Shown: in pieces, positions 1-45,944 of the stretch
Numbering within the stretch: the first letter of the stretch is position 1
Layout of the letters: every line of letters begins with the position of its first letter
Assembly: GCA_024636855.1 (NCBI GenBank)
Contig: JAGXGG010000030.1
Location: forward strand, 1 to 45,944
Direction: 5' to 3'
Origin: Ignavibacteriota bacterium
GTDB taxonomy: Bacteria > Bacteroidota > Ignavibacteria > Kapaibacteriales > UBA2268
DNA: 45,944 nucleotides
Program-made: the position numbers and the translations under genes
The notes under the pieces: generated by a model
The model's database searches: none
Told to the model about the DNA's origin: nothing
What the model saw: only the letters and a program-made list of their open reading frames with translations

Positions 1-657
1 CGTGGTCACAATTTCAATTTCAGCGACCTTATAGTAACATCTGATGCTGAGATAGCATTACGTGGAGCATTTGATGGTGGTAATGGAATTATTACTATTA
101 TCGGAACAGGTTCAATTGCACTAGGTAATCCAAACGGAGATGATTTGGTTCGTTGTGGTGGCTGGGGTATAGAGCTAGATGATGAAGGTAGTGGAGCTTG
201 GATAGGACGTGAAGGTCTAACTGCTGTAGTACGTGCTATAGACGGTAGAGGAAAGAAAACTGCGCTAACAGATATTATAGCTAATGCTTATCCTAGCATT
301 AACATAGAACAACCAAGAACAATAGTAAAAGCATATAGTGAAGGTGCTTTCCAATATCATTCGCTATCACCTTTCGTTATGCAGTGTGCCGTCGATGGTG
401 ACCCAATTTGCTTGGATATAATTGATAGATCTGCAACTCATTTACTTGAATTGCCTCTGGCACTTGTACCTAGCTTCAAAGAAAAACAAGTTGAAGTTGC
501 TTTGATGGGCGGAATCGTAGAGAATGACACACTATTAGCAGACAAATTAAAAGAAAAAATCAGCAAGAATAAATCATTAAAATTAGTAGATGCTAGATCA
601 ACTGCATTAATCGGTGCTTTGGCTATGGGGTCTGAGTTAATCGCGGAAATGAATTAA
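1..657 (+). CDS. BadF/BadG/BcrA/BcrD-type ATPase, N-acetylglucosamine kinase-like (5' truncated by window)
   Basis: The frame is open from base 1 to the TAA at 655-657, so the gene starts upstream of the window and about 218 residues are visible. The visible part carries hallmarks of the ASKHA sugar-kinase-like BadF family: a phosphate-binding loop GTGSIALG followed by GGWGIELDDEGSGAWIGREGL, then a late MGGIVEN segment. Family members phosphorylate amino sugars such as GlcNAc in cell-wall recycling; others are activators of dehydratases, which usually carry Cys residues for an Fe-S cluster that I do not see here. The sugar-kinase reading is therefore preferred, but the substrate is inferred. 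The end overlaps the stop of the convergent TPR gene by 4 bases. Confidence 0.8.
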   Translation, partial: RGHNFNFSDLIVTSDAEIALRGAFDGGNGIITIIGTGSIALGNPNGDDLVRCGGWGIELDDEGSGAWIGREGLTAVVRAIDGRGKKTALTDIIANAYPSINIEQPRTIVKAYSEGAFQYHSLSPFVMQCAVDGDPICLDIIDRSATHLLELPLALVPSFKEKQVEVALMGGIVENDTLLADKLKEKISKNKSLKLVDARSTALIGALAMGSELIAEMN

Positions 658-1970
658 TTTTTATTCTGATCTTTATTTTCTTGATTACGCAACCAGCTTC
701 TTACGCTAGTTGCTAGCTTACCTCGAGGTGAGATTTCTAGAAATTTTTCTAGATCTACTTTCGCTTTAGCATTTTGCTTATTAGCTTTGTATATCAATCC
801 TCTATTGAGCAAAGCATGAGGAGAGCTAGGTTCTATCTCTAAAGCTAGTGTATAGTCTTCTAATGCCTTTTTATCGTAGTCTAATTTTTTATATACGTTT
901 CCTCGTCCTATGTATGCACTAATATATCTCTGATTAAGCGATATAGCCTTTGTATAGTCTTTTATTGCTTCTTTTAGATAACCCTTGCCCGCTTTGCAAT
1001 TCGCTCTACCAGTGTATGCGTTGGCGATACTACCGTCTCTAGCTATAACTTCATTGTATGCCTTTAGTCCGTTTAGATAATCTTTGAGTGCAGTATATAC
1101 GTTACCTTGATTATTGTAATATACGGCATTATCAGGGTCTAGATTTATCGCTTTACCAAAATCAGCCAAAGCCTTATCATTTTCCTTAAAACTAAAGTAT
1201 AAAAGTCCGCGCGTATTGTATGCATCTGGGTCCGAGCTATTGTACTCGACTAATTTATTTACATCTTCCAAAGCTCGTTCTTTTTCATTGAATCTAGCTA
1301 ATAGAATCGCTCTCGATTTTAAAGTATCAGCATCTTCAGGTCTTAATCTTAGCACGGCCGAATAGTCTTTTACTGCATTAAGAAAATCTCCTTCAGCTAT
1401 ATAGCAAGCAGCTCTTTTGCGGAGTGCTTCCATATTCTCATGGTCTATTTTTATAGCGCGCGAATAATCTAAATTAGCTTCTTCATTACTACCTGCTTTG
1501 AAAAATAGATCACCCCTTATTATATAAGCTTCAGTTATTCCATTATTATGAGATAATGCTTCATTTATCATCTGCAAAGCTTCGACAAAATTATTTTCAG
1601 CAGCATATATTTTCGCTTTTGCTAGATAAGCAAAAGAAAATGAAGAGTTTAGTTTGATAGATTCATTGTATAGTTTTAACGCACTTTGATGTTCACCATT
1701 TTTGAAATATAGATTACCTTTTTTGAAATATACAAAAGAGAATGTTGGGTTCATCTTTATACACTGGTTGTAATCTTCCATTGCAGCAGAGAGATTATCA
1801 AGCTCATAGAAGCAATTCCCTCTTTTGTAAAAATAGAGTGAATTTTTATCATAAAGTGAGATAGCAGTATTGAAACATTCGAGTGCATTGGAGAAATTTT
1901 CGGTCTTATAGAAGTTTTCTCCCTTTTCAGCCCAACTTTCGGCTTCATTTATTTCGTTTTTCTTTGTCAT
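654..1970 (-). CDS. Cytoplasmic tetratricopeptide repeat protein
   Basis: 438 residues, almost entirely made of consecutive 34-residue TPR units (about twelve) with the usual pattern of small and aromatic residues (for example ALEDYTLALEIEPSSPHAL and ALADFGKAINLDPDNAVYY). It begins MTKKNEINEAESWAEKG, with no signal peptide or membrane segment, so it is probably cytoplasmic. TPR arrays form superhelical scaffolds for protein binding; nothing in the sequence names the partner. It stands alone on the minus strand, with about 95 bases between its start and the divergent DJ-1 gene. The C-terminal tail ends in a short charged stretch rich in Lys and Asn. Confidence 0.85.
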   Translation of the reverse strand: MTKKNEINEAESWAEKGENFYKTENFSNALECFNTAISLYDKNSLYFYKRGNCFYELDNLSAAMEDYNQCIKMNPTFSFVYFKKGNLYFKNGEHQSALKLYNESIKLNSSFSFAYLAKAKIYAAENNFVEALQMINEALSHNNGITEAYIIRGDLFFKAGSNEEANLDYSRAIKIDHENMEALRKRAACYIAEGDFLNAVKDYSAVLRLRPEDADTLKSRAILLARFNEKERALEDVNKLVEYNSSDPDAYNTRGLLYFSFKENDKALADFGKAINLDPDNAVYYNNQGNVYTALKDYLNGLKAYNEVIARDGSIANAYTGRANCKAGKGYLKEAIKDYTKAISLNQRYISAYIGRGNVYKKLDYDKKALEDYTLALEIEPSSPHALLNRGLIYKANKQNAKAKVDLEKFLEISPRGKLATSVRSWLRNQENKDQNKN

Positions 1971-2065
1971 TTTGCGATATTATACTTTATTAGCAGCAAA
2001 AAAAATAAATTCTATATTACAATCGGCAATATCATTAAAGATATTTAAAATAATCGGATAAATCA

Positions 2066-2620
2066 ATGGAAAAAAGTGTTCTTGTACCAATTGCTCACGG
2101 AAGTGAAGAATTAGAAACAGTAACTATAATCGATTTACTAAGGCGCGCAGATATAAAAGTAACTGTAGCTGGTGAAAATGATATGGTCACTTTTTCTCGT
2201 GGGGTGAAGATTATACCCGATATACTTCTTGCTGAAGTGCCCGAATATGAAAACTTTGGGGCTATTATATTACCTGGTGGTGGCCAAGGTGTAGATAATT
2301 TTATAGAAGATGATCATCTATTAAAGATAGTAAAGTATAATATTCGAAAAAATAACCTGATTTGCGCTATATGTGCAGCACCACTATTTTTAACTCATCA
2401 TAATTTAATAGATGAATCAGTTATGATAACTTCATTCCCAGAAGTGAGAGAGGAATTGAACCACAAGAATTATTCGGAAGATGACGTGGTAGTTAGTAGC
2501 AATTATATAACTAGCCGAGGGGCTGGTACAGCAATTGATTTTACTTTGAGAATTATAGGAACTATGACCAACTTAGAAACAGCGCAAAGAGTAGCAAAGG
2601 AAATTTGCTATAAATATTGA
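2066..2620 (+). CDS. DJ-1/PfpI family protein (YajL/ThiJ-like)
   Basis: 184 residues, the normal length for the DJ-1 subfamily. It opens KSVLVPIAHGSEELE, with the conserved acidic residue (Glu15) that polarises the nucleophile. The nucleophilic elbow AICAAP places Cys103 as the reactive cysteine. The late TSRGAGTAIDF motif matches the DJ-1 consensus near the C-terminus. The family is linked to glyoxalase or protein-deglycase-like activity and to oxidative stress; the exact reaction is debated. It is the first gene of a four-gene plus-strand run, and its TGA stop overlaps the TTG start of the patatin gene. Confidence 0.88.
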   Translation: MEKSVLVPIAHGSEELETVTIIDLLRRADIKVTVAGENDMVTFSRGVKIIPDILLAEVPEYENFGAIILPGGGQGVDNFIEDDHLLKIVKYNIRKNNLICAICAAPLFLTHHNLIDESVMITSFPEVREELNHKNYSEDDVVVSSNYITSRGAGTAIDFTLRIIGTMTNLETAQRVAKEICYKY

Positions 2621-4803
2621 AATACTTTTTAAAAATATTAATAGCAGCCTTGCTCATTTGTTCTTCCGCTGACTCAGCAGAGAAGAAAGGAACCGCATTA
2701 GTTCTAAGTGGAGGTGGAGCAAGAGGAATAGCACAAATCGGTGTTCTACGTGAGTTAGAAAGGCAAAACGTACAAATTGACTATATAGTTGGAACTAGCA
2801 TAGGTGCAGTGATAGGTGGGTTATATGCTACAGGATATACTCCAGATGAGATAGAGATTATGATGGTTAGTGCAGATTGGGATGACTTGTTAGCAGCTTC
2901 CAATTTCTATAATCGTAATAAGATGTTCATAGATCAAAAGAAATACTATGACCGTAAGTTGATTAATCTGCGTTTTGATGATTATAAATTTCAGATGCCA
3001 CAAGCCATAAGTAATGGATATAGATTTTCTGAATTTTTACAAGAAAAAATATTAAAGTCTGAATATGCATTTGTAAGTGATTTTGATAGTTTGAAAATCC
3101 CATTTAGAGCTATCTCTTTGGATATAGTAAAGGGTAAGCCCTATATATTCAGAGATGGGGATCTAATGACAGCTATGCGGGCGAGTACTACTGTACCCCT
3201 TAGATTTACACCTGTTGAGCTCGACTCGATGATACTAATTGATGGAGGGCCAGTTGCAAATATACCTTTCGAGCAAACCATACAAGAATTTAACCCCGAA
3301 CATATAATTGTAGTAAATACTACTTCAGATATTTTTACATATAAAGATTTGCATAATCCTGTGAATATAGCTGATCAAGTTGTTAGTGTTATTATGCAGT
3401 CAAATGAAGATATGGCGAAAGAAAAAAGTGATTTTTACATAGAGCCAAATCTCAGTGGTATTTTTAACTCAGATTTTATAGGATTAGATACTATTATAGA
3501 AAAAGGTGAACAAGCAGCTAGTATTATTGACTTTAGCAGTATTGCAGGATTTATAAAAATCGATTATTATTCAGCTCCTTATAATTTAATCCTAAATGAT
3601 ATAACAATAATAGGTAATGATAGAACTGATAAGATGCTAATATTATCCGAATTGAGTATCAATAAGGGTGAGATAATTACCACTAAAGATTTATTTAACC
3701 TATGGCAAAGCATATATTCGACTGAGCTTTTTTCTCAAGTTAGAGTTATACCTAAGTTAATAGATGGAAAAATGTTAGATATAGTAATTGAAGTCAAGGA
3801 AAAAGGTACTCAACTAATTCTATTGGGTGCAAGGATTGACAATGAGAGAAACACTCAAGTAGAACTCGATTTGATTAGTGAGAATTTTTTGAATACTGGT
3901 ACTAGGTCTTTATTGGGCATAGCCGCAGGTGCTCGTAACCAGAAGTTAATTCTGTCTATTTCAAACCCTAAAGTTCTAAACTTACCTATAAATTTCAATT
4001 TGACAGCTTATTATAACAATGTACTTTACCGTACATACAGTCCAGAATCACTAACTAATAACAATTACAACCGTATCCAAAATGGTCAATATAAGGTAGA
4101 GAATTATGGATTTAATGTAGCTACGGGTACTAACTTTGATAAGTCGGGTAAGATAAACTTCGGTTTTCAGCTAGAACAGCAAAGAGCATATAACCTAGAA
4201 TCGGAACCCAATGAATACAAAAACGTATCTACTTTCTTTATTCGCACGTTAATAGATAGTAAAAACAAGTCCAATTTTGCTAGTCAAGGTACGTTAATAG
4301 ATTTGAATTTCGAATCAAATTTGCTTTCTTTAGAAAATGATGTTAATTTTTCTAAATTGGAATTTGTATTAGACGCTTACGTTACTCCAATTAGTGATTT
4401 TACTATTAATCCGTTTATCATGTTCGGATTAGGTGATAAAACAACTCCTTTAGCTGAGTTTTGGGGTTTGGGTGGTCAAGATATGTTCTATGGTATGCGA
4501 GAATATGAGCGAATAGGAAGGCAGATATTAGTATCATCATTAGAGTTCAGATATAAGCTACCATTTGAGATATTCTTCGACACTTATGCTTCATTTAGAT
4601 ATGACGTAGGTGGAGTTTGGAGCGTACCAGAACAAATAAAATTCTCGAATTTGAGACAAGGTATTGGTGGCAGTTTATCGTTTGATACACCCGTAGGCCC
4701 GGCCAGTTTTTCTTTAGGAAATAGTTTCTATTTTCTGAATAATCCAGATAGGGTTATCTTTGGACCTTTATTGGGATATTTTGCGATAGGTATTAATTTA
4801 TAA
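2617..4803 (+). CDS. Patatin-like phospholipase fused to POTRA and outer-membrane beta-barrel (type Vd-like)
   Basis: 728 residues. A signal peptide (KYFLKILIAALLICSSADSA) precedes a patatin domain with oxyanion loop GGGARG (32-37), nucleophile elbow GTSIG (Ser61) and the dyad Asp in DGG (Asp209). A POTRA-like stretch (about 325-395) and a C-terminal barrel of alternating strands ending in hydrophobic residues follow. This order matches the PlpD/FplA class of self-secreting lipases, in which the barrel exports or anchors the patatin domain; I infer phospholipase A activity at the cell surface. The start is an unusual TTG overlapping the previous TGA (TTGA). It is chosen because the signal peptide begins there and no ATG follows for many codons; AAGGAAA lies 13 bases upstream. 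Confidence 0.88.
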   Translation: MKYFLKILIAALLICSSADSAEKKGTALVLSGGGARGIAQIGVLRELERQNVQIDYIVGTSIGAVIGGLYATGYTPDEIEIMMVSADWDDLLAASNFYNRNKMFIDQKKYYDRKLINLRFDDYKFQMPQAISNGYRFSEFLQEKILKSEYAFVSDFDSLKIPFRAISLDIVKGKPYIFRDGDLMTAMRASTTVPLRFTPVELDSMILIDGGPVANIPFEQTIQEFNPEHIIVVNTTSDIFTYKDLHNPVNIADQVVSVIMQSNEDMAKEKSDFYIEPNLSGIFNSDFIGLDTIIEKGEQAASIIDFSSIAGFIKIDYYSAPYNLILNDITIIGNDRTDKMLILSELSINKGEIITTKDLFNLWQSIYSTELFSQVRVIPKLIDGKMLDIVIEVKEKGTQLILLGARIDNERNTQVELDLISENFLNTGTRSLLGIAAGARNQKLILSISNPKVLNLPINFNLTAYYNNVLYRTYSPESLTNNNYNRIQNGQYKVENYGFNVATGTNFDKSGKINFGFQLEQQRAYNLESEPNEYKNVSTFFIRTLIDSKNKSNFASQGTLIDLNFESNLLSLENDVNFSKLEFVLDAYVTPISDFTINPFIMFGLGDKTTPLAEFWGLGGQDMFYGMREYERIGRQILVSSLEFRYKLPFEIFFDTYASFRYDVGGVWSVPEQIKFSNLRQGIGGSLSFDTPVGPASFSLGNSFYFLNNPDRVIFGPLLGYFAIGINL

Positions 4804-4819
4804 AAAAGAGATAATAGTT

Positions 4820-5317
4820 ATGAAGAACTTGAATTACAAAGTAATATTACTAATAGTGCTCACCTCTGTTGTGCTAGCATTTGCTTATAACTATAGTGAT
4901 ATAAGCACTAAAGGGCTATCATATCTAACAGACAAAGGTCCTGCAATATCTGACTCTCTACTCGAAGTCGGATTGAATAACAAAACAGATGCTAGCTCAA
5001 AGTTAGAAGGCGGAACAATAACTTACGAGCAAATAAAAGCTCGAGTTGATAATCCTGATTTTATAATTATTGATGCCCGAAGCCCAGAAGATTATGCAAA
5101 AGGGAAAATAGGAGAAGCTATTAATATATTCCCTTACGGTGACGAATCGAAGTATTTTGAACAGGTTTATACTCTACCTAGAGACAAGAAATTTTTGATT
5201 TACTGTACTGGTGGAGATTGTGATTTGTCTCATCATCTAGCCGAAGATATGAAAACTGCTGGATTTGAGAATATGTTCATATACGTTGGCGGTTGGGAAG
5301 AGTGGGTAACCAAATAA
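4820..5317 (+). CDS. Membrane-anchored rhodanese-like domain protein
   Basis: 165 residues. An N-terminal hydrophobic segment (about 8-24, VILLIVLTSVVLAFAY) should act as an uncleaved anchor or signal, placing the domain in the periplasm. The rhodanese domain covers about 65-165, with IIDARSPEDYAKGKIGEAINI and the active loop CTGGDC, giving catalytic Cys129 and a second Cys134. Rhodanese domains carry a persulfide on the loop cysteine for sulfur transfer; the donor and acceptor are not evident. The gene lies 16 bases after the patatin gene, and its TAA is immediately followed by the ATG of the sigma-54 activator gene, so the four genes are probably one transcript. Confidence 0.87.
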   Translation: MKNLNYKVILLIVLTSVVLAFAYNYSDISTKGLSYLTDKGPAISDSLLEVGLNNKTDASSKLEGGTITYEQIKARVDNPDFIIIDARSPEDYAKGKIGEAINIFPYGDESKYFEQVYTLPRDKKFLIYCTGGDCDLSHHLAEDMKTAGFENMFIYVGGWEEWVTK

Positions 5318-6511
5318 ATGGATAATAGTACTATACATAGTGACAAATTACTAGAGAAAAAGTTCGGTATAATCGGGACAGCTGAACCCATGCGCAAAGC
5401 AAAAAAGCTATTGCTCAAGGCAGCGCCGACAGAGTTGTCAGTTCTGATAACAGGTGAGACTGGCACCGGTAAAGATGTATTTGCCAAAGCTATTCACGGA
5501 TTGAGTAAGCGTAGAGGTAATAATTTCGTCAGTGTGAACTGCGGTGCTATACCAGAAACTCTACTCGAATCTGAACTATTTGGTCATGAAAAAGGAGCTT
5601 TTACTAGCGCCGTTGACCAAAGAATAGGCTACTTCGAGACTGCTGACAATGGTACTATATTCCTAGATGAGATAGGCGAGATGCCTGTAGAAACTCAAGT
5701 AAAACTACTGCGAGTATTAGAGTCTGGTGAGTTTTCTAGGCTTGGTTCATCAGATAATCGCAAAGTAGATGTACGAGTAATTGCTGCCACTAACCGCGAG
5801 TTAGAAGAGAGAGTAGAACAAAAGCAATTCAGACAAGATTTGTATTTTAGATTGAGATCTGTTCATATACAGCTACCCTCACTTAGAGAGCACCCAGAGG
5901 ACATAGAGCCACTTTTCTACTATTTTGCAAACAGAACAGCTAATAATATTGGTCTCGATTTTAAAGGTATCAGCATAGAAGCACTCGAAATACTAAAGAG
6001 CCAACCTTGGGATGGGAATGTTCGAGAGCTAAAAAACCTAATAGAGACTATGCTTACTCTTGAAGCAAAAGAATTCATAGAAGCAGAGAATGTAACTAAA
6101 TATATAAGACCGTCGCTCCCACGTCACACTAAGCCGAGACAAACGGCGCTAGTGACTACTACTCATACGGGTGATGACAACCCAAACTTAGAGCTAGGAA
6201 TTATATTCCGTACACTGCTTGAGATAAAAAATGATATTCAAGACCTAAAACGAGAAGTTCATTTCAATACTCTAAAACTTGAGGAAGTAGTCGCTAATCA
6301 AAACGAAATAATGATTCAGACTGCCGACGAAGTAATAGAAAATGATGAAATGCTCGAAGGATTCGATACTCTAAACCTAGCAAATATAGAAAAACGACTA
6401 ATCGTTTTCTCACTCAACCGATTCGAGGGTAATCGCCGCTTAGCTGCCAAAGAGCTAGGTATAAGTGAGCGTACTCTCTACCGCAAACTAAAGCAATATG
6501 ATTTGGATTGA
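5318..6511 (+). CDS. Sigma-54-type AAA+ transcriptional activator without sensor domain (GAFTSA variant)
   Basis: 397 residues. The AAA+ domain starts almost at once (residue 16), as in PspF, with no receiver, GAF or PAS domain. Walker A is GETGTGKD (46-53) and Walker B TIFLDEIG (113-120); arginine-finger region RQDLYFRLRS is present. The sigma-54 contact loop reads GAFTSA (93-98) instead of GAFTGA. A charged, coiled-coil-like linker (about 285-345, LLEIKNDIQDLKREV) leads to a C-terminal Fis-type helix-turn-helix ending RTLYRKLKQYDLD. It should bind an enhancer and remodel sigma-54 RNA polymerase. Control may come through a partner protein, since no input domain is present. It is the last gene of the DJ-1 to rhodanese run. 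Confidence 0.9.
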   Translation: MDNSTIHSDKLLEKKFGIIGTAEPMRKAKKLLLKAAPTELSVLITGETGTGKDVFAKAIHGLSKRRGNNFVSVNCGAIPETLLESELFGHEKGAFTSAVDQRIGYFETADNGTIFLDEIGEMPVETQVKLLRVLESGEFSRLGSSDNRKVDVRVIAATNRELEERVEQKQFRQDLYFRLRSVHIQLPSLREHPEDIEPLFYYFANRTANNIGLDFKGISIEALEILKSQPWDGNVRELKNLIETMLTLEAKEFIEAENVTKYIRPSLPRHTKPRQTALVTTTHTGDDNPNLELGIIFRTLLEIKNDIQDLKREVHFNTLKLEEVVANQNEIMIQTADEVIENDEMLEGFDTLNLANIEKRLIVFSLNRFEGNRRLAAKELGISERTLYRKLKQYDLD

Positions 6512-6605
6512 TAATAAGTAAGCCTATAGCTACTAAATTAAGATTCTTGTATTAAAAATAAATTTGATAATTTGGGTTTATTATCTTTTCAATTGAGGTT
6601 TTCAA

Positions 6606-6950
6606 ATGCAAAAAATACTTCTATTCCTATCAGGGATTGGCTTCATATTCCCCAATATATTTACTATCAAAGAAAGCATAGAATTCGGCAATATACTTTT
6701 CTGGACCGACCCTTCTAGAACATTCGAGGCAATATATGCGAATAATATAGTAACAGGATTTACTCTTGATTTATTCCTAATGGTTGTTGTCTTTTTTACT
6801 TGGTCTAATTACGAAGCAAAGCGATTAGGAATACAGAATATATACACTCTATGGGTTTTGACTTTGCTCTTTGGAGCAGCTGGGCCTTTCCCATTATTCT
6901 TATATATGAGAAACAAAAGAATAACTGAATTGCAATTGGTTGGGGAGTAA
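6606..6950 (+). CDS. Small integral membrane protein, DUF2834-like
   Basis: 114 residues with three hydrophobic segments (about 3-17, 51-68 and 82-103). The pattern of an N-terminal segment, an NNIVTGFTLDLFLMVVVFFTW segment and a final GAAGPFPLFLYMRNKR segment is that of DUF2834 membrane proteins. Function is unknown. A likely ribosome site (TTGAGG, about ten bases upstream) supports the start. It follows the regulator gene after 94 bases and converges on the end of the nosY gene 17 bases downstream, with no clear hairpin terminator between them. Confidence 0.75.
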   Translation: MQKILLFLSGIGFIFPNIFTIKESIEFGNILFWTDPSRTFEAIYANNIVTGFTLDLFLMVVVFFTWSNYEAKRLGIQNIYTLWVLTLLFGAAGPFPLFLYMRNKRITELQLVGE

Positions 6951-6967
6951 TGAATATTCTATTCTTT

Positions 6968-7750
6968 CTAAAAATCCTTTTTCATTGATATTCTATTGAT
7001 GAAGTAAACCGGTACAACGGTCCATATCAGTAGTGCGGATAGAGATAATGCAAACCCAAATGAGCTACCAAAGAATTTGTTGAATACAGCTCCAGTATAG
7101 CCAAGTAGGGCAGAGATATCTAGTTTTAGCATCAGCAATACTCTAGATAAATCAATAGGATTAAGGAATGTCATCACTAATGATATTTTCTCTAGTGGGT
7201 AGTTATCAAGCATAGATAATATAAATAGCTGCATACCATCATATACCAGAGCTAGAAGTAGCCAAGTCAGTATAGACAGACCAAAGCCCTTGATTTTGTT
7301 ATCAGTTATTAGTGATATAAGAAATGATAATGCCGAGAAAATGAAAGTAAGAAATACACCCACAAAAAGTAAAATCGAAAGCACAGTGTAATCAACTGAG
7401 TAAGTAAATGAGTGAATAACAAATGGAATAAGAACTCCCAAAAAATAACCGATAGATAGTGAAAGAGTCATACCTAAATACTGCCCGATGAATATGTCTC
7501 GACGTTTCAAAGGTTGTGCTAATAGTAGTTCTGTGAACTCACGAGAATTATAGAAATTCACTGTTCCGAATACTGTAGCTATTAGTGGGCATAGTATAAC
7601 TACTACATTTAGCAATCCTACTATAGTTTTAGCCTCATCACCTGTTATATATAGCAATCCTTGAGTTATCATCAAGAAGAATAGGAAATAAATCAGTGTC
7701 CATTTGCTACGTAGCAAATCATAAAAACTATACTTTAATATTTTCAGCAT
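6968..7750 (-). CDS. nosY: NosY: ABC transporter permease for N2O reductase maturation
   Basis: 260 residues from the chosen ATG (MLKILKYSFYDLLRSKW). An in-frame start eight codons earlier (7774) lies deeper inside nosF and is less likely. There are about six membrane helices and the topology of ABC-2 type permeases. NosY with the NosF ATPase forms the NosFY transporter, which works with periplasmic NosD in assembly of the copper-sulfur centre CuZ of NosZ. The motif NSREFTELLLAQPLKRRDIF between helices is typical of this permease group. It is the last gene of the nos operon, and its start overlaps the nosF stop by 23 bases, suggesting translational coupling. Confidence 0.92.
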   Translation of the reverse strand: MLKILKYSFYDLLRSKWTLIYFLFFLMITQGLLYITGDEAKTIVGLLNVVVILCPLIATVFGTVNFYNSREFTELLLAQPLKRRDIFIGQYLGMTLSLSIGYFLGVLIPFVIHSFTYSVDYTVLSILLFVGVFLTFIFSALSFLISLITDNKIKGFGLSILTWLLLALVYDGMQLFILSMLDNYPLEKISLVMTFLNPIDLSRVLLMLKLDISALLGYTGAVFNKFFGSSFGFALSLSALLIWTVVPVYFINRISMKKDF

Positions 7751-8450
7751 TTTTGTGTTCCAGTAAATGTGCAATCGACTTTTCTAAGTTATCTTCACCT
7801 GCAAATTCCTTTATATCAGGTATAGTACCTCGGAAGTAAACTTTTCCTTCTAAAAGGAATAATATTTCATCAGATAAATCTTCGACCAAACTCATTATGT
7901 GAGTTGTTATTAATATATTTTTACCCTTGTCTCTTTCTTCTAGTATTAGTTCTTTTAGTCTTACTAATGCAATAGGGTCTAGCCCAGTAGATGGCTCATC
8001 GAGCACTATCACTGGATTATCGTACATCATAGCAAGTAATATGTTCACTTTCTGCTTTGTACCGCCAGAAAGGTGCTTTATCTTCTTTCCTAAGTGAGAT
8101 TCCAAAGCGAAAAGGTCTATTAGTCTTTTCTCATTTGGAGTGCCACCTCTGATGTCTTTGATTAGGTTGATTAATTCAGTTACTGTTAGGTTCTCTGGGA
8201 ACCGGGCTATTTGTGGTAAATAGCTAATGTCATTTTTATATTGCCATTCTTTCTTTATTGGCTTTCCATCAAATAGTATTTCACCCTTATCTGGATATAC
8301 CATTCCTAATAGCATTTTGATAAGAGTAGTTTTACCAGAACCATTAGGTCCTAGTATAGCTGTGATACCCCCACCACTTACTTCAGCACTAACACCCGTT
8401 AGTACTTCTAACTTTCCGAATGCTTTATATATGTTTTGAAATTGTATCAT
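7728..8450 (-). CDS. nosF: NosF: ABC transporter ATP-binding protein
   Basis: 240 residues with a complete nucleotide-binding domain: Walker A GPNGSGKTT (34-42), Q-loop Gln80 (SYLPQ), signature LSGGTKQK (127-134), Walker B VIVLDE (147-152) with PSTGLD after it, and the switch His in ITTH. It powers the NosFYD machinery that delivers sulfur for the CuZ centre of NosZ. The gene overlaps nosD upstream by 26 bases and nosY downstream by 23. This nested arrangement, together with the neighbouring NosD and NosY, makes the assignment secure compared with a generic ABC ATPase. Confidence 0.93.
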   Translation of the reverse strand: MIQFQNIYKAFGKLEVLTGVSAEVSGGGITAILGPNGSGKTTLIKMLLGMVYPDKGEILFDGKPIKKEWQYKNDISYLPQIARFPENLTVTELINLIKDIRGGTPNEKRLIDLFALESHLGKKIKHLSGGTKQKVNILLAMMYDNPVIVLDEPSTGLDPIALVRLKELILEERDKGKNILITTHIMSLVEDLSDEILFLLEGKVYFRGTIPDIKEFAGEDNLEKSIAHLLEHKNAENIKV

Positions 8451-9681
8451 TATCTATTTGTTTTACTAATGGTTGCAAATCTTTCAAGTTTTCTGGAGTT
8501 AATACAGGAACTATATTTTCTATAAAGTTTAGCAATTCAATGAAAAAACTTCTTAGCAAGATAATAGCTTCTGGGGTATAACCCAACACTTGCGAGAAAA
8601 ATTTTACAGGTCTATGCGGAACATCGCCTATACCATCTTTGTCTAGATCGTAGCCTGTATAATCGCTCCAGTAATTCTTCTCGTAAACATTGTAGTTTTT
8701 CGCATTCTGATTAGTAGATACATTGAATGTATTTCTTATGAAGTTATTATGGCTTATTGTGTCTTGCTCGGAGCTACCCATCATCTGCATTGCCCATCCG
8801 TTTTGTACGAAATCATTATGTACTATATTGATTCTGATAGCACTTTCGCCGTAAATTCCTTTCGTATTTCCTTTGAAGAGGTTGTAATGTATTTTGCTGT
8901 CCTTTATTTCTTTTAGCAGCAAACCATAAGACGATTGCCCCCAGTTATTAAGGAACTGGTTTTTATACATCTCTATATGATGCGAATACATAACTGCAAC
9001 ACCAGCACCATTCTCTTCGAATATATTGTTCTTGTATTTATTATTATCGCTGAACATAAAGTGCAGACCATAACGTAGGTTTCTGTAACTATGATTGTTC
9101 TTGATTATAGAGTTATCACAGAATTCAAAGTATAACCCATCTCTGTGCCCTTCTACGTAATTGTTCTTGATTAATAGTTTTTTGCTAGACCATGCGTGAA
9201 TAGCATTTGCACTATTCATCTCTTTTTTATTATTACTGATTAATCTATTGTCTATGATTTTAGTACCAGTAGATTTGGCTATGTATATACCAAAGAAAGT
9301 ATTAGTGAATCTATTGTTGATGATAGATATGTAGTTACCACCTTGTATATTAATAGCTGCTCTATCTTCTATGAAACTTCGTTTAACTTCCATAAACTCA
9401 AGCCCAGTTATAGTCACTGAATCTCCAATAATATGGAATATTTTTTCACCACCTTTAGCTACTATTTTCGGGAAATTTTCCCCGATTATAGTCAGTGGTT
9501 TGTCTATCTCAATTAGTGATTCTGTATAGACACCAGATTTGATAATAATAGTATCTCCCCTCTCGCTCATATCGACAGCGTTACTGACCTTACCAATATG
9601 ACAATCACTGCAAACAATATGCGTATCTGCCAACATAGGAAAGGAGAGTACTATTGATAATATAATGATTATACTTTTCAA
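8425..9681 (-). CDS. nosD: NosD: periplasmic right-handed beta-helix accessory protein, with N-terminal CxxCH
   Basis: 418 residues. A signal peptide ends near ADT (18-20). The body is a run of parallel beta-helix repeats rich in N and I (for example NNYVEGHRDGLYF and NKYKNNIFEENGAGV), as in NosD/CASH proteins, followed by NYWSDYTGYDLDKDGIGDVPHRP, a hallmark of NosD. NosD works in the periplasm with NosFY to mature the CuZ site. Just after the signal peptide is CSDCH (24-28), which fits a c-type haem motif or a metal-binding pair at the point where other NosD proteins begin their beta-helix. The ATG overlaps the nosL stop by 4 bases (ATGA). Confidence 0.93.
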   Translation of the reverse strand: MKSIIIILSIVLSFPMLADTHIVCSDCHIGKVSNAVDMSERGDTIIIKSGVYTESLIEIDKPLTIIGENFPKIVAKGGEKIFHIIGDSVTITGLEFMEVKRSFIEDRAAINIQGGNYISIINNRFTNTFFGIYIAKSTGTKIIDNRLISNNKKEMNSANAIHAWSSKKLLIKNNYVEGHRDGLYFEFCDNSIIKNNHSYRNLRYGLHFMFSDNNKYKNNIFEENGAGVAVMYSHHIEMYKNQFLNNWGQSSYGLLLKEIKDSKIHYNLFKGNTKGIYGESAIRINIVHNDFVQNGWAMQMMGSSEQDTISHNNFIRNTFNVSTNQNAKNYNVYEKNYWSDYTGYDLDKDGIGDVPHRPVKFFSQVLGYTPEAIILLRSFFIELLNFIENIVPVLTPENLKDLQPLVKQIDNDTISKHI

Positions 9682-10115
9682 TTGAATTTAGTCATTAGTT
9701 CATTCCATCCATATAGTACACCGTCCCAATCTTTTTGTAGCTCTTCAGCATTAGACTTTTCTTTGAAAGCAGCCAAATTAGCACCCATAGGGCTTTGGAT
9801 TTTTTCACTAACTAAGAAAGTAGCATCGGCAACTGGAATAAAGATTCTGGGTTTAGTCATATCTATAACGTAGTAATTATCGACATCTTCAGCAGTGAAG
9901 TTCTCACTTCTATTTACATCACGCACCATACACTCTATAGAGCAGTATTTTTGTGCTTTACCTGTCGTCAATACTAATTCTGAGGCAAATCTATCATCAG
10001 AGATTGACATAGTACAGAAGTAACAATTCTCTGCACCATAATCTATATCTTGCGGCTCAGTAGAGCACGCAGCTAATAGCAATAATAGAGGCAAAAAATT
10101 AAGCAGCTTTTTCAT
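9678..10115 (-). CDS. nosL: NosL: copper-chaperone lipoprotein
   Basis: 145 residues. It starts MKKLLNFLPLLLLLAAC, with a lipobox whose Cys17 would be lipidated. The core has ENCYFCTM (Cys31, Cys34, Met36), the expected Cu(I) ligands of NosL, followed by YCSIECMVRD with two more Cys, then the PMGANLAAF region. NosL delivers copper to apo-NosZ in the periplasm. The start overlaps the end of the upstream nosB-like gene by 17 bases and the stop overlaps nosD by 4, so it is embedded in the translationally coupled block. Confidence 0.92.
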   Translation of the reverse strand: MKKLLNFLPLLLLLAACSTEPQDIDYGAENCYFCTMSISDDRFASELVLTTGKAQKYCSIECMVRDVNRSENFTAEDVDNYYVIDMTKPRIFIPVADATFLVSEKIQSPMGANLAAFKEKSNAEELQKDWDGVLYGWNELMTKFN

Positions 10116-10698
10116 CTTTAATCTCTTTCTTTTCTTTACTCATAAAAAATGCTAGTCCTGAAAATAATATTGAACCACCTAAGAATAGGGAACCCAATGC
10201 AGGATAGGATATTGCTCTAAAGTTTAGCAAATATTCTGAACCGAACAATGGAGGTTGATACACCATACCAGGGACTTTTATTGGAGCTCGAGGGTCTAGA
10301 TTATGACCGTAGTCATACTCCCACATATAGAAATCATATACTCCTAATATACCGAGTATAATCAAAATAATTGCCCATATTATAAATGTCTTTCTATTTC
10401 CAAACAATCCAAACAAAACTCCAAGTGCACTCATTAAGATTATAACATAAGGAAAATATTGCAATTCGGGTATTGAATCAGGTTCTATTTTCTGCATACC
10501 AATATAGTGATTAAGTATATTCATATTTTGAAGTGTTGATTCCGTATCACCTGTTATCTGGTTAACCCAGATATACATATTGATACCTTCGGGGAATTGT
10601 GGTGCTTCTAGTGTTATACTCCATAGAGGGAACATAAAAACTAATAGAAGCATCAGAGAGCCGATTATCATTACTATTCTTGACGATTTCTTTTTCAT
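10099..10698 (-). CDS. nosB: NosB-like four-helix membrane protein of clade II nos clusters
   Basis: 199 residues with four membrane helices (about 9-28, 83-102, 106-124 and 165-187). Between helices 1 and 2 lies a loop with MYIWVNQITGD and ILNHYIGMQKI. This loop is what I recognise in the membrane protein that follows nosZ in clade II clusters (NosB); its role is not established, though it is required for growth on N2O in some organisms. It comes 61 bases after nosZ on the same strand, with an intrinsic terminator in the gap, and overlaps nosL by 17 bases. The gene name rests on topology, position and the loop motif, not on an alignment. Confidence 0.78.
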   Translation of the reverse strand: MKKKSSRIVMIIGSLMLLLVFMFPLWSITLEAPQFPEGINMYIWVNQITGDTESTLQNMNILNHYIGMQKIEPDSIPELQYFPYVIILMSALGVLFGLFGNRKTFIIWAIILIILGILGVYDFYMWEYDYGHNLDPRAPIKVPGMVYQPPLFGSEYLLNFRAISYPALGSLFLGGSILFSGLAFFMSKEKKEIKDEKAA

Positions 10699-10723
10699 TA
10701 CCTAACCTAAACTTTTTAAAAAG

Positions 10724-10745
10724 ACGCCCCGTATTTCAGGGGCGT
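10724..10745 (-). terminator. Intrinsic terminator between nosZ and nosB
   Basis: On the minus strand a 7-bp GC-rich perfect stem (ACGCCCC pairing with GGGGCGT, loop of 8 bases) is followed by CTTTTT. It lies just past the nosZ stop and before the nosB start. Since nosBLDFY has no other obvious strong promoter in the 61-base gap, this probably acts as a partial terminator that keeps the accessory genes less expressed than nosZ. Confidence 0.8.
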
Positions 10746-10759
10746 TTATCTATCTATTA

Positions 10760-12739
10760 TTATTTACCTTGTGTCTCGTTTTCCCCTAATCCCCAACTCA
10801 ACTTAACGTTGGCATTAGCTGGGTGGACTCGAACGTATCCTTGCATCTCTTGGTGGAGAGCAGAACAGAAGTCAGTACAGTACATAGGGAACATACCAAC
10901 AGATTTTGGAATCCATTTCAGTGTTTCAGTTTGTCCCGGCATTACTAATAGCTCAGCATTATTTGCACCTTTTATTGCAAATCCATGCGGCACATCCCAA
11001 TCTTGCTCTAAGTTTGTCAAGTGGAAGTAAACAACATCACCTAGTTTCACACCTTCTATCCAATCTGGAGAAAAGTGAGAACGTATAGTAGTCAAATAAA
11101 CATGAACTTCATTGCCTTTTCTTTCTACTCTTGTATCTTTCTCATTTTTAACAGCATATGGGTGCTTGTTGTCATCTAGCTTATAGTATTTCAAAGATTT
11201 ATCTTTGATTACGTCTGCAGCTATAGCTTGTGCATAGTGTGGCTCACCGATAGTAGGGAAATCTAATAATAGTTCCATCTTATCGCCAGATATATCATAT
11301 AGCTGTGCTGAGTGAGCTAGTTCTGGACCAGTTGGTAAGTATCTATCTTTAGTTATCTTGTTCAAAGATACTAAGTATTTACCCCAAGGCTTACGTGAAT
11401 CACCACCCGGTATCATCAAGTGACCTACAGAATAGTAAGAAGGAATTCTATCTACTATTTCCCAAGTTCCTAACTTCCATTTTACAACTTCTGAAGAGAT
11501 AAAGAATGTAGTATAAGCAAAACCTTTACCGTCAAACTCAGTATGTAACGGACCCAATCCTGGTTTCTCAACTACACCAGCTACAACTTGGTCGTATTTT
11601 AGTACAGGAATACCGTCTATTTCTTTTTCGAAAGCTTTAGCTTCGATTGCTTTTATCATTTTAGAGTAAGAGTGAACTGTCAAGTCTGCAGATAGTTTAC
11701 CATTACCAACTATATATTCACCAGAAGGATCTACGTCAACACCGTGTGGTGATTTGGGAGTAGGTAAGTAATACACTAAACCAGGACATTCTGAAGGAAT
11801 AAGTACTCTAGTACTAGTCATTTTTTTGCTAGTTGCCATGTGAGTATGATCACTATATTCATTATTCAGATAGTTTGAAGGCATTGTATGAAATTTACCA
11901 GCTTTGATATATTCTTGAGCTTTTTTCCAGTTAACTGCAGCAATAAAATCTTTGTCATTTTGAGAAGCATTTACTTCTTTCATTGTGCTTGCTTTTTCAG
12001 TATTGTATGTAGTAAAGAAAGTCCAGCCGTGTGATGGGCCTTTACCAGAGTGAGCTAAATCATAATCAAAACCTGGCATTAAGATCTGGAAGTCTATTTC
12101 CATATCACCTACTTCATCTGGAGAAACACTTACGAAAGTAAGCATACCTTGGAATTTCTCTGCGTATTCTTTTACTGAAACATCAGTTTCAGTAATAGGA
12201 ATACTGAATCGAGTACCAGCTACCAAATACTCAGAGTTTTCTGTAGTAAATGGAGATGAGTGATTACCAGCACTATTAGGTATTTCGATAATCTCTGTAG
12301 TTTCGAAAGTTCTCAAATCAATTTTAGCAATACGTGGTGTATTGTTACCATTGATAAAGAGGAATCTACCATCAGGTACACCGTCTGTTTGTGATAATTC
12401 AGGATGGTGAGAATCATCCCATGGTACGAAACCGTGGCTAGTTTCTAGCATTGGTTTTGTTTCTTCATTATATCCGTATCCTTTCTCACCATCTTGTGAG
12501 AATACTGGGATAACTTTGAACAAACGACCAGATGGTAAACCATATACTGATACTTGCCCACTAAATCCACCAGATAAGAAAGCATAAAATTCATCATGCT
12601 CACCTGGTGCTACATATACTTTCTCTGCAGCATTCGAGCCAATCATACCGGCTTTACTTCCCTTACCGCCGTCGCTATCGCATCCTGTTAGTACTATAGA
12701 AAGTGCTAAAGCTAGGATTAAAAATAATTTGGTTTTCAT
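10760..12739 (-). CDS. nosZ: NosZ: clade II nitrous oxide reductase (Sec-exported lipoprotein form)
   Basis: 659 residues. It reduces N2O to N2 in the periplasm. The N-terminus MKTKLFLILALALSIVLTGC is a Sec lipoprotein signal (Cys20), not the twin-arginine signal of clade I, so it would be membrane-anchored. The beta-propeller carries the expected CuZ histidines in DDSHHPELS (111-112), AGNHSSPF (160), GPSHGW, SPHGVD, GPLHTEF and EPHYAQ. The C-terminal cupredoxin has the CuA site CTDFCSALHQEM (Cys621, Cys625, His629, Met632), with Asp where clade I has Trp. An AGGAG site lies 7 bases before the ATG. It sits 36 bases after the cytochrome c gene, its probable electron donor. Confidence 0.98.
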   Translation of the reverse strand: MKTKLFLILALALSIVLTGCDSDGGKGSKAGMIGSNAAEKVYVAPGEHDEFYAFLSGGFSGQVSVYGLPSGRLFKVIPVFSQDGEKGYGYNEETKPMLETSHGFVPWDDSHHPELSQTDGVPDGRFLFINGNNTPRIAKIDLRTFETTEIIEIPNSAGNHSSPFTTENSEYLVAGTRFSIPITETDVSVKEYAEKFQGMLTFVSVSPDEVGDMEIDFQILMPGFDYDLAHSGKGPSHGWTFFTTYNTEKASTMKEVNASQNDKDFIAAVNWKKAQEYIKAGKFHTMPSNYLNNEYSDHTHMATSKKMTSTRVLIPSECPGLVYYLPTPKSPHGVDVDPSGEYIVGNGKLSADLTVHSYSKMIKAIEAKAFEKEIDGIPVLKYDQVVAGVVEKPGLGPLHTEFDGKGFAYTTFFISSEVVKWKLGTWEIVDRIPSYYSVGHLMIPGGDSRKPWGKYLVSLNKITKDRYLPTGPELAHSAQLYDISGDKMELLLDFPTIGEPHYAQAIAADVIKDKSLKYYKLDDNKHPYAVKNEKDTRVERKGNEVHVYLTTIRSHFSPDWIEGVKLGDVVYFHLTNLEQDWDVPHGFAIKGANNAELLVMPGQTETLKWIPKSVGMFPMYCTDFCSALHQEMQGYVRVHPANANVKLSWGLGENETQGK

Positions 12740-12775
12740 AACTTAACTCCTAAAAAATAATAAAAGTGATTTAAT

Positions 12776-13243
12776 TTACTTGCTATCTACTTGTCTGAAG
12801 TATTCAACTATTTTTCTAGCTTGATCTTCAGTTATGTTTTGGTTAGCCATAGGGGCTAAAAATTCTGCTAATAACTCTTTTGCAACAGGGTCTTCTTTAA
12901 CCATTTGCTCAGGATTCATTATCATATTCATAATCCATTCTGGTTTACGTCTTTCTGTTACTCCAGCTAATGCAGGACCTACAAACTTTGCATCAATTTT
13001 ATGACAAGCAGTACAATTCTTAGCGAATATATCTTCACCTTCTTTTGCCATTGCTGCATCAAGAGCACCTATTGTTACACTCTTTATAGGGCCAACTCCT
13101 AATCCGTCATTACCCACAGACTCACCTGATGCTACTGCTTCCGTTTCATTTGATGCATTTTTCTCTAATTGCGCATCACCTGCTTCTCCGCATGCTACCA
13201 ACATAAATAGTGATATTGCGAAAAGTGCCATTGTTTTAATCAT
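12776..13243 (-). CDS. Lipoprotein mono-haem cytochrome c, probable electron donor to NosZ
   Basis: 155 residues from the ATG at 13243. An in-frame TTG four codons earlier overlaps the GGAG ribosome site that serves this ATG, so the ATG is preferred. The lipobox LVAC gives lipidated Cys18. A linker rich in Glu, Ser and Asn precedes a class I cytochrome c domain with CTACH (77-81) and an APM segment near the C-terminus supplying the axial Met. Location between the regulator block and nosZ (36 bases) suggests it shuttles electrons from the quinone pool or a bc complex to the CuA site of NosZ; that is inferred from context. The chosen ATG overlaps the upstream 4-TM gene by 8 bases. Confidence 0.9.
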   Translation of the reverse strand: MIKTMALFAISLFMLVACGEAGDAQLEKNASNETEAVASGESVGNDGLGVGPIKSVTIGALDAAMAKEGEDIFAKNCTACHKIDAKFVGPALAGVTERRKPEWIMNMIMNPEQMVKEDPVAKELLAEFLAPMANQNITEDQARKIVEYFRQVDSK

Positions 13244-13706
13244 TATTAACTCCAATAAAATTATTTTGAAAATATTTGTTTTTATCTTTTATATAAAAAT
13301 TTTCTAATAGACTTGTAACTGCATAAGCTAACATTACAAATGCTTTGATTACTTCTATTATTATAATTGCTATATGAGTACCTAACCCATAGAGTTCGTT
13401 TGCTCCATTCATTATAGATGAATATAGTATTGCAATCTCTAGAGTAAATAGTACTAATAGTGCTAAATTCTCTAAATTTATTATCCCATATTCTCTATTA
13501 ACAACTAATTTTGCGAAGAACAATATCAGTTGGATAGTTATAAATATCCCGAACAATTCAACCCTAAGATTCTCTATGAAAACTATGTTATCTTTGAAAA
13601 TGTCTAAATCGATGCTCATAGAAAATATCATATAACTGGCTATAATTCCTATCATCACAAAGTAGATGGCCGCATTTTTTATTCTATATAATTGTTCTTT
13701 TTGCAT
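13236..13706 (-). CDS. Four-helix integral membrane protein of unknown function in the nos operon
   Basis: 156 residues with four hydrophobic helices (about 12-30, 46-66, 77-96 and 108-129). I do not recognise the family. There are no Cys or clustered His residues that would mark haem, iron-sulfur or copper binding, and no peptidase or transporter motif. Position between the Rrf2 regulator (17 bases upstream) and the cytochrome c gene (overlapping it) ties it to N2O respiration, perhaps as a membrane anchor or quinone-interacting subunit for electron delivery, but that is a guess from location only. Confidence 0.8.
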   Translation of the reverse strand: MQKEQLYRIKNAAIYFVMIGIIASYMIFSMSIDLDIFKDNIVFIENLRVELFGIFITIQLILFFAKLVVNREYGIINLENLALLVLFTLEIAILYSSIMNGANELYGLGTHIAIIIIEVIKAFVMLAYAVTSLLENFYIKDKNKYFQNNFIGVNND

Positions 13707-13723
13707 TTCTAATTATCAGTGAA

Positions 13724-14203
13724 TTATTTCTTTTTATTCTTGTTGAACTCTAGTATATCTAACTGGCTAAGTGTTCTAAGTCTTAGACCAGCGTCTCCTA
13801 CGTTCGATGCTAATTTCTCAAGATCTTCTGTTTCAAATAGTGTTCTTAATAATACTGTGTGCTTAGCCCATTTTTCGTGGAGTGGGCAAGGAGTTGCTGT
13901 ACCACAACCATGTAATCCCAAAGCACATGCTTCAAATAATTCTAAACCATCTATTGCTGCTACTATTTCAATCAGTTTTATTTCTCTCGCTGGTCTGCTG
14001 AATTTCACTCCGCCCTTAGGACCTCTGTGTGATAGTAGCAATCCCTCTTGGGTCAACTGTTGCAATATTTTAGTAAGGAAATGAGCAGATAAATTTAACT
14101 CTTCCGCTATATCTTTTATAGACAGATAATCCCTTTCGCCTTTTATGGCCATTAGTATCGCTGCTCTTATTCCGTACACACATGATTTAGATAATAACGC
14201 CAT
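13724..14203 (-). CDS. Rrf2 family regulator with three-Cys Fe-S motif, first gene of the nos operon
   Basis: 159 residues. It has an N-terminal winged helix with the Rrf2 signature (VYGIRAAILMA, LSAHFLTKILQQLTQEGLLLSHRGPKGGVKF) and then a CALGLHGCGTATPCPLH segment giving Cys-X6-Cys-X5-Cys, close to the cluster ligands of IscR and NsrR (X4-5 and X5). Such proteins bind a [2Fe-2S] or [4Fe-4S] cluster and sense NO, redox state or Fe-S status. As first gene of the nos operon it is the obvious candidate regulator, probably also of itself. A collinear paralogue lies at 27128-27598. The gene name nsrR is not given because the Cys spacing and source differ. Confidence 0.92.
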   Translation of the reverse strand: MALLSKSCVYGIRAAILMAIKGERDYLSIKDIAEELNLSAHFLTKILQQLTQEGLLLSHRGPKGGVKFSRPAREIKLIEIVAAIDGLELFEACALGLHGCGTATPCPLHEKWAKHTVLLRTLFETEDLEKLASNVGDAGLRLRTLSQLDILEFNKNKKK

Positions 14204-14210
14204 TTAAAAC

Positions 14211-14222
14211 CTTTTTAAAAAG
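14211..14222. promoter_or_regulatory. Perfect 12-bp A/T palindrome upstream of the Rrf2 start
   Basis: CTTTTTAAAAAG lies eight bases before the Rrf2 ATG. The identical 12-mer occurs at 10712-10723, fourteen bases before the nosB start, and I saw no other copy in the window. It could be an operator or a post-transcriptional element; at 10712-10723 it also supplies the T-tract of the terminator. Being A/T only apart from its ends, chance remains possible. Confidence 0.35.
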
Positions 14223-14239
14223 TATTGAGGACTCTTTTA

Positions 14240-14259
14240 TCCTAAACTAATGATTAGGA
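14240..14259. promoter_or_regulatory. Inverted repeat TCCTAA-N8-TTAGGA upstream of the Rrf2/nos operon
   Basis: Perfect 6-bp arms with an 8-base spacer, centred about 46 bases before the Rrf2 ATG in the 252-base divergent region shared with the lipoate ligase gene. Size and spacing suit a dimeric winged-helix regulator such as the adjacent Rrf2 protein, so this is a candidate autoregulatory operator. No similar repeat was found before the second Rrf2 gene. Confidence 0.4.
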
Positions 14260-14455
14260 ATATATCTTCCAAATTATTTTTCAACTTTTTTAATAAAATA
14301 CTATTACCACTATATAGATTAATTTGTTTAATACTCATAAATATAATAAGTTATATAGAATAATACTACGAGAATTAATTAAATAAATTAATACTTAATT
14401 AGTTCATATTTCTTAATCCGCTAATAATAATATAAATATAGAGATAGTCACATAT

Positions 14456-15481
14456 ATGATTTTTATAGAAAACGAAGGTATAACAGATCCTAGTATTAAT
14501 CTTGCTTTAGAAGAATACTGTCTAAGAAATTTTGATGGAAACAAAGATTACCTATTATTCTACATTAATGAACCTTCTATTATTATTGGTAGAAACCAGA
14601 ATACATTAGAAGAGATAAACCATGAGTATGTAGAAGAAAAGGGAATACACGTTATCCGAAGGATATCGGGAGGTGGGGCAGTCTATCATGACTTTGGAAA
14701 TTTGAATTTTAGCTTTATGACTGATTATAGTTTCGAGAGTTTGAATAATTTCAAGAAGTTCACTGCACCAGTTATTAAGGTTCTTAATGATATGGGAGTT
14801 GCCGCTGAGCTAAAAGGAAGAAATGATATAGTAGTTGAAGATAGGAAAATATCAGGAAATGCTCAGTTCTCAAGTGGTACAAGGATGTTCAGTCATGGTA
14901 CATTATTATATGACAGCAAACTCAGTGAAGTAGCAAATGCACTAAACGTAAAGATGAGTAAAATAGAATCAAAAGGGCACAAATCCGTTCGAAGTAGAGT
15001 TGCTAATATCAGTGAGTTTATGAAAGAAAAGGTAGATGTAAATACTTTCCGTGCAAACATCCTGAAAGGTCTTTATGCGGATAGGGAAGATTTAGAAACT
15101 TATCATTTGACTGATTCCGAATGGAAAGGGGTCCATAAATTGAGGGCTGAGAAGTATGCTACATGGGAGTGGAATTACGGTCATTCGCCAAGATTCAATA
15201 TAAAGAGAGTAAAGAGATTCTCAATTGGTGAGATAGATTTGAGACTATTCGTTGAAAAAGGTATAATAAAAGAATTCAAAGTATTCGGTGACTTTTTTGG
15301 AAAAGAACCGATTGAGAATTTTGAAAAAATATTTATAGAAAAAAAATATGAGCATAAATTAATATTGGATTTACTTGATAAGCTTGAAATCAAAGACTAT
15401 TTCGGCGACATAGATAAATTGGAATTAGCAGAGTTGATTTATGGAGCGGATGAAGATGCTAATCCAAGCAAAATAATTTAG
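14456..15481 (+). CDS. lplA: Lipoate-protein ligase A
   Basis: 341 residues, the full two-domain length. The large domain has the signature RRISGGGAVYHD (68-79) with GNLNFSF after it, and the catalytic Lys131 in KISGNAQF. A C-terminal accessory domain (about 250-341) follows. The enzyme activates lipoate with ATP and attaches it to lysines of the E2 subunits of 2-oxoacid dehydrogenases and of GcvH. It is divergent from the nos operon and 70 bases before the Crp-family gene; no functional tie with N2O reduction is evident. Confidence 0.92.
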   Translation: MIFIENEGITDPSINLALEEYCLRNFDGNKDYLLFYINEPSIIIGRNQNTLEEINHEYVEEKGIHVIRRISGGGAVYHDFGNLNFSFMTDYSFESLNNFKKFTAPVIKVLNDMGVAAELKGRNDIVVEDRKISGNAQFSSGTRMFSHGTLLYDSKLSEVANALNVKMSKIESKGHKSVRSRVANISEFMKEKVDVNTFRANILKGLYADREDLETYHLTDSEWKGVHKLRAEKYATWEWNYGHSPRFNIKRVKRFSIGEIDLRLFVEKGIIKEFKVFGDFFGKEPIENFEKIFIEKKYEHKLILDLLDKLEIKDYFGDIDKLELAELIYGADEDANPSKII

Positions 15482-15551
15482 TTGTTTGTGTAACTAAAAT
15501 GACTTTTGAGACTTATTACATATATAGAATGAACAAAATGTGAGAATTAAA

Positions 15552-16250
15552 ATGTCAGATAACATACTATGGTACTTGGAGAAATTCAATTTATTTGAAA
15601 AATTAGATATGAATTGCTTGTCTGAATTAGGTAAGAAATCATCTATGGTGAAGTATAAGAAAAGTGCTGCTATATTCATACCAGAGGAGCTACACAAGAA
15701 TATATTCTTCTTAAAAAAAGGAAAAGTAAAAATCTCTACTTTTAACAAAGAAGGCGAAGAGTTAATTAAAACAATTCTAAAATCTGGGGAGATGTTTGGT
15801 AAGTTGCCTTATTCACCTGGGTCAGAGGCGGATGATTTTGCCTATGCATTAGAAGAATCTACAGTATGCTATATGCCGGCAGATGATTTTGAGAATTTGA
15901 TACAATCAGATGCTGGGTTAAGTGCAGAGGTAATGAAATTCGTTGGTTTAAGATTGCAAAAACTAGAACGAAGAGTAGAGAGATTATCATTCAAAGATTC
16001 TAAGTCGAGATTAATAGAGATGATATTGGACTTTAAGGAAGATTTTGGTAAAAGGGTTGGAGATGAATATTTTATAGATCAAAATCTATCTCATAAAGAG
16101 ATAGCGGCACTTATAGCTACTTCACGCCAAACAGTTACCAAATTACTTAATGAATTGCGAGAAAAAGATTTGATAGATTTCAATAGAAAGAAATTGATAA
16201 TCAGAAACTACAAAGGTTTGAAAGCCGAATTAGTATATGAAGTTATATAA
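15552..16250 (+). CDS. Crp/Fnr family transcriptional regulator (no Fnr-type Cys cluster)
   Basis: 232 residues from the ATG at 15552; a GTG four codons upstream (15540) is an alternative with no better ribosome site. An N-terminal cyclic-nucleotide-type beta-roll (about 20-125, with IFFLKKGKVKISTFNKEGEELI) is followed by a dimer helix and a C-terminal helix-turn-helix (LSHKEIAALIATSRQTVTKLLNELREKDLI). Only two cysteines are present, and they are not arranged as the [4Fe-4S] cluster ligands of FNR, so it is a Crp, Dnr or other class. Closeness to the nos operon makes NO or oxygen control attractive but this is unproven. A strong hairpin follows the stop. Confidence 0.9.
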   Translation: MSDNILWYLEKFNLFEKLDMNCLSELGKKSSMVKYKKSAAIFIPEELHKNIFFLKKGKVKISTFNKEGEELIKTILKSGEMFGKLPYSPGSEADDFAYALEESTVCYMPADDFENLIQSDAGLSAEVMKFVGLRLQKLERRVERLSFKDSKSRLIEMILDFKEDFGKRVGDEYFIDQNLSHKEIAALIATSRQTVTKLLNELREKDLIDFNRKKLIIRNYKGLKAELVYEVI

Positions 16251-16257
16251 AAAAAGA

Positions 16258-16283
16258 AAAGCTCTCTAGTTATAGAGAGCTTT
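16258..16283. terminator. Bidirectional intrinsic terminator between Crp-family and barrel genes
   Basis: A 10-bp perfect stem (AAAGCTCTCT with AGAGAGCTTT) and a 6-base loop, flanked by A-tract on one side and T-rich sequence on the other. It lies in the 63-base gap between two convergent genes and should serve both strands. Confidence 0.88.
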
Positions 16284-16313
16284 ATATTTTAGAAGTCTAA
16301 ATTAATTAACTGC

Positions 16314-16856
16314 TTACTTGAAGTAAACTATAGCACCAACAGATGTTGTCATGAATGATAATTGACTGTCAGTAACGGTCGTTGTTATACCAAACTCAGT
16401 TGTTTCCTTTGATTTAGTGCTATAATCAATTCCTGTAGCTATATAAACGAAGAAATTTTCAGCAATTTGTGTTTGACCACCAAACATAAAGCTAAGACCT
16501 AAAGCATCGGGAAGATTATCCGGCATATCATAGTTGAAACCCAAAGAAAAGAAAGGATCAATTCTTTTATTATCAACAAAGAAATAACGACCAGTTAATC
16601 CAATTGAAGTTGAGCTAGACGATGAAGTACTCGATTTGTCATTAACTTCAGTTTTTGTACTATTAGAATTGTAACCTAAGTTTAAACCCAAATCAAATGC
16701 AGGAGAAAAAGAATACAAGCCACTTAAAACAGGCATCCCACCATCAAAACTTGTACCTATACCGAATGCTCCATCAGGCAACTGTGCCTTAGATTCATTC
16801 GTAGAGAATAAACATATTACTAACGCAACACTTAATACAGTTAAGAACTTTTTCAT
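16314..16856 (-). CDS. Outer-membrane beta-barrel protein
   Basis: 180 residues. It has a cleavable signal peptide (MKKFLTVLSVALVICLFSTNESKA) and then amphipathic strands such as GLTGRYFFVDNKRIDPFFSLGFNYDM, ending SVGAIVYFK with a terminal aromatic-hydrophobic strand, as expected of an eight-stranded barrel (OmpW/OmpA-like fold, 'outer membrane protein beta-barrel domain'). A Ser/Thr-rich loop (around 73-85) would face outside. Its function is not predictable. It is monocistronic, with the shared terminator downstream. Confidence 0.82.
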   Translation of the reverse strand: MKKFLTVLSVALVICLFSTNESKAQLPDGAFGIGTSFDGGMPVLSGLYSFSPAFDLGLNLGYNSNSTKTEVNDKSSTSSSSSTSIGLTGRYFFVDNKRIDPFFSLGFNYDMPDNLPDALGLSFMFGGQTQIAENFFVYIATGIDYSTKSKETTEFGITTTVTDSQLSFMTTSVGAIVYFK

Positions 16857-16974
16857 AAGTCCCTCATAGATTTGTGAATAAATATTAAAAAAACTTATAC
16901 TAATAAAGTCAATTATGTGACAGAAAGAAAGTAATGTTCATAAGTAATCAAATCTATAACTATAGCTATATATG

Positions 16975-18114
16975 TTATTTATCAATTTCGCTTAGGATTG
17001 AAGAAATAGTCTCTCTTAGTTTACCTTCCATTTCCAATTCGATTAAATCTTCGTACTTTTGGTTCTCACCTAACAAATCTTTATTTTTTAAATAATAACC
17101 AGTCGTAGCTTTTACTGCTGCGTAGCAAGCATCTTCGGGCTTATCTTTAGCATTGTTTTCCAAAGAATATTTGGTCCAAGCGAACATAAAAGCAAGTAAA
17201 CATTCACCACATCCTTCTGGAACGAATCTAGTATCAACTAACACTGTAACATCAGGTGAGTCAATAATCCATTTTAGTGCGTAAGCGCCAACTTCTTTTA
17301 TTTTCTCTTTATTGGATTCATTAGGAGGAGTTTCCAAATACCAGTTAATAGCTTTTATTACAGTTTCTTTTTCTGATAATTCTGGCTTTTTATTCTCATC
17401 TGAAGAAATTAGTCTTTCCATATTCTCATTAAGAACAGCACCGCTTTCTTTTGCTAATATAAGGTTCTTTTTTACGTTTTGTATGTCTTCCATTTTTGCA
17501 TAAATCAGTGCCTTTGTAATATAACCGTCTCCAAGTAGAGGAGAGTCCTCATCTTGATAACGCTCTATAGCCTTATCAATTTCTTCTAGAGCATCATCCA
17601 ATTCGAGAGTTTCCAAATACACTTGAGCAAGACCATAATACCCCTCAGGCGATTCAGGTATAATGTCAATCATGTGTTTATACAATTCAATGGCCTTATC
17701 ATAATCTTCATTGTAGAAATACACTATTGCCTTATTTTGATTAGCAAATACCCCTTTAGGATAGAGTTTGAGACTTTTATCATAATAATAAATAGCCGAG
17801 TCGGGCATATTCATACCTCTGTAAACTCGTCCTAGATTATCATAGGCTTCTACGAAACGAGGATCTTCCTCGATAGCTTTTTTATAAAAGTCAATGGCCT
17901 CCTCTGGCTTATTTCTTCTGAATGCATCTACCGCTGAATTATAGTATTTTTGAGCTTCTGGATTATTCGTTCCATTGTATCCAGTTATCTCTTCAGAGTC
18001 CACTCCATCGGGAGAGGATAAAAATTTAGGTTTTCGGTCAGGCGCCTTATCCGAATACAAGGAAGTAATAGATAATAAGAGAATTAACATTGATAATGAT
18101 ATAAAGTTTTTCAT
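16975..18114 (-). CDS. Exported TPR protein with uncharacterised C-terminal domain
   Basis: 379 residues. A signal peptide (MKNFISLSMLILLLSITSLYS) is followed by four to five TPR units (about 55-200, for example AIDFYKKAIEEDPRFVEAYDNLGRVYRGM), then a 130-residue region with WIIDSPDVTVLVDTRFVPEGCGECLLAFMFAWTKYSLE. That last domain looks conserved in form (a helical block with two Cys three apart) but I do not recognise it. The protein is probably periplasmic. The gene is alone on its strand, 118 bases upstream of the barrel gene and divergent from the small membrane protein at 18222. Confidence 0.82.
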   Translation of the reverse strand: MKNFISLSMLILLLSITSLYSDKAPDRKPKFLSSPDGVDSEEITGYNGTNNPEAQKYYNSAVDAFRRNKPEEAIDFYKKAIEEDPRFVEAYDNLGRVYRGMNMPDSAIYYYDKSLKLYPKGVFANQNKAIVYFYNEDYDKAIELYKHMIDIIPESPEGYYGLAQVYLETLELDDALEEIDKAIERYQDEDSPLLGDGYITKALIYAKMEDIQNVKKNLILAKESGAVLNENMERLISSDENKKPELSEKETVIKAINWYLETPPNESNKEKIKEVGAYALKWIIDSPDVTVLVDTRFVPEGCGECLLAFMFAWTKYSLENNAKDKPEDACYAAVKATTGYYLKNKDLLGENQKYEDLIELEMEGKLRETISSILSEIDK

Positions 18115-18221
18115 ATTTAGCTCACTATTGAAAATTGAAACTCAGTAAATATAAAAATATTATTTTTATTTACATAAAATATATAGTTTTGTTAGTGAAT
18201 TTTTAAAAATAGGAATAAGAA

Positions 18222-18467
18222 ATGTCAGAAGAAAAAAACTACGATTTTTTAGCAGGTAATAGAATAACTTATTATGTTTTTCTTTCAATTATGTTTCTTG
18301 TAATGGAAGTCTATAAAAACGGATGGAATAATATAGATTATTTAGGGTTTATTGTCTCTACTACTGTTGCACTTTTGGTTCTCAATGGACTAAACTGGGG
18401 TGTTAAAAAGTTCAATATGTGGTTAGAGGCAAAAAGAGATATAAAAAAGGCTGCACTTAGAAAATAA
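18222..18467 (+). CDS. Small two-helix membrane protein, unknown
   Basis: 81 residues with two hydrophobic segments (about 15-29 and 42-58) and a charged C-terminus ending EAKRDIKKAALRK. A good ribosome site (AGGAATAAGAA directly before the ATG) supports that it is a real gene although short. No family is recognised. It lies in a divergent gap after the exported TPR protein and converges on the glycosyltransferase gene. Confidence 0.7.
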   Translation: MSEEKNYDFLAGNRITYYVFLSIMFLVMEVYKNGWNNIDYLGFIVSTTVALLVLNGLNWGVKKFNMWLEAKRDIKKAALRK

Positions 18468-18491
18468 TAATAATAGTTGAAAAAACTACTT

Positions 18492-19577
18492 TTAACCCTT
18501 TAATAAATAAGTCTCTAACTCACTTATCCTGTCTTGTAGGATAAATTTATCCTTGACTCTTTTCAGACCAGCTTCGCCCATTTGTTTACGTAGATCAGGA
18601 TTATTAACTAGAAGTTCTATTTTCTCCACGAACATATCTACATTTGGAAAATCGATTAGGTAACCAGTTACATTATTGTCAATTATCTCGGGGTTACTGG
18701 TAATGTCATAGGCAAGAACAGGCTTAGATTTCATCATTGCCTCGACCAGAACAAAGCCGAATCCCTCCCACTCAGAAGTAAGAAGAAACAAATCTATAGA
18801 ACTCATAAATGGACTCATATCCTCCACAAAACCAAGTAAAATGACTTTGTCTTGGAGTTTGTGTTGTTTGATCTCTTGTTCTAAGGAGTTACGTTCCTCT
18901 CCTTCTCCAGCTATAAAAAGAGTAAAATCTATATTGTTTTCATCTAGTCTTTTTGCTATTTGGATTAAGTCTTTCTGACGTTTTTGTTCTGTTAATCTAC
19001 CAGCATTACCGAGTATAATTCCTTTGGCTTTTTTGGTGACTATATCGAGTTTTTTAGTAGTATCCTTATCTAGTTCTATCCCATGATAAATAGTATGAAC
19101 TTTATCTGAAGGGATGTAAGTACTCAAACTCTTTAATATCTGTCTTTTGGTTTCATCAGAGTTTGATATAATATGGGTCAGACAAGATTTGAAGACAAAT
19201 ATATTTATGAAATTCGCTTTAACAGGAGTAGCTAATCCACGTAGATATACGATTCTATCAACTCCAGCTAGTTTACCAGCAATAGCACCAATTTTCAAAT
19301 CTTGTGATGATGAAAACACAATTGTGTCTATTTTATTCTTCTTTAAAAAGGATGCAAATCTAAGGACTTTGTAGGGATTGATAAAAGAAAGGTTACTGAC
19401 AGAAACAGCGAAACGATTAAGATTACTCTTATCACATTTACCCCAAAGAATAGAGCTCGGATTAGCAGCAACTGTAACGTTATAATTCTTTTTATTGAAT
19501 TCAATTGCATTTTCTAGGTGTAGCTTTTCGCCACCTCCCCAGAATTTTATACTATTCAAAAAGCAAATATTCTTCAT
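18492..19577 (-). CDS. GT-B glycosyltransferase, family 4 type
   Basis: 361 residues in two Rossmann domains. The N-terminal half opens NICFLNSIKFWGGGEKLHLENA, with the acceptor-binding glycine loop. The C-terminal half has GNAGRLTEQKRQKDLI and the nucleotide-sugar motif EGFGFVLVEAMMKSKPVLAYDITSNPEII, with the Glu pair (E-X7-E) typical of retaining GT4 enzymes. It probably adds a sugar in lipopolysaccharide or exopolysaccharide synthesis; donor and acceptor are not predictable. No other polysaccharide gene is adjacent, so it is an isolated transferase. Codon use appears like its neighbours. Confidence 0.9.
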   Translation of the reverse strand: MKNICFLNSIKFWGGGEKLHLENAIEFNKKNYNVTVAANPSSILWGKCDKSNLNRFAVSVSNLSFINPYKVLRFASFLKKNKIDTIVFSSSQDLKIGAIAGKLAGVDRIVYLRGLATPVKANFINIFVFKSCLTHIISNSDETKRQILKSLSTYIPSDKVHTIYHGIELDKDTTKKLDIVTKKAKGIILGNAGRLTEQKRQKDLIQIAKRLDENNIDFTLFIAGEGEERNSLEQEIKQHKLQDKVILLGFVEDMSPFMSSIDLFLLTSEWEGFGFVLVEAMMKSKPVLAYDITSNPEIIDNNVTGYLIDFPNVDMFVEKIELLVNNPDLRKQMGEAGLKRVKDKFILQDRISELETYLLKG

Positions 19578-19690
19578 TTAATTAATTTCTTCAAATATGT
19601 AATATATATTTAAAGCAAATATAGAGAAAGTAAATGGGTTTTAGTAATCCGGATAATCAGACGTACTAAATAAGTTGTACATATTTAGTT

Positions 19691-19762
19691 TAACACAGAG
19701 GTCACAAAGTTTGGTTTGTAAAGCTGCATACTATTTTATAATTTTTTGTATGCTTTGTGTTA
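19691..19762. repeat. Palindromic repeat unit 1 (short spacer)
   Basis: Left arm TTAACACAGAGGTCACAAAG and right arm CTTTGTGTTA form the ends of an imperfect hairpin about 72 bases long, with a spacer containing GTAAAGCTGCATACTATT. The spacer is nearly identical to that of unit 3, showing recent copying. A 24-base linker of the form AAAGGATTG-N3-ATATTTGG joins it to the next unit. Confidence 0.85.
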
Positions 19763-19785
19763 TAAAAGGATTGGATATATTTGGA

Positions 19786-20304
19786 TTAACACAAAAATCT
19801 CAAAGTTAGGTATATTACCTACCAATCTAATTTGCCATTGATTACTCTTTTTACTCCATTCTTTAATAAAGCAACATTAAAATTTATAATTAAACCAAGC
19901 TTAAACTTTCCTAACCTCAAATATGTTAATGTTTGTGCTAAATGGACTTTCTGCAATTGTTCTATGCTTTTTATTTCCACTACAACTTTATCATTTACAA
20001 GTATATCCATTCTATAGCCACTCTCCAATTTTACATCCTCATAAACAAGTGGCATTGACTTTTCTTTATCTACTTTTAAACCCAACTTTCTTAATTCATA
20101 ACAGAGGCATTCTTGATATGCCTTTTCAAATAGACCTGGTCCCAAACTATTATGCACTTTTATTGCAGCTCCAATAATTAGAGTCGACAATTCATTTTCA
20201 GTTAGATTATTCATTTCATAAACCTAAAATAATTCTAGAATTTAACATACTTAAAGTTGAATATAATGAAATTTCATTATTTTTACTCTGTGTACTTTGT
20301 GTTA
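19786..20304. repeat. Palindromic repeat unit 2, holding the GxxExxY gene as its spacer
   Basis: The left arm (TTAACACAAAAATCTCAAAG, 19786-19805) lies 14 bases past the stop of the GxxExxY gene, and the right arm (ACTCTGTGTACTTTGTGTTA, 20285-20304) lies 70 bases upstream of its start. The unit is thus the same hairpin frame as units 1, 3 and 4, but with a gene in the place of the 40-50 base spacer. Confidence 0.8.
19819..20214 (-). CDS. GxxExxY family protein, PD-(D/E)XK nuclease fold
   Basis: 131 residues, normal for the family. The name-giving motif is GLFEKAY (Gly27, Glu30, Tyr33) within NSLGPGLFEKAYQECLCYEL. The nuclease-like core has MDILVNDKVVVEIKS with Asp70, Glu80 and Lys82 as a D-X(n)-E-X-K site, so a metal-dependent nuclease activity is plausible but not shown for the family. 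It is often mislabelled a Nudix hydrolase. The gene is framed on both sides by arms of a repeat that recurs three more times next to it, so it is probably the cargo of a small mobile or repeat-borne element. Confidence 0.9.
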   Translation of the reverse strand: MNNLTENELSTLIIGAAIKVHNSLGPGLFEKAYQECLCYELRKLGLKVDKEKSMPLVYEDVKLESGYRMDILVNDKVVVEIKSIEQLQKVHLAQTLTYLRLGKFKLGLIINFNVALLKNGVKRVINGKLDW

Positions 20305-20328
20305 AAATAGGATTGTATATTTTTGGTT

Positions 20329-20401
20329 TAACACAGAGGAAGCAAAGATTGGTTTTGTAAAGCTGCATACTATTTTATAATTCTTTGTAGCCTTTGTGTT
20401 A
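20329..20401. repeat. Palindromic repeat unit 3 (short spacer)
   Basis: TAACACAGAGGAAGCAAAG at the left and CTTTGTGTTA at the right, with a spacer containing GTAAAGCTGCATACTATT as in unit 1. The linker to unit 4 reads AAAGGATAGTACATATTTGG. Length is about 73 bases. Confidence 0.85.
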
Positions 20402-20413
20402 AAAAGGATAGTA

Positions 20414-20496
20414 CATATTTGGATAAACACGGAGGTCGCAAAGTTTGATATGTTAAGTTGTCTTTGGTCAATAATACTTCACGTACTTTGTGTTAA
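20414..20496. repeat. Palindromic repeat unit 4 (diverged spacer)
   Basis: Left arm TAAACACGGAGGTCGCAAAG, right arm ACGTACTTTGTGTTAA. The arms match those of the other units but the spacer has a different sequence. After it comes the terminator of the S-adenosylhomocysteine hydrolase gene. The whole 361-base gap between 20215 and 20575 is made of the right arm of unit 2, units 3 and 4, and that terminator. Confidence 0.8.
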
Positions 20497-20516
20497 GAAA
20501 GAGGGGTGCAAAAAAA

Positions 20517-20544
20517 AGCCGCTTCGGATAATCCCAAAACGGCT
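20517..20544 (-). terminator. Intrinsic terminator of the adenosylhomocysteinase gene
   Basis: Reading the minus strand: a stem AGCCG...CGGCT with an 18-base loop, followed by an unbroken run of T. It lies 32 bases past the stop codon of the gene at 20576-21901. Confidence 0.75.
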
Positions 20545-20575
20545 CTTTAAAATTCTAATAAATAGTCGTAAACTC

Positions 20576-21901
20576 TTACGTTCCGCTATTATAGTTTTCT
20601 ATGTAAGCAAGTTGCTCTTCTGTCAAACTATCGATAGCCATGTTCATAGTAGCTAGTTTAGTTTCAGCAACAAATTCATCTTGTGAAGTCGGAATCTCAA
20701 TCACAGAATTAGGCAATTTCTCACCTCTTGTGTGTGCTTGAGCTAAGGCAACGTGCGACAAGAATTGATTAGCAAATGACATATCCATTACTTCAGAAGG
20801 GTGACCTTCAGCAGCAGCTAGGTTGATTAACCTACCTTGTGCAAGTAAATATAGTCTATTGCCATTCGGTAATGTATATTCTTCGCAATTTTCACGAATA
20901 GTACGTTTAGAAACAGCGATTTCGTCAAGTTCTGGGATATTGATCTCACTATCATAGTGACCTGTATTACAGATGATAGCACCATCACGCATAGACTCAA
21001 AGTGATTCTTTCTGATGATATCTTTCACACCAGTTGTAGTACAGAATATATCGCCTATTTTAGCGGCTTCGTCCATAGTAAGAACTTCGTGTCCGTTTAG
21101 CACACCTTTCATAGCTGCAGTTGGCTTAACTTCAGTGATTATCACGTTAGAACCCATACCTTTGGCACGTAGTGCAACACCAGAACCACAGTGACCATGA
21201 CCTGCTACTACGAAGTTTTTACCAGCTAATAGAACAGAAGTAGCACGGATGATACCGTCCAAAGTAGATTGACCAGTACCATATACATTGTCAAAATCCC
21301 ACTTAGTTTCTGCATCGTTTACAGCGTATACTGGGTAGTATAACTCACCCGCTTTCTCACGAGAGCGAAGTCTATGAATTCCAGTAGTAGTTTCCTCAGT
21401 TCCACCTACTACATGAGTTTGAGCCATTTCTTTATATTTTTCGTGCATTGTATTTATCAAATCACAACCATCATCTAATGTTAGATGTGGCTTAGGGTCG
21501 ATAGTTCTTTCTATACACCAATAGAAATCAGGGCCATTGTCATGCCATGCAAAAATACCAATACCTTCTTCAGCTAGCGCAGCGGCTACTGCATCATTAG
21601 TTGATAGTGGATTACATCCAGACCACCAAACTTCTGCACCTGCTTCTTTCAAAGTTCTGATTAGAATACCAGTTTCTTTAGTTACATGAAGACACCCTGC
21701 TATTACATAGCCTTTTAGTGGCTTAGTTTTAGAGTATTCTTCTCTTAATTTTCTCATAACGGGCATACGAGATTCTGCCCAATCCATTAATAATCTTCCT
21801 TTCGGGGCTAAATTTATATCACGAACGCAATATTTGCCCGGAACTTCTGATAGTTGTCCTTTTTCAGCTTTTGCTGGTATATTCTCTGTCATTGTTGCCA
21901 T
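20576..21901 (-). CDS. ahcY: Adenosylhomocysteinase (S-adenosyl-L-homocysteine hydrolase)
   Basis: 441 residues. It cleaves S-adenosylhomocysteine to adenosine and homocysteine with bound NAD, completing the methyl cycle. Recognisable blocks are AGCLHVTKETGILIRTLKEAGAEVWWSGCNPLSTND, the HDNGPDFYWCIERT region, GTGQSTLDGIIRAT, the NAD loop VVAGHGHCGSGVALRAKGMG and the C-terminal NLAAAEGHPSEVMDMSFANQ. The NAD loop has His and Cys where Tyr and Val or Trp are common (GYG...). Length matches the shorter form without the 40-residue insertion of eukaryotic and many proteobacterial enzymes. It is monocistronic. Confidence 0.96.
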   Translation of the reverse strand: MATMTENIPAKAEKGQLSEVPGKYCVRDINLAPKGRLLMDWAESRMPVMRKLREEYSKTKPLKGYVIAGCLHVTKETGILIRTLKEAGAEVWWSGCNPLSTNDAVAAALAEEGIGIFAWHDNGPDFYWCIERTIDPKPHLTLDDGCDLINTMHEKYKEMAQTHVVGGTEETTTGIHRLRSREKAGELYYPVYAVNDAETKWDFDNVYGTGQSTLDGIIRATSVLLAGKNFVVAGHGHCGSGVALRAKGMGSNVIITEVKPTAAMKGVLNGHEVLTMDEAAKIGDIFCTTTGVKDIIRKNHFESMRDGAIICNTGHYDSEINIPELDEIAVSKRTIRENCEEYTLPNGNRLYLLAQGRLINLAAAEGHPSEVMDMSFANQFLSHVALAQAHTRGEKLPNSVIEIPTSQDEFVAETKLATMNMAIDSLTEEQLAYIENYNSGT

Positions 21902-22154
21902 TTAAAAAGCACCTAAATTATTTAATACAATTATTTACTTATGTCAAGTAGCAAATATACGGATATAAATATAAAATATTAGAGAGAGGTGTAAATTTTA
22001 AGCCTTAATTAGATTAATAAAATATAGTATAAGTAAAAAAAAAATATTATATTGATAATTCATAAAAAAAGTTTATAAAAAAAGTAACAAATCGAATGTT
22101 GGTCTGTTAATTAATTAAATAAGAAAACTAAATTCAAATTATATAGGATATATT

Positions 22155-25100
22155 ATGAAACGTTCAATACTAAATCTCATCTATCCGCTGATAGCAATAT
22201 TGCTATTAAGTACTGTAGATACTCAAGCTCAGAGTTATGAGCAAATGAAACAAAAATTTAGACATGCCATGACCCAAGATAGAAACTCTAGTGGTCGTGA
22301 ATTTTATGTTGGATTTCCATACAATGATAGTAAAAACCAACCCGGTCAAAATTTAGCAATATATATAACTTCTAGTGTTGATACAAAGGCAACCATTTTT
22401 AATGCTGCTTTAGGTATAAACGAAACTAAGAATGTACCCGCACACGAGATAGTTGAATTCTCTTCTGTCAAAGGTGGAATTGGTTGGGATGTTGAAGTTT
22501 ATGACTTAGAAAAGAAAGTGGATGCAGGTCTTAGAATTACTTCTCCGGACCCAATTGCCGTATATTGTATGAATTCAAAAAGTGTGACTTCTGAAGGCTA
22601 CTTGGCAATACCAACTAACTATTGGGGTACTGAATATATTCATAATAGTTTCTTCGATTTTGATGAAGTTAGAGAGTGGGCTGGTGGATTTATGATACTA
22701 GCCAAAGAAGATATCACTACAGTTACTATTAGAATTCGTGATGGTGCAAATAAAACAGCTGGATTTGGTACTACTGCAAAAGGTAAAAAACATGGTGATG
22801 TAATACAAGTATTACTGAACCAAGGTGAAGTTTATATGGTTCAAGGTACTGGTACTACTAGAGGTATTTTTGACCTAAGTGGTTCTTTGATTGATTCAGA
22901 TAAACCAATTGGGTTGCTTTCATATCACAATAGATGTATGATACCTGCGACAGTTGTTAACAATGGTCGTGACCACTTGATAGAAATGCCTCCTCCTGTT
23001 ACGGCGTGGGGAACAGAGTATGCTACGGTTGAGTATGATAGAAAGTCTGATAAAGGCGATTATTTCAGAGTTGTAGCCGGTGAAGATAATGTAACTTTCA
23101 ATATAGATTGGTACGAGAAAGCTGGTGGTGGTAATAATAAAAAAATTAGTAGTCTTGGTCCTATCAAACTTACACAGAAAGGTGATTGGTTCGAATATAA
23201 TGGTTCAGGAGCTACTTCACCTCACTCATTAGAGTCAATACGAGGTGTATCTAGATTCAAGGCTGATGGTCCTATCCAAGTAATGCAATATTCTTACTCA
23301 GCTAATTATGATGGAGCAGCTGCTTATGATCCATTTATGATATTAGTAACTGCAGTAGAGCAATACACGAAAGAAACTACTTTCCAAACTCCTGCAAACT
23401 ATGGTAACAATGAGTACCGTGAAAATTTCTTTAATATTATTGCTATTGGTGATAATGAAGACCCGGTTCGCCACCAAGAATTAATGAATTCAATTACTAT
23501 TGATGATCAAAGAGTAGTAGATATACAGCCTGCTTTCTCTGGTGCTAGAATTCCTGGCACTAACTTATATTGGGCGTTTATTAGTTCACTTAAACAAGGT
23601 ACACATAGACTAAAAGGGGATACTCCTTTTGGTGGTTATATTTATGGTTTCGCAAACTTCGATTCTTATGGATGGCCAGCAGCAACTGCTTTTGGTAATC
23701 TAAGTGAGATTGATACTTTACCTCCTATAGTGACTTTCCCTCCCGGTTGTTTTGAGTGGTTAGTTAAGAATGTAGATGATCCTGAACACGAGAGAAATGG
23801 TAAAGAAGGAGATAATCCTCGCCAGATAGATGTTGGAGTTAGTGTACTACCGACATTACAAGCTGGTAGTTTCAATTTCGATGAACCAGTAGCCGTTGAT
23901 AAAAATGGTAAAGAGATAGAATGGAATACTTTTAATCCAAACTATGAGTTCTACTACAAAGTTAAAGTAACAAACCCTTATGAGAATGCACAAGCTAATC
24001 TGAGAGTAATAGATGATGTAGGGAACTTCACAGATACTACTATTATATATAATGTAGATAAAATTACTTCTGACCCCGACCCTATAGTATTCGGAAGAGT
24101 TAGAGTAAAAACAGCAAAAACTATTGATGTCAAAATACAGAGTCAATCACCTGATGAAGTAGAGATATCAGATATTAAACTAAGACAAAACAAAACAATC
24201 AAGATATTAACTGATCTTAGCTTCTTGCCATTCACTTTGGCACCTATGGGCGATACTACACTAACATTAGAGTATATTCCTATAGACGAGTACAAAGATT
24301 TGAACGCAGACCCTGCTAAGCAATTCGATTTTGACACACTAGTAGTTACTACTGGATGTTTGGAATGGGAATATGCTGTAAATGGGCAAGGTCATCAACC
24401 AGAAATAATTGTAGGTGACTACAATGCTGGTTTAGCGAAGATAGGTGAGAAGACTACAACTAAAACAAGTGGACAAACTCATGTGTTCATACAGAACAAA
24501 GGAACAGATACGTTAATTGTTACTGGATTGAAATTTGTTAAAGCACCGTTTAGTGTTTTATTAGGTGCTCCAGATGCAAATGAAGAAATAACATTTGTAA
24601 ATCCAATTAAGGTTGCACCAGGCGGAGTAGCTACTGAAGTAAAATTTGGTCACATCCTAGATCCAAATTATTTAATTACTTTCGAGCCATTCTCAACTTC
24701 TAATATAGACAACTCGATTGATGTAACATTCCTTAGTAATGCCGCTGACGAAGATAAAGATGATATATCTAGATGGTATGGATCTGCAACTTCATCAGGA
24801 CCAATAGTAATAGGTGCAGACTACCCAGATACAAGGGTAGGTGGAGCTTCTGGGGTAAGATATGCAACAGTAAAAAATCTATTGCCTCCAGGAACAACAG
24901 ATCCATCAACAGGAACGCCAGTAGATGTAAAAACAAATACAATAAAAATTGGAACAGCCGATGGAACATATCAGTTACATCCAACATTGAAAATACGTGG
25001 TAAGAACACGAACGGAGATGTAGTTACTGGTTTTGAAAACTTGAATAACACTGTATCAACTAAACTATATCCAGAGTTAACACCAGATAATGATAAAGTA

Positions 25101-26816
25101 ACTCTAATAGAGATACCTATAATCTTTACTCCAACTGCAAGAGGTTCACAACCAAATACGGTAGTAGTGGAGTTCATAGATAAGGGGATTGGAACAGATG
25201 GCGTCTTACCTGCAGTCTTGACAGGTAGAGGGTTTATCCCCGAAGTTGATGTAACTAATATGGTATTTGCGAGTGCTAGTAAAATAAATTCAGGATTGAA
25301 CCCAGAACAAGGAAAAACATTTATTACAAACGTAACTAATCAAGTTAGTGGAGAGTATAGTGATTTGATAATTAAATCAATTGAACTAGATCAAACTTCA
25401 CCAGCAAAAGCACAATTCTCTAACTTTACTTTAGCTTCAACAGGTCAGACAATTGATCAGGTTACAGATTTAGTACTGCCATTGGGTGAGACTATAGAAG
25501 TAAATTACGATTTCAATTCAGATGGAGGAACAGTTGGTCCTCAATATGCTAGATTGAAAGTCTTAACAGATGCTGGTCCTGCTAACACAGATGGGACTGA
25601 CCCAATTGCTGATAATAAGTATGATGTTGAATTTGATGGAAACTATATAGATATAGATCAAAATAATACTGCTAAAGATGATGGTGGATACATACAAGGT
25701 ACTTTCTATAGTGATGGTGTAAGTGCTACTCCAGTTCCATTTGGTTTAGTTTCTGGTTGCGGTCAGACTCCATTGAATACTATTGTTGCTAACACTGCTC
25801 TAGGCCCTGATGCAAAAGATGAGACTATAAAGGATATCGTTTTTGTAGGTGCTGACCCTAATGATGATGTATTTGAATTCAATAATTATTTAGATGTATT
25901 AGTAGCTGTTTCTTCTTCAGTTCCAGTTGAAGTTAAGTTTGCTTATAATACTGATGATGGTGTTTATGATGCAGATTACGAAGTAGTATTCGAATCTGGT
26001 CAAAGAGCTCCTTTCAAAGTAACAGGAACAATAAAAAGTGATGTCTTCAAATTTGATTTGGAAGAATATGATCTAATACCGGGTGATATATTTGGTATGA
26101 ATGTAATAATGAGACCAGAGCCTGGTACAGGTAGTTCATTCCAGAATGCACAAATCTCTGAAATGACTATTAGAATAGCTTACAAAGCGGAATGGTTAGC
26201 ATATCAAAATGAAGCACCAACTGGTATTGTTCCGGGTTGGGATGTTCAAGTATTTGATGACGAAGAGGAATTGATTAACGGTGAGATTTATAAAGTTAAA
26301 GTATTTAATTTAAATGGGAGTGGTTCTGTTATACCTGATGGTAACGGAGGAATCTTGTTCTCACCTAAGTTTATGTACTTATTACACGAAGTTCCTGAAG
26401 AGAATAAAGGCGAATCAAAAATAGTACCTCTAATTCGTGAAGTTACTTTTGGAAACAGACAAGAATGTAATACAGCTGTATTAGGTGAAGGTGTCATCAG
26501 ATCTGAGTTCTGTGTTCAGACTTATAGATCTTTAGACCTACTATTACTTGGTGAAGGAGCTGGTTTAGCACCGGTAAGCCCTAACCCAGTTAATGGTTCT
26601 ATGAATTTAGAGTACACAGTAGGTTCAGAATCTAATGTAACTATAGAGTTAACTAACCTAGACGGTGTAGTGGTAAAACAACTAGCTAACACAAGAATGG
26701 CAGCTGGTCAATATGATGCAACAGCTGATGTGACAGACTTGCCTTCTGGAACATATTTCCTAACATTTAAGTATTTAGGTGTTAACGAATCTCAGAAAAT
26801 AGTTATTACTAAATAA
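22155..26816 (+). CDS. Giant secreted protein: IgGFc-binding-like N-terminus, HYDIN/choice-of-anchor-like repeats, T9SS tail
   Basis: 1553 residues. A signal peptide (ending DTQAQ, about 26) is followed by GREFYVGFPYND, the opening of an IgGFc-binding-like N-terminal domain (about 45-510) that ends with YGFANFDSYGWPAATAFG. Then come long beta-rich stretches (about 560-1470), with segments such as TVTFTPTARGSQPNTVVVEF-type phrases and GTDTLIVTGLKF that resemble ASPM/HYDIN Ig-like repeats. The last 80 residues are a Por-type sorting domain (PVSPNPVNGSMNLEY to GTYFLTFKYLGVNESQKIVITK), which directs export by type IX secretion and surface attachment. Its role is likely adhesion, but the ligand is unknown. 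A strong terminator follows. Confidence 0.88.
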   Translation: MKRSILNLIYPLIAILLLSTVDTQAQSYEQMKQKFRHAMTQDRNSSGREFYVGFPYNDSKNQPGQNLAIYITSSVDTKATIFNAALGINETKNVPAHEIVEFSSVKGGIGWDVEVYDLEKKVDAGLRITSPDPIAVYCMNSKSVTSEGYLAIPTNYWGTEYIHNSFFDFDEVREWAGGFMILAKEDITTVTIRIRDGANKTAGFGTTAKGKKHGDVIQVLLNQGEVYMVQGTGTTRGIFDLSGSLIDSDKPIGLLSYHNRCMIPATVVNNGRDHLIEMPPPVTAWGTEYATVEYDRKSDKGDYFRVVAGEDNVTFNIDWYEKAGGGNNKKISSLGPIKLTQKGDWFEYNGSGATSPHSLESIRGVSRFKADGPIQVMQYSYSANYDGAAAYDPFMILVTAVEQYTKETTFQTPANYGNNEYRENFFNIIAIGDNEDPVRHQELMNSITIDDQRVVDIQPAFSGARIPGTNLYWAFISSLKQGTHRLKGDTPFGGYIYGFANFDSYGWPAATAFGNLSEIDTLPPIVTFPPGCFEWLVKNVDDPEHERNGKEGDNPRQIDVGVSVLPTLQAGSFNFDEPVAVDKNGKEIEWNTFNPNYEFYYKVKVTNPYENAQANLRVIDDVGNFTDTTIIYNVDKITSDPDPIVFGRVRVKTAKTIDVKIQSQSPDEVEISDIKLRQNKTIKILTDLSFLPFTLAPMGDTTLTLEYIPIDEYKDLNADPAKQFDFDTLVVTTGCLEWEYAVNGQGHQPEIIVGDYNAGLAKIGEKTTTKTSGQTHVFIQNKGTDTLIVTGLKFVKAPFSVLLGAPDANEEITFVNPIKVAPGGVATEVKFGHILDPNYLITFEPFSTSNIDNSIDVTFLSNAADEDKDDISRWYGSATSSGPIVIGADYPDTRVGGASGVRYATVKNLLPPGTTDPSTGTPVDVKTNTIKIGTADGTYQLHPTLKIRGKNTNGDVVTGFENLNNTVSTKLYPELTPDNDKVTLIEIPIIFTPTARGSQPNTVVVEFIDKGIGTDGVLPAVLTGRGFIPEVDVTNMVFASASKINSGLNPEQGKTFITNVTNQVSGEYSDLIIKSIELDQTSPAKAQFSNFTLASTGQTIDQVTDLVLPLGETIEVNYDFNSDGGTVGPQYARLKVLTDAGPANTDGTDPIADNKYDVEFDGNYIDIDQNNTAKDDGGYIQGTFYSDGVSATPVPFGLVSGCGQTPLNTIVANTALGPDAKDETIKDIVFVGADPNDDVFEFNNYLDVLVAVSSSVPVEVKFAYNTDDGVYDADYEVVFESGQRAPFKVTGTIKSDVFKFDLEEYDLIPGDIFGMNVIMRPEPGTGSSFQNAQISEMTIRIAYKAEWLAYQNEAPTGIVPGWDVQVFDDEEELINGEIYKVKVFNLNGSGSVIPDGNGGILFSPKFMYLLHEVPEENKGESKIVPLIREVTFGNRQECNTAVLGEGVIRSEFCVQTYRSLDLLLLGEGAGLAPVSPNPVNGSMNLEYTVGSESNVTIELTNLDGVVVKQLANTRMAAGQYDATADVTDLPSGTYFLTFKYLGVNESQKIVITK

Positions 26817-26841
26817 CACAATCTGTAAAGTATAATTTCAT

Positions 26842-26870
26842 AAGGGCAGTGTCGAATAGACATTGCCCTT
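26842..26870 (+). terminator. Strong intrinsic terminator after the giant T9SS protein
   Basis: Twelve-base stem (AAGGGCAGTGTC with GACATTGCCCTT, one wobble pair), 5-base loop, followed by a run of T. The remaining 257 bases up to the next gene are A/T-rich and show no further gene or repeat that I can support; they probably hold the promoter of the Rrf2 gene. Confidence 0.92.
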
Positions 26871-27127
26871 TTTTTTGTTTAATTCGTTATATGTAGGAGG
26901 TGGACCTTACCATTAAATACCCATTTACTATAGAAGAATGATATAGTTAGGTAGTATCAATGAATAACTACTTATTCTAATGACTTATGTATTATACTTT
27001 CCATATAATTAGATTATTGAAAGAAATAACTTGAATTAATATTGGTTGTTTGTTAAATTAATTCTTACTTAATGACATTTTTATCAAAATAAGATAATCC
27101 TGTCTTCATATCTAAAAAATTGAAATT

Positions 27128-27598
27128 ATGGCTTTACTTTCCAAATCATGCGTTTACGGTATTCGTGCTTCTATTTTTATAGCTTCAGAAGCTGAGAAGG
27201 GTTACATCTCTATTAGTCAAGTGGCTAAAGAATTGAATCTATCTTCACATTTCCTTACCAAAATACTTCAAGAGTTAACTAGTGAAAACCTACTACTGTC
27301 TCACAAAGGTCCAAGAGGAGGAGTAAAATTTGCAAAAGATACTAAGGAAATAAAACTAATTGAAATAATTGGTGCTATTGATGGTTTGGATTTATTCACC
27401 GAATGTGCACTGGGTTTAGAAGGATGTGGAGTTTATAAACCTTGCCCACTTCATGATAGTTGGACAGCTCATAGAGAAGCACTTAGGAAGTTATTTGAGA
27501 AAGAGAACCTTTATGATCTTGCTGAAAATGTGAAAAATGCCGGACTCAGATTACGAACACTAAATCAACAAGAACTGCTCGATTTGAAGAAAAAATAG
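27128..27598 (+). CDS. Second Rrf2 family regulator (paralogue of the nos operon regulator)
   Basis: 156 residues. It is collinear and gap-free with the Rrf2 protein at 13724-14203 through the whole length, sharing MALLSKSCVYGIRA at the start, HFLTKILQ in the recognition region, IDGL-LF before the cluster, and NAGLRLRTL near the end. Its Cys motif CALGLEGCGVYKPCPLH has the same Cys-X6-Cys-X5-Cys spacing, so it should hold an Fe-S cluster. It converges on the Rieske gene, 14 bases away, and lies in a redox-gene group. Which genes it controls is unknown. The upstream 257 bases hold no copy of the inverted repeat seen before the first paralogue. Confidence 0.92.
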   Translation: MALLSKSCVYGIRASIFIASEAEKGYISISQVAKELNLSSHFLTKILQELTSENLLLSHKGPRGGVKFAKDTKEIKLIEIIGAIDGLDLFTECALGLEGCGVYKPCPLHDSWTAHREALRKLFEKENLYDLAENVKNAGLRLRTLNQQELLDLKKK

Positions 27599-27612
27599 AT
27601 GTACTTTCTTTA

Positions 27613-28050
27613 CTAAAGTTTTATCTTGATAATAGTTAATGTCTTATCTACATTATAGCTTTTTAGGTTATTTTTAGCTGGTCCTTTTATTACAGTTCCG
27701 TTTTTTTCGAATACACTTCCGTGTTTCGAACATTCTAATCTATCGTTGATTAAATCTAGCTTTACTCCTTTATGTGTACATTCCAAAGATACTGCTTCAT
27801 AGTTATCAGTACCGGTTTTGAAAAGAATAAGTGGTTTTTTGAGTGAATTGGAAGTTACTATTATGTTTGAATATTCTTCTTTAGTTTGAGAGTCGATGAA
27901 TTCAGATTTATCAACTTCTAAATACCCTTTTTTCTCAAAGGAATTAATAGTCTTAATATTACTACAACTACTTAGGGAAACACCACCTACTGCTATTCCT
28001 AGACAAACTAAACACGAGTTTTCTAAAAATTTTCTTCTCTCCATTTTCAT
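27613..28050 (-). CDS. Exported Rieske [2Fe-2S] protein
   Basis: 145 residues. Rieske ligands are in CTHKG (Cys91, His93) and CSKHG (Cys107, His110), followed by the usual Gly and Pro loop GTVIKGPAKNNL. The N-terminus has RRKFLENSCLVCLGIAVGGVSLSSCS, with a twin-arginine-like pair and a lipobox-like SLSSC, so it is either Tat-exported or a lipoprotein with an anchored helix. It resembles the small Rieske protein of cytochrome bc-type or arsenite-oxidase-type complexes, but no partner cytochrome b is adjacent. There are two nearby ATG codons (first and third residues); either is possible. It is read after a terminator that closes the YceI gene. Confidence 0.9.
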   Translation of the reverse strand: MKMERRKFLENSCLVCLGIAVGGVSLSSCSNIKTINSFEKKGYLEVDKSEFIDSQTKEEYSNIIVTSNSLKKPLILFKTGTDNYEAVSLECTHKGVKLDLINDRLECSKHGSVFEKNGTVIKGPAKNNLKSYNVDKTLTIIKIKL

Positions 28051-28095
28051 TACACCTATAATTATAGAGTTGAAATTAATAAAAAAATAGAATAA

Positions 28096-28131
28096 AAAAA
28101 AGACTGACTATTTTCATAATCAGTCTTTTTT
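28096..28131. terminator. Bidirectional intrinsic terminator between YceI and Rieske genes
   Basis: A 12-bp arm (AAAAAGACTGA with TCAGTCTTTTT) with a 12-base loop, A-tract on one side and T-tract on the other. It ends YceI transcription on the minus strand and separates it from the Rieske gene. Confidence 0.85.
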
Positions 28132-28152
28132 GTAAGTGTCTTTATAAATAAA

Positions 28153-28740
28153 CTATTTCTTTGCTACTAAATGCAAGTTCATAGAAAATTCATCATAAAT
28201 CAATTTATCACCAAGTGCTTCTATATCAAAGAAACTTTTAGAACGAAATTGTACATTAAATTTAGATCTATCTAATTTGATTGTTGCCATTGCTGTTAGC
28301 ATATCTTCACTCTTAGTTACTTCCGCAGGGAAAGTAATTTTCTGAGTTATACCTTTAATGGTCATATTTCCAGTAATGTGTTGTTTATCGCCCTTTTTCT
28401 CTACTTTAGTAACTTTAAACATTGCCTCTGGAAATTTATCTACAGAGAAGAAATCTTCAGATTTCAAGTGATTAACTAACTTTGTATTGTATCCTTCATC
28501 TTCTAAATCAGTGTTAGTTATAGATTTCATATCTATTACAAACTCGCCACCTTTTATCATACCATTATCATAGTCTAATGACCCAGACTTTACGTTTACG
28601 TTACCATCGTGTTCACCAGTAACTTTTTCAGCATGCCATTGTAACTTTGTAGCATCTTTATCAACTTTGAAATCAGCAGCGTTTAGAAATGACACTGAAG
28701 CTAAAGTAATCATAGCTATTTTCAAAAAACTTTTTATCAT
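28153..28740 (-). CDS. YceI family periplasmic protein
   Basis: 195 residues, the family's usual size. The signal peptide is MIKSFLKIAMITLASVSFLNA and the mature protein begins ADFKVDKDATKLQWHAEKVTGEHDG, the YceI opening. Characteristic blocks are GGEFVIDMKSI, LKSEDFFSVDKFPEAMFKV, and a final KSFFDIEALGDKLIYDEFSMNLHLVAK. The lipocalin-like barrel binds isoprenoid chains; the biological role is not settled. It follows the MarR gene by 21 bases on the same strand, so the two, perhaps with the ene-reductase, are one transcription unit. Confidence 0.93.
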   Translation of the reverse strand: MIKSFLKIAMITLASVSFLNAADFKVDKDATKLQWHAEKVTGEHDGNVNVKSGSLDYDNGMIKGGEFVIDMKSITNTDLEDEGYNTKLVNHLKSEDFFSVDKFPEAMFKVTKVEKKGDKQHITGNMTIKGITQKITFPAEVTKSEDMLTAMATIKLDRSKFNVQFRSKSFFDIEALGDKLIYDEFSMNLHLVAKK

Positions 28741-28761
28741 AACACAAATCCTATATAATTG

Positions 28762-29232
28762 TTAAATAATATCTTCTTCACTTATTAAGTTGGTACAAAT
28801 TTGAGCTAATACTTTCTTACAAATTTGCATCTCAGATTTATCTATTGAGCTAGTTGTTTCTATGACTGTCTTTTCTCCTACTTCTAAGGAGATTTTCTGC
28901 ATCTTTTTACCTTTTGAGGTTAAATAGATTTTATTGCAGCGTTTGTCATCTTCATTTACTCTACGCTCTATAAATCCTTTCTTCTCTAAATTGTTGAGTA
29001 ATCTAGTAATTCCAGGTTTATCTTTACTTGTTTTACAAGCCAGATCAAGTTGAGTTTGGCCTTCTGATATCCAAAGTTGCTTCAGAATCCCGTATTGCTC
29101 GGATGTAATTTTATTTCCGGAAGCTTTTAAATTAGCGCTGAGTCTCTTATTTATAGACCTGTATGCAACGCCAGTTAGATAACCGATACTCTCATTACCT
29201 GTAAACTCTTTCTCATCCAATTTAGTTGTCAT
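28762..29232 (-). CDS. MarR family transcriptional regulator
   Basis: 156 residues with a winged helix: ITSEQYGILKQLWISEGQTQLDLACKTSKDKPGITRLLNNLEKKGFIERRVNEDDKRCNKIYLTSKGKKM, which has the MarR recognition helix and the D-R wing (NEDDKR). It has several Cys residues (about 63, 105, 137 and 145), so thiol redox sensing is possible. It lies 35 bases downstream of the Old Yellow Enzyme gene and 21 upstream of yceI, both likely targets, as MarR proteins typically control adjacent reductase genes. Confidence 0.93.
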   Translation of the reverse strand: MTTKLDEKEFTGNESIGYLTGVAYRSINKRLSANLKASGNKITSEQYGILKQLWISEGQTQLDLACKTSKDKPGITRLLNNLEKKGFIERRVNEDDKRCNKIYLTSKGKKMQKISLEVGEKTVIETTSSIDKSEMQICKKVLAQICTNLISEEDII

Positions 29233-29267
29233 AACAACTATTACGATTAGTGAATAATATTATTGTT

Positions 29268-30365
29268 TCAATCATTTAGAAACGAATAGTCAATATAGCC
29301 TTTTTCTCCACCACTATAAAACGTTTTTACATCCCAATCATTCAAATTTGCATTATTTTCTATTCTTTCTACTAAATCTGGGTTTGCAATCATCAGTTTT
29401 CCGAATGCAACCATATCCGCAATACCATTAGATATATAATCATTAGCTTCATCGATATTGAACCCACTATTGGTCATCAAATTACCTTTATATATATTCC
29501 GAAAGTATTGGGTCACTTCTCTATCTTGCAGATATGAGTCTTGGGGGATATAAGTTTTGCCAGGAGGGGCATAAGGTTCCATAATATGGAGATATGCTAG
29601 ATTATATTCATTAAGTTTATCTATCATGTAACTGAATGTCTCGACAGGAGTTTCGTCAAACATTCCGTTGAAAGTACCACTCGGAGAAAGGCGTATAGCA
29701 GTTCTATCACTACCTATTGCTTTACTGATAGCAGCAACTACTTCTAAACCAAAACGGCATCTATTTTCGATAGAGCCACCATATTTATCATTTCTTACAT
29801 TAGAACCACTACATATAAATTGGTCTATAAGATATCCATTAGCTCCATGGATTTCTACACCATCAAATCCAGCTTCTATTGCGTTTTTAGCTGCTTTTAC
29901 GTAGTCGTCTATAGTATCTTCTATTTCGGATATATCGAGAGTTCTCGGGGGCTCTTTGTCTTTTAATCCGTCGTATGTATTTACTTGCCCACCCGAATTA
30001 ATTGCTGAAGCAGAGACTGTAAATTCTCCACCATGAAAATCAGGATGTGAGGAGCGTCCTGTATGCCAGAGTTGTAAATATATTCTCCCATTTTTATTAT
30101 GGACAGCTTGAGTTATAGGCTTCCAACCCTCTATCTGTTCTTGGGTCCATATACCTGGAGTATTTAGATAACCTACACCCATAGGCGATATATTAGTAGC
30201 TTCGGAAATGATGAGTCCAGCACTTGCCCTTTGTTCATAATACTGACGCATCAGATCATTTGGTATGCCTTCTCTATTAGATCGGCTTCTAGTTAGAGGA
30301 GCCATTATAACTCTATTGCGTAGCTCTATGCTACCAATTTTAATTGGGGACAGTAAATTTTTCAT
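29268..30365 (-). CDS. Old Yellow Enzyme family ene-reductase (NemA-like)
   Basis: 365 residues, a TIM-barrel flavoprotein. Typical motifs are RNRVIMAPLTRSR, the YYEQRASAGLIISEATNISP segment, LQLWHTGR, and the substrate-binding His and Asn in VEIHGANGYLIDQF (His-X-X-Asn). The C-terminal phosphate-binding part is GFNIDEANDYISNGIADMVAFGKLMIANPDLVERI. It reduces activated alkenes (maleimides, enones, nitro esters) using FMN and NADPH, often as detoxification. It lies at the head of the gene group with MarR and YceI, suggesting an electrophile-responsive unit controlled by the MarR protein. Confidence 0.94.
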   Translation of the reverse strand: MKNLLSPIKIGSIELRNRVIMAPLTRSRSNREGIPNDLMRQYYEQRASAGLIISEATNISPMGVGYLNTPGIWTQEQIEGWKPITQAVHNKNGRIYLQLWHTGRSSHPDFHGGEFTVSASAINSGGQVNTYDGLKDKEPPRTLDISEIEDTIDDYVKAAKNAIEAGFDGVEIHGANGYLIDQFICSGSNVRNDKYGGSIENRCRFGLEVVAAISKAIGSDRTAIRLSPSGTFNGMFDETPVETFSYMIDKLNEYNLAYLHIMEPYAPPGKTYIPQDSYLQDREVTQYFRNIYKGNLMTNSGFNIDEANDYISNGIADMVAFGKLMIANPDLVERIENNANLNDWDVKTFYSGGEKGYIDYSFLND

Positions 30366-30415
30366 AAGGTAATTGATTATTATAAAAGAATAGAGAAGTA
30401 ATAAGTAGCGAATTA

Positions 30416-30844
30416 TTACTCTTTTCCTTCTTTATTAGATGTTTGCATTTCTTTGAATATTGCAAAATCGTGAGCCAAATCGATTAGATTGAGGACACTA
30501 CCTCGTGTTAATTGGAAGTAAGTTGTGTCGAATCTTTCAACTAATTTATTGTCGTCTAATTGATTAGATATAGTTTGGATATTAGATTTGAATTGCTCTA
30601 AATAGCTTTCAAATTCTATTTTAAAATTTTTAGCAGATTCAACAGAAGGGTCGATTTTATTAAGGGATTTTGATAGCTTGAAAAAAGCAGTCCCATTGAA
30701 AACAGCGTTACTATATTCATCTATAAGCAAGTTACTAACAGCTAGTTCCATAATAACAGAAAAATCATTCTTTTTCTGAAGTTGCTTATTAGTGAAGCTT
30801 TCAACTGTATCAACAACGTTTTGAGTGTCTTTTGAAATTTCCAT
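30416..30844 (-). CDS. Small soluble helical protein of unknown function, last gene of a four-gene envelope operon
   Basis: 142 residues, mostly amphipathic alpha helix (for example NVVDTVESFTNKQLQKKNDFSVIMELAVSNLL). There is no signal peptide, transmembrane segment or Cys. I do not recognise it. Its start codon shares one base with the stop of the upstream lipoprotein gene (TAATG), so the two are translationally coupled. It differs from its three operon neighbours, all exported, and could be a cytoplasmic partner or an unrelated hitchhiker. Confidence 0.7.
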   Translation of the reverse strand: MEISKDTQNVVDTVESFTNKQLQKKNDFSVIMELAVSNLLIDEYSNAVFNGTAFFKLSKSLNKIDPSVESAKNFKIEFESYLEQFKSNIQTISNQLDDNKLVERFDTTYFQLTRGSVLNLIDLAHDFAIFKEMQTSNKEGKE

Positions 30845-31461
30845 TAGTATTTCATCGTAGCTATTATTGATTTGAATATATTCTCTTGTTCTACTTCAGT
30901 AGGAAAGGACATTCCTTTTATATCAGTAGGTATCAAAGTAAATTCGTAGAAATTATCTATATCAGTTTTGAAGACAGCTGTACGAGCTGTAAGTGCACCA
31001 CCAGTATTAGAATATCTATAAGTACCGTATTTGAGGTTGCCTGCTTCTATCATCCCATATTTAGATGTTAATTGACAATTACCACCAGTCTTATTTGCTT
31101 TTGTAGTATAACTGTATTTAGCTATTCCATATTCTTTATCTTCTTTGAAGTTTTTCTCTAGTTCAATCGATTTGGGTAATTTCTTAAATACAGCAGTAAG
31201 ATTATAATCTTTAGTAGTAGCAATGGCAATAGTTCCTTCGGAAGCTTTACCTTGCAAATCAACAAAGAACCAATCTTCAGGAATAGATGCTATCATATCT
31301 CCTTCGGAAGAACGAATGTATTCATCCTGCATATTAATTAATGGTTTAGGACTCAGTTTTACCAGCGGATCTCTGGTTTCTGTTTCAAATTTCTTTACTA
31401 TAACACAGGCATTGAGTGTTACTAATACAAGTGCTATTACTATTATTCTAATGTGAGTCAT
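30844..31461 (-). CDS. Lipoprotein of unknown function
   Basis: 205 residues. The lipobox VTLNAC gives Cys19 as the lipidated residue. The mature part has EYIRSSEGDMIASIPEDWFFVDLQGK, and its later segments have an alternating beta pattern (FYEFTLIPTDIKGMSFPTEVEQ), as in PsbP-like or DUF-type stress lipoproteins, but I do not assign a family. It overlaps the DUF1684 gene upstream by 14 bases and the next gene downstream by one base. Location in the periplasm or inner face of the outer membrane is expected. Confidence 0.8.
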   Translation of the reverse strand: MTHIRIIVIALVLVTLNACVIVKKFETETRDPLVKLSPKPLINMQDEYIRSSEGDMIASIPEDWFFVDLQGKASEGTIAIATTKDYNLTAVFKKLPKSIELEKNFKEDKEYGIAKYSYTTKANKTGGNCQLTSKYGMIEAGNLKYGTYRYSNTGGALTARTAVFKTDIDNFYEFTLIPTDIKGMSFPTEVEQENIFKSIIATMKY

Positions 31462-32062
31462 TATATGATTTTTCTCCAGCTTCTATTTTTGTTTTTAGGT
31501 AATTGTCCTCAGGTACTATTGGGCAAGAGTATTTCGCATTATAATAGCAATATGGGTTATATGCTAAATTAAAATCTAATATATATTTGGAATCTTTCAC
31601 TATTTCTAGGTCTAGATATCTACCTGCTTCGTATGTTTCCTCGCCATTTGTTTCATCATGAAACGGTATAAAAAAACTTTCTGGATGTTCTATATTGACA
31701 TAGGCAGTGAGCGAAAATTTCTCGCCATTTACTTTGAATTTCAAATCACCATATCTAATCATTGTTCGTACATCACTCTGTGTAGTGAGCATCTGTAGCG
31801 TGTCTTTTTCTGCAAATTCATCTAAATATGCCTCTACCTTATATTCAGGTTTCGGTTCATAGTAGAACGGTATAGTTTTATCCGTCATATCCACAACAGG
31901 GCAATCCTCAGAATTTCTAAAAAACTCTTTTACGTCATGCCTGTAAGTTTTCATATCTTCTAGATATTTCGCATTTGGGTCTTCGCTATCGCAAGACATA
32001 GCTATAATACTAAGTGATATTAACAAACAAGTTACTATTCTAGATTTCAACTGTGATACCAT
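31448..32062 (-). CDS. DUF1684 lipoprotein
   Basis: 204 residues. It starts with a lipoprotein signal (IIAMSC, Cys24). The DUF1684 signature is clear: FFIPFHDETNGEETYEAGRYLDLEI followed by YILDFNLAYNPYCYYNAKYSCPIVPEDNYLKTKIEAGEK, with conserved Asn-Pro-Tyr-Cys and Cys-Pro pairs. The function of the domain is unknown. It is the second gene of the four-gene operon, overlapping the DUF481 gene by 23 bases and the lipoprotein gene by 14, so production is probably linked. Confidence 0.88.
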   Translation of the reverse strand: MVSQLKSRIVTCLLISLSIIAMSCDSEDPNAKYLEDMKTYRHDVKEFFRNSEDCPVVDMTDKTIPFYYEPKPEYKVEAYLDEFAEKDTLQMLTTQSDVRTMIRYGDLKFKVNGEKFSLTAYVNIEHPESFFIPFHDETNGEETYEAGRYLDLEIVKDSKYILDFNLAYNPYCYYNAKYSCPIVPEDNYLKTKIEAGEKSYNDSH

Positions 32063-32813
32063 TTTTTAATTCCAAATCATATTCTTTAACTCCCGGAGGA
32101 GGCTCTTTGTCAAATCTATAATTCATATTGAATACGAAACTAAACGCTTTAGTTATCTTAAATTGCAATTTAGTATCATTCAATATCCTATGATCATTCA
32201 ATCTATTTACATCTACTTGGAAATATGTAACCGAATTTAACAAAAAATTCTCAGTTGGTTTCCATGTTAATGTTAGATAATTTGTAGAACGTATTATTTC
32301 TGTAATCTGTGTAGGAACTATGTTAATTTCTTCCATTTCATACATAATGCCCGTACCCAAATATAAATCAATCTCAGCAGACGAATCTGCAACGAAATCT
32401 GTATTGGAAAGAGTTAATCTTATCCCACCACCAGCCAAATTCCTATCAGAAAGCAATACGAACTCATTGAACTCTTTTTGGAGAAATAATTCGGGTTCCA
32501 AATCTTTATTCAAATTATAAATATATCGTCCATGAAGAAAACCCTTATTGCTTATTACAGCATTATTTCCTTCTTTATAAGCTAACTCTCCAGCTACGAA
32601 AGTACGATAATTGACTTGTATATAATCTAATCTTAATTTCGCTTCACCGCTTATATATTCTGAATTACCTAAATTCAAGCCAAACAGCAGATCAATTCTA
32701 GATTTGAATCCTTCGTTTATCTTACTATTTCTAATCGCCTCAGTATTCACCTGTGAGTAAGTAGTGATACTCGATATCAAGAATAGTAAAGTTAGAAATC
32801 GAACAAAAAACAT
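32040..32813 (-). CDS. DUF481-type outer-membrane barrel protein
   Basis: 257 residues. It has a signal peptide (MFFVRFLTLLFLISSITTYSQ) and successive strands alternating hydrophobic and polar residues. It ends FSFVFNMNYRFDKEPPPGVKEYDLELKNGITVEI, whose FD-x-EPPPGVK turn is the hallmark of DUF481 (YdiY-like) barrels. It is the first gene of the four-gene envelope operon. The 145-base gap before it holds a terminator belonging to the upstream lipoprotein gene. Confidence 0.82.
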   Translation of the reverse strand: MFFVRFLTLLFLISSITTYSQVNTEAIRNSKINEGFKSRIDLLFGLNLGNSEYISGEAKLRLDYIQVNYRTFVAGELAYKEGNNAVISNKGFLHGRYIYNLNKDLEPELFLQKEFNEFVLLSDRNLAGGGIRLTLSNTDFVADSSAEIDLYLGTGIMYEMEEINIVPTQITEIIRSTNYLTLTWKPTENFLLNSVTYFQVDVNRLNDHRILNDTKLQFKITKAFSFVFNMNYRFDKEPPPGVKEYDLELKNGITVEI

Positions 32814-32899
32814 ATTTGATAGAATTGATTAATAGATTCTTACAAAAATAGTGAAATAATAACTGATTGAAGAATGCTTTTATTACTTAAAGTAAAAAT

Positions 32900-32927
32900 G
32901 GATAAAACTAACCTTTGAGTTTTATCC
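32900..32927 (-). terminator. Intrinsic terminator after the 429-residue lipoprotein gene
   Basis: A ten-base stem (GGATAAAACT with AGTTTTATCC), extendable by ATTTT/AAAAT, with an 8-base loop and T-rich flank on the minus strand. It is followed on that strand by the promoter region of the DUF481 operon. Confidence 0.8.
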
Positions 32928-32958
32928 ATTTTTATTTGATTCTAATTAGAAGTTATGA

Positions 32959-34248
32959 TTACTTGCAGTTTTCACCCTTTGCTTCTCTTTTACTTTCTGC
33001 AAAGACCTTCTTTTTCTCTGCAATGGTTTGACCTAGTACTTTTAGTTCATAGCCACCTTCTACTACCATTTTCACATAACCTGATTTGCAAACTGGTCCC
33101 CAACTCAAACTAGATCCAGTAGTAAATCCAGTGTGGATATAGGCAAGCTCTTGTCCAGCTATATTCAGCCCAACTCTTGGAAAAGCAACCCCAAACTGTA
33201 CGTCAATTGGTATTCCTATGTTTGCCGCAGCATCAAATTTCCCATCTTTTATTTCATCTTTACCGAACTTACCTTCTGTTTTTATACTAGTACCAGTGTA
33301 CTCAAAATCCCCATCAGCAGTAATTGAACATTTTGCAGAAGCCGTAGCTGATGATGCAACATCAGGAATGGTCATTTGCGTTACGAATTGTATTCCAATA
33401 TCTATAGAGACTGGTATAGGTAGAGGAATGGGTCCACTTGGAGTAGGTATAAATCTAATAGGAATACTAAGGGCAATACCTGGTAACTCAAAGCTATGTT
33501 GCCCTGATTTACTCCCAGCAGCTGATAAACTCAGTTCCAAATCCGCAGTTATTCCTTTATTGAATGATTTGAATTTATCTAGTTTCCCTTCTTTTATTTT
33601 TATCAAGGTCGATTGGCTTGGTAGAGTAACAGATCCCTTAGCAGTGAATGCTGCAGTGGCATCACCGGCTATTTTCTTTGCCATTGTAAAAGTAAAATCG
33701 CAAGAGCTAACTTTACCATCGACTAACTTGGGTTCTATCTCTATTTTGTGGTCTATGCCACCATAGCTGATTACGTGCTCTATTTTCTCTGTAAATTCGG
33801 TCGGTAGTGTCATGACTGTAACACCATCGAATTTTAATGAAGTTGCATTGTTCCACTCCGGGGTTACATCCCATGCAATTTCACCATTCTGTATAGCATC
33901 AGTCAGAGCAGCATCTTCAGTTTCTACAACTAGATTGCCTCCATTTCTACTTACAGATTTTACTTTACGTAGTAGTTTCCCCTCTACTAATATCACTTCG
34001 CCAGCGATTGGATCTTTACTGAATTGGCTTCCATCAAATGTATAAGTATTAGTCGCAGTATCAAGATTTAAGATGAGGTCGTCATTTTCGTCTTTTAGTA
34101 TCAATGTATTGTCATTGTACTCTACATTGTATGTAGGTGAGATTGTCGTATTATCATCATCTGTATTGGTTGCCTTGTCATCACTGCAGCTAATTGCAAA
34201 TGAGATAATTATAGCAAATAGAATTACCTTTTTAATCTTATCAAACAT
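32959..34248 (-). CDS. Large lipoprotein, beta-rich, unknown function
   Basis: 429 residues. It has a lipobox AISC (Cys21) followed by an Asp/Asn/Thr-rich linker (ATNTDDDNTTISP). The mature part is beta-rich, with a Gly/Pro-rich loop IRFIPTPSGPIPLPIPVSI near the centre, and ends in a basic, Lys-rich tail. I recognise no family. The central part resembles an anchored cell-surface or substrate-binding beta protein. It is the only gene between two terminators, thus monocistronic. Confidence 0.75.
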   Translation of the reverse strand: MFDKIKKVILFAIIISFAISCSDDKATNTDDDNTTISPTYNVEYNDNTLILKDENDDLILNLDTATNTYTFDGSQFSKDPIAGEVILVEGKLLRKVKSVSRNGGNLVVETEDAALTDAIQNGEIAWDVTPEWNNATSLKFDGVTVMTLPTEFTEKIEHVISYGGIDHKIEIEPKLVDGKVSSCDFTFTMAKKIAGDATAAFTAKGSVTLPSQSTLIKIKEGKLDKFKSFNKGITADLELSLSAAGSKSGQHSFELPGIALSIPIRFIPTPSGPIPLPIPVSIDIGIQFVTQMTIPDVASSATASAKCSITADGDFEYTGTSIKTEGKFGKDEIKDGKFDAAANIGIPIDVQFGVAFPRVGLNIAGQELAYIHTGFTTGSSLSWGPVCKSGYVKMVVEGGYELKVLGQTIAEKKKVFAESKREAKGENCK

Positions 34249-34320
34249 CCTGTCCTCGCTACTAATTGAATTGAAGTAAAAATGAATCTGTATTTCTAAT
34301 TACCACTAATATAAAAAAAA

Positions 34321-34340
34321 AGACACGATTTTTCGTGTCT
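34321..34340 (-). terminator. Intrinsic terminator of the trans-sulfuration gene
   Basis: An eight-base stem (AGACACGA with TCGTGTCT), four-T loop, with A-tract (from 34313) and T-tract on the two sides. It lies 30 bases beyond the stop of the gene at 34371-35537 on the minus strand. Confidence 0.85.
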
Positions 34341-34370
34341 TTTAAACTTTTTATGAATTTCTGTAGATAT

Positions 34371-35537
34371 TTATACTTTATCAAAAGCGTGTTTCATATC
34401 TTCGATTAGGTCTTCCACTTCTTCTATTCCGACAGAAACTCTAATCAGATTATCAGACAATCCGATTTTCTCTCTTTCTGCTTTAGGTATAGAAGCGTGA
34501 GTCATAATAGCAGGGCTTTCGATTAGGCTTTCTACTCCGCCCAAACTCTCTGCTAATACGAATAAATCAACGTTCTCTAAGAATGTACGAGCTCCGTCCA
34601 ATCCACCTTTGATGAAGAATGTAATCATTCCACCGTAGCCAGACATCTGCTCTTTAGCAATCTGGTGATGTGGGTGAGATTCTAGACCAGGGTAAACTAC
34701 TCTTTCTACTTTAGGATGATTTTCTAAGAAGCGAGCTATCTCGAATGCATTTTTCTCATGTTGCTTCATTCTTATGCCTAAAGTCTTAACTCCACGAAGA
34801 ACTAACCAGCTATCAAAAGGAGATTGTGATGGGCCGATAGAGTTTTGTAACTTATGAATTTTCTGAGCAAGTTCATCATCATTCAGCATGATAGCACCTG
34901 CTACTACATCGCTATGACCATTGATATATTTGGACATAGAGTGATAAGATATATCAGCACCCAAATCCAAAGGGTTTTGGAAATAAGGACTCATGAAAGT
35001 ATTATCAACTGCTGTGAAAGCACCAACTTCTTTTGCTTTTGCTGCGATAGTTTTGATATCGCTTAATTTTAATAATGGATTAGTTGGAGATTCTATCCAA
35101 ATAAGTGATGGCTTTAATTCTTCTATTTTCTTTAGAGTTTCTTCTGTTTTACTAGTATCAGTGAATACAAAGTTGAAATCATCATTGTATACAGTAGTAA
35201 ATAGGCGATAAGTACCACCATATACATCATCACCACATAGTATAGTCGAACCCTTTGGCATAGCCATTAGTACCAACATCTCAGCAGACATACCACTTGA
35301 AGTAACTACACAATGTTTAGCATTTTCCAATGCAGCTAAGCACTCTTCTAGTCTAGATCTAGTAGGGTTGTGAGTACGAGTATATTCGTATCCACGGTGA
35401 ACTCCCGGTGAAGATTGTGCGTAAGTAGATGTTTGGAAAATAGGAGGAGATACCGCACCCGTTGCTGGGTCTGGGTAGTTACCTACGTGAAGAGAACGAG
35501 TATTAAATCCTTTTTTCAGATATTTTTCGTTTAGCAT
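34371..35537 (-). CDS. Cystathionine gamma-lyase/gamma-synthase type PLP enzyme
   Basis: 388 residues of the Cys/Met-metabolism PLP family. Motifs are GAVSPPIFQTSTYAQ, EYTRTHNPTR (phosphate contact), IWIESPTNPLLK, DNTFMSPYFQNPLDLGAD and the PLP lysine Lys203 in HSMSKYINGHSDVVAG. C-terminal ESLGGVESLIESPAIMTHASIP is present. The family includes cystathionine gamma-lyase, beta-lyase and gamma-synthase, which sequence alone does not separate securely here; a gamma-lyase-like enzyme (cystathionine to Cys) is my best guess. A link with the adenosylhomocysteine hydrolase 13 kb away (homocysteine supply) is possible. Confidence 0.92.
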   Translation of the reverse strand: MLNEKYLKKGFNTRSLHVGNYPDPATGAVSPPIFQTSTYAQSSPGVHRGYEYTRTHNPTRSRLEECLAALENAKHCVVTSSGMSAEMLVLMAMPKGSTILCGDDVYGGTYRLFTTVYNDDFNFVFTDTSKTEETLKKIEELKPSLIWIESPTNPLLKLSDIKTIAAKAKEVGAFTAVDNTFMSPYFQNPLDLGADISYHSMSKYINGHSDVVAGAIMLNDDELAQKIHKLQNSIGPSQSPFDSWLVLRGVKTLGIRMKQHEKNAFEIARFLENHPKVERVVYPGLESHPHHQIAKEQMSGYGGMITFFIKGGLDGARTFLENVDLFVLAESLGGVESLIESPAIMTHASIPKAEREKIGLSDNLIRVSVGIEEVEDLIEDMKHAFDKV

Positions 35538-35608
35538 TTATAATCTTGGGTTTAAGTTATTAAAACAATTTTGTTGTTAACGAATGAGACTTGCTTATCA
35601 TTTATTAT

Positions 35609-36112
35609 TTAGTCACCGTCCATTTCTGAGTGCTTTTCGCCAGTTTTCGCATCCTCTTCTGGCATTATTAACTTTCCATTGGGGTAGAATTTTGCTTCTT
35701 CTATATCGCCACCTTTGCGAAGTTTTACTTCATAATATGGGCCCTCTTTAGAATCGTATTTTTCAACTCCCATTATTGCATAAGCTGTGTATTCACCATC
35801 AAGTGTATTTCGTATCATCTCTGGTAATTCGGACTCAGAAATTTCATGTTCAGTTTTTAACCAATCGCCTTCCATATTATATTCTGCTTCATATTCTACT
35901 CCGTCTACCTTAAATTCTACTTCCCATCCTTCTTCTTCTTGCTTCCATTCTACATCCGTTGCGTTAGGGTATTTCTCATCAAAAGCAGCTTTGACATTTT
36001 CCATTACGCTGGTTGTATCAGCCGTTTCTGGTGTTTCTTCTATTTCCTTTTCCGAACATGATATTGCTAATATCAGCATTGACATCACAAATAATAATCT
36101 AATCGATTTCAT
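35609..36112 (-). CDS. PepSY-like acidic lipoprotein
   Basis: 167 residues from the ATG at 36112; the in-frame TTG five codons earlier overlaps the GGAAA ribosome site and is not preferred. The lipobox LAISC gives a lipidated Cys at about 19. The mature protein is strongly acidic, with two tandem PepSY-like units (FDEKYPNATDVEWKQEEEGWEVEFKVDGVEYEAEY and a second ending YYEVKLRKGGDIEEAKFYPNGK), the 'putative beta-lactamase-inhibitor-like, PepSY-like' group common in Bacteroidota. The role is unknown; a periplasmic binding function is inferred. Confidence 0.82.
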   Translation of the reverse strand: MKSIRLLFVMSMLILAISCSEKEIEETPETADTTSVMENVKAAFDEKYPNATDVEWKQEEEGWEVEFKVDGVEYEAEYNMEGDWLKTEHEISESELPEMIRNTLDGEYTAYAIMGVEKYDSKEGPYYEVKLRKGGDIEEAKFYPNGKLIMPEEDAKTGEKHSEMDGD

Positions 36113-36275
36113 AATAAATATTTCCAAAATTTTGAATAAGGCATAAGTACAAATATAATATATGTTCTAGCAATTAATAAGGGAATTATAAAATTGGTTA
36201 AATGAATTGTATAGTCAGTTAACATTTTCCGCTTTTTATCCGTATATTATTTTTTTGGAAAATACGGCTTTCGTT

Positions 36276-37994
36276 ATGAAAATTACTTCTATTATCATTG
36301 CTTTTATATTCACTTTATCATTGTCATTCGCATCCGAATTGACCGAGCTTTACAAGAAAAATCAGACACCAACTTACACTGAACTAATAGCCCACTACCA
36401 ACAGCTAGCTGATACTTATGAGTCTGCTCGGTTAATAGAGTATGGCAAGTCAGACAGTGGAGAGCCGATCTATCTATTTGTAATATCACATAGTTGTATA
36501 TTCGATGCTGATAGTATACAAGCAGAGGGTTTGGCGACTGTATTGATTAACAACGCTATCCACCCTGGTGAACCATGTGGAGTTGACGCTTCTGCAAAGT
36601 TAGCTGAGGATTTACTTGCAGAGGGTGTAATACCGAACACTAGAGGTGTCACGTGTATTATCCCTGCTTACAATGTCGGTGGTATGCTCAATCGTGGGTG
36701 TTGCAGCCGAGCTAACCAAGATGGCCCAGAGGAATACGGATTCCGTGGAAATGCTAAGAACCTTGACCTCAACCGTGACTTCATAAAAGCTGATGCAGAA
36801 AACACAAAAACATTTTATAAAATTTACCAAGATTGGAAACCCCAGATATTCGTTGATGCTCACTCAACTAATGGTGCCGACTACCCAGCCGAGATGACTT
36901 TGATTAACACGGCTCGCTCTCGAGTAGAGCCTAGTATGCGTAATTTTTTTAGTATTAGTATGACTAACTCGCTTTATAATGATATGATAAGGGAAGGGTA
37001 TTCTATTTCACCTTACTATCATACTTATGGGGATACTATTACTGATGGTCTAATGGAATATATGGATAGCCCTCGCTATTCGACTGGTTATACAACTCTT
37101 TTCAATACTATGGGCTATGTATCTGAAGCTCACATGCTAAAGCCGTATCCTGTCCGAGTAGAAGCCACCTATGCATTCCTAAAGTCAGTGGTGTACTTTA
37201 CACAACAGAACTCTAGTGCTGTACTCAGCATATATAATAATGCTAACACAAATACCCGTAAGATAGAGGAATATGGTATAAATTATAAGCTAGACACGAC
37301 TACTAATCTCGAACTCAAATTCGAGAGCTACCGCAAGAAATACAGAACTAGCTCAGTAACTGGACTGCCTATACACTACTTTGATCAATCTATCAGAGAT
37401 ACAAATACTATTCCATACTATGCTGATTATAAGCCAGAGAAGATGATACAAGTACCCCGTTACTATGTGCTGCCGCAAGCATGGGCAGCCGTAAAAGAAC
37501 GACTAGACCTAAGCCAAATAGAGTACAGAACACTAGCCAAAGATACTACCATGCAAGTGGAACTATACTATATTAGTAAATACGAGACTTCCGAGAGACC
37601 ATACGAGGGGCATTACTTCCACTATAACACAGAAGTCATAAAAGATACTCAGGAGATAACACTCCGAGCAGGTGATATGATAATACCGACAGACCAAGAT
37701 GGTATCCGCTATATAATTGAGTCACTGGAGCCAGAGGCAGAAGATTCATTCTTCTCTTGGGGATTCTTCGATTCTATGCTACAGCAAAAAGAGTGGTTCA
37801 GCGATTATGTGTTCGAACCAAAAGCAGAGAAAATACTAGCCGAGAATCCCAAGCTAAAAGCAGATTTCGAACAGAAGAAAAGGGACGACAAAGAGTTCGC
37901 CTCAAACTCGTGGGCTATGCTCTACTACATATACACGAACTCGAAGTACTACGAAATAACTCATAATAGATACCCAGTTTTTAGGGTGATGTGA
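36276..37994 (+). CDS. Exported M14 family zinc carboxypeptidase
   Basis: 572 residues from the ATG at 36276, which starts a signal peptide (MKITSIIIAFIFTLSLSFA); an earlier in-frame TTG at 36207 would put 23 residues before it and is rejected. Zinc ligands are His96 and Glu99 in HPGE and His196 in DAHSTNG. The substrate-carboxylate arginine is Arg167 in NLDLNRDF. A Glu in GYVSEAHM is the candidate catalytic Glu. It cleaves C-terminal residues from peptides in the periplasm or outside; the DAH-NGADY motif occurs in a Bacteroidota-type M14 group. It is monocistronic. Confidence 0.9.
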   Translation: MKITSIIIAFIFTLSLSFASELTELYKKNQTPTYTELIAHYQQLADTYESARLIEYGKSDSGEPIYLFVISHSCIFDADSIQAEGLATVLINNAIHPGEPCGVDASAKLAEDLLAEGVIPNTRGVTCIIPAYNVGGMLNRGCCSRANQDGPEEYGFRGNAKNLDLNRDFIKADAENTKTFYKIYQDWKPQIFVDAHSTNGADYPAEMTLINTARSRVEPSMRNFFSISMTNSLYNDMIREGYSISPYYHTYGDTITDGLMEYMDSPRYSTGYTTLFNTMGYVSEAHMLKPYPVRVEATYAFLKSVVYFTQQNSSAVLSIYNNANTNTRKIEEYGINYKLDTTTNLELKFESYRKKYRTSSVTGLPIHYFDQSIRDTNTIPYYADYKPEKMIQVPRYYVLPQAWAAVKERLDLSQIEYRTLAKDTTMQVELYYISKYETSERPYEGHYFHYNTEVIKDTQEITLRAGDMIIPTDQDGIRYIIESLEPEAEDSFFSWGFFDSMLQQKEWFSDYVFEPKAEKILAENPKLKADFEQKKRDDKEFASNSWAMLYYIYTNSKYYEITHNRYPVFRVM

Positions 37995-38348
37995 GGGGGG
38001 AGAAATGCGTTCATTGAGCGGTGTCGAAGTGCATACGTCTCAAAAAGATTAAACACAATGATCTAGTATCGCTGTCATTGCGAGGATCGAAGCGACGTTG
38101 CAATCTATTTGGGTCAGTATCACGGATTATACAGATTAGATGATTTCACAGAGGTCACAGAGTTCTTGTCACTCAGAGGAATGCAAAGCATCCGAAGAGT
38201 CCAGGCAACTTCAGTAGAAGTTAAATCATCTTCGAACTGTGCTCCACAGGAGGAACTGTCAGAACTTGTTCTGACTGAGGAGGAAGAAATTACAACGATC
38301 CTCTTCGTTTGCACAGCTCCTTATATTTTTAAAATCCTTAGTCAGTTC
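37995..38348. repeat. Mosaic of dispersed non-coding repeats in a 354-base intergenic gap
   Basis: No gene is supported here. Visible pieces: ATTGAGCGGTGTCGAAGTGC (about 38013-38032, a fragment common in other genomes); TCATTGCGAGGATCGAAGCG (38075-38094) leading to GCAATCT, an imperfect palindrome of a widespread intergenic repeat type; GATTTCACAGAGGTCACAGA (about 38142-38161), which matches the left arm of the units at 19691-20496; AGATGATTT and AAATCATCT (38138-38146, 38223-38231) forming an inverted pair; and a perfect hairpin GTCAGAAC-TT-GTTCTGAC (38258-38275). The stretch is GC-richer than the surroundings. Confidence 0.6.
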
Positions 38349-39968
38349 CTACTGCACCACGATCAAATCATCTAATAATCTAATATCGAATTTACCATCT
38401 TTGTCGAAAACGGTAAGGGATACACTATACGTCCCAGGTGATTTGTATGTATGAACAGGATTTTCTTTTAAAGAAGACTTACCATCTCCAAAGTTCCAAA
38501 TAAACTTAGTAGCTTCGCCGAAAGATCGATTCACAAACGAGACTGATAAAGGGGCTGAGCCTCCGAGTATATCTGCTGAGTAAAAAGCACTCAACACATC
38601 TTCTGCATTAACTTGAGTGACTACTGTGTCCTTTGATCCGAATTCGTTTTCAACAACTAATGTTACGTTATAAATGCCACTTTTAATGTACTTATGCTCT
38701 AGGTTGCGTTTGTTAGATTTATTCCCATCACCCAAGTCCCAAGACCATTTGACTATTGGACCTTTTGAAATATCAGTAAATTTAAATGTATTATTTTCTA
38801 TTAATTCGGCTTGGAAATCAGCGTTAGCATAATCTAATCCTAAATCTAATTCAAATTTATATAGATAACCTCCAGAGCCATGAGAAAGGTATTTCCCATC
38901 ATCTAATCTTGTTAGAATTCTTCCTAGATAAGGTTTATTGTTGACTGTATCTCTTATTATATTAAGTGATGGTATATGGATGACACTATTATAACTTATC
39001 CCATCGGTAATACCAACATAATTAAAGATTACCGATCTAGAAGCATCGTCATAAAAGTAGTTACCAAAGAATTTTTTATCTGGAACAAAATATGATTTGA
39101 TAGGTGTCGAAGTATGAAAATTATAAATTCTAAGGGTATCGTAAGTCAATGCTATTGCCAAAGAATCATTTATTAGAAATCCCGAATTTTGAGATAATTG
39201 CATATTAGGTACACCGTAACGAAGAACTCCATTTACTTTACTTTGTTTACCTAAATCATATACATTATATGTGTCTGCATTATCAAACCTGTTATAGTAT
39301 TCTTCGATTTTATTAGGATTGTAGCTATTAATATAATTTTGCGAAGTACTTATTTGAGCATTAGGTAATATTATTTCTGATAATGATTTTATTGAGTCAG
39401 TTAATATGTTATACATGAAGCATGAATAGCGCTTATTTTTATAAGCCTCATTAACATAAAAATAATCTGCATAAAGAATTATATTCCCCTCTTTATAAGC
39501 TAATAAATATATATTACTTTCACCACCAGTATGGATACTAGGATTACGACCTGGGTCATAAACATGTACTCCAATAGAATCAATCTTCCCTTCTTTTTTT
39601 GATGTTATTCTATAGTTCCCTTTATTATTTTCATCGTCAAACTCATAACCAAGTATCCTATTTATATCATCATAGGGTACATCCCATGCTGCAGGCTTAT
39701 ACCTATTCATATCTGGTATATCAACTATCTTATAACCTGAGCCATCCTTGCTCAGATAGTAACCCTTATTTCTATATTTTATAAAATAAGTTGTATCAAT
39801 TATTTTGAAATAATCAATGCCATCTACTTTGAAATCACTAGACTCATAGCCGTCTTGTTGAGTCCATATAGTATTAGTATCGATAGTTACCAATCTATCT
39901 AGTACAGGAGGTTGTTGAGATTGTGCTAAGTAGGATGAAAACAATACAAGTATAATTAGAATTCTCAT
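38349..39968 (-). CDS. Secreted protein with two C-terminal PKD domains
   Basis: 539 residues. It has a signal peptide (MRILIILVLFSSYLAQSQ). The N-terminal 370 residues form repeated beta strands with WSWDLGDGNKSNKRNLEHKY downstream, and two PKD domains follow (about 385-455 and 460-538) with the WDLGDG and WNFGDGKSSLKENPVHTY signatures. It ends in the second PKD domain without a sorting tail. One base separates its start from the stop of the next gene upstream, so the two are co-transcribed. It is probably secreted or surface-bound and may bind polysaccharide or protein; the partner is unknown. Confidence 0.82.
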   Translation of the reverse strand: MRILIILVLFSSYLAQSQQPPVLDRLVTIDTNTIWTQQDGYESSDFKVDGIDYFKIIDTTYFIKYRNKGYYLSKDGSGYKIVDIPDMNRYKPAAWDVPYDDINRILGYEFDDENNKGNYRITSKKEGKIDSIGVHVYDPGRNPSIHTGGESNIYLLAYKEGNIILYADYFYVNEAYKNKRYSCFMYNILTDSIKSLSEIILPNAQISTSQNYINSYNPNKIEEYYNRFDNADTYNVYDLGKQSKVNGVLRYGVPNMQLSQNSGFLINDSLAIALTYDTLRIYNFHTSTPIKSYFVPDKKFFGNYFYDDASRSVIFNYVGITDGISYNSVIHIPSLNIIRDTVNNKPYLGRILTRLDDGKYLSHGSGGYLYKFELDLGLDYANADFQAELIENNTFKFTDISKGPIVKWSWDLGDGNKSNKRNLEHKYIKSGIYNVTLVVENEFGSKDTVVTQVNAEDVLSAFYSADILGGSAPLSVSFVNRSFGEATKFIWNFGDGKSSLKENPVHTYKSPGTYSVSLTVFDKDGKFDIRLLDDLIVVQ

Positions 39969-39969
39969 A

Positions 39970-41214
39970 CTAATACCCCACTATTATTTTCTTAGAGAAA
40001 TGACGATTTCTATATTTATAGACTAATATATAAATACCTTTCTCAAGTTTAACTTGGCTTTTGTGATTTGGAACTGGAATCTTCTCACCCAAATAGTTAT
40101 AAACTGAAAAGTTCTCTATTTCTGGACTTAACTGAATTATATTTCCATATTGGGAGATTAGTTCACTCTTACCTTCATATTCTACGCTCGTTTCTGTTTC
40201 CTTTAGCTTTATCTTATATATATTGGAATTATTAGAAGCTAAGTAGAATAAACTATCTTTCGACATTGCCACATCATTTGTTATTCCTGTATTCAGTTTT
40301 GTTGTATCTGGATGAAAGTTAAATAATGTAGCTCCATTGTTTTCTAGTTTATATATTCCAAAAGTGAATATTTTCGAACCTCTTGTGAATATATAAATAT
40401 CATCTTCAATATTAAATGGTTCAATAATCTGATCATCATTAATGTAAAACCCAATTCCCAAAAATCTTGGTAAATCAAATCTTTTACTAAGTGAAAGACA
40501 TGTCGTATTCTTATAATTTGCAGAGGAATAAAGCTTATTATTCAAATTATAAACTTTTAATGAATCACCAATTCTATCTATATTATCATCTATTAGGTAA
40601 TTTGATAATTTATAATTTTCTAAAGTAAAACCATAAAATACATATAAATCAGAAGCACCTCCGCCCTGATATCTATCAGTTCTATCGAAATTACTCTTCC
40701 CTCCAAAAAAATATTTACCTTCGGCAAAAGCCACTGAGAATAGATTTGCTTTTACATAGTAGTTATCATAAGCAATCCAATCTGTATTGAACTTCTCTTT
40801 ATGATATACGAAACGATTAGCTGTGATAACAAGGCAATCACTATAGTCTTTTGCGGCTATTCTGGTTAGATTTTTCTTAGTGTCTATACTCAGATCTATC
40901 CAGTTATTACCGTAATCCATAGACCTATATACCATCCCGCTATCCCCAACTACAAACATAGTGTGGGCATTGAGAGAATAGAAATGATTTATTTTGTGAG
41001 GTGAATCGAATACAATTTCCCAACTTAACCCATCATCTTCAGATCTATAAACTTTATTTCCTGCCCTACAAAGTATAGTCTCATTATACACGGATATGTC
41101 CTGTAGCTCAAGAGAATCATAAGGTAAGGTGATTTTCTCCAAATCAAAATCTAGTGAAAAGGCACTAGATAATGACAAAAAGAAAAAAAGTATTTTAATT
41201 TGTGTTGTTTTCAT
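39970..41214 (-). CDS. Secreted protein with BNR/YCF48-like N-terminus and T9SS sorting tail
   Basis: 414 residues from the ATG at 41214, which starts the signal peptide MKTTQIKILFFFLSLSSAFS; an upstream in-frame start at 41325 is rejected because it precedes this signal by 37 basic residues. Repeats such as VYRSEDDGLSWEIVF and VYRSMDYGNNWIDLS are BNR/YCF48-like propeller motifs. The C-terminus (about 345-414, ENFSVYNYLGEKIPV to GIYILVYKYRNRHFSKKIIVGY) is a Por-type type IX secretion tail. It probably goes to the cell surface with its PKD-domain neighbour. Confidence 0.82.
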   Translation of the reverse strand: MKTTQIKILFFFLSLSSAFSLDFDLEKITLPYDSLELQDISVYNETILCRAGNKVYRSEDDGLSWEIVFDSPHKINHFYSLNAHTMFVVGDSGMVYRSMDYGNNWIDLSIDTKKNLTRIAAKDYSDCLVITANRFVYHKEKFNTDWIAYDNYYVKANLFSVAFAEGKYFFGGKSNFDRTDRYQGGGASDLYVFYGFTLENYKLSNYLIDDNIDRIGDSLKVYNLNNKLYSSANYKNTTCLSLSKRFDLPRFLGIGFYINDDQIIEPFNIEDDIYIFTRGSKIFTFGIYKLENNGATLFNFHPDTTKLNTGITNDVAMSKDSLFYLASNNSNIYKIKLKETETSVEYEGKSELISQYGNIIQLSPEIENFSVYNYLGEKIPVPNHKSQVKLEKGIYILVYKYRNRHFSKKIIVGY

Positions 41215-41470
41215 ATTTATATAGACACTTGAACGGCAAAAACGTCTCCGAAACAATGAAATTAATTTATTTTTCAATATAATTTTTCTATATCTTAAGG
41301 TAAGGAAGATAACAATAATTAACAAAAGAATACTTCGACATTCTCAATGGCATAGGCAGCTTGCTTGCAATACTTGGGTGAATACTGCGTTTCAGAAAAG
41401 TGGATTAAAGTCATGTCTTTGGACACCTTTCGATTACGGACTAATTAATAAATATGAGTGAGATAACAAC

Positions 41471-42322
41471 ATGAAAATAGCAGTAACTGCAGCAAATGGT
41501 AAACTAGGTTCATCTATAGTAGAAGAGCTTAAAAAAGAGATAGGTTCAGAGAACGTAATCGGTATAGTAAGAACTCCCGAAAAAGCAACCCACCTCGGAG
41601 TAGAAGTTAGAAAGGGTGATTACAAAAGCAGAGATGAATATAACGAAGCACTAAAAGGAGTTGATAAAGTACTTCTGATATCTGGAATGGATGACCCACA
41701 GAAAAGAATCCAACAACATAGAAATGTAATAGAAGCTGCCAAACAGAACGGAGTCACTAAAATAGTATATACTAGTATAGTTGGCGATGAAGAAAACAAT
41801 GCATTTAGTCCAGTAGTACAGAGTAACCGTCAGACCGAAAAAGACGTACAGAACTCAGGTCTAGATTGGGCAATCGGTAGAAACGGTATCTACATAGAGC
41901 CCGATTTGGAGTATATAGGAAATTATAAAATAGATGGTGAGATTAGAAACTCTGCAGGTGAGGGCAGATGTACTTACACAAGTAGAAAAGAGCTAGGGTT
42001 CGCTTATGCTAAAATGCTACTAAACGATGAACTAAATGGGCAAACCTATAACCTAGTAGGTGAGCCAATAACTCAACAAGAACTAGCAGACCTAATCAAT
42101 AAAATTTATAAAACAGACCTGAAATTTACCCCAGTCCCTTACGATGATTATAAAAAGGAAAGAATAGAAGAACTAGGCGATTTCATAGGTAATATAATAG
42201 CTGGGATATACAAAGGAATCAGTGATGGTGCAAATGATGTACCTTCTGATTTCGAAAAAGTTACTGGAAGAGCACACAAATCAACTATCGAGTTAATAAA
42301 AGAATATAAACAACAAAGTTAA
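41471..42322 (+). CDS. NmrA/QorB-type NAD(P)-binding oxidoreductase
   Basis: 283 residues. It has a Rossmann fold with a modified glycine loop TAANGKLGSSI at the start, VEVRKGDYKS for the diphosphate region, and IVYTSIVG. It matches the atypical SDR group of NmrA-like and NAD(P)H:quinone oxidoreductase 2 (QorB) proteins in length and in the C-terminal NLVGEPITQQELADLINKIYK motif. It probably reduces quinones with NADPH or senses the cofactor; the target is not clear. It is followed after two bases by the MscS-type gene, so the two are probably one transcript. Confidence 0.85.
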   Translation: MKIAVTAANGKLGSSIVEELKKEIGSENVIGIVRTPEKATHLGVEVRKGDYKSRDEYNEALKGVDKVLLISGMDDPQKRIQQHRNVIEAAKQNGVTKIVYTSIVGDEENNAFSPVVQSNRQTEKDVQNSGLDWAIGRNGIYIEPDLEYIGNYKIDGEIRNSAGEGRCTYTSRKELGFAYAKMLLNDELNGQTYNLVGEPITQQELADLINKIYKTDLKFTPVPYDDYKKERIEELGDFIGNIIAGIYKGISDGANDVPSDFEKVTGRAHKSTIELIKEYKQQS

Positions 42323-42324
42323 CA

Positions 42325-42819
42325 ATGAATATAACGGAGATTAAAATACTTGAAACGATAATAGCGATAGTGCTGTTCTTCCTGATTAGGATAGTAATAG
42401 TCAAGCTAATAGATAGGACTGTAACCAATCATTTGTTGCATAAAACTCGTGGGAAGATAATAAAGAAACTTCTTCAGATTACTCTTGCTACTATCTTTTC
42501 TATATTCATCCTGACGGTCTGGGGAATTGACCAATCTGAACTAATTATGTTTATGGTCTCTGTACTAACTGTCATTGGGATAGCTTTATTTGCACAATGG
42601 TCCCATCTGTCTAACCTCACTTCTGGCATAATAATCTTTTTCAATCATACAGTCAAATTGGATGATTATGTTGTCATCATGGATAAGGAATATGACATTG
42701 AGGGTAGAGTCAGCGATATTGGTCTTTTCTTTGTTAGGTTGAAAACTAAAGAAGGGGAGGAAGTTACCTTCCCCAATAATGTCTTTTTGCAGAAAATGAT
42801 AAAGAAGAAGAATGTATGA
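42325..42819 (+). CDS. Short MscS-type mechanosensitive channel domain protein
   Basis: 164 residues with two or three N-terminal helices (about 7-25, 52-70 and 75-95), then the MscS pore-helix and beta domain (ALFAQWSHLSNLTSGIIIFFNHTVKLDDYVVI and EGRVSDIGLFFVRLKTKEGEEVTFPNNVFLQKM). It is short: full MscS is about 290 residues with a C-terminal cage that is missing here. It is either a true minimal form or a truncated copy. The stop follows the FPNN block, which is the usual end of the beta domain. It lies two bases after the oxidoreductase gene. Confidence 0.85.
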   Translation: MNITEIKILETIIAIVLFFLIRIVIVKLIDRTVTNHLLHKTRGKIIKKLLQITLATIFSIFILTVWGIDQSELIMFMVSVLTVIGIALFAQWSHLSNLTSGIIIFFNHTVKLDDYVVIMDKEYDIEGRVSDIGLFFVRLKTKEGEEVTFPNNVFLQKMIKKKNV

Positions 42820-42936
42820 TGTCAAGGTAGTGATTATTACTTAAGTTATTCTTTGAAATGATAATGACAAACATTATATTTAATTTTAGTAAAAGAACAT
42901 GAACTATTAATAAATTAAGCTATCTAAAAAAACAGT

Positions 42937-43668
42937 ATGAATATAGCAGTGCTCATAGACGGTGACAATATACCCTCATTTCACGTAAAAGAAATGATGG
43001 AAGAAATTGCAAAATACGGGAACCCAACTATAAAAAGAATTTATGGGGATTGGACAAATCCGCATTTATCCAAATGGAAAAACGTACTGTTAGAAAATGC
43101 AATAACCCCAATACAGCAATACGCATATACCACTGGTAAAAACGCCACCGATTCTGCTATGATCATAGATGCTATGGATATACTATATTCGGAAAAAGTC
43201 AATGGGTTTTGCCTCGTATCGAGCGATAGTGATTTTACTAAATTGGCTACTAGACTACGAGAAGCGGGTATGCAAGTAATAGGGATAGGAGAGAAAAAAA
43301 CTCCGAATCCTTTTATCGTGGCTTGCGATAAATTTATTTACATCGAAATAATCAGAAGAGAGACTGAGAAGAAAGAGAACCCTACCCAAAAAGAAAAGAC
43401 CAAAGATAGTCTGGAGAAAATAACACCTAAAGTTATTTCGCTTATATCCTCTACAATATCTGATTTGTCAGACGAAGAGGGATGGGCTTATTTGGGCGAT
43501 GTCGGAGGTCTAATTCAGAAAAAGCAACCCAATTTTGACTCAAGGAATTATGGTTTCGAAAAGTTGACTCCACTTATCAAATCTACTGGCAAATTCGAGG
43601 TAGAGCAAAGAGAAAGCTCAAAGAGTAAATACAAACTAATCTACGTACGGAACAAAAAGAAGAAATAG
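42937..43668 (+). CDS. NYN-domain nuclease with C-terminal OST-HTH/LOTUS domain
   Basis: 243 residues. The N-terminal NYN (PIN-like) domain starts IAVLIDGDNIP, with catalytic aspartates at 8 and 10, the conserved NATDSAMIIDAMDIL and LVSSDSDFTKLATRLRE. The C-terminal part (about 155-235) is an OST-HTH/LOTUS module (WAYLGDVGGLIQKKQPNFDSRNYGFEKLTPLIKSTGKFEVEQ). NYN enzymes cut RNA, and LOTUS binds RNA or protein partners. This is the LabA-like, DUF88 class found in many bacteria; the substrate is unknown. It stands 117 bases after the MscS gene and 66 before the DUF2461 gene. Confidence 0.92.
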   Translation: MNIAVLIDGDNIPSFHVKEMMEEIAKYGNPTIKRIYGDWTNPHLSKWKNVLLENAITPIQQYAYTTGKNATDSAMIIDAMDILYSEKVNGFCLVSSDSDFTKLATRLREAGMQVIGIGEKKTPNPFIVACDKFIYIEIIRRETEKKENPTQKEKTKDSLEKITPKVISLISSTISDLSDEEGWAYLGDVGGLIQKKQPNFDSRNYGFEKLTPLIKSTGKFEVEQRESSKSKYKLIYVRNKKKK

Positions 43669-43734
43669 AGTTTTCAAGTGTAAAGGATTTTGATAATCTT
43701 TATATACCATAAATTTAAACCCAAAAACAAACCT

Positions 43735-44397
43735 ATGATTACAAAAGAATACTTCGATTTTTTCGCTGAACTAGAGCAAAACAACAACAAAGAGTGGTTT
43801 GATGCCAACCGCAAGCGATACGAGAAACATGTAAAAGTAGCTTTCAAAAATTTAGTAGAACAGATAATCACAGAAGTCGCTTTTGTAGATGATTCTATAG
43901 CTTCGCTCGAGGCGAAAGATGCTATATTCCGTATCAATCGCGATATACGATTCAGCAATGATAAGACTCCTTACAAAACTCAAATGAGTGCTATAATTGC
44001 TCCTCTCGGCAAGAAAGATAAGACTTCCCCAGGACTTTATTTCGAGATAGATAAATCTGGAATTAATGTATATGGCGGAACTTACATGCCAGATAAAGAC
44101 CAGTTGCTTAATCTTCGAAATAAGATTGCTGAAGATATGGATGGATTCCACGAGGCACTGGCTAATAGGGATTTCGTAGCTCACTATGGCGGTTTCGCTG
44201 AAGCAGAGAAACACAAGCGTTTACCAAAGGAGTTACAACATGCTGCCGAGGAAGAACCACTAATTTATAATAAAGGGTTTTACTTTATTAGTAGAGAGGA
44301 AATTGACTTCGATGAACCAAGAATAGTTGACATAGTTATGATAAAATACTTAGCAGCTAAACCAGTATCAGATTGGCTTAGAAATGCGATTGGCTGA
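43735..44397 (+). CDS. DUF2461 family protein
   Basis: 220 residues from the ATG at 43735; an upstream in-frame TTG at 43690 adds 15 residues without a better ribosome site. Family motifs are FFAELEQNNNKEWFDANRKRYE, the conserved FRINRDIRFSNDKTPYKTQMSA and GINVYGGTYMPDKDQL. The proteins are about 220-230 residues, so this is full length. The role is unknown. It follows the NYN gene closely and may share its transcript. Confidence 0.9.
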   Translation: MITKEYFDFFAELEQNNNKEWFDANRKRYEKHVKVAFKNLVEQIITEVAFVDDSIASLEAKDAIFRINRDIRFSNDKTPYKTQMSAIIAPLGKKDKTSPGLYFEIDKSGINVYGGTYMPDKDQLLNLRNKIAEDMDGFHEALANRDFVAHYGGFAEAEKHKRLPKELQHAAEEEPLIYNKGFYFISREEIDFDEPRIVDIVMIKYLAAKPVSDWLRNAIG

Positions 44398-44554
44398 TAT
44401 GTTTTGTAATTTCTATTCCACAAATCCTCTGCCCTCAATAATATACTTTGATTGATAAAAAGAGAAACTAAAAAATATTAATAAAAAGTGCATTTTTTAC
44501 TTGACTTGTTTTCAATAATTTATTAATTTAATCTATTGTTATAACAGGCAGTAC

Positions 44555-45241
44555 ATGAAATTTAGCAAATTAGTCATTTTAGTCTTACTTATCGCAACCC
44601 CTCTTTTATCTCAGTATCAGATAAAAAAGAGTACTACTTCTGCTAGTGGTGGTAAGCAATCCAACTCTAGCAATACGCTGTATCACACAGCAGGTCAGCC
44701 AATTGGTAATTCTAGCTCTAATAGTCAATATTTACTTCGAGAAGGGTATATATTCTATTATTTGGAAGACCCAGTTATACAACTAAGCGATGAGCCACTT
44801 GCACATTCAGATACATTCACCCTTGACTCTATACTCGATGCTAGCTCTATTCGATTCTATATACAACCAGCCGAAGAGATAACAAATGCTGAAGGGTATG
44901 TGTTACTAGCCAGAGCCAATGCAGACCCACAAATCATAGTTACAGACGGCAACTACCCAAGTTTGTATTATTCATCTAATAGCACCAAAGTAGTGTCTAT
45001 ACTTACAGACAAGACGGCAGATAAGATTACAGCATCTGGATTACAACCTAGTCAGACTTATACATTTTTTCTTATACCGTTCAATTGGAATGGCTCTGAT
45101 AATGCCTCTATAAATTTCAAAACTGACGGTTCTATACCAAAGATAACTCAGACAACACCTATTCCCACTATGAGTGAATGGGCGTTGATATTACTCGGCA
45201 TTACAATCCCTATAATTGTATATTTCAAAATGAAAACATAG
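44555..45241 (+). CDS. Surface protein with IPTL-CTERM sorting signal
   Basis: 228 residues. The signal peptide MKFSKLVILVLLIATPLLS is followed by a Ser/Thr-rich region and a beta-rich domain. The C-terminus IPTMSEWALILLGITIPIIVYF followed by KMKT is an IPTL-CTERM signal: motif, membrane helix, and short basic end. Such signals are processed by exosortase-like enzymes; none is visible in the window. A second surface gene follows after nine bases, suggesting an operon. The 157-base gap upstream is A/T-rich and holds no gene. Confidence 0.82.
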   Translation: MKFSKLVILVLLIATPLLSQYQIKKSTTSASGGKQSNSSNTLYHTAGQPIGNSSSNSQYLLREGYIFYYLEDPVIQLSDEPLAHSDTFTLDSILDASSIRFYIQPAEEITNAEGYVLLARANADPQIIVTDGNYPSLYYSSNSTKVVSILTDKTADKITASGLQPSQTYTFFLIPFNWNGSDNASINFKTDGSIPKITQTTPIPTMSEWALILLGITIPIIVYFKMKT

Positions 45242-45250
45242 GCATCATAT

Positions 45251-45944
45251 ATGAAAAAGATTATTCTATTTTTATTATTACTACCGATTTTAGCAATAGC
45301 TCAAATCCCAGAAACTATGAACTACCAAGGTCGTTTGGAAGATAATAGTGGGAATGCTGTAGCAGATGGTAATTACTCTATAGTTTTTACAATCTATGAT
45401 GCTGCCACTAATGGTACTTCGCTTTGGACAGAGACTAGAACCGTAACGACTGAAGACGGATTTTTCAATCTAACTTTGGGAGAAAATACAGCTATTGACA
45501 TTAGCACTGACCAACAGATATGGCTCAATGTAAATATTGGTGGTAACAATTTGACTCCTCGTACTAAGTTAGCCGGTAGTTTGTCGGCTCTCTCTACAAA
45601 GTCCGTTGAGAATACAGCATCAGCTGGTAATTCCGTTGTTAGTTCTATTAATACTTCGTCAGGTGGGGTAGATGCAAGTAAAATAGGTAATGGGAGTGTG
45701 TCCAACGCTGAATTTCAATTGCTAGATGGAGTTGCTAGTGCATTAGTTGGTATTACTGACTCGCAGACCCTAACTAATAAAACTATAAACACTGCTGATA
45801 ATACTATTACTATTGACGCTTCTGATGTTGCAACTGGGACTTTTGTAGATTCGAGAATAGCAGCTTCCAATGTAACACAACACGAATCAAATATTACTAT
45901 TGGTAATTTGAATGGGGCTCCAGCAGGTACAGTCGTAGGTACAA
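45251..45944 (+). CDS. Secreted repeat protein, 5' part only (truncated by window)
   Basis: The frame opens at the ATG at 45251 and stays open to the window end, giving 231 complete codons. It begins MKKIILFLLLLPILAIAQ, a signal peptide, then IPETMNYQGRLEDNSGNAV, an opening often seen in Bacteroidota tail-fibre-like surface proteins. Later phrases such as VSNAEFQLLDGVASALVG and TNKTINTADNTITI belong to the fibre-repeat type (the 'NxEFxxLDGV' pattern). It lies nine bases after the IPTL-CTERM gene. Its C-terminal sorting signal is outside the window. Confidence 0.8.
   Translation, partial: MKKIILFLLLLPILAIAQIPETMNYQGRLEDNSGNAVADGNYSIVFTIYDAATNGTSLWTETRTVTTEDGFFNLTLGENTAIDISTDQQIWLNVNIGGNNLTPRTKLAGSLSALSTKSVENTASAGNSVVSSINTSSGGVDASKIGNGSVSNAEFQLLDGVASALVGITDSQTLTNKTINTADNTITIDASDVATGTFVDSRIAASNVTQHESNITIGNLNGAPAGTVVGT

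Follow-up and report, generated by a model that had tools for sequence, protein, structure and literature searches.

GxxExxY nuclease genes and iterated inverted repeats as candidate parts of one REPIN/RAYT-like system

Introduction

In an Ignavibacteriota genome, a gene of the GxxExxY family lies between the arms of a palindrome, and palindromes with the same arms and no gene lie on either side of it. What joins this gene to its palindromes, and do the two together form a small mobile element with gene-less derivatives, as an initial annotation of the DNA had proposed? We found no account of the function of GxxExxY proteins in the open-access literature. In this study, we address the question from the stretch of 45,944 bases that holds the locus (hereafter the window) and from GxxExxY loci and gene-less repeats in other genomes.

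Results

The array in the window

At no more than three mismatches, the arm pattern TTAACACARAGNNNNCAAAG matches the window eight times with strands alternating, all eight matches being confined to 19690-20496; shuffled windows gave a mean of 1.29 matches and at most 6, and 0 of 100 shuffles reached 8. The eight arms form four inverted pairs (units), set apart by linkers of 21-22 bases and of nearly one sequence. The locus is laid out as follows.

19665-19689, no strand: decayed linker copy before unit 1 (60% to the reference copy, family D1)
19690-19763, no strand: unit 1, gene-less palindrome with arms at 19690-19709 (+) and 19744-19763 (-)
19764-19785, no strand: linker 1, by linker-pattern match
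19786-20305, no strand: unit 2, gene-bearing, with arms at 19786-19805 (+) and 20286-20305 (-)
19819-20214, minus strand: GxxExxY gene, 131 aa, putative RecB/Cas4-like PD-(D/E)XK nuclease by profiles and structure model
20306-20327, no strand: linker 2, by linker-pattern match
20328-20402, no strand: unit 3, gene-less palindrome with a spacer resembling that of unit 1 (arm pattern and alignment)
20403-20423, no strand: linker 3, by linker-pattern match
20424-20496, no strand: unit 4, gene-less palindrome with a differing spacer (arm pattern and alignment)

The initial annotation had described palindromic units with common arms and a GxxExxY gene between those of one unit, and both descriptions hold. 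Its common linker also stands as a near-identical sequence in all three linkers (0, 1 and 0 mismatches to the linker pattern for linkers 1, 2 and 3), but not at the 24 bases given for it; at three mismatches the linker pattern alone is no rarity (11 matches against a chance mean of 6.4). The spacers of units 1 and 3 differ by one gap and one mismatch over 41 aligned columns, while that of unit 4 aligns with that of unit 1 at a score of only 9. The decayed linker copy ahead of unit 1 makes the period of the repeat a linker plus a palindrome, about 96 bases, and together with the near-identical spacers of units 1 and 3 this makes the locus read as a tandem array of that period. The near-identity of these two spacers, noted in the initial annotation, is borne out; tandem duplication of linker plus palindrome explains it as well as transposition does.

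The array lies between a glycosyltransferase-like gene and an adenosylhomocysteinase gene. Folded as single-stranded DNA, unit 3 is more stable than its shuffles (z -2.7), unit 1 less markedly so (z -2.0) and unit 4 not (z -0.5). A scan of 19400-20700 against Rfam gave nothing near a gathering score, its three weak matches having E values of 0.2-0.8. The possibility that the spacers of units 1, 3 and 4 are remnants of the gene was not established, the observed scores being reached by 56, 19 and 124 of 1000 shuffles, respectively. Single arm matches at three mismatches are commonplace genome-wide (20 + 24 against 12 + 20 in the reversed control), and a lone tandem unit pair, CACAGAGGTCACAGAG, lies at window positions 38147-38162, right after a stretch resembling GATT-type units.

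The window protein

The window protein belongs to the GxxExxY family by wide margins over the profile cut-offs (147.3 bits against TIGR04256, cut-off 35; 143.2 bits against PF13366, cut-off 22) and carries the PD-(D/E)XK active-site residues E30, D70, E80, K82 and Q94. D70 is invariant across 140 intact GxxExxY proteins, in which E30 is kept in 138, E80 in 135, K82 in 138 and Q94 in 138, with H21 in 128 and Y98 in 132. A search of solved structures by sequence profile gave no match up to E 1. With a structure model of the protein (pLDDT 92), Cas4 ranked first both in Foldseek (4r5q, E 7e-3, no match falling under 1e-3) and in VIA-align (SSO0001, Z 9.4, 104 residues, rmsd 4.2), where many other nucleases followed at Z of about 6-8. 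Cas4 profiles match the sequence weakly (PADLOC E 0.003 and 0.006; Pfam E 0.048), the Pfam Cas_Cas4 score of 14.2 bits being below the cut-off of 22.7. By this model the window protein and Cas4 have a common fold, of RecB/Cas4 type, and nuclease function is putative. A reading as Holliday-junction resolvase was set aside, Hjc scoring Z 7.1, below the 9.4 of Cas4 and among many tied rows. As to phages and plasmids, tblastn of phage records gave no GxxExxY match at E 1e-5, PHROGs gave none, and 8 of 72,556 plasmid records had matches.

Inverted arms across the GxxExxY family

We surveyed the best 80 of 110 relatives, 29 loci from a search of 61 genomes of the phylum (30 minus the window) and 40 further loci taken by rank from the remaining matches of that search, weaker and truncated ones being omitted. 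With the window and L002 this made 151 entries for 150 genes, since L235 is the same gene as L203; 140 of the 151 have 300 bases on both sides, and 11 were omitted from the protein work for a stop, a broken frame or a length of <90 aa. L133 and L220 have 2,801 identical bases in common and are probably one genome met twice. Four further pairs, L184/L240, L189/L211, L200/L227 and L202/L232, have a 60-base word in common and come from differing genomes.

Each locus was given an arm score, the best inverted match between its two flanks, with a threshold of 14.5, which is the 99th percentile of the scores at 672 control positions within these loci. This threshold was exceeded by 83 of 140 GxxExxY loci against 5 of 672 controls and missed by 57 of the 140, of which 34 score <12; a score of at least 12 was reached by 106 of 140 loci and 54 of 672 controls. 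Inward tandem CRCNRAG units were present on both sides of 57 of 144 genes, and the same test displaced by 300, 600, 900 and 1200 bases gave 1/139, 0/134, 0/130 and 0/91. Removal of the duplicate L235 changed little (arms in 82/139 loci against 4/666 controls; tandem CRCNRAG units in 56/143). Full flanks were available for 72 of the best 80 relatives. Of these 72, 45 passed, drawn from 14 of the 17 named phyla, and neither of the two archaeal loci did. Over the 83 loci, the arm-gene-arm length from outer end to outer end has a median of 505 bases. The framing of the gene by arms that also occur without it, seen first in the window, thus holds for much of the family, and the outcome by which the initial annotation would have been refuted, a gene unflanked in all relatives, did not occur.

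Two loci bear on annotation. The left arm, at 2959-3000 in L135 and 1353-1394 in L136, continues the reading frame of the gene without a stop and would be translated as TEDTESTEE, so that annotated N-termini of the family may include arm sequence.

The arms as putative protein-binding DNA

The main arm type consists of 2-4 copies of a 7-base unit, C-R-C-N-R-A-G, at a pitch of about 9 bases: letters within arms recur at 9 bases (z 20), and successive unit starts lie 8, 9 and 10 bases apart in 73, 129 and 37 cases. For the 59 loci whose left arm has two or more CRCNRAG units, the two arms agree at 1033 of 1120 unit letters and at 267 of 412 spacer letters, a contrast that is a guide and not a measure because the arm alignment favours matches. 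The fourth unit letter is loose (0.68). Mismatches that keep a G-U pair on the gene strand number 121 against 141 of the mirror kind (p 0.24, 113 loci). Conserved units, loose spacers and the lack of a wobble bias fit a DNA-binding protein better than a selected RNA hairpin, and we regard the arms as putative DNA-binding sites. Within a locus, units agree in the CAC/CGC letter in 50 of 59 cases; an effect of GC content on this letter was tried and rejected (rho 0.01, n=59).

Arm class follows the protein tree

Besides CRCnRAG, arms fall into GATT-containing, CATnTAAG and CACnAAn classes. A tree was built from 103 proteins (from 105 loci with intact genes and arm scores of 12 or more, two unclassed ones being dropped) over 125 alignment columns, with 44 of 98 inner branches open. 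On this tree the arm classes need 8 changes against 30.1 with shuffled labels, and 0 of 200 shuffles are as low, ten of the labels having been assigned manually from the arms within the tree-building script, ahead of the tree itself. With automatic labels alone (97 rows, unclassed ones dropped) there are again 8 changes, against 26.6, and without the duplicate L235 still 8 against 30.1. When labels were permuted within genomes (11 multi-class genomes, 33 loci), the mean was 19.6 and the minimum 12, and 0 of 2000 permutations were as low as 8; automatic labels within 8 genomes (23 loci) gave a mean of 13.9, a minimum of 9 and again 0 of 2000. Since the within-genome permutation is never as low as 8, host composition does not explain the fit between class and tree. 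Repeat type is thus paired with protein type, by both the tree and the permutation tests, as it is in REPIN-RAYT systems. These findings suggest that gene and palindromes co-evolve as a single REP-like genetic element.

Gene-less palindromes accompany the gene

GxxExxY genes are present in 29 of the 61 sampled genomes of the phylum. Tandem CACARAG-N1-3-CACARAG occurs in 26 of the 29 genomes with TIGR04256 and in 4 of the 32 without it (Fisher 6e-10, kinship ignored), at 295 sites (the arms of the genes themselves included) against 4; the reversed pattern occurs in 7 of 29 and 6 of 32 genomes, respectively. Site number tracks gene number (Spearman 0.85). The three exceptions without sites are G062 and G037, with one gene each and GATT arms, and G009, with two typed genes whose arms are of CGCAAAG and CACGAAA type and a third, untyped gene.

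From four genomes we picked 40 stretches by hand among the matches listed (9, 11, 12 and 8 per genome); a partner lay inward in 12 cases, outward in 18 and in either direction in 28. Outward partners of gene-less arms are as common as inward ones, which one simple element does not explain. Eight of the 40 lie inside an ORF of at least 100 aa, against 83% of random positions. There are therefore dispersed inverted pairs of short repeats between genes, one of them near the gene. Between the intact arms of L331 lie the final codons of a GxxExxY gene (61% over 18 residues, E 0.002) and, as read by eye, its first codons, with the middle missing. From its sequence, L331 appears to be a gene-deletion derivative.

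Empty sites in the genus

The genus of the window genome comprises four genomes, and the three congeners were compared at the array site. Empty sites in relatives, which the initial annotation had suggested looking for, were found: in all three congeners both flanking genes align and the array is missing between them. The aligned flanks are separated by 31 and 38 bases in two congeners, and in G001 (L070 1160-1430) the site is filled by 271 bases of unrelated repeat-like sequence. Pieces resembling this sequence also lie near other arms of the genus. A clean target-site duplication was not found at the sites compared.

A second GxxExxY gene of the window genome, on contig C20, is 42% identical and has arms of another type. 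The corresponding site shows a decayed copy in G002 and a remnant arm in G003, and is without the element in G001. On C39, at about 5490-5620, there is a gene-less pair of the window type, and the comparison there gave no clean empty site. Within the genus, tandem CACARAG sites number five each in the window genome (G000) and G001, with none in G002 and G003. G001 is a counter-example to the pairing of sites and gene, keeping its CACARAG sites (one of the five looks coding) while its sole GxxExxY gene is of the GATT class, with a protein 49.6% identical to that of L002, likewise of the GATT class, and 39% to the window protein.

A resident gene in Flavobacteriaceae-type loci

In seven Flavobacteriaceae-type loci (L138, L142, L143, L145, L148, L149 and L150) the gene lies at one syntenic place, and its arms vary. 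The contig of L145 is labelled Lentimicrobium and has the Flavobacterium-type syntenic locus; the label is probably an assembly binning error. The six of these genomes that were searched hold 8-21 unit-pattern sites (at most two mismatches, own arms counted) against 0-2 in the reversed control, at several places besides the gene locus. Nine close pairs were compared for dN/dS: one was saturated, and the other eight, of which five belong to this group, gave 0.04-0.09. The picture looks like a resident enzyme plus spreading palindromes. The pair L135/L136, considered as a transposition caught in the act, was weakened as an example: the element is accompanied by the end of a neighbouring gene, which fits rearrangement better than clean transposition.

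A parallel in S23-type genes

Genes for S23-type four-helix-bundle proteins (TIGR02436) occur in 44 of the 61 genomes; none was found in the window genome. Of 30 loci, L151-L177 among them, 24 were used and 6 omitted for stops or cut ends. Inverted iterated arms surround the gene in 16 of the 24, compared with 2 of 144 controls. The pitch of these arms is 7 bases (z 20 at lag 7 and z 16 at lag 14), and their letters vary widely and are quite unlike those of GxxExxY arms. This is a strong lead that TIGR02436 genes may have an architecture parallel to that of GxxExxY loci. TAACTGA heptamers are known as direct repeats in Beggiatoaceae, Cyanobacteria and Bacteroidetes, with no known way of spreading (PMC4679880), and they have the same 7-base pitch as the arms of four-helix-bundle genes. 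As a repeat near these genes the heptamer was rejected, giving single matches only, in 2 of 24 loci.

Discussion

Taken as a whole, we consider it reasonably probable that the GxxExxY gene and the palindromes together make up a single REPIN/RAYT-like system, selfish or semi-domesticated, built on a PD-(D/E)XK nuclease. A small nuclease of RecB/Cas4 fold would recognise the 7-base units repeated within the inverted arms of its own gene, as the co-evolution of the two implies, and its targets would include both the copy with the gene and, in trans, palindromes that lack it. Cutting would probably take place in or next to the paired arms while they are in single-stranded or extruded form, and repair or replication may then copy or rearrange the palindromes. 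Gene-less units might arise by internal deletion of gene-bearing ones, for which L331 is the one example, and then multiply between genes, tandem copies included, whereas the gene would stay at one locus for long periods under purifying selection, as RAYT genes do. The window would then represent one gene-bearing and three gene-less units in a tandem array that is lacking at this site in three congeners.

An autonomous mini-transposon, that is, an arm-gene-arm cassette of about 0.5 kb moved whole by its own nuclease with the gene-less units as ordinary MITEs, is in our judgement unlikely. The median cassette length, the absence of the window array from the congeners, the polymorphic C20 locus and the deletion derivative L331 are what it predicts, but it does not account for the long residence of the gene at one syntenic place in the seven Flavobacteriaceae-type loci or for copies within a genome that are usually different proteins by the tree and not near-identical ones, and no target-site duplication was found. 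The original proposal of a mobile element with gene-less derivatives is thereby divided: the derivatives are upheld by the palindromes that accompany the gene, by L331 and by the empty sites, while simple hopping with the gene is unsupported, given the syntenic loci, the low dN/dS and the palindromes lying elsewhere.

We give still less weight to a host function with nothing mobile, in which the arms are operators and the dispersed palindromes further sites for chromosome upkeep, repair or gene control. Purifying selection and a fixed locus agree with it, and a regulator would likewise make protein and site co-evolve; yet the gene is patchy, with several differing copies per genome, and sites absent in congeners, tandem arrays and a deletion derivative are at odds with such a role. 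Very improbable, to our mind, is an RNA-level element like the intervening sequence of 23S rRNA, with arms that form a duplex in the transcript and are cleaved by RNase III, even though that system has inverted ends around a small gene as well as gene-less forms (PMC4990558), and a hairpin of RNA or DNA is plausible for unit 3: G-U-keeping mismatches are not in excess, spacers match poorly, the protein fold is of DNA-nuclease type and the window locus lies between protein genes. That the palindromes are a chance or low-complexity artefact of AT-rich sequence can be dismissed almost entirely, common as single arms are, in view of the window shuffles, the neighbour-position controls and the co-evolution tests.

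Should the REPIN/RAYT-like reading be right, the GxxExxY family would gain a natural substrate and many intergenic short repeats an owner. More tentatively, and with rather less than even confidence, we propose that both gene families belong to a wide and so far unrecognised class of bacterial hairpin elements, whose small proteins, unrelated to one another (GxxExxY, 9-base pitch; S23-type, 7-base pitch), may co-evolve with iterated-unit arms of their own. The rRNA intervening sequence would be a special case, having come to lie in 23S rRNA, and the orphan short-repeat arrays of many genomes would be members without a gene.

Several known systems are similar in part. Like MITEs, the gene-less units are inverted-repeat derivatives lying between genes. 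Their arms are those of the gene-bearing copies, and one deletion derivative was seen; neither a transposase family nor a target duplication was identified here. Cas4 proteins have iron-binding cysteines. With Cas4/RecB-type nucleases the GxxExxY protein has in common the predicted fold, the D, ExK and QxxxY positions and weak matches to Cas4 profiles; it differs from Cas4 in its length of about 130 aa and in scoring under the Pfam cut-off for Cas4. The 23S rRNA intervening sequence with its S23 protein is likewise a small gene between inverted ends, sporadic and suspected to be mobile (PMC4990558), but here the locus is outside rRNA, the protein is of another family and the arms appear constrained as DNA units. 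Closest is REPIN-RAYT, in which REP doublets go with IS200-like tyrosine transposases (PMC3116915). As that source presents it, the two have in common short inverted intergenic pairs with a resident nuclease gene among them, different proteins paired with different palindromes and a gene that is often vertically inherited (PMC3116915). However, the enzyme here is of the PD-(D/E)XK type (TIGR04256/PF13366) and not an HUH/Y1 tyrosine transposase, and the arms are iterated 7-base units at a pitch of about 9 bases, in which they differ from REPIN-RAYT as far as it is described there. Since the enzyme is not a tyrosine transposase, the GxxExxY system falls outside REPIN-RAYT in spite of a similar proposed way of working, and it would represent the same kind of partnership on an unrelated nuclease fold.
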